Shown one piece after another: positions 1 to 33,927 of a stretch of 33,927 nt of DNA (positions within the stretch are counted from its first letter, which is position 1; every line of letters starts with the position of its first letter). This stretch comes from Vicinamibacterales bacterium (GTDB taxonomy: Bacteria; Acidobacteriota; Vicinamibacteria; Vicinamibacterales; Fen-181), in assembly GCA_036504215.1 (NCBI GenBank), contig DASXVO010000010.1, positions 1-33,927 of the forward strand, given 5' to 3'. The notes under the pieces were generated by a model. That model was not told where the DNA came from. It did not search any database and worked only from the letters and a program-made list of their open reading frames with translations. Position numbers and translations under genes: made by a program.

Positions 1-79
1 GGACCCGTCCTCTCCCCCCGCGGCCTGTCATCGGACGGAAGGCCGCCGCCGGGAGGCTTCGCCCGGACAGCGCGGCGCG

Positions 80-567
80 GCGCGAGATCCGGGGATCGGC
101 CGCCGCGGCCCGGTCCGTCGCACTGGGCTCCGGTTCGGAAGCCCTCACCAAGTCGCCCTGCGCGCCGGCCCGGTCCACGTCGGCCTCCGTGCCTGCCTGC
201 GGCGCGAGATCCGGGGATCGGCCGCTGCGACCCGGTCCGTCACACTGGGCTCCGGTTCGGAAGCCCTCACCAAGTCGCCCTGCGCGCCAGCCCGGTCCAC
301 GTCGGTCTCCGTGCCTGCCTGCGGCGCGAGATCCGGGGATCGGCCGCTGCGACCCGGTCCGTCGCACTGGGCTCCGGTTCGGAAGCCCTCACCACGTCGC
401 CCTGCGCGCCGGCCCGGTCCACGTCGGCCTCCGTGCCTGCCTGCGGCGCGAGATCCGGGGATCGGCCGCCGCGACCCGGTCCGTCGCACTGGGCTCCGGT
501 TCGGAAGACCTCACCAAGTCGCCCTGCGCGCCGGCCCGGTCCACGTCGGCCTCCGTGCCTGCCGCGC
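80..567. repeat. 122-bp tandem repeat array, four copies
   Basis: Four near-identical units begin at 80, 202, 324 and 446, a constant 122-bp spacing, with only scattered single-base differences. A fifth copy would begin at 568 but the sequence diverges there. Each unit contains an imperfect hairpin (in the first copy 126-143, GGCTCCG and CGGAAGCC around a GTT loop). Because 122 is not a multiple of three, any reading frame shifts at every unit, and no codon-like pattern is visible, so I treat the array as non-coding. The flanks 1-79 and 568-690 show no gene that I can support. The next gene downstream is a RAYT-family transposase homologue, a family usually tied to palindromic repeats; whether these repeats are its partners is unknown. 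Confidence 0.95.
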
Positions 568-690
568 GGTGAGCGAGGCCGAGCCACGGGTCTCGCCAAG
601 CGCGGCGTAGACCGCCCACCTGCGTCAGGGCATCGAGCCGGACGGCCCGCGGCCGACGGCCCTCGGTCTGGCCCGGCGTTTGCCCTTCGG

Positions 691-1197
691 ATGGGTATGC
701 TCCCATTCTGCCCTGCCAGGCTCGACGCGACCGATTATGTGGGTCGGCACCGATATTCATTGACGCTGTGCACGGCCGACGCCATCCGCGCCTTCTGCCA
801 TCCGCCCATCGTCTCCCGAACGTTGTCGCAGTTGCGGACACATGCGGCGGCACAACACTTTGCCGTATCTGCGTACTGCTTCCTGCCCGCCCGCATCTGC
901 CTGGTCATCGTCGGCACAAAAGACGATGCGGATCTGAAGAAGATGATCTTCCAGTTCAGGCAGGCGGCGGCGCTCGGATACTGGCAGGCCACGGGCTTCA
1001 TTCTGTGGCAGAGCGGCTACTTCGTGCAGGTGCTGCACGACGAACAGGAAGCGCTGGCGATGTGCCGCACGGTGATTACCGCCCCCATCCGCGCAGGCCT
1101 CACGCGGATGGTCGGCCAGTACCCATTCGCAGGGTCCGACGTCTACCGCCTGGCAGATCTCGAGGACCGATCAGACCAGCATGCATGCTGGTATTGA
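691..1197 (+). CDS. RAYT/Y1-type transposase homologue, catalytically degenerate
   Basis: The protein (168 aa from ATG 691; ATG 697 is an alternative) has the layout of REP-associated tyrosine transposases: an N-terminal RHRYSLTLCT strand, the AYCFLP strand before the catalytic pocket, the WQSGYF segment, then a C-terminal helix ending in a PIRAGL block and a QYPFAGSD block. In active members the strand after AYCF.P carries the HUH metal motif; here it reads ARICLV, so Arg68 and Cys70 replace the two histidines. The tyrosine expected five residues before the Pro of the N-P-V-R-A-G block is Thr127, and the Asn of that block is Ala131. The protein is full length without frameshift, so it may be a domesticated DNA-binding protein rather than simple decay. 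Its stop codon lies inside the operator region of the following antitoxin gene. Confidence 0.75.
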   Translation: MGMLPFCPARLDATDYVGRHRYSLTLCTADAIRAFCHPPIVSRTLSQLRTHAAAQHFAVSAYCFLPARICLVIVGTKDDADLKKMIFQFRQAAALGYWQATGFILWQSGYFVQVLHDEQEALAMCRTVITAPIRAGLTRMVGQYPFAGSDVYRLADLEDRSDQHACWY

Positions 1198-1209
1198 TAC
1201 TGGTATCAT
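1175..1209 (+). promoter_or_regulatory. Palindromic operator and -10 region of the vapBC-like pair
   Basis: An 18-bp perfect palindrome, ACCAGCATGCATGCTGGT, lies at 1175-1192. It is followed by a shorter repeated element (TGGTAT at 1189 and again at 1201) and by a -10-like TATCAT at 1204-1209, seven bases before the antitoxin ATG at 1217. Ribbon-helix-helix antitoxins typically bind such palindromes in their own promoter, so autoregulation is inferred. No Shine-Dalgarno sequence fits between the -10 and the ATG, which suggests a leaderless message. Confidence 0.55.
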
Positions 1210-1216
1210 TGGCGAC

Positions 1217-1420
1217 ATGGCGAAGGTGAAGAAGGTCACGGTCGACCTCCCTGACGACCTCCTGCGCCGCGCGCAGAAATCGACCGGGCAGGGCATCACG
1301 GCCACCATTCGGACCGGGCTGCAACTCGTGGCGGCCACGACCGCCTACGACGAACTCCGCCGACTGCGCGGCCGCGTCAGGGTCTCGGTGGACTGGCAGG
1401 CATTGCGCGAGGACCGATGA
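1217..1420 (+). CDS. vapB: VapB-like antitoxin
   Basis: This 67-residue protein begins KVKKVTVDLPDDLLRRAQ, the beta strand and first helix of a ribbon-helix-helix DNA-binding domain. The acidic and basic C-terminal tail (RVSVDWQALREDR) is the type that wraps around a PIN toxin. It overlaps the downstream PIN gene by four bases (ATGA at 1417-1420), the usual coupling of antitoxin and toxin. An upstream in-frame ATG at 1181 exists but lies inside the palindromic operator, so ATG 1217 is preferred. The product is expected to neutralise the toxin and to repress the operon. Confidence 0.8.
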   Translation: MAKVKKVTVDLPDDLLRRAQKSTGQGITATIRTGLQLVAATTAYDELRRLRGRVRVSVDWQALREDR

Positions 1421-1791
1421 TCGCCCTCGACACGAGTTCGATCGTCGCGTTCCTGAGGGACGAACCTGGCAGCGACGTCGAAGCCATCGCGGTGGCGCTG
1501 ACAGAGCATCAGGCCTGTCTGGCGCCTGCCGTGCTCGCCGAGTTGCTCAGCGATCCGCGCCTGCCGGCGCGCGTCGCATCCTTGTTCCGGCGCTTGCCGC
1601 TGCTGTCGGTATCGGACGGCTACTGGGAGAGAGTCGGCGCGTTGCGGGCGGCCGTCATAGCCCGGGGCCGGACGGCGCGACTGGCCGACGCCCTGATTGC
1701 ACAGACGTGCCTCGACCACGAAGTTGCGCTGGTGACGCGCGATGCCGATTTCCGCAACTTCGCCCTCGTTCGGCCCTTGAAGCTCCCCTGA
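1417..1791 (+). CDS. vapC: VapC-like PIN-domain ribonuclease toxin
   Basis: This 124-residue protein is a single PIN domain. It has the expected acidic residues: Asp5 in the opening IALDTSS strand, Glu42 in LAELLSD, Asp91 in RLADALIAQ and Asp109/Asp111 in TRDADF. These coordinate Mg2+ in VapC enzymes, which cleave specific RNAs such as initiator tRNA or rRNA; the target of this one cannot be read from the sequence. The length and the four-base overlap with the antitoxin gene are typical. All catalytic positions are present, so the toxin looks functional. The gene ends 13 bases before the remnant of a metal-binding domain on the other strand, suggesting that the module landed next to or inside an older gene. 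Confidence 0.88.
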   Translation: MIALDTSSIVAFLRDEPGSDVEAIAVALTEHQACLAPAVLAELLSDPRLPARVASLFRRLPLLSVSDGYWERVGALRAAVIARGRTARLADALIAQTCLDHEVALVTRDADFRNFALVRPLKLP

Positions 1792-1803
1792 ACCCTCACT
1801 CGA

Positions 1804-1914
1804 GACGCATGGTGTATCCTTCAGCGTGTTCTCGATCGTTCGTGCACACGCCGCGCAGTTCATCCCGGTGACAGGCAGCGATACGCTCGAACTGCGAGTC
1901 GAGGGCTCAGACAA
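1804..1914 (-). pseudogene. Remnant of a heavy-metal-associated (HMA) domain, CopA/MerP-like
   Basis: Read on the minus strand, this stretch encodes LPVTGMNCAACARTIENTL followed by KDTPCV. That is the beta1-loop-helix1 part of an HMA domain with the metal-binding CxxC motif (GMNCAAC) intact. After about 37 codons the reading passes into the 3' end of the vapC-like gene on the opposite strand and no longer resembles any HMA continuation. Such domains are found at the N-terminus of copper P-type ATPases or as small chaperones. No other ATPase sequence is seen in the window. I call it a truncated gene fragment. Confidence 0.7.
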
Positions 1915-1979
1915 GGCATGCCTCCACGGGGGATGGTGCGATCTCCCACGATCCCGGGTTCAGGGGCCCGGATTCAGGC

Positions 1980-2005
1980 GTCACCAACCAAGGGTCACCA
2001 ACCAA
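1980..2005. repeat. 12-bp direct repeat next to a -35 box
   Basis: GTCACCAACCAA occurs at 1980-1991 and again at 1994-2005, offset by 14 bp. The second copy touches the -35 hexamer of the promoter for the CsgG-like gene. The position suits a tandem regulator-binding site, but no regulator is identified. Confidence 0.6.
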
Positions 2006-2034
2006 TTGACTCCCCTGTCGCGCGGGACTAATGT
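2006..2034 (+). promoter_or_regulatory. Sigma-70-type promoter of the CsgG-like gene
   Basis: TTGACT (2006-2011) is followed after exactly 17 bp by TAATGT (2029-2034). The ATG at 2072 follows with a good ribosome-binding site, GGGAGGA, at about 2059-2066. This is the clearest -35/-10 pair in the window. Confidence 0.65.
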
Positions 2035-2071
2035 ATTGCCCTTACGGCTCAACCATTTCGGGAGGACACTC

Positions 2072-2764
2072 ATGCGCAAGTTGACTCGTGGCCCGTGGTT
2101 GTTCGCGGCCCTGGCCATCCTGCTCGTTGCGGGTTCGGCGGCTGCCCAGAGCAAGCGTCCGACGGTCGCGCTCCTGGACTTCGACTTCGGCTCCGTCCAG
2201 CACTGGTGGAGCGGCAACCAGGACATCGGCCAGGGCATTTCCGACCTGATCGTCGACGGCCTCGTCGAGGACGGCACCTATCGGGTCATCGAGCGGAAGA
2301 AGCTCGGCGCGATTCTCGCCGAGCAGAACTTCTCGAACAGCGACCGCGCCGACCCGAGCGCGTCCCAGATTGCCAAGATTGGCAAGGCGCTGGGCGTGAA
2401 GTACCTGATTGTCGGCTCCATCACGAAGTTCGGGATGGAGAACAAGGACATGAAGATTGGCGGCGGCGGCTGGGGCGGTGGACGGTTCGGCCTCGGTGAG
2501 GTGGGCACGAAGAAGGGCAAGGCCAACGTGGGGATCACCGCCCGCATGATCGACACGTCCTCCGGCGAAATCATGGCGAGTGCGAAGGGCGATGGCACGT
2601 CCAGCCGCAGCGGCCTGCTCCTCGGCGGCGCCGGCAACCACGCCGCGGGCGAGTTCCAGATCGGCTCCTCGGATTTCCGCGACACGATTCTCGGCGAAGC
2701 GACCGAGCTCGCCGTCAAACAGGTCGTCGCGAAGCTCATCGCCTCCCGGAACCGGCTCGAGTAA
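2072..2764 (+). CDS. CsgG/HfaB-like secreted protein
   Basis: This 230-residue protein begins with a signal peptide (MRKLTR, then a hydrophobic stretch to about residue 24, ending GSAAAQ). The mature part starts RPTVALLDFDFGS and continues with GISDLIVDGLVEDGTYRVIER, then a LAEQNFS stretch and GVKYLIVGSITKF. These are the characteristic strands and helices of the CsgG family, whose best-known members assemble pores for curli secretion in the outer membrane. CsgG itself is a lipoprotein; here no lipobox cysteine is present, so it is probably released to the periplasm. A glycine-rich insert (residues about 129-140) interrupts the fold. No curli-like subunit genes are nearby, so a secretion role is not established. 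ATG 2072 is chosen for its strong ribosome-binding site and signal peptide. Confidence 0.8.
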   Translation: MRKLTRGPWLFAALAILLVAGSAAAQSKRPTVALLDFDFGSVQHWWSGNQDIGQGISDLIVDGLVEDGTYRVIERKKLGAILAEQNFSNSDRADPSASQIAKIGKALGVKYLIVGSITKFGMENKDMKIGGGGWGGGRFGLGEVGTKKGKANVGITARMIDTSSGEIMASAKGDGTSSRSGLLLGGAGNHAAGEFQIGSSDFRDTILGEATELAVKQVVAKLIASRNRLE

Positions 2765-2808
2765 GGACTGTCGGTCGAGGCCAGTCACTCGTTGCGCGTG
2801 GGTCACGG

Positions 2809-2833
2809 GGCTGCCACCACCAGCGTGGCAGCC
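2809..2833 (+). terminator. Hairpin after the CsgG-like gene
   Basis: GGCTGCCAC (2809-2817) and GTGGCAGCC (2825-2833) form a perfect 9-bp stem with a 7-nt loop, 45 bases after the stop codon. No run of T follows, so this is either a Rho-assisted terminator or an mRNA 3'-end stabiliser. Confidence 0.5.
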
Positions 2834-2936
2834 CGGTCCACAGGCAACCATCGCCTATCCGCCAGCCACGTCCCGACACCTACTGTCCGCCCGCCATCAC
2901 GCCGATAATGCTCCCAGAAAGCGTATTGTTGGCACT

Positions 2937-4145
2937 ATGCGGATCGGACGCCACGAGGTGTTGCTCATCGTGGGCCTGTTCTTCGCGCTGATGGTCACGT
3001 TCTCGAGGCAGACGTCGCGCCTGCTCGAGGCGACCCGCCAGTTCGAAGGCACATACGGCCTGGGCCTGCTGGCCGGATTGGCGATTGCCGCCATCACGCT
3101 CGTCCTCTTCGTTCAGGGCCGGCGGAGGGAACTCCAGCAGCGCGCCTCGGTGGCCGCCAGCGAGGCGATGGCCGCGCAGGAGCGCGCCAGGGAGTTGGAG
3201 CGCCTCGTCAACTTCTGGCACGCGCTCACGCAGTCCTTCGACCTCGACGCCATCTGCGATGTCGTCCTGCAGTACCTGCCGCAGATCACCGGCAGCCGCG
3301 ACGGCTGGGTGGTGGCGGGTGCTGAAGGAAGCTGGCGGAGCGTGCTCGGGCCGACCGAAGTCGACGCGAAGGGCGCGATCGTCCACGTGACGGACATCAC
3401 CCAGGGGGCGCTCGACAGCCTGGGCACCGCCGCGCGCCCTGACGGCATCGAACACCAAGGCCAGATTTGCTTCCCGATGATTGTCGCCGGCGCCAGCCTT
3501 GGCGTGCTGGGCATTCCGGCGGACTCGCCCTCGCTGACGCCGCCTCGACGCCTGGTCGTTGGCGCCGCCGCTGCGCTGCTAGGCGTGTCGGTGCGCAGCG
3601 TGCAGTTGCTCCAGGAGGTCCGCGAGAGCAGCCTGCGCGATTCGCTCACCGGCTGCGTGAATCGGGCGCACGGCATGGAGGTAATCGCGGCCGAACTGAT
3701 GCGTGCCCGCAGGTCGCACCTGCCGGTGTCGATGATCATGTTCGACATCGATCGCTTCAAGAACATCAACGACCGGTACGGCCACCTGTGCGGTGACGCC
3801 GTGCTGGCCGAAGTTGGCGCGAAGATGCGCGCGTCACTGCGCTCGAGCGACCTCAAGTGCCGTTACGGGGGGGAGGAATTCCTGATTCTCCTTCCCGAGA
3901 CGCCGCTCGACGGCGCCGTTCGCGCGGCCGAAACCCTGCGTCGCGAACTGGCCGAGCTGTCGATCGCCTGGAACGGCGGAATCGTGCGCCTCACCAGCAG
4001 CTTCGGCGTTGCGACCGCGCACGCCAACGAGATCGACCCCACACCGCTCATCGCCCGCACCGACGAAGCTCTCTACCTCGCCAAACGCGAAGGCCGCGAT
4101 CGCGTACGCGTGGCCGGCAACATCGCGATGCTCGCGGCCTCGTAG
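2937..4145 (+). CDS. Membrane-anchored GGDEF diguanylate cyclase
   Basis: This 402-residue protein makes cyclic di-GMP from two GTP. Two hydrophobic segments (about residues 8-22 and 40-60) anchor it to the inner membrane and are followed by a charged, probably coiled-coil linker (REL.Q.ASVAASEAMAAQERAREL). A central GAF-like sensory region covers about residues 80-225. The GGDEF domain starts near SLRDSLTGCVNR and includes FDIDRFKNINDRYGH and the active site GGEEF at 311-315. The product-inhibition I-site R302-S-S-D305 stands exactly five residues before GGEEF, so both catalysis and feedback inhibition look intact. No Shine-Dalgarno sequence precedes ATG 2937, but a -10-like TATTGT at 2924-2929 does, fitting a leaderless start. 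The ligand of the sensory part is unknown. Confidence 0.92.
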   Translation: MRIGRHEVLLIVGLFFALMVTFSRQTSRLLEATRQFEGTYGLGLLAGLAIAAITLVLFVQGRRRELQQRASVAASEAMAAQERARELERLVNFWHALTQSFDLDAICDVVLQYLPQITGSRDGWVVAGAEGSWRSVLGPTEVDAKGAIVHVTDITQGALDSLGTAARPDGIEHQGQICFPMIVAGASLGVLGIPADSPSLTPPRRLVVGAAAALLGVSVRSVQLLQEVRESSLRDSLTGCVNRAHGMEVIAAELMRARRSHLPVSMIMFDIDRFKNINDRYGHLCGDAVLAEVGAKMRASLRSSDLKCRYGGEEFLILLPETPLDGAVRAAETLRRELAELSIAWNGGIVRLTSSFGVATAHANEIDPTPLIARTDEALYLAKREGRDRVRVAGNIAMLAAS

Positions 4146-4191
4146 CGCCGCACCGCGCCGATCTCGCGCGCGCTCCGGGCCCCCGAGGCTG

Positions 4192-4197
4192 TACAAT
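4192..4197 (+). promoter_or_regulatory. -10 box of a probably leaderless gene
   Basis: TACAAT lies seven bases before the GTG start at 4205 of the EamA transporter gene. No Shine-Dalgarno sequence is possible in that gap, so transcription probably begins at or next to the start codon. Confidence 0.45.
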
Positions 4198-4204
4198 TCT
4201 CGCC

Positions 4205-5293
4205 GTGTCGCGCACTCCTCGTTTCTCTGGTCCCGGGCTGGCGTACGTGTCGTGGGCTGCCATCTGCCTGATTTGGGGCACCACGTACCTCGCGATCCGC
4301 ATCGGTCTCGAAACGCTTCCTCCGGCGCTCGGCAGCGGTCTTCGCTGGCTGACGGCTGGCACCATCCTCGCGGCCGTCATCGTCGCGCGCGGCGGGCGGC
4401 TCCCGAGCCTCCGCACGTGGCCGACGCTCGCGCTCATCGGGTTTCTGTTCATCACCGCGGGCAACGGCTTCGTCGTGTGGGCGGAGCAATGGGTGCCGAG
4501 CGGCCTCACGGCCGTGCTGCTCGCGACGACGCCGTTCTGGATGGTCGGTGTCGAGCTGATGTGGCCGGGCGGCGAACGGCCACGCCCCTTGACGTGGGTC
4601 GGCCTGCTGATTGGCTTCGCTGGGATCGTGCTGCTCGTCTGGCCCGAGTTGACCTCGGGCGGAGCGGCGGGCGCGAGCTTCCTGCTGGGGGTCATCGCCT
4701 TGCAGGGGGCGTGTCTCACCTGGTCGATCGCGTCCGCCCACCAGCGGCGAAGCCACCTGGATCAGCAGACGCTCGGCGGCGCGGCGATCGAGATGGTGTT
4801 CGGCGGCCTGATGCTCATCGCGGTTGGTTCCGCGACCGGCGAGTGGCCCCGCCTCGCGTTCAGCGCACGCAGCGCGTGGGCATTCACGTACCTGGTGGTG
4901 GTCGGATCGATCGTCGGCTATTCGGCGTACCTCCACACGCTGAAACACCTGCCCATTGCGACGATTTCCCTCTACTCGTATATCAATCCAATCATCGCGG
5001 TGATCCTGGGCACGCTCGTGGCCAACGAGCCTTTCGGCCTCCGCGGCGCCGTCGCCTCCCTGATCGTCCTCCTCGGCGTCGCCGTCGTCCGCACCACGGG
5101 ACCAAACGAACTGAACGCTGCCGCCGAGTCTTCGAGCCACCGAGACCAGCCGCCCGTCCGCCCGCAGGCGGCCGAACATCACGCACGGGAGAGCAAGAAC
5201 GAACACGGACGCACGGCACCCGCTCGTCCTTGCTCGCCGGTGGACGGCGGCGTCGGTCGGCCGGAGACGGTTGGTGTCCGGGCCGACCGCTGA
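4205..5293 (+). CDS. EamA/DMT-family inner-membrane exporter
   Basis: The protein (362 aa from GTG 4205) has two EamA repeats of about five transmembrane helices each. The first opens with AAICLIWGTTYLAIR (residues about 16-30), the family signature. The second contains LLGVIALQGACLTWS and ends with LPIATISLYSYINPIIAVILG and a last hydrophobic helix near residue 300. DMT exporters move amino acids, nucleobases or other metabolites out of the cell by proton exchange; the substrate here cannot be read. The final 60 residues are a hydrophilic, low-complexity tail rich in His, Arg and Pro, longer than usual for the family, possibly from loss of an older stop codon. There is no in-frame ATG that keeps the first helix, so GTG is used. 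Confidence 0.88.
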   Translation: MSRTPRFSGPGLAYVSWAAICLIWGTTYLAIRIGLETLPPALGSGLRWLTAGTILAAVIVARGGRLPSLRTWPTLALIGFLFITAGNGFVVWAEQWVPSGLTAVLLATTPFWMVGVELMWPGGERPRPLTWVGLLIGFAGIVLLVWPELTSGGAAGASFLLGVIALQGACLTWSIASAHQRRSHLDQQTLGGAAIEMVFGGLMLIAVGSATGEWPRLAFSARSAWAFTYLVVVGSIVGYSAYLHTLKHLPIATISLYSYINPIIAVILGTLVANEPFGLRGAVASLIVLLGVAVVRTTGPNELNAAAESSSHRDQPPVRPQAAEHHARESKNEHGRTAPARPCSPVDGGVGRPETVGVRADR

Positions 5294-5375
5294 TGGGCGG
5301 CCGGAGGGAGACTGTCGCGATTGCCGCCGTGCCGCCGTATCTTCGTGCCCTTGTGGCATGACGAAGGAGTGCCCT

Positions 5376-6338
5376 ATGCCGCTGCCCACGCTTCCCTCGC
5401 TTCGCCGGATCACCGCTGACTCGGCGGGTGTCGGCTTCTTCCTGTGCACCACCAAGGAGGTGCGGCCGGGACGCAATGGCGACTTCCTGTCGCTGACCCT
5501 GCAGGACGCCACCGGACGCATCCAGGCGCGCGTGTTCGACGAGGTGGACCGCCTGAAGGGCGAGTTCGAGGCCGGCGAGTTCGTCAAGGTGAAGGGGCGC
5601 GCCAACCTCTACAACGAACGAATTCAGCTCATCGTCGAGAACATCCGGCGCGTGCACGCCGATCAAGACCGCATCGACGGCTTCCGCGAGGAGGACTGCG
5701 TGATGTCGTCAGCCCGGCCCATCGACGTGATGTGGGCGGAGCTCCAGCAGCGAATTGCGGGGGCCGCCAACCCGTACGTTCGGCAGTTGCTCGAGCGGAT
5801 CGCCCGCGACCACGAAACACAATTGCGGGTGTGGCCGGCCGCGCAAACGCTTCATCACGCGTATCGCGCCGGGTTCCTCGAGCACGTGCTGCAGATGGCC
5901 GAAGTGGGACGGTTGCTGGCGACGGCGTACGAGGCGAACGCCGACCTCGTGCTTGCGGGCGCGTTGTTGCACGACATCGGCAAGCTGCAGGAACTCGACT
6001 ACGACCTGGCGACCAGCTACTCCCGCGAAGGGCGGCTGCTCGGCCACATCATGCTCGGGGCCCGGCTGATCCGCGAAACGGCGGCCACCCTCGACGGTTT
6101 TCCGCCCCTGCTGCTCACCGAGATCGAGCACCTGGTCCTCTCACATCACGGCTGCCTGGAATTCGGTTCCCCGGTTGTGCCGATGACGGTGGAAGCCTTC
6201 ATCCTGTCGTTCATCGACGATCTCGACGCGAAGATCAACATGGTGCGCGGGGCCATCAGAGACGACACCGGCGACGGCGAGTTCACCGGCTACCACTCGA
6301 AGCTGGCACGCGTGTTCTGGAAGGGGGCGAAGGAGTAG
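5376..6338 (+). CDS. YhaM-like 3'-5' exoribonuclease (OB fold plus HD domain)
   Basis: This 320-residue protein matches the two-domain layout and length (about 314 aa) of Bacillus YhaM. The N-terminal OB-fold part (residues about 10-95) has FFLCTTKEVRPGRNGDFLSLTLQD, QARVFDE and VKVKGRANLYNE, which bind single-stranded nucleic acid. The HD phosphohydrolase domain has HHAYRAGFLEHVLQMA, then LLHDIGKLQEL, then LVLSHHG and FIDDLDAKIN, giving the metal-binding His and Asp set. The predicted role is trimming of RNA, possibly DNA, from the 3' end. ATG 5376 is chosen because AAGGAG lies seven bases upstream; ATG 5358 would place that site inside the gene. The stop codon is one base away from the stop of the converging FabZ-like gene. 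Confidence 0.85.
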   Translation: MPLPTLPSLRRITADSAGVGFFLCTTKEVRPGRNGDFLSLTLQDATGRIQARVFDEVDRLKGEFEAGEFVKVKGRANLYNERIQLIVENIRRVHADQDRIDGFREEDCVMSSARPIDVMWAELQQRIAGAANPYVRQLLERIARDHETQLRVWPAAQTLHHAYRAGFLEHVLQMAEVGRLLATAYEANADLVLAGALLHDIGKLQELDYDLATSYSREGRLLGHIMLGARLIRETAATLDGFPPLLLTEIEHLVLSHHGCLEFGSPVVPMTVEAFILSFIDDLDAKINMVRGAIRDDTGDGEFTGYHSKLARVFWKGAKE

Positions 6339-6339
6339 C

Positions 6340-6804
6340 TTATCCGGCAGCGTCGGCTGGTTTCTTGTCGCCGAGCGCGAACGTCATGGTCCCGGTCATC
6401 GCAACCGTGCCGTTGACCCGCGCGACGCCGTGCAGCACGCCCATGCGGCTCCGCAGGCGGCGCACGGTCGCCACGATTTCGACCACGTCGCCGGGCTTGA
6501 CCGGGCGCTTGTACCGGACGCGGTCCATGCTCATGAAGAAGATCAGCTTTTCGCGGTTCTCCGGCTTGGCAAGGATGAGGATCGCGCCGACCTGGGCGAC
6601 GGCCTCGGTGAGGATCGTCGGCGGAAACACCGGATCTTCCCCCGGCTGCCGCGACAGGTGGTGATCGTCCCGCGAGACGTTCTTGATGCCGACCACGCGC
6701 TTGTCCGGCTCGAAGGCGGTGATGCGATCGACGAGCAAGAACGGGTAGCGATGCGGCAGAATGCGTTCGATCGCGCTGTAATCGAGAGGAAGCTGCAAAT
6801 CCAT
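6340..6804 (-). CDS. FabZ-like hotdog protein lacking the catalytic histidine
   Basis: The protein (154 aa from ATG 6804; a TTG at 6810 is an alternative) opens with the FabZ hallmark ILPHRYPFLLVDR and continues with IKNVS, EAVAQVGAIL, DRVRYKRPVKPGD and a final strand set. FabZ dehydrates 3-hydroxyacyl-ACP with a His from G-H-F-P and a Glu from the E-A-x-A-Q helix. In an ungapped comparison with the Pseudomonas enzyme the Glu is kept, but the His position reads Gln within LSRQPGED; two histidines lie four and five residues earlier. The gene could therefore be an enzyme with relocated chemistry, a thioesterase-like relative, or a non-catalytic ACP binder. It is transcribed away from the GAF-PP2C gene and converges on the YhaM-like gene. 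Confidence 0.75.
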   Translation of the reverse strand: MDLQLPLDYSAIERILPHRYPFLLVDRITAFEPDKRVVGIKNVSRDDHHLSRQPGEDPVFPPTILTEAVAQVGAILILAKPENREKLIFFMSMDRVRYKRPVKPGDVVEIVATVRRLRSRMGVLHGVARVNGTVAMTGTMTFALGDKKPADAAG

Positions 6805-6906
6805 CGACAATCAACCTCGGCAAACCGGTTGCGGATCCGAGGACCCGCGCGACATAACCCCGGCGACGCGCCTGTGAGGCGTTTCCGTCCCTGCGGGTCC
6901 AGCAAG

Positions 6907-6912
6907 TATAAT
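6907..6912 (+). promoter_or_regulatory. -10 box upstream of the GAF-PP2C gene
   Basis: A perfect TATAAT stands 38 bases before ATG 6951. The corresponding -35 region is weak. The divergent spacer 6805-6950 must also hold the promoter of the FabZ-like gene, which I cannot place. Confidence 0.45.
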
Positions 6913-6950
6913 CCGGTTGGTTTCCACTCGTCTCGTATTCCTGAGCAGCG

Positions 6951-8744
6951 ATGCCCCCATCCATCCCGGATCAGCCCGTGAACATCAGTCCGACACCCGT
7001 TCGACCGAGCGACCAGCAGCTCCTCACGACCCTGTTCGACCTCGGCCGCCAGGTCACCTCCGTTCTCAACCTCGACGAACTGCTGCAGCGCATCCCGCAG
7101 CTCATCAGCCGGTTGACCGAGTACCAGGCGTTCGCGGTGTATCTCGTCGACGAACGCCGAGGCGATCTCTCGATTGCATACTCGGTCGGCTACCCGGAGG
7201 ACCGGGCTCGCAGCCTCCGGTTGAAGGCGGGGCAGGGCATCGTCGGAAGCTCGGTGGCCGAAGAGCAGCCCATCCTCGTGAACGACGTGCTCACCGACTC
7301 GCGGTACGTCGAGATCGTGCCGGGCACCCGCTCGGAATTGGTGGTTCCGCTGCGCCGCAAGGGCAAGGTGATTGGCGCCCTCAACCTGTTGAGCCCGGCG
7401 GTCGGACAGTTCACCGACCTGGACGAGGCGATCCTGCGGCAGTTCGCGGCGGCGGTCGCGGTCGGCATCGAGAACGCACGCCTCTTCGAGCGCGAGCGCC
7501 AGTACGCGGAAACGCTCGAGACGCTGGCCGAGATCGGCCGCGAGGTGTCCTCGATCCTGGACCTCAATCAACTGCTCACGCGCATCGCGCAGCTCACCAA
7601 GCGCGTCATCGACTACCGCACGTTTGGAATCCTGCTGATCAACGAGGAACGCCACGATCTCGAGATGAAGCTCGCGCTCAAGTACAGCGAGCAGACCACC
7701 GTCGCGCCGGTGAAGGTGGGCGAGGGTCTGGTTGGCTACGCCGCACAACACAAGGAAATCGTGTTGGTGCCGGACGTCGAGAAAGACCCGCGCTACGTCA
7801 AGCTGGTGGACGATGTCCGGTCGGAGCTGGTGATTCCGCTGCTCGTGAAGGATCGGTGCATCGGCGTCATCGACCTCGAAAGCCCGGAGCTGGATGCGTT
7901 CACGAAGAGCCATGCGGAGGTGATGACGCTGCTGGCCGCCCAGGCGGCCGTGGCCATCGAGAACGCGCGGCTCTACGAGACGATTCGCGCGAACGAGGAG
8001 CGCCTCGAGAACGAGTTGCGGTTCGCACAACGCGTGCAGGCCGCATTGCTGCCGCTCGAGTTGCCCAAGCGGATGAAGAGCGTGGATGTCGCCGCCCGCT
8101 TCGCGCCGGCGCGCGAGCTTGGCGGCGACCTCTACGATTACCTGCTTCCCGACGCGAACACGCTCGTGGTCGCGGTTGGTGACGTCTCGGGAAAGGGCGT
8201 GCCGGCCGCCCTCTACGGGGCGTTCGCCGGCGAGCTGATCCGGTCGCGCACGTTCCGCCGCCGCTACACCCCGCAGGGATTCAGCCCGGCCACGGTGCTG
8301 TCGTCGGTGAACACCATTCTCCACGAACGTCAGCTCGAGGAGTACTACTGCACGCTGTGCTACGCGGTGTTCGACATGAAGCGCCGCACGGTGATGCTCG
8401 CGAACTCGGGCTTGCCCTATCCCATCCGGTGCACGGCTGACGGGTGCGCGCCGATCGAATTGGCGGGCGTGCCGCTCGGGTCCTTCGGCGGATCCTCATA
8501 CGACGAGATGACGTTCGACCTCTCATCCGGAGACCTGTTCGTGTTCTGCACGGACGGCATCTACGAGGCGATGAACGGCACCGGCAGCGAGTACGGGTCG
8601 GCACGGCTCATGGAGACGATCGCGCGAGCGCGGCACCTGTCCGCACGCGAGATCGTGGACCAGATCTTCAGCTCGGTGCACGACTTCCGCGGCGACGAGC
8701 CCCCGAACGACGACATGACGGCCGTGGCGGTGCGAATCACGTAA
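6951..8744 (+). CDS. GAF-GAF-PP2C (RsbU/SpoIIE-type) protein phosphatase
   Basis: This 597-residue cytoplasmic protein has two GAF domains, roughly residues 25-180 and 195-350; each ends with a repeated AAVAVGIENARLFE or AAVAIENARLYE segment leading into a helix. A coiled-coil signalling helix (residues about 345-370) joins them to a PPM/PP2C phosphatase with AP.RELGGDLYDY, VGDVSGKGVPAALY, a FCTDGIYEA strand and PNDDMTAVAVR, which give the metal-binding aspartates. Such proteins dephosphorylate STAS-domain anti-sigma antagonists in partner-switching pathways when the GAF domains sense a signal. No STAS antagonist, RsbW-like kinase or sigma factor is in the window, so its partners lie elsewhere. 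The start has no strong ribosome-binding site. Confidence 0.92.
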   Translation: MPPSIPDQPVNISPTPVRPSDQQLLTTLFDLGRQVTSVLNLDELLQRIPQLISRLTEYQAFAVYLVDERRGDLSIAYSVGYPEDRARSLRLKAGQGIVGSSVAEEQPILVNDVLTDSRYVEIVPGTRSELVVPLRRKGKVIGALNLLSPAVGQFTDLDEAILRQFAAAVAVGIENARLFERERQYAETLETLAEIGREVSSILDLNQLLTRIAQLTKRVIDYRTFGILLINEERHDLEMKLALKYSEQTTVAPVKVGEGLVGYAAQHKEIVLVPDVEKDPRYVKLVDDVRSELVIPLLVKDRCIGVIDLESPELDAFTKSHAEVMTLLAAQAAVAIENARLYETIRANEERLENELRFAQRVQAALLPLELPKRMKSVDVAARFAPARELGGDLYDYLLPDANTLVVAVGDVSGKGVPAALYGAFAGELIRSRTFRRRYTPQGFSPATVLSSVNTILHERQLEEYYCTLCYAVFDMKRRTVMLANSGLPYPIRCTADGCAPIELAGVPLGSFGGSSYDEMTFDLSSGDLFVFCTDGIYEAMNGTGSEYGSARLMETIARARHLSAREIVDQIFSSVHDFRGDEPPNDDMTAVAVRIT

Positions 8745-8825
8745 TCGACACGGAGCACGCAGAGAGCGCCGAGACGAACCATGCACGGCTCACGGCCTGC
8801 GGCTCGAGCCCTTGGGAGGAAGACG

Positions 8826-9668
8826 ATGCGGTTTGGATCGAGCCTCGTTCTGCTGCTGCTGGTTCCGACCCTCGCGTCTGCCCAGCCCGCGGCTTCGCCG
8901 GCCAGTCCGTCGGCGGACGTGCTGAAGAAGCAGTTCGCGGCGCGCCTCGAGCAGAACGTCCAGCCCACGGCGTCCACCATCAAGATCGCGATCCTCTACG
9001 AACTGATCAAGCAGGCGGAAGAGGGCAAGCTGAAGCTCGACGACGTCCGGCCGCTCGACCGGAAGAAGGCAGTCGAGGGCAGCGGCGTCCTGTTCAATCT
9101 CGGCACGCCGTCACTGGCGCTGCGCGACTACGCGATGCTGATGATCATCCTGAGCGACAACACCGCCACCAACGTCCTCATGGATGTCGTCGGTATGGAG
9201 GCGGTGACCGCCCGGATGCGAAGCCTCGGCCTGAAGGACACGAAACTGCGGCGCCACATGCTCGACGGCGCGGCGGCCAGGCGCGGCGACGAGAACGTGT
9301 CCTCCGCCGACGAGATCGCGCGGTTGTTCGAGACCTTCTACCGCGGTACGGGCCTGTCGCCTCAGAGTCGCGACGAGGCGCTGCGCATCCTCAAGACGCG
9401 CAACGAGTCGAAGTCCACCCCGGTCATTCGCGCCATTCCGGAAACCGTCGACATCGCCAGCAAGCCGGGCGAACTCGAGGGCGTCCGCGTCGACTCGGGC
9501 ATCGTCTTTGTCGAGAATCGCCCGTACATCATCTCCGTGATGGCGACATACCTGCAGGACGACGATGCCGGAAACAAGGCGATCGAGGACCTGGCGCGAG
9601 TAGCCTACGGGTACTTCAGCCGACTTGCCGCCGGCACGGAATACGGACGACAGATCGGGCGGAACTGA
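8826..9668 (+). CDS. Class A beta-lactamase-fold serine hydrolase with internal deletion
   Basis: The 280-residue protein has a signal peptide (residues 1-20, ending ASAQ) and the motifs of the penicillin-recognising class A fold: S50-T-I-K53 (SxxK), S110-D-N112 (SDN) and K213-P-G215 where enzymes usually have KTG. The Ser-to-KTG distance is normal for class A. By contrast only about 29 mature residues precede Ser50; after the first helix (LKKQFAARLEQ) the sequence jumps to QPTASTIK, so the two beta strands that normally lie between are missing. The reading frame is kept. An upstream GGGAGGA supports ATG 8826. The gene may encode a non-hydrolysing or misfolded relative; I would not call it a resistance gene. 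Confidence 0.78.
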   Translation: MRFGSSLVLLLLVPTLASAQPAASPASPSADVLKKQFAARLEQNVQPTASTIKIAILYELIKQAEEGKLKLDDVRPLDRKKAVEGSGVLFNLGTPSLALRDYAMLMIILSDNTATNVLMDVVGMEAVTARMRSLGLKDTKLRRHMLDGAAARRGDENVSSADEIARLFETFYRGTGLSPQSRDEALRILKTRNESKSTPVIRAIPETVDIASKPGELEGVRVDSGIVFVENRPYIISVMATYLQDDDAGNKAIEDLARVAYGYFSRLAAGTEYGRQIGRN

Positions 9669-10008
9669 GAATGCGGGTCTCGAGCAGGCCGGCGCGCCCT
9701 GGTCTCTGTCCTCTGTCCCCGGGTCCGCGTCCACGGACAAGGACGCCGGGTCGCCATCCGGCCAGACAGCGCCACATTCAGGCCGGATCTTGGGCAAGAC
9801 GACCCGGCACAGGATTTGAAATGACCAGAGGCAGTCGCGCGGAATCGGCGGGATGCACCATTAACTCAGGCAGGCGCTGGCATCGTCGCATCCCGAATTG
9901 TCTGGCAGGGCATCCGGCTTCGCGCGACTGACTTCCACTCATCGAACCGACCTCCAACTCCCACCAACCCGGTGCCCGCCCGACCTAATCGACTGTCCAA
10001 ACGTCTAG
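9669..10008. other. Intergenic stretch without recognisable gene
   Basis: I see no convincing coding pattern, repeat array or RNA here. It ends with an in-frame TAG (10006-10008) directly before the ATG of the truncated PDZ gene, so the missing 5' part of that gene is not present upstream in the same frame. Confidence 0.5.
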
Positions 10009-10464
10009 ATGGAGCTGTCGGTGACGCCGCAGGCACGGTCGGAGGAAGCGCGCGACCGCCTGTTCGACCGGGACCTCGGCTTCGAGATCCAGCGCCAGCT
10101 CGACGAGGGGCTGCGCGCGGTCGCCCGCAGCCCGAGGCTGGGGCATTTCGAGTGGGCGCCTGGTGCCGGCCGCCTGGGCATCGTCGCGCAGGAGCTGACC
10201 CCGCAGTTGACCGAGTTCTTCGGCAGTGGCGGCGTCCTCGTAGCCACGGTCAACCCGAACACCGCCGCTTCGCGCTCGGGCCTGAAGGCGGGCGACATCA
10301 TCTCGTCGGTCAACGGCCAGGCGGTTCGGACCACCGACAACCTCGTGGATCGGCTCCGCGACGTGCCGAACGGCCAGGAAGCCACCCTCGAGATCTACCG
10401 CGACAAGAAGGCGCTGACGATCAAGGTCATGCTGGCGGAGAGGACTGAGCTGGGGGAGGTGTGA
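10009..10464 (+). pseudogene. 5'-truncated PDZ-domain protein
   Basis: The open frame (151 codons) starts MELSVTPQA, which reads like the last strand and exit of a PDZ domain, followed by a linker and then one complete PDZ domain (RLGIVAQELTPQL, then GVLVATVNPNTAASRSGLKAGDIISSVNGQ, ending LEIYRDKKALTIKVML). Proteins of this type usually have a signal peptide and two PDZ domains, or an HtrA protease in front. Here there is neither, and an in-frame stop stands immediately before the ATG. The likely reading is a gene that lost its 5' half. A genuine small cytoplasmic PDZ protein is the alternative, but no ribosome-binding site supports the start. Confidence 0.6.
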
Positions 10465-10467
10465 GCG

Positions 10468-10611
10468 GAGAAAAGTGCTGCGCCAGATGCTACGTGCGGG
10501 TGAAAGGTGCGAGGTGCGAACTGCCGGGTGCGGAACGGCTGCCGGCGCACATTTCACGGGGCGCTCGGCACTTCTCTGCGCGCTTTGAACAGCGCACATA
10601 GCACGCCGCAC
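10468..10611. repeat. GTGC-rich degenerate word repeat
   Basis: The spacer between two converging genes is filled with loosely repeated words built on GTGC (AAGTGCTGCG, GCTACGTGCGG, AAGGTGCGAGGTGCGAA, GGGTGCGG) on the left and with GCAC words (GGCACTTCTC, GCGCACATAGCACG) on the right. The same style recurs at 11904-11990, 23476-23510 and 28361-28482. No protein is supported. Confidence 0.55.
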
Positions 10612-11883
10612 TTATCTCTCTTCAAGAACCAACGTTGCCAGTTGTGCCGCGATGATTGTTGCGATCGCCTGCACGCTGGCGTTGGCTTCGCCGCCGTGGC
10701 GGATTTCTGCGGCCATGGCGCCGACGCATCCGGCGGCGGTGGTGATCGGCGTGACGATGGCGCCGCTGCGGCGGCTGCCGGCCGGGACGACCTCCAATCT
10801 GGAATCTCGGTAGGCCGCCGACACCGCGTTCTCGCCCAGGCGCGGCAGCGCCTGCATCTTGGCCAGCGTGTGCGCGCCGTAGCCATGGCTGAACGCGGGC
10901 CGCAGTTGGTCGCCGCTCACTCCGCCAAGCCATACGACGATGCCCGACGCATCGAGCAGGTCGGCCGCGCGTGACAGGAGTTGGGGCAATTCGCCCGCGT
11001 CCTTGATCCGCGCCATGTCGGAGCACAACCGGGCTGCGCCGGGGAGATCCAGCTGCGCGTCGGTATTGAGCCGAAGGCGCGACTCACTCTGCAGGCCGGC
11101 GGTCAACTGCTCTTCCGATTCCCGTTGCGGTTCGGGGACGACGTCCGGGGTCGGCGGAGCGACGGCTGGCTGCGTGAAATCGAGGTCGAACCCGGACCGC
11201 CCGAGCGCGTCAACGTCCTGCGGCGACGCGGAGTTCAACGACAGGCCAAGGCCCGTTGTCGACGAGGGGTTGTCATCGGCCGCCGCCGGCATGGGCGCAC
11301 GGGGCAGCAGCAGCAGCAACACGGCCAGTGTCAGTCCTGCCGCGCCGAGCAGGGCGTAGACCTGCTGCTCGCGCAGTCGCACCATCGTCCGGTCCGACTC
11401 GGCGACCTGGGCCGTACGCGCACCGGCCAATGCATCGAGCGCGGCGGTGACGTGTTGGCTCGCCTCGCCGAAGACGAGCATCGAGGCGGTGAGCGGCTGG
11501 TTCGAACTGAGAAGCTCGCGGACGCGATCGTCGGTCTTCTCGAACGCGGCGAGCGCATCCCTGGCATTCTTCAGTTCCAGCGCGGTCTCCGGCGCCAGGC
11601 CCGGACGTTCGATCTTCTTCAATGCTGCGTCGGTGTCGAGCCGCAGGCTGCCGACCTTGCTGCTCCAGAAGGCCGGGTCCTGCCCGGCGGCGAGCACGGC
11701 GGCGTGCGCGCCGCGCAATTCGCCAGCCACGATCAGCACGCGCGAGGCCTCGCGATCGAACTGCCGGATCGATTCCCGCGAGGCGGCGAGCCTCTGCTCG
11801 GTCTGGAACACGAAGAACCCTGCGCTGCCCAGTCCGGCCACAGCCAGGAGCACGAGCGCGGTCCTCAGGATCCTGCTGCTCAT
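10612..11883 (-). CDS. Membrane protein with periplasmic helical domain and C-terminal GAF-like domain
   Basis: The 423-residue protein starts with a transmembrane helix (residues about 8-25, LVLLAVAGLGSAGFFVF), followed by a mainly helical, probably periplasmic region (about 30-175), a second transmembrane helix (about 180-200, LLGAAGLTLAVLLLLLP), a disordered Pro/Ser/Asp-rich linker (200-290) and a C-terminal GAF-like domain (about 295-423). The last has ARLCSDMARIKDAGELPQLL, a DASGIVVWLG strand and AIATIIAAQLATLV, features of GAF domains in bacterial sensor proteins. No kinase, cyclase or HAMP/methyl-accepting output follows, so it appears to be a sensor or scaffold without an enzyme of its own. 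Its function is unknown. ATG 11883 is chosen because it opens the hydrophobic signal anchor. Confidence 0.75.
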   Translation of the reverse strand: MSSRILRTALVLLAVAGLGSAGFFVFQTEQRLAASRESIRQFDREASRVLIVAGELRGAHAAVLAAGQDPAFWSSKVGSLRLDTDAALKKIERPGLAPETALELKNARDALAAFEKTDDRVRELLSSNQPLTASMLVFGEASQHVTAALDALAGARTAQVAESDRTMVRLREQQVYALLGAAGLTLAVLLLLLPRAPMPAAADDNPSSTTGLGLSLNSASPQDVDALGRSGFDLDFTQPAVAPPTPDVVPEPQRESEEQLTAGLQSESRLRLNTDAQLDLPGAARLCSDMARIKDAGELPQLLSRAADLLDASGIVVWLGGVSGDQLRPAFSHGYGAHTLAKMQALPRLGENAVSAAYRDSRLEVVPAGSRRSGAIVTPITTAAGCVGAMAAEIRHGGEANASVQAIATIIAAQLATLVLEER

Positions 11884-11903
11884 GGGCAGACGTATTACCA
11901 CAA

Positions 11904-11990
11904 AAGGGTGCGAAGTGCTACGTGCGAAGTGGTATGTGCGCGGGAATGTGCCAGGTGCTGGTGCCAGGTGCCGGACTGCCCTGTCCCGCC
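11904..11990. repeat. GTGC-rich degenerate word repeat
   Basis: Loose repeats such as GGGTGCGAAGTGCTACG, GTGCGAAGTGG and CCAGGTGCTGGTGCCAGG fill the spacer between the GAF-like membrane protein gene and the ccdA stop codon. They belong to the same dispersed family as those at 10468 and 28361. Confidence 0.5.
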
Positions 11991-12067
11991 TGGGGCTGCC
12001 TGCGGGACCGCGCATTTCGCGGTGGGGCGCGGCCGCCAGTCCACCAGTCCGCCTTCCCGCCTTCTGG

Positions 12068-12841
12068 TCAGATCTGCGGCAGATATGGCTGCAGGAAGTT
12101 CGTGATGATGGTCAGGCGGTTGAGGAGCATCAGGAGGCCGATGGCGATCAGGAGCACGCCCGAGACGACCTCAATCGCGTGGTAGTACTTGCGGATCCGC
12201 GCGAAGGCCGCGAAGAACTTGTTGATGGCGAGAGCGGTCAGCAGGAACGGCACGCCAAGGCCCGCCGAGTACGCGGCCAGCATCACCACGCCCTGCATCA
12301 CGCTGTCCTGCGCGCCGGCGATCGTCAGGATGCCGCCGAGGATCGGGCCGATGCACGGCGTCCAGCCGAATGCGAACGCGATGCCCACGAGCGCTGCGCC
12401 GAACAACCCGGTCGGCCGCGCCTTGGTCTGCGCGCGCTTCTCGTAGTCCAGGAAACCCAGGCGGAACACGCCCATCATGTGCAGGCCGAGCACGATCAGC
12501 ACGGCGCCGGCCACGTAGGCGATCCTGGACTTGTAGGACCCCAGCATCGCGCCGACCGCGCTGGCTGTGGCGCCGAATGCCACGAACACCAACGAGAAGC
12601 CAACGACAAAGGCGATCGACGTGAGAACGATGCGCCGGGTGGCGCCCTGTTCCACGGCGCCGGGCTGGCCGCGCATCTGATCGAGCGTCGCCCCTGAGAT
12701 GAACGAGATGTAACCGGGAATCAGCGGCAGCACGCAGGGTGAGACGAACGACAGCACGCCGCCGACGAACGCGACGAGCAGCGAGAGGGGCGACAGCGTG
12801 TCGAGCGACACGCGCTGGAGCAAGGCGGTCAGTGATTCCAT
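12068..12841 (-). CDS. ccdA: Cytochrome c biogenesis protein CcdA
   Basis: This 257-residue polytopic membrane protein carries reducing equivalents from cytoplasmic thioredoxin to periplasmic thiol proteins for cytochrome c maturation. The six-helix, two-repeat CcdA/DsbD core is clear: LSLLVAFVGGVLSFVSPCVLPLIPGYISF contains the first redox cysteine in its PCVLP setting (about residues 33-37), and FAFGWTPCIGPILGGIL contains the second in the matching PCIGP setting. A cytoplasmic loop with LDYEKRAQTKARPTG separates the halves. It follows the NuoG-like gene by 16 bases on the same strand, so the two are probably cotranscribed. No thioredoxin-like ResA/CcmG partner is in the window. Confidence 0.92.
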   Translation of the reverse strand: MESLTALLQRVSLDTLSPLSLLVAFVGGVLSFVSPCVLPLIPGYISFISGATLDQMRGQPGAVEQGATRRIVLTSIAFVVGFSLVFVAFGATASAVGAMLGSYKSRIAYVAGAVLIVLGLHMMGVFRLGFLDYEKRAQTKARPTGLFGAALVGIAFAFGWTPCIGPILGGILTIAGAQDSVMQGVVMLAAYSAGLGVPFLLTALAINKFFAAFARIRKYYHAIEVVSGVLLIAIGLLMLLNRLTIITNFLQPYLPQI

Positions 12842-12857
12842 ACGACAGGGCCAGGAG

Positions 12858-14630
12858 TCAGGAGCTGGCTTCCTCCGAATCCTTGAACTTGACTGGCGGC
12901 AGGTCCTTGAAGAGCGAGTCCCACTTCTGGCGCTCGGAGGGATTCGACGTCTGGAGCCAGTTCTTCGCGACGGTCGGGCGCGCGAACGTGACGTGCGCGA
13001 GGCCCGCATAGCCCGGGCGGTCGGACATCGCTGCGCCGATGTCGGCGCGGATTCCGGCCGAGTTGGTGTAGATGGCGGCCACGCCGATCGTCAGGCCGAA
13101 GTTCTGCAGGACCCGCCAGTCCTCCATGGCGTCGCCGGGCGGCGCCACGGCCTGCGCAGCAGCCTGCACGCGGCCCTGGTCGTTCGTGTAGCACGCGTCC
13201 TTTTCAAGGTAGCTGGCGCCGGGCAGGACGAAGTCGGCCGCGCGGGCGAGGTCCGACATGAGCACACCCTGGACGACGAGTGCCTTCACGCGTCCGCTTC
13301 GCCGCGCCTCGATGAGCCAGGAGACCTCGCCCATGGAGCCGGCCGGGCCCGGGTCGAGCACGTAGACGGCCGCCACGTGTCCCGCCTCGACCGCCGCACG
13401 CAGTTCCGACAGATCCGCCTCGCCCGATGTCGTCTCGACAACATTCAGGCCGAGATCGCGCGCGCCGTTGCGATTCGGAGCGTCGACGCGCGGCACCGTG
13501 AACTTCACGCGGGCCGGCTGCTTCTTCTCGCTCATGCGCCAGCTCACGGCGATCCGCTGTTCAGCGCCATCACCCTGGACGCTGCGCGCGATCCGACCGA
13601 GAACCGCGAGTTCCTCGAGCGAGGCATGCGCCGACACGAGGAACCTGGTGCCGTCGCGCGCCACATCGCCGAGCGCTGCCATCGCATGGCGAAGCGCCAC
13701 CATCACGTCGTACCAACTCGACGGCTGCAGTACGCCCGCCGCGTCGCGCACGAGCGGGTGCGTGAGCCGGTCGTCGCCTTCGACGAAGTGGTAGTCGAAG
13801 CGCCCGATGTCGCACATCCAGAACTCGTTGACTTCCGGCTCGAACCGCGGCGTGATGCGGGCGATCCGCGGGCCCTTTGCCCACTCGGGCTTGGCGCGCA
13901 GCCACGCGGTGATGTTGCAGCCCTTCGAGCAGAGCGTGCAGATGGTGTCGACGGCCACCGGGTTGTCCCACGGCCGCGACTTGAACCGGTAGTCACGCGT
14001 CGTGATCGCGCCCACCGGGCAGACATCCATCAGGTTGCCGCTCAGCAGCGAGTGGACGCCCTCTTCCTGGAAGGTGACGATCTGGCTGCCGTAACCGCGG
14101 TCCTGGATGGAGATCTGCGCGTCGCCGTCCACGTCCTTCATGAACCGCACGCAGCGTGTGCACAGGATGCAGCGCTGCCGGTTCAGCATCAGCGTCGGAC
14201 CGAAATCGACGTCGCCCTTCACCCCTTCGCCGTCGAACACACGTCGCGGGAAGTCCATCCGGCTGGCGTCCGGGCCGAACGTGTAGGAGTAGTCCTGCAG
14301 CGGGCACTCGCCGCCCTTGTCGCACACCGGGCAGTCGAGAGGGTGGTTGAGCAGCAGGAACTCGAACACGGAAGCACGCGCCGCAACGACCTCTGGCGAC
14401 TGCGTGTCCACGACCATCCCGTCGGCGCAGATCGTCGAGCACGCCGTCTGCAACTTCGGCATCTTCTCGATGCGGACGATGCAGACGCGGCAGGAGCCAT
14501 CCACGCCGAGCGCCGGATGGTAGCAGTAGTGGGGAATATGGATGCCGTTCTCGATTGCCGCCTGGAGGACGGTCTTCCCCTTCCCGACCGTGAGGGCACG
14601 GCCGTCAATGCTCAACGTGACGGTGTCCAT
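12858..14630 (-). CDS. nuoG: NuoG-like NADH-quinone oxidoreductase iron-sulfur subunit
   Basis: The 590-residue protein has the NuoG/HoxU order of cofactor sites: an N-terminal 2Fe-2S ferredoxin domain (CYHPALGVDGSCRVC, about residues 36-50, and a later Cys), the NuoG-specific HPLDCPVCDKGGECPLQ site, a 4Fe-4S ferredoxin region (RCILCTRCVRF and NLMDVCPVGAI), then a 4Fe-4S domain (ICTLCSKGCNI) leading into a shortened molybdopterin-oxidoreductase-like part. It is far shorter than the about 900-residue E. coli subunit but fits the short forms. The enzyme feeds NADH electrons to quinone in the membrane arm. No other nuo gene is visible, so the rest of complex I is elsewhere. No Shine-Dalgarno sequence precedes ATG 14630, while TATTAT (14639-14644) lies eight bases upstream. 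Confidence 0.9.
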   Translation of the reverse strand: MDTVTLSIDGRALTVGKGKTVLQAAIENGIHIPHYCYHPALGVDGSCRVCIVRIEKMPKLQTACSTICADGMVVDTQSPEVVAARASVFEFLLLNHPLDCPVCDKGGECPLQDYSYTFGPDASRMDFPRRVFDGEGVKGDVDFGPTLMLNRQRCILCTRCVRFMKDVDGDAQISIQDRGYGSQIVTFQEEGVHSLLSGNLMDVCPVGAITTRDYRFKSRPWDNPVAVDTICTLCSKGCNITAWLRAKPEWAKGPRIARITPRFEPEVNEFWMCDIGRFDYHFVEGDDRLTHPLVRDAAGVLQPSSWYDVMVALRHAMAALGDVARDGTRFLVSAHASLEELAVLGRIARSVQGDGAEQRIAVSWRMSEKKQPARVKFTVPRVDAPNRNGARDLGLNVVETTSGEADLSELRAAVEAGHVAAVYVLDPGPAGSMGEVSWLIEARRSGRVKALVVQGVLMSDLARAADFVLPGASYLEKDACYTNDQGRVQAAAQAVAPPGDAMEDWRVLQNFGLTIGVAAIYTNSAGIRADIGAAMSDRPGYAGLAHVTFARPTVAKNWLQTSNPSERQKWDSLFKDLPPVKFKDSEEASS

Positions 14631-14644
14631 ATACGGCGATAATA

Positions 14645-14690
14645 ACAGGAGTCAGGAGTCAGGAGCCAGGAGCCTGGAGTCAGCCGTCAA
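14645..14690. repeat. Degenerate CAGGAGT word repeat
   Basis: CAGGAGTCAGGAGTCAGGAG followed by CCAGGAGCCTGGAGTC lies upstream of the NuoG-like gene. A similar phrase, GGCCAGGAGTCAGGAGC, is at 12848-12864 across the nuoG/ccdA junction. This is another of the short intergenic word families in this genome. Confidence 0.5.
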
Positions 14691-14736
14691 GGGGCAGGCC
14701 TTCGCGGCCTCGGTGGCCTCGGCGTCGAACCGTGAT

Positions 14737-17421
14737 CTACTTCAGGAGCGCGGCTTCGTCGCGGTTGATGTCGATCTTGCGGAGCTTCCCGGCCAGAGGG
14801 ACGCGGGTTTCCAGGGTCTTGTCGGTGAGTTTCACGATGAGGTCGGCTGCGGGCCTGTCGGTGTAGTCGAGCGTGACGGTGACGGGCACGTCGTACACCT
14901 CGCCCGTCTGCTCGAAGTGCAGCACGGCCACCGGGCCGGCGGGTGAGTCCTCGACGCGGGAGGTGAACGTCACCTCGGGGAGTCCGTCACCATAGATCCA
15001 GCGCTCGAAGAAGCGCTCCAGGTTCATGCCCGATTCCTGCTCCATCGCCTGGCGCAGGTCTTCCGATCCGGCCTTGCGGAACCGCCACGTGTCGTAGAAC
15101 CGGCGGAGCCCGCCGAAGAACACCTGGTCGCCCAGCAGCCGCCGCAGCATGTGGAGCACCATCGCGCTCTTGTTGTACACGACCGCGCGGAACGTCCGGC
15201 TCTCGCCCTTGATGTGGCCGATGCGGTAGCCGAGGAACACCGGGCCCTGGTTCGATTCCCCGACACCCCACCGGTGCATCCGCCGGATGATGCTGTCGAA
15301 GACGCCGCGACCGCGCGCCTTCTCCGCATAGAGCGCGGCAAAGTACTGCGAGATCCCTTCGCTCAGCCATTGCTCGTGGTAGTTCTTCCAGCCGATCGCC
15401 TGTCCCCACCACTGGTGCGCGATTTCATGCGCGAGGAAGAACTCGGGGAAATCAGGGAACGACGCCGGGTCGTCGGCCCATCGAATCGGGCCCGTCGCCG
15501 TCGGCAGCGAGATGACGGACAGATAGGCGGGGCTGTGGCCGCCGGGCAGCCGCCGCTCGACGGCCACGGCCGTCAGCGTCGGGTACGGGCAGTCGCCGAC
15601 GAGCGACGTGTAGAACCGCAGGATCTGGCCGGCCGACCGAGCCATGTCTGGTCCGCGCGCCCTCAGCCTCGGGTTCGTCCTGACCGAGAGATCCAGGTCG
15701 TCGTAATACACGCCAGGGCTCCGAAGCGCACGAGCGGCTTCGACGAGCGGGGCGAGCGCCACCTTCTCGTGGCGGGCGATGGCGAGCGACGCCACGATGA
15801 ACGACAGGTACCTCGCGGGCTGCGAGACGATGAACGAGAAGGCCCGCGACGAACCGGGGTTCTGCGGGGACGGCACCAGCTTCTCGGTGGACACGGGATC
15901 GCCGCTGGCCGCACAGCTGTACGGTTCCGGCACCACGATCCGCATCGTCGCGTTCGCGTACGACGCGGTCGTGGCCTGCGGATACCAGTAGCTGCGGTTG
16001 CTGTAGAGGAAGCTCTCCTCGAGCGGGATCTCGGACTGCTCGGATTCGGGGAACTGCGGCATCTGCGGCGTCAGTGTCAACGCTTCGTGATCGATCGACT
16101 GCGGCTGCAGCGTTCCCGAGTACATCACCGTGAGCGTGGTGCGCGTCCCTTTGACCAATGTGGCGGGCAGGTTGACCACGACGCTGTTCTGGTTGTGGAC
16201 GCGGACGCACAGCAGCCGGCCGTAGTCGCCGGACGTGACGGACCGGACCGACAACGAATCGGCCAGCCGCAGCGTGATGGTGTTGGAACCCTTTCCCTGA
16301 ATCTCGATGTCGAGCCGGGCGCGTCCCTCGATCCACCTGCGCGCGGGCGCGAACGAGACGTCGATGTCGTACGAATGGACGCGGTAATCGACCTTGTCGT
16401 CCTCGTCGTAGAAACGCGTGAAGCTCCGGAGGTGATCCTGCGACGAGTAGACCGCGATGTTCCGCCGATTCCTCCGGTCGTAGAGCGAGATGTCCTCGAT
16501 CTCGTTCGACGACCGCGTGTACGTCAGCGTGTCGAACCGACGCGTCCGGATCTCGGCGAGAAAGTCGCCAGAGCCTGGGAGGAGCGACCACGTGTCGCTG
16601 CTCATCTCGCCAAGGTCGAGGCCGAACGACTTGCCCAACTCCTGGCGGAAGATCTCGTCCGCGCGTTTGAAGTCGCGCGGGTCCACCGGCCGCTGGACGA
16701 TCTCCTTTGTTCTGGCGTGCGCGCCGAGGTCGCCCGGGTTGATGCGGAAGAAGAAGGCCTCGAACCCGGACTGAAGCGTCTCCGCGCCCGAGAAGAGCCG
16801 CACCTGGCCGCGCTCGGTCGTTTGCCCCGGCGCAAAGCTCATCTCGCCGTGGCCGAGGACCACGAACGCGGTCGCGCCGCCGTCGACGTCGGCGACGAAC
16901 AGCGAGCCCTCTGCCACGGTCAGGCGAAGGTCCTCGGCAGTCACGACGAGGTCCTTGAACACCATCTGCCGCCTTGGATTGAGCGCAAGGCGGTAAAGGC
17001 CCTGCAGCGTCGAAATGAGTTCCTGGTAGGCGATGCCCCACTCCTCGGAGTTGCGGCCCCGCCGCCGCACGTCGAGGCGCCATGTGGTGAGGCGCGCGCG
17101 CACACCGGTCTCGATGAACACCTCGAGTAGCAGTTGATACCCGTCGCCGGGAAGATTGCCGGCCAGTTCGGCCCGGTCACGCTCGCGGACGACCACGCGG
17201 GTGATCGCAGGGGAGATGGTGGAGCGGGCGAAGGTCATCGCGCGTTCGCGGTCGGCCACGCCGGAAAGCAGATCCGCGTAGCGCTCGGCGTCGCCGCCGC
17301 GCACGACCTGCTCGAGCCGGCCGAGCAGCGCCGCCACACCGTCTGTCGAGGAGGCAGGCTGCGCCCACGCTGTGCCCGACAGGCACGCCGCGCAGACGAT
17401 GGCCAGGACGAGATGCTTCAT
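14737..17421 (-). CDS. Secreted M1-family metallopeptidase
   Basis: The 894-residue protein begins with a signal peptide (residues 1-20, ending TAWAQ). A long N-terminal region of unknown fold (about 25-370) is followed by the M1 beta-saddle domain (YRVHSYDIDVSF, RWIEGRARLDIE) and the zinc-binding catalytic domain: H665-E-I-A-H669 then 18 residues and E688 (WLSEGISQYFA), the classic HExxH-x18-E gluzincin site. The GxMEN substrate motif of standard aminopeptidases is absent; the equivalent strand reads RRLPGGHSPAYLSV, as in a divergent M1 subfamily. It should hydrolyse peptides in the periplasm or outside the cell. GAAGGTG upstream supports ATG 17421. The spacer 17422-17588 holds no gene. Confidence 0.88.
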   Translation of the reverse strand: MKHLVLAIVCAACLSGTAWAQPASSTDGVAALLGRLEQVVRGGDAERYADLLSGVADRERAMTFARSTISPAITRVVVRERDRAELAGNLPGDGYQLLLEVFIETGVRARLTTWRLDVRRRGRNSEEWGIAYQELISTLQGLYRLALNPRRQMVFKDLVVTAEDLRLTVAEGSLFVADVDGGATAFVVLGHGEMSFAPGQTTERGQVRLFSGAETLQSGFEAFFFRINPGDLGAHARTKEIVQRPVDPRDFKRADEIFRQELGKSFGLDLGEMSSDTWSLLPGSGDFLAEIRTRRFDTLTYTRSSNEIEDISLYDRRNRRNIAVYSSQDHLRSFTRFYDEDDKVDYRVHSYDIDVSFAPARRWIEGRARLDIEIQGKGSNTITLRLADSLSVRSVTSGDYGRLLCVRVHNQNSVVVNLPATLVKGTRTTLTVMYSGTLQPQSIDHEALTLTPQMPQFPESEQSEIPLEESFLYSNRSYWYPQATTASYANATMRIVVPEPYSCAASGDPVSTEKLVPSPQNPGSSRAFSFIVSQPARYLSFIVASLAIARHEKVALAPLVEAARALRSPGVYYDDLDLSVRTNPRLRARGPDMARSAGQILRFYTSLVGDCPYPTLTAVAVERRLPGGHSPAYLSVISLPTATGPIRWADDPASFPDFPEFFLAHEIAHQWWGQAIGWKNYHEQWLSEGISQYFAALYAEKARGRGVFDSIIRRMHRWGVGESNQGPVFLGYRIGHIKGESRTFRAVVYNKSAMVLHMLRRLLGDQVFFGGLRRFYDTWRFRKAGSEDLRQAMEQESGMNLERFFERWIYGDGLPEVTFTSRVEDSPAGPVAVLHFEQTGEVYDVPVTVTLDYTDRPAADLIVKLTDKTLETRVPLAGKLRKIDINRDEAALLK

Positions 17422-17588
17422 CGACACCTTCACTTTAGTTGTGCCGTCGTGGCCCCGGTGTGACGTTGGGCGGGCCGATTGATGACACATCCTACCCGCA
17501 GTCCGGCCCTGCGTCGCCGAAGTTGCGGAGCAACGAAGGCGGGAGCGCAGACCGGGCCGCGTCAGCCGATCCTCCGAACGGCGGCGGG

Positions 17589-18800
17589 TCAGGCAGACCG
17601 TTGCTGCTTGCCCGTCCTGCCCGTCCTTCGGCGAACCACCAGGAGCGTCACATCGTCGGCCAGGTAGGTTTCCTGGGCGTGGACTTCGACCACGCGGAGG
17701 ATGGCCTGCGCGAGGTCGCGCGGGGAGTCGCTCGCGTGGACATCCACAATCCGCTGTAGGCCGGCCTCCTCGAACGCCTGCCCCTTGTGGTTCTCGGCCT
17801 CGGTCACACCGTCGCTGTAGAGCACGAGCGTGTCGCCAGGTTCCATGGTGGCCTCGCGCGACTCGTAGCGCGAGCCATCGAACATGCCGAGAGCGATGCC
17901 GCCGCCCGACAGCGACTCGAACCTGCCGTCCCTGCGCCTGAGCATGCCAGGCATATGGCCGGCGTTGACATAGACGAGGCGACCGGTGGACGGATCGCAG
18001 AAAGCGAAGAAGAGCGTGATGAAGCGCGAAGCAGGGGAGTGTCGCGAGATCTGGATGTTCAGCCGTTCGGCCAGAGCGGCGGCTTCGAGGCCCTCGTCCA
18101 CCAGCGTTCGGAACATGGCCAGCAGCAGGGCCATCAGGAGGGCGGCTGGGCTGCCCTTGCCGGCCACGTCGCCAAGGGTGACCACGATACGGCCGTCCGG
18201 CAGCGGCTGGACGTCATAGAAATCGCCGCCAACCGTGTTGGCGGGTCGCGTCAGGCCGAACACCTCGAAGGCGTCCGACTGGTAGATCGCCTGCGGCAGC
18301 ATCGCATACTGGATTTCGCGGGCGATCTCGAGGTCGTTCTTGAGCGACAGGCGATCGGCCACCTCGAGCAGAACCAGCAGGTTCACCAGAACGAGCGACA
18401 GGAACAACGTGCCGGCGCCGTCCGCCCAGCTCGGGAAGAGCAGGCCGAAGGTGACGATGAAAGGGCCGACCGGAAGCGGCAGCCGGACGCCCCCCAGGCC
18501 GCGGAACAGCTGAACGAAGCCGAGACACGCCAGCAGCAGCGAGACGCCGAAGAGCACGCGGCGAGCCGGCGACAATCGGAGTGTGAACGCCCAGAAGAGG
18601 AGGCGCGCGCGGCCGAGCAGTCGCTTGTGTGCCGGAAGGCCGGAGAGCGTATCCTCGTCGATGCGGCGGGCAAAGAACCGGTAGGCCTCGCGCGTGTCGC
18701 GGGTGAACAGCCGCGGCAGGTCCTCGCGCTTGAGGCCGTGGGTGTACGCCTCGAGAAAGGCGCGCGCCCGGTCAGGCAATTTCGACTTGTGCGCCGCCAT
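17589..18800 (-). CDS. Membrane PP2C (SpoIIE/RsbU-type) phosphatase
   Basis: This 403-residue protein has a cytoplasmic N-terminal segment (1-80), then two hydrophobic regions (about 80-100, RVLFGVSLLLACLGFVQLF, and 108-150) that anchor it to the inner membrane, a short signalling helix (DRLSLKNDLEIAREIQYAMLP) and a C-terminal PPM phosphatase domain. The metal-site motifs are present: TVGGDFYDV, LGDVAGKGSPAALL, LYSDGVTEAEN and ADDVTLLVV. It is a second serine phosphatase of the same class as the one at 6951, and probably acts on an anti-sigma-factor antagonist or similar phosphoprotein. No partner gene is adjacent. ATG 18800 has AGAGGA about seven bases upstream. Confidence 0.9.
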   Translation of the reverse strand: MAAHKSKLPDRARAFLEAYTHGLKREDLPRLFTRDTREAYRFFARRIDEDTLSGLPAHKRLLGRARLLFWAFTLRLSPARRVLFGVSLLLACLGFVQLFRGLGGVRLPLPVGPFIVTFGLLFPSWADGAGTLFLSLVLVNLLVLLEVADRLSLKNDLEIAREIQYAMLPQAIYQSDAFEVFGLTRPANTVGGDFYDVQPLPDGRIVVTLGDVAGKGSPAALLMALLLAMFRTLVDEGLEAAALAERLNIQISRHSPASRFITLFFAFCDPSTGRLVYVNAGHMPGMLRRRDGRFESLSGGGIALGMFDGSRYESREATMEPGDTLVLYSDGVTEAENHKGQAFEEAGLQRIVDVHASDSPRDLAQAILRVVEVHAQETYLADDVTLLVVRRRTGRTGKQQRSA

Positions 18801-18889
18801 GGTTCGTCCTCTACGTAGACGAAAACGGGATCAGGACGGTTCACGACCGGTGCCGACGGTGCTCGAGCTGCGGCTGCCGGAGGTGCAGA

Positions 18890-19155
18890 ACGTCCAGCGC
18901 CTTCAGCACGGCAGCTGCAGCACCTCCAGCACCCTCAGCACCGCACCTGCAGCACCTCCAGCACCCCTGGCACCCTCAGCACCGCACCTGCAGCACCTCC
19001 AGCACCCCTGGCACCTTCGGCACCGCACCTGCAGCACCTCCAGCACCCCTGGCACCTTCAGCACCGCACCTGTAGCACCTCCAGCACCCCTGGCACCTTC
19101 GGCACCGCACCTGTAGCACCTGTAGCACCTCCAGCACCCTCAGCACCCGTCGCAC
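18890..19155. repeat. Repeat array with 41-bp higher-order unit (9-mers of GCACC)
   Basis: The region between the divergent phosphatase and acpS genes is an array of 9-bp words starting GCACC (GCACCTGCA, GCACCTCCA, GCACCCCTG, GCACCTTCG). Four 9-mers followed by a lone GCACC make a 41-bp unit; unit starts are visible at 18943, 18984, 19025, 19066 and 19107, exactly 41 bp apart, with imperfect copies on either side. The unit length is not a multiple of three, so the Ala/Pro-rich open frame across it is not a gene. The array stops a few bases before the -10-like sequence of acpS. Confidence 0.93.
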
Positions 19156-19163
19156 GCGTACTC

Positions 19164-19174
19164 TATGCTATCCT
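19164..19174 (+). promoter_or_regulatory. -10 region of acpS
   Basis: TATGCTATCCT contains two overlapping -10-like hexamers (TATGCT 19164-19169 and TATCCT 19169-19174). The second lies eight bases before GTG 19183. There is no Shine-Dalgarno sequence before either the GTG or the ATG at 19165, which itself would overlap the -10. Confidence 0.4.
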
Positions 19175-19182
19175 CCCTCCCC

Positions 19183-19563
19183 GTGGTGCTGGGAATCGGG
19201 ATCGATCTCGTGGACGTGGCGCGATTTGCCAGGATATCTGCCCGCCACGACGGGCGGTTCCTCGAGAGCCTGTTCACGCCGGAGGAGATCGCCTGGTGCC
19301 GAGGGCGGCGCCGCAGTGACGAACACCTGGCCGCGCGGTTCGCAGCGCGCGAGGCGGTACTGAAAGCGCTCGGCACGGGACTCGTGGGCCTCATGTCGTG
19401 GAAGCACATCGAGGTCGTGCCGGCCGACGCCCCTGGCGTGTTCACGATGCGCGTCGGCGGTGCCGTGGGTGCCGAGGCCGAGCGGCGCGGCGTCCGCGGC
19501 GTGCACCTGTCCCTGACCACGACGCGAACGCTCGCCGCCGCAACTGTCGTATTGGAAACGTGA
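19183..19563 (+). CDS. acpS: Holo-[acyl-carrier-protein] synthase AcpS
   Basis: The 126-residue enzyme transfers 4'-phosphopantetheine from CoA to the serine of an acyl carrier protein. The family motifs are present: GIGIDLVDVARF (with the Mg2+-binding Asp), LFTPEEIAWC, the catalytic AARFAAREAVLKALGTG helix and SWKHIEV; the C-terminal end has VHLSLTTTRTLAAATVV in place of the usual S-I-S-H. GTG 19183 is chosen because homologues begin a few residues before GIGID and the upstream ATG 19165 overlaps promoter-like sequence. The ACP gene follows after 20 bases, so enzyme and probable substrate are made from one operon. Confidence 0.92.
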   Translation: MVLGIGIDLVDVARFARISARHDGRFLESLFTPEEIAWCRGRRRSDEHLAARFAAREAVLKALGTGLVGLMSWKHIEVVPADAPGVFTMRVGGAVGAEAERRGVRGVHLSLTTTRTLAAATVVLET

Positions 19564-19583
19564 ATGGCTCCGAAGGAGATCTG

Positions 19584-19829
19584 ATGAAAGACATCATCCT
19601 CGAGTACATCAAGAACGAGTACGTCGACGAGGACGAAGCTGACGAGATCAAGCTGGACGAGAACACGCCTCTCATCAGCAGCGGCATCGTGGACAGTTTC
19701 AGCATGGTGAGCCTGAAGCGGTTCCTCGAGAAGAAGTACGCCATCTCGATTCCCGACGACCAGGCGACGCCCGAGGCGTTCAATACCGTCGCCAGCATCA
19801 TCGAGTTGGTGGGGCGGTTCAAGAAGTAG
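19584..19829 (+). CDS. Acyl carrier protein, dedicated type
   Basis: This 81-residue acidic protein has the ACP four-helix pattern. The phosphopantetheine-accepting serine is Ser38 in GIVDSFSMVSLKRFLEKKY; the sequence is DSF rather than the DSL of the fatty-acid-synthesis ACP, which suggests a specialised carrier. A C-terminal part IPDDQATPEAFNTVASI completes the fold. AAGGAG nine bases upstream supports ATG 19584. It sits between acpS and the kbl-type gene. A related ACP C-terminus survives as a remnant at 28259-28357. Its acyl cargo is unknown. Confidence 0.92.
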   Translation: MKDIILEYIKNEYVDEDEADEIKLDENTPLISSGIVDSFSMVSLKRFLEKKYAISIPDDQATPEAFNTVASIIELVGRFKK

Positions 19830-19889
19830 GCGGCAAGGCGGCTGGGCGGGCAGGCGGAACGGGGACACGCGGTGCAGCGGTTGGAAGGC

Positions 19890-19916
19890 GAGGCGGCCGA
19901 CGGATTCTGCCGCCTC
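19890..19916 (+). terminator. GC-rich hairpin between the ACP and kbl genes
   Basis: GAGGCGGC (19890-19897) and GCCGCCTC (19909-19916) form a perfect 8-bp stem with an 11-nt loop in the 122-bp spacer. No T-run follows. It may be a partial terminator or attenuator that sets the ratio of ACP to the synthase, or just a consequence of the GC-rich word repeats in the spacer. Confidence 0.35.
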
Positions 19917-19951
19917 CCCGCCTCTCCGTCTTCTGGATCGAAAGGACTCAT

Positions 19952-21199
19952 ATGGCTTATCCGACGACCGCGCACGAGGCGTATCGGGCCGAGTTGCAGG
20001 CAATTCACGACAAGGGCATCTTCAAGGAGGAGCGGTACATCCACTCCCCGCAGGCGTCGGGCATTTCCGTGGAGTTCCCGCGCGGTGCGGCGCCGAAGCA
20101 GGTGGTCAATCTCTGCTCGAACAACTATCTGGGACTGTCGAGCCATCCGGACGTGATCGCGGCGGCGCATCGCGGCCTCGACGAGCGCGGGTACGGCATG
20201 TCGAGCGTCCGCTTCATCTGCGGCACGCAGGACCTCCATCGCCAACTCGAGCAGAAGCTCACCGAGTTCCTCGGCACGGAGGACACGATCCTCTTCCCGA
20301 GCTGCATGGACGCGAACGGCGGCGTGTTCGAGGCGGTGTTGAGTGACCAGGACGTGATGATTGCCGATCGCCTCGTGCACGCGAGCATCGTGGACGGCAT
20401 GCGCCTGTGCAAGGCGATGCAGGACACGTACAAGCACGCGGACATGAAGCACCTGGAACAGAAGCTCCAGGAACATCAGGACAAACGCATCCGGCTGATC
20501 ATCACCGACGGCGTCTTCTCCATGGACGGCGACCTCGCACCGCTCGACGAGATCGTCGCACTGGCCGAGAAGTACAACGCGCTGGTGTTCGTCGATGACA
20601 GCCACGCGAGCGGGTTCATGGGCAAGACGGGTCGCGGGGTGCACGAGCACTTCGGCGTGGTCGGCAAGATCGACATCATCACGACCACGCTCGGCAAGGC
20701 GCTGGGGGGCGCGAGCGGCGGCTGCGTGTCCGGGCGCAAGGAGATTGTCGAGCTCTGCAGGCAGAAGGCTCGTCCGTACCTGTTCAGCAACGCCGTGCCT
20801 CCGCCCATCGCGGCGGCGGCGCTGAAGGTGCTCGAGATCATCAGCAGCACCACCGAGCGGCGCGACAAGCTCGCGGCGAACACGAGATTCTGGCGTCAAG
20901 CCCTGCCCGAGGCCGGGTTCGTCATCAAGGAAGGCGACAGCCCGATCGTCCCGATCATGCTGTTCAATGCGAAACTGAGCCAGGACATCGCCCGCGATCT
21001 GTTCCAGGAAGGGATCTACGTCATCGGCTTCTTCTTCCCCGTCGTCGCCGCCGGGCAGGCCCGCATCCGGACGCAGATGTCGGCCGGCCACGACATCCCG
21101 ATGCTGGAGGCCGCCGTCGAATCGCTGAAGAAGGTTGGTTCGAAGTACGGAATCCTGGGGTTGGACAAGAAGGGGATCATCGAGAAGTACGGGCTCTAG
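19952..21199 (+). CDS. kbl: Glycine C-acetyltransferase (2-amino-3-ketobutyrate CoA ligase)
   Basis: The 415-residue protein is an alpha-oxoamine synthase, a PLP enzyme that condenses an acyl thioester with an amino acid. It is very close to E. coli Kbl: FKEERYI, NNYLGLSSHPDVI, FICGTQDLH, HASIVDG, ITDGVFSMDGD, FVDDSHASGFMG and the PLP lysine K249 in TTTLGKALGGASGG. Kbl makes or splits 2-amino-3-ketobutyrate in threonine and glycine metabolism, usually next to threonine dehydrogenase (tdh), which is absent here. Instead the gene follows acpS and an ACP gene, so an acyl-ACP substrate is conceivable, though the residues look like true Kbl. AAAGGA lies eight bases before ATG 19952. An 11-bp stem downstream probably ends the operon. 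Confidence 0.9.
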   Translation: MAYPTTAHEAYRAELQAIHDKGIFKEERYIHSPQASGISVEFPRGAAPKQVVNLCSNNYLGLSSHPDVIAAAHRGLDERGYGMSSVRFICGTQDLHRQLEQKLTEFLGTEDTILFPSCMDANGGVFEAVLSDQDVMIADRLVHASIVDGMRLCKAMQDTYKHADMKHLEQKLQEHQDKRIRLIITDGVFSMDGDLAPLDEIVALAEKYNALVFVDDSHASGFMGKTGRGVHEHFGVVGKIDIITTTLGKALGGASGGCVSGRKEIVELCRQKARPYLFSNAVPPPIAAAALKVLEIISSTTERRDKLAANTRFWRQALPEAGFVIKEGDSPIVPIMLFNAKLSQDIARDLFQEGIYVIGFFFPVVAAGQARIRTQMSAGHDIPMLEAAVESLKKVGSKYGILGLDKKGIIEKYGL

Positions 21200-21543
21200 C
21201 CAGGCGCCAGGACATAGAAGCGAGAATGGATGCCGGCAGGGGCGCGACTGGACGCCCCTGCCGACTGGCAGACCTCGCCGGCCGTCATCATCGACTGGCC
21301 AGGATCTTCGCCTGATCATTGACCCCCTCTCAGCCCTTCAGTACACTCGCCAAACGCGCCAGAGTCGCCACCCAGGGCTGAGCCTTGTGCACTCATCTTG
21401 TCTCTTGGAACGGTCGGGATTCGGGATCCAGGATCCAGAGATCCAGCCCTCAACCCTGCTCCCCGGTCCCCGACCCCTGATTATTCATGCGCCCGGTGAC
21501 CGGCGTCGGTCCGCCAGGGCGATATGGCGCCATGGAGGTATGA
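21200..21543. other. kbl-aconitase spacer with hairpin and GGATC word repeats
   Basis: The 344-bp spacer holds the 21234-21263 hairpin and, at 21416-21480, loosely repeated words (GGGATTCGGGATCCAGGATC, then GAGATCC and CCCCGGTCCCCGACCCC). A GGAGGT at 21534-21539 is the ribosome-binding site of the aconitase gene. I see no other gene and no clear -35/-10 pair. Confidence 0.5.
21234..21263 (+). terminator. Strong hairpin terminator after kbl
   Basis: CGGCAGGGGCG (21234-21244) and CGCCCCTGCCG (21253-21263) pair perfectly over 11 bp around an 8-nt loop, 35 bases after the kbl stop. It lacks a T-tract, as do the other hairpins in the window. Confidence 0.6.
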
Positions 21544-23475
21544 ATGGGCAATTCAGTCACGCGTCAGATCATCGAGCAGCACCTGCTCGAAGGCCAGATG
21601 GTGGCCGGCAACGAAGTCGCCATCCGGATTGACCAGACTCTCACGCAGGATGCCACCGGGACGATGGCGTATCTGCAGTTCGAAGCGATCGGGATTCCGC
21701 GCGTGCGGACGGAGTTGTCGGTCAGCTACGTGGACCACAACACGCTGCAGAGCGATTTCAAGAACGCCGACGACCACAACTACCTGCGCACCGTCGCCGC
21801 CAGGCACGGGATCGTCTTCTCCCGGCCGGGCAACGGCATCTGCCACCAAGTGCACCTCGAACGGTTCGCCGCCCCGGGCAAGACGCTGATCGGCAGCGAC
21901 AGCCACACGCCCACCGCGGGCGGCATCGGATCGCTCGCGCTCGGCGCCGGCGGTCTCGACGTCGCCTGCGCGATGGCGGGCGAGCCCTTCCGCATCAAAT
22001 TCCCGCGCATCGCCGGCATCAAGCTGACCGGCAAGCTGTCGCCGTGGGTTTCCGCGAAGGACGTCATCCTCGAACTGCTGCGTCGCGTGGACGTGAAGGG
22101 AGGCGTGGGGAAGGTCTTCGAGTACTTCGGTCCCGGCGTGCGGAGCCTGTCGGTGCCCGACCGCGCGACCATCACGAACATGGGCACGGAGACCGGCGCG
22201 ACGACATCGATCTTCCCGAGCGACGCCGTGACGAAGGCGTTCCTGAAGGCGCAGGGCCGCGAGGCCCAGTGGGTGAAGCTCGAAGCCGACGGCCGGCGGG
22301 GCTTCGACGAGATCGTCGAGATCGACCTGGGCCAGATCGAGCCGCTGGCGGCCACGCCTCACAGCCCCGGGGCGGTGAAGTCGATCCGCGAGATCGGCCG
22401 CATCCCGGTGCAGCAGGTTTGCATCGGATCGTGCACGAACTCGTCGCTCGAGGACATGAAGGTGACGGCGGCGGTATTGAAGGGCAAGACGATCGCCGAG
22501 AACCTGCACCTGACCGTCAACCCGGGCAGCCGGCAAGTGGTCGAGCACCTGGTCGAGACCGGGGACATGCGCGACCTGGTCGCTGCGGGCGCGCGGATTC
22601 TCGAGAACGCGTGCGGACCGTGCATCGGCATGGGTGCGGCGCCGCCGTCTGGCGCGGTGTCGGTGCGGACGTTCAACCGCAATTTCGAAGGCCGGAGCGG
22701 CACGAAGGACGCGGCGGTCTACCTCGTCTCGCCGGAAGTCGCGGCGGCGACGGCCGTCGCCGGCGTGCTGACCGACCCGCGCGACCTGGGCGAACAGCCG
22801 AAAGTGAGGCTGCCGAAGAGCTTCTTCGTCAACGACAACCTGTTCATCAAGCCACTCGACGAGGCGCTGGCGACCGGTGCGCAGATCGTCCGCGGGCCGA
22901 ACATCGCGCCCCTGCCGGCGTTCCCGCCGCTGCCCGAGATGCTGTGCGGTGAGGTGTTGCTGAAGGTCGGCGACAACATCACGACCGACCACATCATGCC
23001 GGCGGGCGCGAAGGTGCTGCCGCTGCGCAGCAACATCCCCGAGATCGCCAAGTACGTATTCGAGGCGGTGGACGCGACGTTCGCGCAGCGCGCCAAGGCG
23101 GCGGGCGGCGGCTTCATTGTCGGCGGCGACAACTACGGCCAGGGGTCGAGCCGCGAGCACGCCGCGCTCGCGCCGAAATACCTTGGCGTGAAGGCGGTCA
23201 TCGTCCGTTCCTTCGCGCGCATCCACCTCGCCAACCTGATCAACTTCGGCATCGTGCCGCTGACGTTCAAGAACCCGGCGGATTACGACGCCATCGAACC
23301 GGGCGACCACCTGGAGGTGGTGATTGGCGACCTCCAGGGACGGGTCGTCCTGCGCAACGTGACCGACGGGACCGAGGCGGAGCTCGTGCACGCGCTCTCG
23401 CCGCTCGACGCGAAGATCCTGAAGGCGGGAGGAAAGCTCCCCTGGATCAAGGCGCAGTTGGAGGAACGGGCATAG
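21544..23475 (+). CDS. acn: Aconitate hydratase
   Basis: The 643-residue enzyme interconverts citrate and isocitrate in the TCA cycle in the cytoplasm. It has the length of the shorter bacterial/mitochondrial-like aconitases. Signature sequences are [20 protein letters not shown], the 4Fe-4S ligands in IGSCTNSS (first Cys) and [10 protein letters not shown] (two Cys), and the swivelling C-terminal domain with [13 protein letters not shown] and [15 protein letters not shown]. All expected cluster and substrate residues that I can place are present. GGAGGT four bases upstream supports ATG 21544. The isocitrate dehydrogenase gene follows on the same strand after 67 bases, so the two consecutive TCA steps are probably coexpressed. 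Confidence 0.95.
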
Positions 23476-23542
23476 GGGAAAGTGCTCGGTGCTATGTGCT
23501 GAGTGCGCCGGACGGGGCCGGGAGCCTTTGAGAGGAATGACG

Positions 23543-24745
23543 ATGTCCAAGATTGCGATGAAGACGCCGCTCGTGGAGATGGACGGCGACGAGATGACGC
23601 GGGTCCTGTGGGTGTGGGTGAAGGACAAGCTGATCACCCCGTACGTCGATCTGAAGACCGAGTACTACGATCTCGGTCTCAAGCACCGCGACGACACCGA
23701 CGACAAGGTGACGCTGGATTCGGCGGAAGCGACCAAACGGTTGGGCGTGGCGGTGAAGTGCGCGACGATCACGCCGAACGCCGAGCGCGTCAAGGAATAC
23801 ACGCTCAAGAAGCAGTGGAAGAGTCCGAACGGAACCATCCGCGCCGCGCTCGACGGGACGGTGTTTCGCAAGCCGATCCTCGTGGAGAACATCAAGCCGA
23901 GCGTGGTCAGCTGGACCAAGCCGATCATCGTCGGCCGCCACGCGTACGGCGATGTCTACAAGAACGCGGAGATTGCCGTGCCGGGTCCCGGCAAGGGCGA
24001 GTTGGTGTTCACGGGCGCGGACGGCAGGCAACTGCGCGCGCTGATCCACGAGTTCGACGGCCCGGGCATCCTGCAGGGCATCCACAACACCGAGAAGTCG
24101 ATCCGCAGCTTCGCGAAGTCGTGCTTCAACTGCGCGCTCGACGAGAAGGTGGACATGTGGTTCGCCACGAAGGACACGATCTCCAAGACCTACGACCAGA
24201 CGTTCCGGCTGCTGTTCGAGGACGAGTTCGAGAAGGGCTACAAGGACAGGTTCAAGACCGCCGGTATCGAGTATTTCTACACGCTGATCGATGACGTGGT
24301 CGCGCGCATCATGAAGGGCGAAGGCGGGATGCTCTGGGCGTGCAAGAACTACGATGGCGACGTGATGTCCGACATGGTCGCGTCGGCGTTCGGCAGCCTG
24401 GCCATGATGACGTCGGTGCTCGTGTCGCCGGACGGCGTGTTCGAGTACGAAGCGGCGCATGGCACGGTGCAGAAGCACTACTACAAGCACCTGAAGGGCG
24501 AGAAGACGTCGAGCAACTCGATGGCGCTGATCTTCGCGTGGACGGGCGCGCTCCGGAAGCGAGGGGAACTGGACGGCCTGCCGGCGCTCGGGGAGTTCGC
24601 GACGAGGCTCGAGACGGCCTCCCTGGACACGATCAGGGGCGGCGTGATGACCGGCGACCTCGCGCGCCTGGCCACTCCGCCAGCCAGGAAGGTCGTGGGC
24701 AGCGAAGAGTTCCTCGATGCCATCGCCGAACGCCTCCGCCACTGA
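23543..24745 (+). CDS. icd: NADP-dependent isocitrate dehydrogenase, eukaryote-like type
   Basis: The 400-residue enzyme oxidatively decarboxylates isocitrate to 2-oxoglutarate. It belongs to the subfamily that includes mitochondrial and cytosolic IDH1/2 rather than E. coli Icd: [13 protein letters not shown] near the start, [27 protein letters not shown] with the substrate-binding residues, [42 protein letters not shown] and [10 protein letters not shown](Q)[10 protein letters not shown](K)[19 protein letters not shown] (23530-23536) lies six bases before ATG 23543 and directly against ATG 23537, so 23543 is chosen. A hairpin at 24755-24792 separates it from the converging aldehyde dehydrogenase gene. 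Confidence 0.95.
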
Positions 24746-24754
24746 GGACACGAA

Positions 24755-24792
24755 GGGATCGGGGATCAGGGGTCAGCGAAGGCCCCGATCCC
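24755..24792. terminator. Bidirectional hairpin between converging genes
   Basis: GGGATCGGGG (24755-24764) and CCCCGATCCC (24783-24792) form a perfect 10-bp stem with an 18-nt loop, between the stops of icd (24745) and the minus-strand aldehyde dehydrogenase gene (24838). Symmetry allows it to work for both strands. It is built from the same GGATC-type words as the repeat at 21416-21480. Confidence 0.55.
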
Positions 24793-24837
24793 TGCTCCCC
24801 GCCTTCTGAATTCTGTCGCCCGACTCCTGGCGCCTGC

Positions 24838-26265
24838 TCACCAGTTCCTGTTGTAGATGCCCCTGATCTCGTCCGCGTCGACGGCCGGGTCCAGGCTGCG
24901 GGCGCGAGCTGCGTCGAGCCAGCGCCGGTTGGGCCGGAGGCGCGCCACGCGGTGGATGTTCAACAGGTGGTCGGTCGAGATGTTGTCGGTGCTGACGTTT
25001 CCCGCGTCGGTGCCGCAGGCGAGCGTGAGCGACGGGCGCAGCGTGTTGAACGACGCGCCGATCGCGCCCTGGCTCGAGGGCGTGTTCACCAGAATCCGGC
25101 CCGCGTTCATCATGGCGAAGTCGTGGACGACCTGCTCGTCGTTCGCGTAGACACCCACCGTGTGCCCCACGCCGCCCCAGTGATTGAGCGTCGAGCAGGT
25201 TTCGACGGCCTCGCTGTAGGTGCTGACGCGATAGTAGGCGAGGACCGGCGCCAGGATCTCGTACGAGAGCGGATGTTCGGCGCCGATACCCGACGGCTCG
25301 CCCGCCAGGATTCGCGTCTGCTCGGGCACGGTGAAGCCGGCACGGGCGGCGATGACGTGCGCCGGCTGGCCGACGATCTCCGCCCGCATCCGTTGGCGCG
25401 GCACGTCCACGCACACCGCCCCGAGCGCCTGCGTCTGCTGCCCGGTGCAGAAGTACACTCCGCGGCTCTCGAGCATCGGACGGAACTCGCGATCGACGTC
25501 CGGTTCGGTGACGAGCGCCTGTTCGCTCCCGCAGATGGTGCTGTTGTCGAACGTCTTCGAGAAGACGATCGACTGGGCGGCGAACGGCAAGTCGGCCGAG
25601 CGATGGATGTAGATCGGGACATTGCCGGGTCCCACGCCAAGCGTCGGTGTGCCCGACAACTGTGCAAGGCGCACGATAGAGCTCGTGCCGGTGGCCACGA
25701 TCAGCGCGAGTTTCGGATGACGCATGATGCGCTCGACGTAATCCGTTTGCGAGCGCGAGACGCACTGGATGGCGTTGGGCGGCGCGCCAGCCCGTTCGGC
25801 TGCGGCGGCCAGAATCCGGGCCGCCTCCTTGATGCACTTGCGCGCGCCCCGGTGCGGGCTGAAGATCACCGGATTGCGCGTCTTCATGCAGATCTGCGCC
25901 TTGAAGATCGTGGTGGACGTCGGATTGGTGACGGGGATGGTCGCGAGGATCGGGCCGCGCGGCTGGGCGACGTGGCTGACGCCGAGCGTTGCATCGTGAG
26001 CGATGACGCCGACGGTGCGCCTTTCGCGGATGTCCTCGAACACGAGCAGGCTGGCGTACGAATTCTTGAGGACCTTGTCCTCGAAGATGCCCATCTGGGT
26101 CTCTTCGATCGCGAGGCGCGCCAACTCGATGCGCGCATCCCACGCCGCCCGGTACACCGCCTCGACAATCCGGTCCACCTGTGCCTGGTCGAAGTCCCGA
26201 AACGCCCGGGATGCCTCCCACGCCTTGCTGACGATCTCGTCCGCGTACTGATCGATTGGGTCCAT
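24838..26265 (-). CDS. CoA-acylating aldehyde dehydrogenase (AdhE N-terminal/EutE-like)
   Basis: The 475-residue enzyme should interconvert acetaldehyde (or another aldehyde) plus CoA and NAD+ with the acyl-CoA. It aligns along its whole length with the aldehyde dehydrogenase half of AdhE: ETQMGIFEDKVLKN, ILATIPVTNPTSTTIFKA, KTRNPVIFSPH, GVGPGNVPIYIH, the catalytic C245 in FDNSTICGSEQAL, and INTPSSQGAIG. The iron alcohol dehydrogenase half is absent. A microcompartment-targeting N-terminal extension is not evident. ATG 26265 has GAAGG upstream; ATG 26295 would overlap a -10-like TACAAT (26294-26299), so the shorter form is preferred. It is divergent from the CoA-transferase/GNAT gene, with both starts within about 100 bases. 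Confidence 0.85.
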   Translation of the reverse strand: MDPIDQYADEIVSKAWEASRAFRDFDQAQVDRIVEAVYRAAWDARIELARLAIEETQMGIFEDKVLKNSYASLLVFEDIRERRTVGVIAHDATLGVSHVAQPRGPILATIPVTNPTSTTIFKAQICMKTRNPVIFSPHRGARKCIKEAARILAAAAERAGAPPNAIQCVSRSQTDYVERIMRHPKLALIVATGTSSIVRLAQLSGTPTLGVGPGNVPIYIHRSADLPFAAQSIVFSKTFDNSTICGSEQALVTEPDVDREFRPMLESRGVYFCTGQQTQALGAVCVDVPRQRMRAEIVGQPAHVIAARAGFTVPEQTRILAGEPSGIGAEHPLSYEILAPVLAYYRVSTYSEAVETCSTLNHWGGVGHTVGVYANDEQVVHDFAMMNAGRILVNTPSSQGAIGASFNTLRPSLTLACGTDAGNVSTDNISTDHLLNIHRVARLRPNRRWLDAARARSLDPAVDADEIRGIYNRNW

Positions 26266-26293
26266 GTGAAACCGCGCCTTCGGGGCCAGTTTC

Positions 26294-26299
26294 ATTGTA
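26294..26299 (-). promoter_or_regulatory. -10 box of the aldehyde dehydrogenase gene
   Basis: On the minus strand TACAAT precedes ATG 26265 by 28 bases and the GAAGG ribosome-binding site lies between them. This arrangement argues for ATG 26265 over ATG 26295, whose first bases lie within the hexamer. Confidence 0.4.
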
Positions 26300-26363
26300 C
26301 CCTGAAGCGGGCCGCGGCCCCGCCAGGGTGCTCGCCCTCTTGCCTCCGCGGCCGAGGAGTTCC

Positions 26364-28253
26364 ATGCCTCTCACGACCACCGACGTGCTCGATCGGCTCA
26401 AACAACGCTATCCCGACAAGTTCCTCGGGGAACACGAGGTGTTCTCGCATATCCGGCGTGGCGACCGGATCTTCCTCGGCACGGCGTGTGGCGAGCCGCA
26501 GCACTTGGTCCACGCCCTCACCGACTACGTAAAGACGCACCCGAAGGCGTTCTTCGACGCCGAGCTGATACAGGTGTGGACGCTGGGTGTCGCGCCCTAT
26601 ACCGACGAGCGCCTGAAATCGAACCTCCGTCTGAACGCCTTCTTCATCGGCAACAACACCCGGGCGGCCATCAACAGCGGGCTTGCCGACTACACGCCGA
26701 TCTTCCTGTCCCAGGTGCCGGATCTGTTCCGCCGGAGGCTGATTGCGATCGATGTCGCGCTCATCCAGACGTCGTTGCCCGACAGCCACGGGTTCCTGAG
26801 CCTCGGCGTCAGCGTCGACATCGTGAAGGCGGCCGCTGCCAGCGCGGCAATCGTCGTCGCGCAGGTGAACCCCCAGATGCCCCGGGTGCACGGCGACGGC
26901 TTCGTCCACATCAGCGAGGTCGACTACCTCGTTCCGTTCGACGAACCCCTGCTGGAGTACAGGCCGAACGTGCCCGACGAGATCGCCACGCGCATCGGCA
27001 AGTACGTCGCGCGCATCGTCGAAGACGGCGACACGATCCAGGTGGGATACGGCCGCGTCCCGAATGCCATCATGTCGGCGCTCGGCAAGAAGAAGCGACT
27101 CGGCGTCCACACGGAGTTGCTGACCGACGGCATGGTCGATCTCATCCGCCAGGGGGTCATCGACAACTCGAGGAAGACGGTCAATCGCGGGAAGACCGTC
27201 ACCAGCTTCTGCATGGGCAGCCGCAGCACGTACGACTTCCTCGACGGCAACCCGGCGCTCGAATTCCGGACGATCGACTACACAAACAGCCCGCTCGTCA
27301 TCGCGCAGCACGAGAACATGTGCGCGATCAACAGCGTGCTGGAGATCGACCTCACGGGGCAGGCCACGGCCGAATCGATCGGCCATTCGTTCTACAGCGG
27401 CATCGGCGGGCAGGCCGACTTCATGCGCGGGGCGGTGCTGGCCAAGGGCGGCAAGTCGATCCTCGTCATCCAGTCCACCGCCCAGAACGGCAGCGTCTCT
27501 CGCATCGTCCCGTTCCTGCGTGAAGGGGCGGGCGCGACGCTCAACCGCGGCGATGTCCACTACATCGTGACGGAATTCGGCATCGCCCACATTCACGGCA
27601 AGAACGTGCGCGAGCGGGCGATGGACCTGATTGGCATCGCGCATCCCGCGTTCCGACACCAACTGGTGGAGGAGGCCCGCCGCCTGAAGCTCATCTACGG
27701 CGACCAGGTGTTCGTGCCGGGCGAACGCGGCGAGTACCCCGAGCACCTCGAGGCGCGCAAAGCCACGAAGACAGGGCTCCAGCTGCTGCTGCGCCCGGTG
27801 AAGATCAGCGACGAGCCGCTGGTGAAGGACTTCTTCTATTCGCTGTCGGACCAGAGCATGTATCGGCGGTTCATGACGCCGCGCCGCGACATGCCGCACG
27901 AGAGGCTGCAGGAATTCGTGGCCATCGACTACACGCGCGGGATGGTGATCCTCGCGTGCCTGGATGAGGGCGCACGTTCACCGGTCGTGGGACTGGCTGA
28001 GTACTACATGGAGGAAGACGGCCTGAGCGCGAATGTGGCGTTCGCCGTCCGCGACCAGCACCAGAACAAAGGGGTCGGCACTGCGCTCCTCGCCCACCTG
28101 ACCCAGATCGCCCGCAAGCAGGGGCTCCTCGGATTCACCGCCGAAGTCCTCCGCGAGAACGAGGCGATGCTCCGCGTCTTCGAGAAGATGAAGTTCCCTA
28201 TCGAGACGTCTACCGCCGGCGACGTGTATCGGTTGAAGATCTCGCTCAAATAG
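26364..28253 (+). CDS. Acetyl-CoA hydrolase/CoA-transferase fused to a GNAT acetyltransferase domain
   Basis: This 629-residue fusion has two parts. Residues about 20-460 are an acetyl-CoA hydrolase/4-hydroxybutyrate CoA-transferase-type enzyme (GDRIFLGTACGEP, SPLVIAQHENMCAINS, SFYSGIGGQADFMRGA, and TEFGIAHIHGKNVRERA with the probable catalytic or CoA-site Glu). Residues about 474-629 are a GNAT domain starting LLLRPVKISDEPLVKDFF and containing the acetyl-CoA-binding RDQHQNKGVGTALL turn. The first part moves CoA between carboxylic acids; the second acetylates lysines or small amines. The neighbouring acsA gene suggests a control by acetylation like AcuA-AcsA in Bacillus, but this is inference. 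GAGGAG upstream supports ATG 26364. Confidence 0.88.
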   Translation: MPLTTTDVLDRLKQRYPDKFLGEHEVFSHIRRGDRIFLGTACGEPQHLVHALTDYVKTHPKAFFDAELIQVWTLGVAPYTDERLKSNLRLNAFFIGNNTRAAINSGLADYTPIFLSQVPDLFRRRLIAIDVALIQTSLPDSHGFLSLGVSVDIVKAAAASAAIVVAQVNPQMPRVHGDGFVHISEVDYLVPFDEPLLEYRPNVPDEIATRIGKYVARIVEDGDTIQVGYGRVPNAIMSALGKKKRLGVHTELLTDGMVDLIRQGVIDNSRKTVNRGKTVTSFCMGSRSTYDFLDGNPALEFRTIDYTNSPLVIAQHENMCAINSVLEIDLTGQATAESIGHSFYSGIGGQADFMRGAVLAKGGKSILVIQSTAQNGSVSRIVPFLREGAGATLNRGDVHYIVTEFGIAHIHGKNVRERAMDLIGIAHPAFRHQLVEEARRLKLIYGDQVFVPGERGEYPEHLEARKATKTGLQLLLRPVKISDEPLVKDFFYSLSDQSMYRRFMTPRRDMPHERLQEFVAIDYTRGMVILACLDEGARSPVVGLAEYYMEEDGLSANVAFAVRDQHQNKGVGTALLAHLTQIARKQGLLGFTAEVLRENEAMLRVFEKMKFPIETSTAGDVYRLKISLK

Positions 28254-28258
28254 GGCGC

Positions 28259-28357
28259 CTACGTCTTCCTGGCCACGTGCCGCTCCACCAACCGAATGAT
28301 GCTGGTGACGGTATCGAATGCTCCGGGCGACGCTTCTTCATCCGGAATCGCAAGCCG
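28259..28357 (-). pseudogene. 5'-truncated acyl carrier protein gene
   Basis: On the minus strand, in a frame that no long ORF shows, this reads RLAIPDEEASPGAFDTVTSI, then IRLVERHVARKT and a TAG stop (28259-28261). That matches the last third of the ACP at 19584-19829 (IPDDQATPEAFNTVASI, then IELVGRF). The upstream part, including the DSF/DSL serine, is absent: the frame runs into the GTGC-rich repeat at 28361-28482. The piece lies on the same strand as acsA and just beyond its 3' end. It is therefore a decayed ACP gene. Confidence 0.75.
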
Positions 28358-28360
28358 AGA

Positions 28361-28482
28361 ACGGTGCTGAGTGCCACGTTCAACGTGTGAAGTGCGCGGA
28401 AAGGTGCTCTGTGCGGGGTGCTCCGTGCACTACCCCTTGCGGCGTGCTGGGCACCGAGCATCTGGCACCCAGCACTTAGCAC
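28361..28482. repeat. GTGC-rich degenerate word repeat with terminal hairpin
   Basis: GTGC words (GGTGCTGAGTGCC, GTGTGAAGTGCGCGG, AAGGTGCTCTGTGCGG, GGTGCTCCGTGC) are followed by GCAC words (GGCACCCAGCACTTAGCAC). GTGCTGGG (28444-28451) and CCCAGCAC (28468-28475) form an 8-bp stem that could end transcription from acsA, whose stop is at 28492. The array replaces the missing 5' part of the ACP remnant. Confidence 0.55.
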
Positions 28483-28491
28483 TCTTCCAGA

Positions 28492-30207
28492 TCAATTGTC
28501 GTCCATCGTACTGATATCCCCGGTCGGTAACCCCAGCTCCTGCGCACGCAGCACGCGACGCAGGATCTTGCCGCTGCGCGTCTTCGGGACCTTGTCGACA
28601 AACGCGATCTCCTGCGGCATCGCCAGCGGGGACAACCGCTTGCGCACGTGGTTCATGATACTCAGCTCGAGGTCTTCGCTCGGCGAGAAACCAGGGCGCA
28701 GCGCGACGAACACCTTCACCACTTCCATGTTCACCGGATCGGGCTTGCCGATGGCGGCCGACTCGGCCACGGCCTCGTGTTCGAGCAGCGCGCTCTCGAT
28801 CTCGAACGGTCCGACGAGGTGCCCGCCGGTGTTGATGACATCGTCATCACGGCCGCAGAACCAGAAGTAGCCGTCCTGATCGAGGCTGGCCTGGTCGCCG
28901 CAGATATACCAGCCGTTCAGAAACTTCCCGTAGTAGGTCGGGGCGTTGTTCCAGTAGGTCCGCATCATGCTCGGCCATGGCGGTTTGATCGCGATGAGTC
29001 CCACGTGGCCTGGGCTGGTAATCGGTTCGCCCGATCGCGGGTCGACGATGGCCGCCTCGAGCGCGGGGAAGGGTCGGCCCATGCTGCCGGGTTTGACGGG
29101 CATTCCGGGCAGGTTGGTGACCATGATCGAGCCGGTCTCCGTCTGCCAGAAGGTGTCGTGGAAGTCGAGGCCGAACGCCTCGCGGCCCCAGCGCACGGCC
29201 TCGGGATTGAGCGGTTCGCCAACGCTCGCCATGTGCCGGAGGCTCGAGTGGTCGTGCCGCCTGACCGGATCGAGACCATCCTTCATCAGCATCCGAATGG
29301 CCGTCGGCGCCGTGTACCACACGCTGACGCGGTGCTTCTCGATGGTCGAGTACCAGCGGTCGCTCGAGTAGCCGGCGTCCAGCACGACCTGCGTGACGCC
29401 CATCACCCATGGTCCGATGATGCCGTAACTCGTGCCGGTCACCCATCCCGGGTCCGCGGTGCACCAGTAGATGTCGTCGTCCCTGAGGTCGAGCACGACC
29501 TTCGAGGTCAGGTACTGCGCGAATACGCTGCCGTGCACGTGCAGCGCCCCCTTCGGCTTGCCGGTGGTGCCGCTCGTGTAGTGCAGCACGCTCGGCGTCT
29601 CCGCGTACGCCTTGAACGGCGTGAACGACTCGATTCGGTTCGCCATCATCGAGTAGGCCACCTCGCCGTCGCGGAGCGGCCGGCCATCCTCCTCATGGTC
29701 GATGACGATGATCGTCTTGAGGGAGGGGATTCGCTCGCGCACGCGCCGGACCTTGCCGAGGTGTTTGCGCTGCGTGATGATGGCCGTCGCCGAGCTGTCC
29801 TCCATGCGGGAGTGCAGCGCGTCCTCGCCGAACGCCGAGAACAGCGGTTCGACCACCGCCCCCATCTTGAGGATCCCCATGAAGCCGATGTAGAGCTCCG
29901 GCACACGGTCGAGAAAGAGGCAGACCCGGTCGAGATTCTTGATGCCGAGGCCGCGGAGGAAACTGGCCCACCCATTGGTCAACTGCATCAGATCCTGGTA
30001 GGTGAACTGACGCAGTTCGCCCTCGTGGTTCTCGTGCAGGAGCGCGACTTTGTCACCCCGCCCGGCCTGGACGTGGCGATCGATGCAGATGTGGGCGAGG
30101 TTGATCGGGGCGCCTTCGGTATACCCCAGCTCGCGCTTCGCCAGGTCCCAGGTGATGGTCTTCTTGAGCTCGAGGTAGTCGATGGTGCCAACCAGCGATG
30201 AGTCCAT
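28492..30207 (-). CDS. acsA: Acetyl-CoA synthetase, AcsA type
   Basis: The 571-residue enzyme activates acetate to acetyl-CoA through acetyl-AMP. It follows Bacillus AcsA almost motif for motif: SVLHYTSGTTGKPKGALHVH (the ATP-binding P-loop-like A3 region), DIYWCTADPGWVTGTSYG, WYTAPTAIRMLM, SVGEPLNPEAVRWG, DTFWQTETGSIM, the hinge ...FWFCGRDDDVINTGG.. where enzymes have GR.DD.I, and the C-terminal PKTRSGKILRRVLRAQE with catalytic lysine K547, the residue that acetyltransferases such as AcuA or Pat modify to switch the enzyme off. GGAGGA lies five bases before ATG 30207; an ATG upstream is not needed. It is divergent from the alpha-oxoamine synthase at 30391 and ends next to an ACP remnant. Confidence 0.93.
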   Translation of the reverse strand: MDSSLVGTIDYLELKKTITWDLAKRELGYTEGAPINLAHICIDRHVQAGRGDKVALLHENHEGELRQFTYQDLMQLTNGWASFLRGLGIKNLDRVCLFLDRVPELYIGFMGILKMGAVVEPLFSAFGEDALHSRMEDSSATAIITQRKHLGKVRRVRERIPSLKTIIVIDHEEDGRPLRDGEVAYSMMANRIESFTPFKAYAETPSVLHYTSGTTGKPKGALHVHGSVFAQYLTSKVVLDLRDDDIYWCTADPGWVTGTSYGIIGPWVMGVTQVVLDAGYSSDRWYSTIEKHRVSVWYTAPTAIRMLMKDGLDPVRRHDHSSLRHMASVGEPLNPEAVRWGREAFGLDFHDTFWQTETGSIMVTNLPGMPVKPGSMGRPFPALEAAIVDPRSGEPITSPGHVGLIAIKPPWPSMMRTYWNNAPTYYGKFLNGWYICGDQASLDQDGYFWFCGRDDDVINTGGHLVGPFEIESALLEHEAVAESAAIGKPDPVNMEVVKVFVALRPGFSPSEDLELSIMNHVRKRLSPLAMPQEIAFVDKVPKTRSGKILRRVLRAQELGLPTGDISTMDDN

Positions 30208-30373
30208 AGGGTCCTCCAGGGAGTACATGAGTCGCCAGGGATCACGCCGACGCCGAACGGTATGGGCCGCCAAGACGAACCAGCGGGCACGAGGACGGAT
30301 TGCCGGCGCAGTCTAGCACAAGAGCCGCTGAACAGACCCGTTGGCGCCATTTCAACACAGAGGCCTCCCCGGC

Positions 30374-30379
30374 TATACT
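30374..30379 (+). promoter_or_regulatory. -10 box of the second alpha-oxoamine synthase gene
   Basis: TATACT lies 11 bases before ATG 30391; AAGGAG (30383-30388) lies between. No clear -35 box is seen. The divergent acsA promoter should lie in 30208-30373. Confidence 0.4.
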
Positions 30380-30390
30380 GCCAAGGAGTT

Positions 30391-31572
30391 ATGCGAACCG
30401 ATCCACTTCAGTATCTTGGCCAGGAAGTGCAGGCGCTGCGGGACCAGGGCGGGGCGCTCGACATCCGGATCCTCGGCGGTCCGCAGGCGGCGAAGACCTT
30501 CATCGACGGTCGGAGCGTCGTCAATCTCTCGTCGAACAACTACCTCGGCCTCACGACGCATCCGCGGCTGAAGGCGATGGCGCTCGAGGCGCTCGAGAAA
30601 TGGGGCGTGGGCACCGGTTCGGTCCGGCCGATCGCCGGAACGCTCGAGTTGCACGAGGAACTCGAGCGCCGGCTCGCCGCGTTCAAGCGCACCGAGGCCG
30701 CGGTCGTGTTCCAGAGCGGGTTCACTGCCAACGCCGGAACCGTCTCGGCAGTCCTCACGCGCGAGGATGTCGTCGTGTCGGACGAACTGAACCACGCGAG
30801 CATCATCGATGGCTGCCGTCTCAGCCGCGCGACGATCAAGGTCTTTCCGCACAAGGACGTCGGCGCCGCCCGGAAGACGCTGCGCGAGTTGCCCGCCGGC
30901 CAGCGGAAGCTGCTCATCACAGACGGCGTGTTCAGCATGGACGGCGACCTCGGGCCGCTGCCCGCGCTCTGTGAAGTGGCCGAAGAATCCGGCGCCATCA
31001 TGATGGTGGACGACGCGCACGCGAGCGGGGTGTTCGGCCGCAACGGGCGCGGTACGGTTGACCATTTCGGGGTGCATGGCCGCGTGGACATCCAGGTCGG
31101 CACGCTGTCGAAAGCCATCGGCTCGCTTGGCGGCTACGTGGCCGGCACGCGCGCGCTGATCGATTTCCTCCGCCAGCGCGCCCGCCCGTTCATCTTCTCC
31201 ACATCCCATCCGCCATCGGTCATCGGTGCTTCCCTGGCCGCGCTCGATGTCCTGTTGGAGGAGCCTGAGATCATCGACCGGCTCTGGGCCAACACGCGGT
31301 TCTTCAAGAACGGCTTGCACGCCATCGGCTTCAATACCGGCATGAGCGAGAGCCCCATCACGCCGGTCATGGTGGGCGAGTCGGCGCTGGCGATGAAGTT
31401 CTCGGCGCGGCTCTTCGAGGAGGGCGTCTTCGCCCAGGGTTTGGGCTTCCCCATCGTTCCGCGCGGCAAGGCCCGCCTGCGAACGATCGTCACCGCCGCC
31501 CATACAGAGGAGGAACTTCAGTTCGCCCTGGATGCGTTCAAGCGCGTCGGGATCGAACTCGGCATCGTGTGA
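30391..31572 (+). CDS. Alpha-oxoamine synthase (Kbl/BioF family), second copy
   Basis: The 393-residue PLP enzyme has the family motifs SSNNYLGLTTHPRLK, GTGSVRPIAGTLELHEELE, DELNHASIIDGCRLS, ITDGVFSMDGDLGPLP, VDDAHASGVFGRNGRGTVDHFG, the PLP lysine K241 in VGTLSKAIGSLGGYVAG, and SPITPVMVG. It differs from the kbl at 19952 at the substrate region (GSVRPIAGT instead of SVRFICGT) and may use another acyl thioester or amino acid: glycine C-acetyltransferase, 8-amino-7-oxononanoate synthase and serine palmitoyltransferase all remain possible. No biotin genes are nearby. Its divergent neighbour is acsA, an acyl-CoA-producing ligase, and an ACP remnant lies 2 kb away. AAGGAG supports ATG 30391. Confidence 0.88.
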   Translation: MRTDPLQYLGQEVQALRDQGGALDIRILGGPQAAKTFIDGRSVVNLSSNNYLGLTTHPRLKAMALEALEKWGVGTGSVRPIAGTLELHEELERRLAAFKRTEAAVVFQSGFTANAGTVSAVLTREDVVVSDELNHASIIDGCRLSRATIKVFPHKDVGAARKTLRELPAGQRKLLITDGVFSMDGDLGPLPALCEVAEESGAIMMVDDAHASGVFGRNGRGTVDHFGVHGRVDIQVGTLSKAIGSLGGYVAGTRALIDFLRQRARPFIFSTSHPPSVIGASLAALDVLLEEPEIIDRLWANTRFFKNGLHAIGFNTGMSESPITPVMVGESALAMKFSARLFEEGVFAQGLGFPIVPRGKARLRTIVTAAHTEEELQFALDAFKRVGIELGIV

Positions 31573-31822
31573 GACCGCGGGTTCGCCTCGCCGGTATTCC
31601 ACGTCTTCCGTCAACTTATTGAATCTACATACGTTTGACAGACTGCAAGAAGGCCGGTGCGCAGTCTTTACATGGCGAAAGGCTGTGTTTGCCGAGGACA
31701 GTGTAATTCTTACTCTCACAAGCTGGTCAATTCCAGCGGTTCGCCCCCGACGTTTTAGAACAACCCCTGTTTTTGCAGATACTTATATTCATGGCAACCG
31801 AATTGCCACTGGACGCTCTCAG

Positions 31823-32788
31823 ATGCACGTTCTCTTGAGGTGCTCAATCGTGCTCGCCCTGGTCGGTGCCGGGTCCGGGGCCAACGCTCAGACGGGCACC
31901 GAAGCCCCTGGCGGCCTCATCTTCAAGAGCGGCGTGGATCTCGTGACGGTGAATGCGGTTGTCAAAGACGACAAGGGGCGAGTGGTGGCGAACCTGACGC
32001 GCCGGGATTTCGAGTTGCTCGACGGCGGGCAGAGCCGGCCGATTACCAGTTTCCGCTCAGAACTGGCGCCGGTGAGCGTCGCACTCTTGTTCGACAGCAG
32101 CGGCAGCATGGATGTCGCGTCGAAGATGGACGGAGCCCGGGCCGCTGCGCGCCATCTCCTCGCGTGGCTCGATGCCGGGCGGGACGAACTGGCGGTCTTC
32201 TCGTTCGACAGCAGGCTGCATCAGGTGCAGGCGTTCCGTACGTATCAGGACGACGAATTGCTGGCCCAGTCGCTGACGAGTATCGCGCCGTTCGGGATGA
32301 CATCGCTCCACGACGCGATTGCCGCCACAGCGAGGGTCACGGCAACCCGGCCGAATACGCATCGGGCGGTGATTGTGCTGACCGACGGAGTTGACAACAA
32401 CAGCCGGCTGTCTGCGCCGGAAGTCTCCGGAATCGCCAGTGCGATCGACGTGCCGGTCTACATCCTCGCCGTCGTCTCGCCGTTGGACCATCAGGGCGCG
32501 GCCACGGCAGTGAACTCCGAACGCCCCGTTCCGATTGGTGACCTCGCCGATCTTGCCCGTTGGACCGGGGGGGACTTCTTCGTCAGTAGCGCGCCCGCTC
32601 AGACCAGCATGGCGGTGCGGCAGATCGTGGACGAGCTTCGCCACCAGTACCTGATTGCGTTCGAGCCGGCCACACGACCCGGCTGGCACGCGCTCGAAGT
32701 ACGCACGCGCAGCCGACACATGGTCGTCCGCGCCCGCACGGGGTACATGGCGGGTCAGGGTCAGCGGGAATCGGGTCAGCAACACTAG
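31823..32788 (+). CDS. Secreted VWFA-domain protein
   Basis: The 321-residue protein starts with a signal peptide (residues 1-22, ending GANAQ). A short N-terminal region (LIFKSGVDLVTVNAVVKD, then NLTRRDFELLDGG and PITSF) is the pattern typical of the VWFA-related proteins that are expanded in Acidobacteria. The VWA domain (about 85-270) has the MIDAS motif D91-SSGSM, then a conserved threonine segment and VIVLTDGVDNNS. Such proteins bind ligands through a divalent metal; the partner is not known. The start has no ribosome-binding site. The 250-bp spacer before it (31573-31822) is visibly more AT-rich than the rest of the window and holds a -10-like TATATT at 31784-31789 but no gene. Confidence 0.85.
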   Translation: MHVLLRCSIVLALVGAGSGANAQTGTEAPGGLIFKSGVDLVTVNAVVKDDKGRVVANLTRRDFELLDGGQSRPITSFRSELAPVSVALLFDSSGSMDVASKMDGARAAARHLLAWLDAGRDELAVFSFDSRLHQVQAFRTYQDDELLAQSLTSIAPFGMTSLHDAIAATARVTATRPNTHRAVIVLTDGVDNNSRLSAPEVSGIASAIDVPVYILAVVSPLDHQGAATAVNSERPVPIGDLADLARWTGGDFFVSSAPAQTSMAVRQIVDELRHQYLIAFEPATRPGWHALEVRTRSRHMVVRARTGYMAGQGQRESGQQH

Positions 32789-32856
32789 GGGGACCTGTCC
32801 TTTTCCTCTCGGATCGGACAGCACCAACAGACAGGGAACGTCATAGGAGGCAGATC

Positions 32857-33522
32857 ATGAGGAACTTCATACTGGGGATGTCGATTGCCGCCCTGGCCGC
32901 CACAGGGACCACCGCGTGCGCGACCAAGGGATTCGTCAAGAATCGTGTGGGCGAGGTGAACGACAAGGTCGAGTCCGTCTCGAAGTCGCTCGAAGAGACG
33001 CAGGAGCGGACTCGCAAGAACGAGGCGGCGATCAACGAGGCGAACCAGAAGATCGTGCAGGTCGACCAACGTGCGTCCGCGGCGAATCAGTCCGCGAACG
33101 AGGCTCGGTCGGCTGCCGACAGCGCGGCGAACAAGGCTGAGGCCGTTGACAAGGCCACCAAGCGGATCGTCTACGAAGTGACGCTCAGCGAGGACCAGGG
33201 CAACTTCAAGTTCGGCCGGGCCAACCTGCCGGACGACGCGAAGGCGCGGCTCGACCAGGTGGTCCAGCAGCTCAAAGCGAACCCGAACGGTGCCTATATC
33301 GAGGTCGAAGGCTACACCGACGATCGTGGTCCGAAGACCTACAACGAGCAACTCGGCCTCGAGCGGGCAGAGTCGGTGAAGCGGTATCTCTACGAGCAAC
33401 ACCAGATCCCGCTGCACCGGATCAGCGTGATCAGCTACGGTCCCGAGAAGCCGGTTGCCCCGAATACGACCAAAGAAGGGCGTGCGAAGAACCGCCGCGT
33501 GGTCATCAAGGTGCTCGTGTAG
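32857..33522 (+). CDS. OmpA/Pal-like outer-membrane lipoprotein with coiled coil
   Basis: The 221-residue protein has a lipoprotein signal peptide: the hydrophobic stretch IAALAATGTTAC puts a cysteine at residue 21 in an acceptable lipobox. Residues about 25-100 form a charged, Ala-rich heptad coiled coil (KVESVSKSLEETQERTRKNE, then QRASAANQSANEARSAADSA), and residues about 105-221 are an OmpA-C domain that binds peptidoglycan: the NFKFGRANLPDDAKARLDQVV strand-helix, IEVEGYTDDRG, then NEQLGLERAESVKRYL and KNRRVVIKV. It should tether the outer membrane to the cell wall, as Pal does. AGGAGG upstream of ATG 32857 is a strong ribosome-binding site. No tol genes are nearby. Confidence 0.9.
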   Translation: MRNFILGMSIAALAATGTTACATKGFVKNRVGEVNDKVESVSKSLEETQERTRKNEAAINEANQKIVQVDQRASAANQSANEARSAADSAANKAEAVDKATKRIVYEVTLSEDQGNFKFGRANLPDDAKARLDQVVQQLKANPNGAYIEVEGYTDDRGPKTYNEQLGLERAESVKRYLYEQHQIPLHRISVISYGPEKPVAPNTTKEGRAKNRRVVIKVLV

Positions 33523-33585
33523 GAGAAGTGGCGGGCGAGTGGGGTCGGGCTTCCGTGCCCGGCCCCGCCCCCGTTGCCATGGTCA

Positions 33586-33765
33586 GCACCCCCAGCACCG
33601 GCACCTCCAGCACCTTCAGCACCTCCAGCACCGCACCCGCAGCACCTCCAGCACCTTCAGCACCTCCAGCACCGCACCCGCAGCACCTCCAGCACCTCCA
33701 GCACCTTCAGCACCGCACCCGCAGCACCTCCAGCACCTCCAGCACCCCAAGCACCTGTACCCGCC
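33586..33765. repeat. Second array with the 41-bp higher-order unit
   Basis: 9-bp words starting GCACC (GCACCCGCA, GCACCTCCA, GCACCTTCA) are arranged again as four 9-mers plus one GCACC, a 41-bp unit with visible starts at 33633, 33674 and 33715 and looser copies on both sides. It is the same organisation as at 18890-19155, though with different 9-mer variants. It ends about 20 bases before the -10-like sequence of the ACT-domain gene. The Pro/Ala-rich open frame across it is not a gene. Confidence 0.93.
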
Positions 33766-33792
33766 GCGTCCCTCCTGTGTTAGTCTCCCGCC

Positions 33793-33927
33793 ATGGCCAT
33801 TCGCACCGAGCTCACGCTTCGTCTGCAGAACAGCCCGGGGACGCTCGCCCGGGTCTGCCAGGTGGTCGCCGAGGAGCACATCAATATTGTCGCCCTCAAC
33901 CTGGCTGGTCCCCTCGTGGTGCGGATC
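33793..33927 (+). CDS. ACT-domain protein, N-terminal part (runs off the window)
   Basis: The first 45 residues, MAIRTELTLRLQNSPGTLAR then VCQVVAEEHINIVALNLA, have the beta-alpha-beta pattern of an ACT domain (LQNSPGTLARV is the ligand-binding loop), which senses amino acids. The gene continues beyond the window edge, so the full architecture is not visible; small stand-alone ACT proteins and larger enzymes are both possible. A -10-like TAGTCT (33781-33786) lies six bases before ATG 33793 with no Shine-Dalgarno sequence. Confidence 0.8.
   Translation, partial: MAIRTELTLRLQNSPGTLARVCQVVAEEHINIVALNLAGPLVVRI

Follow-up and report, generated by a model that had tools for sequence, protein, structure and literature searches.

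Genomic context of the RAYT-derived gene

The window analysed here, the whole stretch of 33,927 nt, is the entire contig C10 of genome G000 (5.92 Mb in 90 contigs), which belongs to the Vicinamibacterales (Acidobacteriota). Positions 691–1197 of the plus strand contain an ORF of 168 aa that ends in a stop codon and has no internal stops. The NCBIfam profile NF047646 (REP-associated tyrosine transposase, RAYT) matched the encoded protein with an E value of 1.3e-13 and 51.1 bits, below the curated cut-off of 80 bits, and a Pfam search with the protein returned nothing at E≤0.1. The GC content by codon position (0.61, 0.47 and 0.78) is coding-like. The features of the locus are listed below.

77–563, unstranded: 122-bp unit repeated four times head to tail; it belongs to a hairpin repeat family found across the genus and is not a GTAG REP (repeat and genome searches)
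564–645, unstranded: another dispersed part of this composite repeat, ending ~45 bp upstream of the gene (copies on other G000 contigs)
691–1197, plus strand: RAYT-derived gene, 168 aa, with R68, C70, T127, A131 and H116 at key sites (translation, NF047646, alignments, model and fold match)
892–900, plus strand: former HUH motif, now Arg-Ile-Cys, residues 68–70 (alignments)
1036–1038, plus strand: His116, at a site that is Arg in every relative without loss (64 of 64) and corresponds to E. coli R104, a GTAG contact (alignment; accessible text of PMC8266576)
1069–1083, plus strand: Thr127 and Ala131 in place of the nucleophilic Tyr and the metal-binding Asn (alignments)
1175–1192, unstranded: perfect 18-bp palindrome ACCAGCATGCATGCTGGT over the 3′ end and stop of the gene, just before vapB; a possible operator of the vapBC-like pair (sequence)
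1217–1420, plus strand: putative small VapB-like antitoxin ORF, 67 aa, no Pfam match, also open from 1181, assigned by its position
1417–1791, plus strand: VapC-like PIN-domain toxin, a neighbour outside the feature under study (PF01850, E 3.6e-12; NF047959, E 1.1e-15, below cut-off)
1811–1884, unstranded: start of the homology to the orthologous locus in G002; positions to its left (1–1810) are missing from that locus in G002 and G004 (locus comparison)

The downstream pair was examined as a candidate VapBC module, and consists of a PIN-domain gene preceded by a small ORF without a Pfam match. Compared with the orthologous loci G002:C82 and G004:C205, window positions 1–1810, carrying the repeats, the RAYT-derived gene and the vapBC-like pair, are extra DNA to the left of a CsgG-like gene (2072–2764), and therefore constitute an island specific to the G000 lineage among the genomes examined. 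A remnant reading MNCAACARTIENTL, which we take to resemble the start of a heavy-metal-binding domain, is found to the left of the CsgG-like gene in both G000 and G002 (window 1811–1884, minus strand, and G002:C82:5452–5525). The opposite flank of the site is located on G000:C42, which also starts with a repeat of the 122-bp family; the flanking genes there are presumably a histidine kinase and a sigma-factor gene, their products being named from the translations.

No orthologue of the gene was found in the six family members or the other genomes of the genus that were searched, and the G002 and G004 counterparts of the locus lack it. A protein search of G000 identified a single gene of this RAYT group, and the NF047646 profile detected two further Y1-type genes, on C54 and C21, that keep their HUH motifs. 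Elsewhere in the window, two 41-bp tandem arrays rich in CAGCACCTC units are present at 18911–19147 and 33601–33764, the second at the right end of the contig.

Loss of the active site and of part of the tag-reading pocket

A sequence-only reading of this DNA had described a RAYT homologue with every catalytic residue replaced and an intact frame, and the translation, the NF047646 match and an alignment to 15 relatives confirmed this description. The family residues H68, H70, R116, Y127 and N131 (window numbering) are R68, C70, H116, T127 and A131 in the window protein, which includes all four replacements originally named (Arg68, Cys70, Thr127 and Ala131), and the framework motifs AYCFLP, WQSGY, PIRAGL and PFAGSD are all present. 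The HUH metal-binding motif has become R68-I69-C70, and the nucleophilic Tyr and metal-binding Asn of the Y---NP motif have become T127 and A131. Beyond the replacements originally listed, Asp67 is now Ala, Met65 is Leu and Arg116 is His, and, in the guide-reading loop, the D/E position is now Val112 and the R/H position Gln113. In the relatives without loss, the first of these two loop positions preceding Arg116 is D or E in 64 of 64 sequences and the second is mostly R or H. The original observation stands, and is stronger than stated.

The roles of the guide-reading residues (E. coli W94, Q95, E100, H101 and R104) were taken from the accessible text of PMC6006769 and PMC8266576, where R104 is described as contacting the GTAG tag (PMC8266576; also PMC6006769). 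We equated the family Arg, located 11 residues before the Tyr, with E. coli R104, which stands at the same distance from Tyr115. The window protein keeps the Trp and the Gln of this set and differs at V112, Q113 and H116. As both the Arg at the R104 position and the catalytic residues are replaced, the gene is predicted to have lost catalysis together with part of GTAG-tag reading.

Thirty-five alignment columns were conserved at ≥80% in 67 relatives without loss, a set that includes one duplicate, one distant homologue from G000 itself and one sequence from another order, and from which short rows and two rows with internal stops (L096 and L121) were removed. The window protein keeps 26 of these columns and has changed nine (R29, M63, D65, H66, H68, K88, R114, Y125 and N129 in alignment numbering), and all four textbook catalytic columns are among the nine (hypergeometric P=0.0024). 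The same test gave P=0.021 for L019 and P=0.018 for L103, two relatives in which three of the four catalytic columns are changed.

Predicted structure

AlphaFold2 with 52 relatives in the alignment produced a model of the window protein with a pLDDT of 91.3 and a pTM of 0.85, and the best PDB match of this model in Foldseek was 4er8, a RAYT on a REP hairpin (E 9.6e-9, TM 0.67 by query), consistent with the Y1 transposase fold. Prediction from the single sequence was poor (pLDDT 46), so the fold is supported by homology and conservation rather than independently. The net charge of the whole core was +4 (family 2.7±3.2), that of the DNA-binding helix region +2 (family 4.2±1.5) and that of the N-terminus +1 (family 4.3±2.0); the low charge of the helix and the N-terminus weakens the case for a binding role. 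For the structural check proposed with the sequence-only reading, the alignment-based model predicted a Y1/RAYT fold, and the DNA-binding helix carries less charge than is usual in the family.

Relatives and recurrent loss of the active site

Matches to the window protein were found in 58 of 162 genomes of the order, with a best identity of 44%, and wider searches (193 genomes of the class, the order included, and a draw of 396 genomes of the phylum) revealed no relative closer than this. Single-protein scans of genome-contig and viral-contig collections with the window protein yielded no relative; the pattern of a separate alignment-based genome-contig scan included the first His and was blind to genes lacking it, and that scan was excluded from all counts. 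The relatives are from Acidobacteriota MAGs, and nearly all matches in the order were fetched and aligned.

Five residues (the two HUH His, Arg, Tyr and Asn) were scored over 72 full-length rows. All five are kept in 65 rows, one row (L117) is cut short and does not reach the last two scored columns, and six have lost between two and five: the window gene (RCHTA), L114 (ETDDG), L019 (QHAET), L103 (HQTRT), L127 (HQRYT) and L123 (HQRYE). This damaged set was chosen by eye from the alignment and later counted over all rows. None of the 72 rows has lost exactly one residue, and partial losses were thus not seen among the full-length relatives. Thirteen broken or truncated copies from the order (L096, L115, L117, L121, L122, L124–L126 and L128–L132) keep every scored residue that is still visible. 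With 0 of 13 showing a visible loss, ordinary pseudogenes of the RAYT family look different from the damaged genes, in that their frames break before their active sites go.

L019/L144 (G023:C223), L103/L143 (G098:C62) and L114/L142 (G105:C18) are intact-frame RAYT homologues that lack REPs and have lost the Tyr, the Asn and the guide Arg along with one or both of the catalytic His. Four weak matches with long frames (L136–L139) were set aside, as they are RAYTs of other groups with HUH and Tyr motifs present.

In a tree of 72 sequences (LG+G4), L019 clustered with three sequences without loss with a support of 97 (94 for the three), and the window gene occupied a long branch beside L006 with a support of 54; L103 and L114 were placed elsewhere with weak support. 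The replacements differ among the damaged members, and those of the window gene occur in no relative. On the alignment and the tree, the loss is recurrent in the order: besides that of the window, at least the loss in L019 is clearly independent.

REPs and the 122-bp repeat family

Many RAYT relatives without loss show the canonical REP arrangement, lying between hairpins that start with GTAG or GTGG. At least two recurring GTAG/GTGG hairpins were present within 300 bp of 32 of 63 genes without loss, versus none of the six damaged genes (Fisher P=0.027), in a test that was devised after the loci had been seen and that treats related genes, which are not independent. Excluded from the count were L102, whose flanks are short, L133, which duplicates L028, L134, L135, L147 and genes with <110 aligned columns or internal stops. 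Among the RAYT genes whose residues are intact, around half, including L002, L006, L009, L012 and L026, also had no recurring GTAG/GTGG hairpins in the 300-bp scan, and some of these may use other tags. No GT[AG]G-tagged hairpin was found in window 1–2200, including the 300 bp around the gene, which therefore has no flanking REPs of the RAYT type.

The 122-bp repeat family is dispersed in all five genomes of the genus, including on other G000 contigs, and forms a tandem array in G000; it was absent from the other 156 genomes of the order searched. Near-identical copies of the 564–645 segment lie beside the 122-bp unit on C81, C85, C19 and C42 of G000, with partial copies on C37. Alignment of 21 copies of the hairpin (~100 bp) revealed 30 doubly changed cells, versus 10.2 in shuffles, indicating strong compensatory change. 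A search of window 1–2100 against Rfam returned nothing at E≤0.1. In G002 and G004, both of which carry the repeat family, no RAYT was found by protein search or with NF047646.

Simulated decay and selection

To represent decay, the ancestor of the window branch was reconstructed under a codon model and then allowed to drift neutrally, in 20,000 runs and at 12 divergences. The pattern of the window gene, in which the four catalytic columns are changed, no more than five of the 31 others are changed (26 are kept) and the frame remains open, arose in at most 2e-4 of runs at any divergence; in an earlier series, with 4,000 runs at each divergence, it arose once at best. As the damaged genes were picked from ~70 scanned, this figure needs to be scaled up by that factor, to about 0.014. 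The corresponding figures were 2.2e-3 for L019 and 1.2e-3 for L103, and L114, with 16 of 29 other conserved columns changed, looks decayed. Both the simulation and the comparison with the frame-broken copies were designed after the data had been seen.

A branch model (our own MG94-type code, 71 sequences, 159 codons) gave a background omega of 0.107 and an omega of 0.07 for the window branch, with an interval of about 0.02–0.45 (within 1.9 log units) and rejection of omega 1 (2ΔlnL 8.4). As this branch is long, saturated for synonymous change and inclusive of time before the loss, its omega spans both periods. The omega of L019 was 0.36, above background (2ΔlnL 7.0), so its constraint is partly relaxed. 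Estimates at boundary values, obtained on many saturated terminal branches including those of L103 and L114, were not used.

The sequence-only reading had proposed a search for a clade with the same substitutions under purifying selection. No such clade was found in the 162 genomes of the order, the 193 of the class, the draw of 396 of the phylum or the single-protein genome-contig scan; purifying selection is indicated by an omega well under 1 on the window branch, but on a branch that also covers pre-loss time. Of the two observations named at the outset as grounds for rejecting that reading, the absence of homologues with the same substitutions is what we found, whereas neutral evolution is not. 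Its central proposal, that the chemistry was lost and the fold and frame kept, is supported by the conserved columns, the branch omega, the neutral simulation and the fold match, and on these sequence comparisons neutral decay fits the window gene poorly.

A non-catalytic protein or a recent pseudogene

The presence of an intact gene and fold without the cutting machinery suggests that the gene has been kept for a different job rather than left to decay. We consider that there is about an even chance that it represents a former REP-associated tyrosine transposase that is no longer a nuclease and is retained as a protein that folds but does not catalyse. The comparisons show that the metal-binding residues (both His and the Asn), the nucleophilic Tyr and some of the GTAG-tag pocket are gone, and that the residues of the fold, the frame and the coding composition are kept. 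To go by the fold, the protein may still use its Y1 architecture and helix to bind a structured nucleic acid such as hairpin ssDNA or RNA; it would bind without cutting, would no longer be guided by GTAG and would be maintained by selection for binding. The adjoining repeats are not favoured as its target.

Retention is the better explanation, and the main, live rival is a recent pseudogene, in which constraint was released lately, chance changes struck the active site and the frame has survived so far. We regard this as unlikely, though by no means negligible. The gene is single-copy, has no orthologue in six family members and no REPs, and lies in a repeat-rich neighbourhood at a contig end; the pattern is also ascertained, since the gene was picked for its lost active site, and L114 shows that another damaged gene can look like decay. 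However, four catalytic codons must have changed with 26 of 31 other conserved columns spared and no stop, the rare simulated outcome described above, L019 and L103 exhibit the same pattern, and the frame-broken copies keep their active sites.

The remaining explanations assign the protein an activity or a partner. Action on the 122-bp hairpin repeats next to the gene, which the sequence-only reading had tentatively suggested, would be in keeping with the usual action of RAYTs on hairpin repeats, with the covarying hairpin and with a composite repeat that ends ~45 bp from the gene. We nevertheless find it improbable, given that the repeat family extends to all five genomes of the genus, two of which (G002 and G004) yielded no RAYT in either search, that no GTAG/GTGG REP is nearby and that the GTAG-reading residues are partly lost (V112, Q113 and H116). 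A role as regulator or third part of the vapBC-like pair is more doubtful still: the 3′ end of the gene overlaps the palindrome upstream of vapB, on the same strand and with close spacing, but no toxin–antitoxin gene was noticed beside L103, L114 or L019 in ORF lists judged by eye. Some HUH enzymes use HUQ motifs, and Thr and Cys can be nucleophiles, so that Cys70 or Thr127, or another metal site, might support a different chemistry. This is very unlikely in our view, as all three metal ligands, both His among them, have gone together with the Tyr and the guide Arg, and the replacements vary among the damaged members.

Comparison with known systems

The window protein resembles RAYT/TnpA-REP proteins (NF047646; PDB 4er8) in predicted fold, length, framework motifs and the single copy of its group in the genome. 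Unlike them, it lacks the HUH motif, the Tyr, the metal-binding Asn, the GTAG-reading Arg and flanking REPs, and scores below the curated cut-off; cleavage and rejoining of ssDNA are expected to be absent. It shares the Y1 HUH fold with TnpA of IS200/IS605 (ISDra2 and IS608; Foldseek E about 1e-6), from which it differs by the same catalytic losses; IS ends were scanned as GTAG/GTGG hairpins only. According to the accessible text of PMC6006769, that survey kept 722 of 924 TnpA-Y1 homologues with both core motifs and dropped 202, the absence of motifs suggesting that they were non-functional. The dropped sequences are likewise homologues without an HUH or Y motif, but were there taken as non-functional, whereas here the pattern of change argues for a protein that was kept.

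We tentatively propose, as a possibility somewhat short of even, that REP transposases of the Vicinamibacterales repeatedly became non-catalytic host proteins, in which REPs, active site and tag-reading Arg were lost together and the Y1 fold remained under selection. If so, there would be a class of Y1 pseudoenzymes that surveys discarded as non-functional. RAYTs have already been termed domesticated transposases (PMC8266576, accessible text), and genes that keep the fold without the chemistry and the REPs would separate host function from transposition, making the question of what the host gains testable. Our literature search, with most subscription papers outside its reach, found no account of a maintained, catalytically dead RAYT.

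L123 and L127 (G115 and G117) have lost the metal-binding Asn and carry Gln in place of the second catalytic His, and keep the Tyr and the guide Arg. Their loci in the two species share 5.9 kb of synteny at 86% identity; the proteins are 77% identical and their pairwise omega was 0.18, with omega 1 rejected (2ΔlnL 62.8). On these alignments, the pair offers the best evidence of selection for any damaged member. The window gene has likewise lost the second catalytic His and the Asn and has no REPs, but it differs in having lost the Tyr and guide Arg and shares only 26% identity with the pair, so they are not close kin. As the pair keeps these two residues and has close relatives in two of 162 genomes, what it offers for the window gene is an analogy rather than proof. 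The two HUQ genes (L140:2660–3196 and L141:2562–3107) also share a conserved C-terminal tail ending VTSGCRTGYSSPR.

Follow-up and report, generated by a model that had tools for sequence, protein, structure and literature searches.

Beside the acsA gene of the window (the whole stretch of 33,927 nucleotides that was analysed) lies a short minus-strand reading frame that resembles the end of an ACP, while an intact ACP gene stands elsewhere in the same window, between genes for a holo-ACP synthase (AcpS) and an enzyme of the glycine C-acetyltransferase family (Kbl). The question raised by this locus is whether the fragment is what is left of a carrier that once accompanied acsA and, if so, what such a carrier would mean for AcsA and Kbl. 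The explanation that best accounts for the observations overall, and that is considered very probable, is that the acsA-side ACP is dead, that the operon to which it belonged has been split, and that the surviving carrier would be shared in trans. The features concerned are collected in Table 1.

Table 1. Features of the window that are discussed in the text, in order of position
Feature	Position	Strand	Remark
AcpS, second holo-ACP synthase of the genome	19165..19563	+	belongs to the ACP operon
Intact ACP, Kbl-side copy	19584..19829	+	specialised ACP; paralogue of the remnant
Kbl, glycine C-acetyltransferase family	19952..21199	+	TIGR01822; ACP-linked Kbl clade
Acetyl-CoA hydrolase/transferase fused to a GNAT domain	26364..28253	+	start codon uncertain
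ACP remnant	28259..28357	-	last 32 codons and stop of the acsA-linked ACP
GTGC-rich repetitive filler	28358..28491		no strand; occupies the place of the first two thirds of the ACP gene
acsA, AMP-forming acetate--CoA ligase family	28492..30207	-	PRK04319
AOS2, second alpha-oxoamine synthase	30391..31572	+	TIGR01825; neighbour, outside the ACP operon

The remnant behind acsA

On the minus strand the remnant translates as RLAIPDEEASPGAFDTVTSIIRLVERHVARKT followed by a stop (33 codons including the stop). A six-frame search of its whole own genome with the intact ACP as query recovers it with an E-value of 8.8e-4 (47% over residues 45–78). When all 48,160 stop-free 25-residue words in the six frames of the window were scored against the C-terminus of the relatives' ACPs (BLOSUM62), the remnant reached 101; the intact ACP followed with 84, and no chance word exceeded 28. 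Aligning its DNA with the acsA-linked ACP genes of two relatives, G003 and G004, gives scores of 103 and 109 against shuffled maxima of 39 and 37. Genome search, word scan and DNA alignments thus agree with the earlier note, which had described the last third of an ACP, ending in a stop and cut on its 5' side by a GTGC-rich repeat; the similarity to ACPs, whose absence would have spoken against that description, is significant. Searching with single-sequence Pfam returned nothing for this very short piece, and NCBIfam gave weak ACP matches only (E 0.0057 and 0.021).

The stop-to-stop frame of the remnant extends over 56 codons (28259–28429) and holds the C-terminal third of an ACP alone. Helix II and the DS motif are missing, and with them the pantetheine serine (S38 in the intact ACP), and no start codon is found in the frame upstream of the homologous part. 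Lacking both the serine and a start codon, the remnant is dead and cannot give a working ACP. The filler that cuts it on the 5' side is about 130 bases long. Judged from its sequence the remnant is the 3' end of the ACP gene that stood behind acsA, severed by repetitive DNA, and the stub by itself is an ordinary pseudogene. This identity and the split-operon history described below, taken jointly, are regarded as highly probable. The hydrolase/transferase–GNAT gene is convergent with the dead ACP and is kept in the other members of the genus. Further repeats occur elsewhere in the window: four near-identical 122-bp tandem repeats with a 96% match lie at the left end of the contig (77–563), and GCACC-type minisatellites with a common 41-bp period and a similar unit are located directly upstream of AcpS (18884–19147) and near the right contig end (33583–33764).

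Two kinds of ACP are visible in the window's family when the ACPs of 14 genomes are aligned. The Kbl-side ACPs of the window and of G001, G002 and G005 have IPDDQATPEAFNTVASI; in G003 and G004, where the ACP lies on the acsA side, this is IPDEEASPEAFNTVTSIIALVNRHVAKK. The remnant is identical to the acsA-side ACP of G004 at 21 of 25 residues and 60 of 75 bases, and to that of G003 at 21 of 25 residues and 57 of 75 bases. For the window's own intact ACP the figures are 15 residues and 56 bases, and the Kbl-linked ACPs of G001, G002 and G005 also match at 15 of the 25 residues. The remnant has the acsA-side signature EEASP..TVTSII..RHVA.K, which is absent from the 19584 copy. Its differences from G004 number 5, 2 and 8 at codon positions one, two and three, a pattern that, although the numbers are small, would fit protein-level selection during much of the divergence.

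These comparisons bear on a different origin for the fragment, namely that it is a partial copy of the 19584 ACP placed beside acsA by a recent duplication, in which case it would be silent on the history of the acsA locus. The two sequences lie less than 9 kb apart, share a C-terminal motif and agree in the 56 bases just mentioned. However, the remnant is nearer to the ACPs that follow acsA in G003 and G004, carries their signature, and occupies exactly the position at which both genomes have an intact ACP. This synteny and the closer acsA-linked similarity largely refute a partial copy, which is considered highly improbable.

Probable splitting of an ancestral operon

G003 and G004 belong to the same genus as the window. 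In both, an intact ACP is found exactly between acsA and the CoA-transferase/GNAT gene, and AcpS runs directly into Kbl with no ACP in between. The proposal that the acsA locus formerly had an ACP, and that relatives might preserve it between the CoA-transferase and acsA genes, is borne out by these two genomes. The window, G001 and G002 have their ACP between AcpS and Kbl, with acsA elsewhere and without an intact ACP. The pattern is therefore reciprocal, the acsA-side ACP being kept by G003 and G004 and the Kbl-side ACP by the window, G001 and G002. DNA alignment of the acsA side in G001 and G002 gave no match to ACP remnants above shuffles; a short AFNTVTG-like word occurs in G002. G005 has kept its ACP beside Kbl, with AcpS in the same set; its AcsA is a distant relative only (485 bits, under the family cut-off) in a genome that is 83% complete.

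Elsewhere in the order the genes are found together. AcsA, ACP and Kbl stand side by side and point the same way in two further families of the order, f5 and f7 (G010, G012, G022, G032, G034, G041 and G050), and likewise in G006 from the window's own family, and AcpS stands just upstream in four of these eight genomes. The simplest history would be a single ancestral operon, AcpS–AcsA–ACP–Kbl. On the line leading to the window's genus and that of G005, a presumed duplication of the ACP was most likely accompanied by a split into AcpS–ACP–Kbl and AcsA–ACP; the ACP comparison extends over about 80 residues, too few to fix which copy is ancestral. Afterwards one of the two ACPs was lost, here the acsA-side and there the Kbl-side copy, and one was kept per genome, a count that missing contigs may affect, as most of the relatives are draft genomes. 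Since both ACP sites derive from one AcpS–AcsA–ACP–Kbl set, the two ACP–synthase associations of the window, which the earlier note had regarded as independent, are halves of one ancestral operon.

Distribution and proposed role of the gene set

Scanning one genome per GTDB 220 species with the ACP alignment gave 436 relatives, and the loci of the best 80, picked by ACP sequence alone, were examined. Of these 80, 67 have AcsA encoded no more than 400 bases upstream of the ACP (77 have room) and 75 a Kbl-type enzyme no more than 700 bases downstream (76 have room); 62 loci have both, and AcpS is present in 35. Because of contig ends these neighbour counts are lower bounds. A threonine dehydrogenase lies within about 6 kb in 16 of the 80 (11 of the SDR type and 5 of the zinc type), the SDR-type identity being backed by a separate check. 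The best 80 loci span over a dozen phyla, with record titles naming Acidobacteria, Aminicenantes, Zixibacteria, WOR-3, Calditrichaeota, Fermentibacter relatives, Delongbacteria, Bacteroidetes, Planctomycetes, Gemmatimonadota, Krumholzibacteria, Armatimonadota, KSB1 and others, and the set is co-directional, often in the order AcpS–AcsA–ACP–Kbl. Two of the loci without a directly downstream Kbl are those of G003 and G004, which indicates that the split is peculiar to this group. A search of the open-access literature found no description of the set, which is weak evidence for novelty. In an Acidobacteriota sample the ACP occurs in 57 of 396 genomes, each time in exactly one copy. In G006, which was not among the genomes sampled, there is a further, more distant ACP of this type that is 57% identical (G006:C68:30491-30721; L032 / L062) and adjoins a UDP-GlcNAc 2-epimerase-like gene, not AcsA or Kbl.

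The synthase at 30391 (AOS2) had been put forward as a partner of the ACP, and this assignment is not upheld. AOS2 is divergent from acsA in the window's family, and only 6 of the 80 best loci have it or a relative in the neighbourhood of the ACP; it is not part of the f5/f7 operons. In a tree of alpha-oxoamine synthases it falls in a different branch from the ACP-linked Kbls. The link was rejected; the conserved neighbours of the ACP are AcsA upstream and Kbl (at 19952 in the window) downstream.

The intact ACP contains a PF00550 PP-binding domain (23.4 bits, cut-off 20.8), with its pantetheine serine encoded at 19695–19697, and the DS motif of the alignment is an invariant GIVDSFSM. It is not of the housekeeping type, reaching about 21 bits with TIGR00517 against a cut-off of 70; the true AcpP of the genome is encoded on another contig and scores 117 bits. 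Helix II of the intact ACP, SFSMVSLKRFLEKKY, is basic with a net charge of +3, and that of the genome's ordinary ACP, SLDTVELVMAFEEEFG, is acidic. The window's genome has two AcpS genes, one in the ACP operon and one elsewhere, and such a second, operon-borne AcpS is found in seven of nine genomes checked (the window's and six of eight others).

Kbl passes TIGR01822 with 570 bits (cut-off 493) and reaches 330 bits or less with serine palmitoyltransferase models, under their cut-offs. In a tree 48 ACP-linked Kbls form one clade (100/98), which leaves out the AOS2 group, the CoA-using reference 7bxp and the second Kbl copies found in these organisms. Seven positions, including R140, K161, H167 and C269, are nearly invariant in this clade and different elsewhere; net charge shows no clear difference between ACP-linked and other Kbls. 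A second Kbl, 52–56% identical to that of the window, directly follows the ACP-linked one in L117, L119, L130, L144 and L148, which are Delongbacteria and relatives, and in L124. Possibly one Kbl of each pair serves the ACP and the other CoA. The window's genome has a threonine dehydrogenase on another contig.

AcsA lies above the PRK04319 cut-off (770 bits against 729) and keeps the small-pocket tryptophan in DTFWQTETG, the residue of the acetate pocket in acetyl-CoA synthetases. Among 82 AcsA motif matches in the fetched loci, some of them counted twice, 75 have this tryptophan and 7 have phenylalanine (DTYF), so that acetate may not be the acyl group in every case. Operon-borne AcsAs of the phenylalanine type, with DTYFQTETG, occur in L142 and in other Aminicenantes-type AcsAs, and perhaps serve a different short acid. 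The short AcsA is without the CoA-binding loop of the long Acs enzymes; as the solved short AcsA 9g79 also lacks this loop, the CoA-binding residues do not discriminate between CoA and ACP.

It is proposed that AcpS–AcsA–ACP–Kbl is an alpha-oxoamine synthase system that has a dedicated ACP and whose partners are of the acetate and glycine types. In the window the operon's own AcpS would activate the remaining ACP, which would serve AcsA and Kbl both, in trans. AcsA would place an acetyl group on the thiol of the ACP or remove it from there. Kbl would work with acetyl-ACP, or with the ACP thiol in its free form, and not with CoA when it interconverts glycine plus acetyl and 2-amino-3-oxobutyrate; threonine dehydrogenase would connect this reaction to threonine. 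The acsA-side copy would then have been dispensable, its part being covered by the Kbl-side copy. The best guess is that the dedicated ACP, common to AcsA and its own clade of Kbl, is an acetyl carrier in threonine/glycine metabolism; threonine dehydrogenase is near a minority of the loci. That the carrier replaces CoA for both enzymes is given a little under an even chance by analogy. The wider reading, that the widespread set performs an ACP-bound threonine/glycine–acetyl reaction and that reciprocal loss shows one ACP per genome to be both enough and needed, is advanced tentatively.

Two other roles were weighed. In one, the pathway would be the synthesis of fatty acids, polyketides or lipids: AcsA would load the ACP with acetate or a different short acid as primer, and Kbl, akin to serine palmitoyltransferase in sphingolipids, would be the condensing enzyme that yields an amino-ketone. 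The trio is indeed laid out like the AasR–AcpR–SPT genes described below, and the seven phenylalanine-type motif matches would suit another acid. Most AcsAs nevertheless keep the tryptophan, the Kbl scores favour glycine C-acetyltransferase over any serine palmitoyltransferase model by the figures given above, threonine dehydrogenase genes are recurrent extra neighbours, and ceramide-type genes are absent from the recurrent neighbour families; this role is judged rather unlikely. In the other, AcsA and Kbl would use CoA as usual, and the ACP would only accompany them, passing acetyl groups into or out of some other system, or would regulate them. Both enzymes fall in CoA-using families whose CoA activity is well characterised. 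Against this stand the AcsA–ACP–Kbl order conserved across a dozen phyla, an AcpS dedicated to the set, the retention of a single ACP and the clade of their own that these Kbls form, which together point to direct use of the ACP, and conventional CoA use with a companion ACP is held to be somewhat less likely again.

The make-up of the gene set is at odds with the current annotation of its members as 'acetate--CoA ligase' and 'glycine C-acetyltransferase', for these enzymes are tied across distant phyla to a dedicated carrier and often also to a carrier-activating enzyme. If the carrier is used, the co-substrate in the protein names is wrong for many uncultured lineages, and a known amino acid pathway would have a carrier-protein form. 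The split in the window's genus offers natural evidence that such a carrier can act in trans.

Comparison with known systems

The closest characterised parallel is the AasR–AcpR–SPT system of sphingolipid synthesis in Rhodobacteria. Its special synthetase acylates a special ACP, not CoA, and the synthase takes the acyl group from that ACP (PMC9386255). Both systems combine a dedicated acyl-ligase, a small ACP distinct from AcpP and a PLP-dependent alpha-oxoamine synthase. They differ in that the ligase is here of the acetate--CoA ligase family and there a fatty acyl ligase, and in that the synthase is here a glycine C-acetyltransferase and not a serine palmitoyltransferase. AcpS often belongs to the set described here, whose ACP has a basic helix II; AcpRs are reported to keep most of the acidic residues in that helix (PMC9386255). 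ACP use was tested in the rhodobacterial system and is here a prediction.

With the threonine dehydrogenase–Kbl pathway (2-amino-3-ketobutyrate CoA ligase; 1fc4, 7bxp) the set shares a homologous Kbl (E 3e-137 to 7bxp) and the nearby threonine dehydrogenase genes. However, the classical pathway needs neither ACP nor AcsA, and the ACP-linked Kbls form their own clade and travel with both. AcsA similarly resembles the Bacillus-type short AcsA (PRK04319; closest solved structure 9g79) in its score above the cut-off and its acetate-pocket tryptophan, but is ancestrally in one operon with ACP and Kbl.

Finally, SulA, the cysteate acyl-ACP transferase, belongs to the alpha-oxoamine synthases and favours acyl-ACP over acyl-CoA as substrate (PMC9304779), a preference that is proposed here for Kbl. 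SulA differs in using fatty acyl groups and cysteate, and in having an electropositive groove for an acidic ACP, while the ACP described here has a basic helix II.
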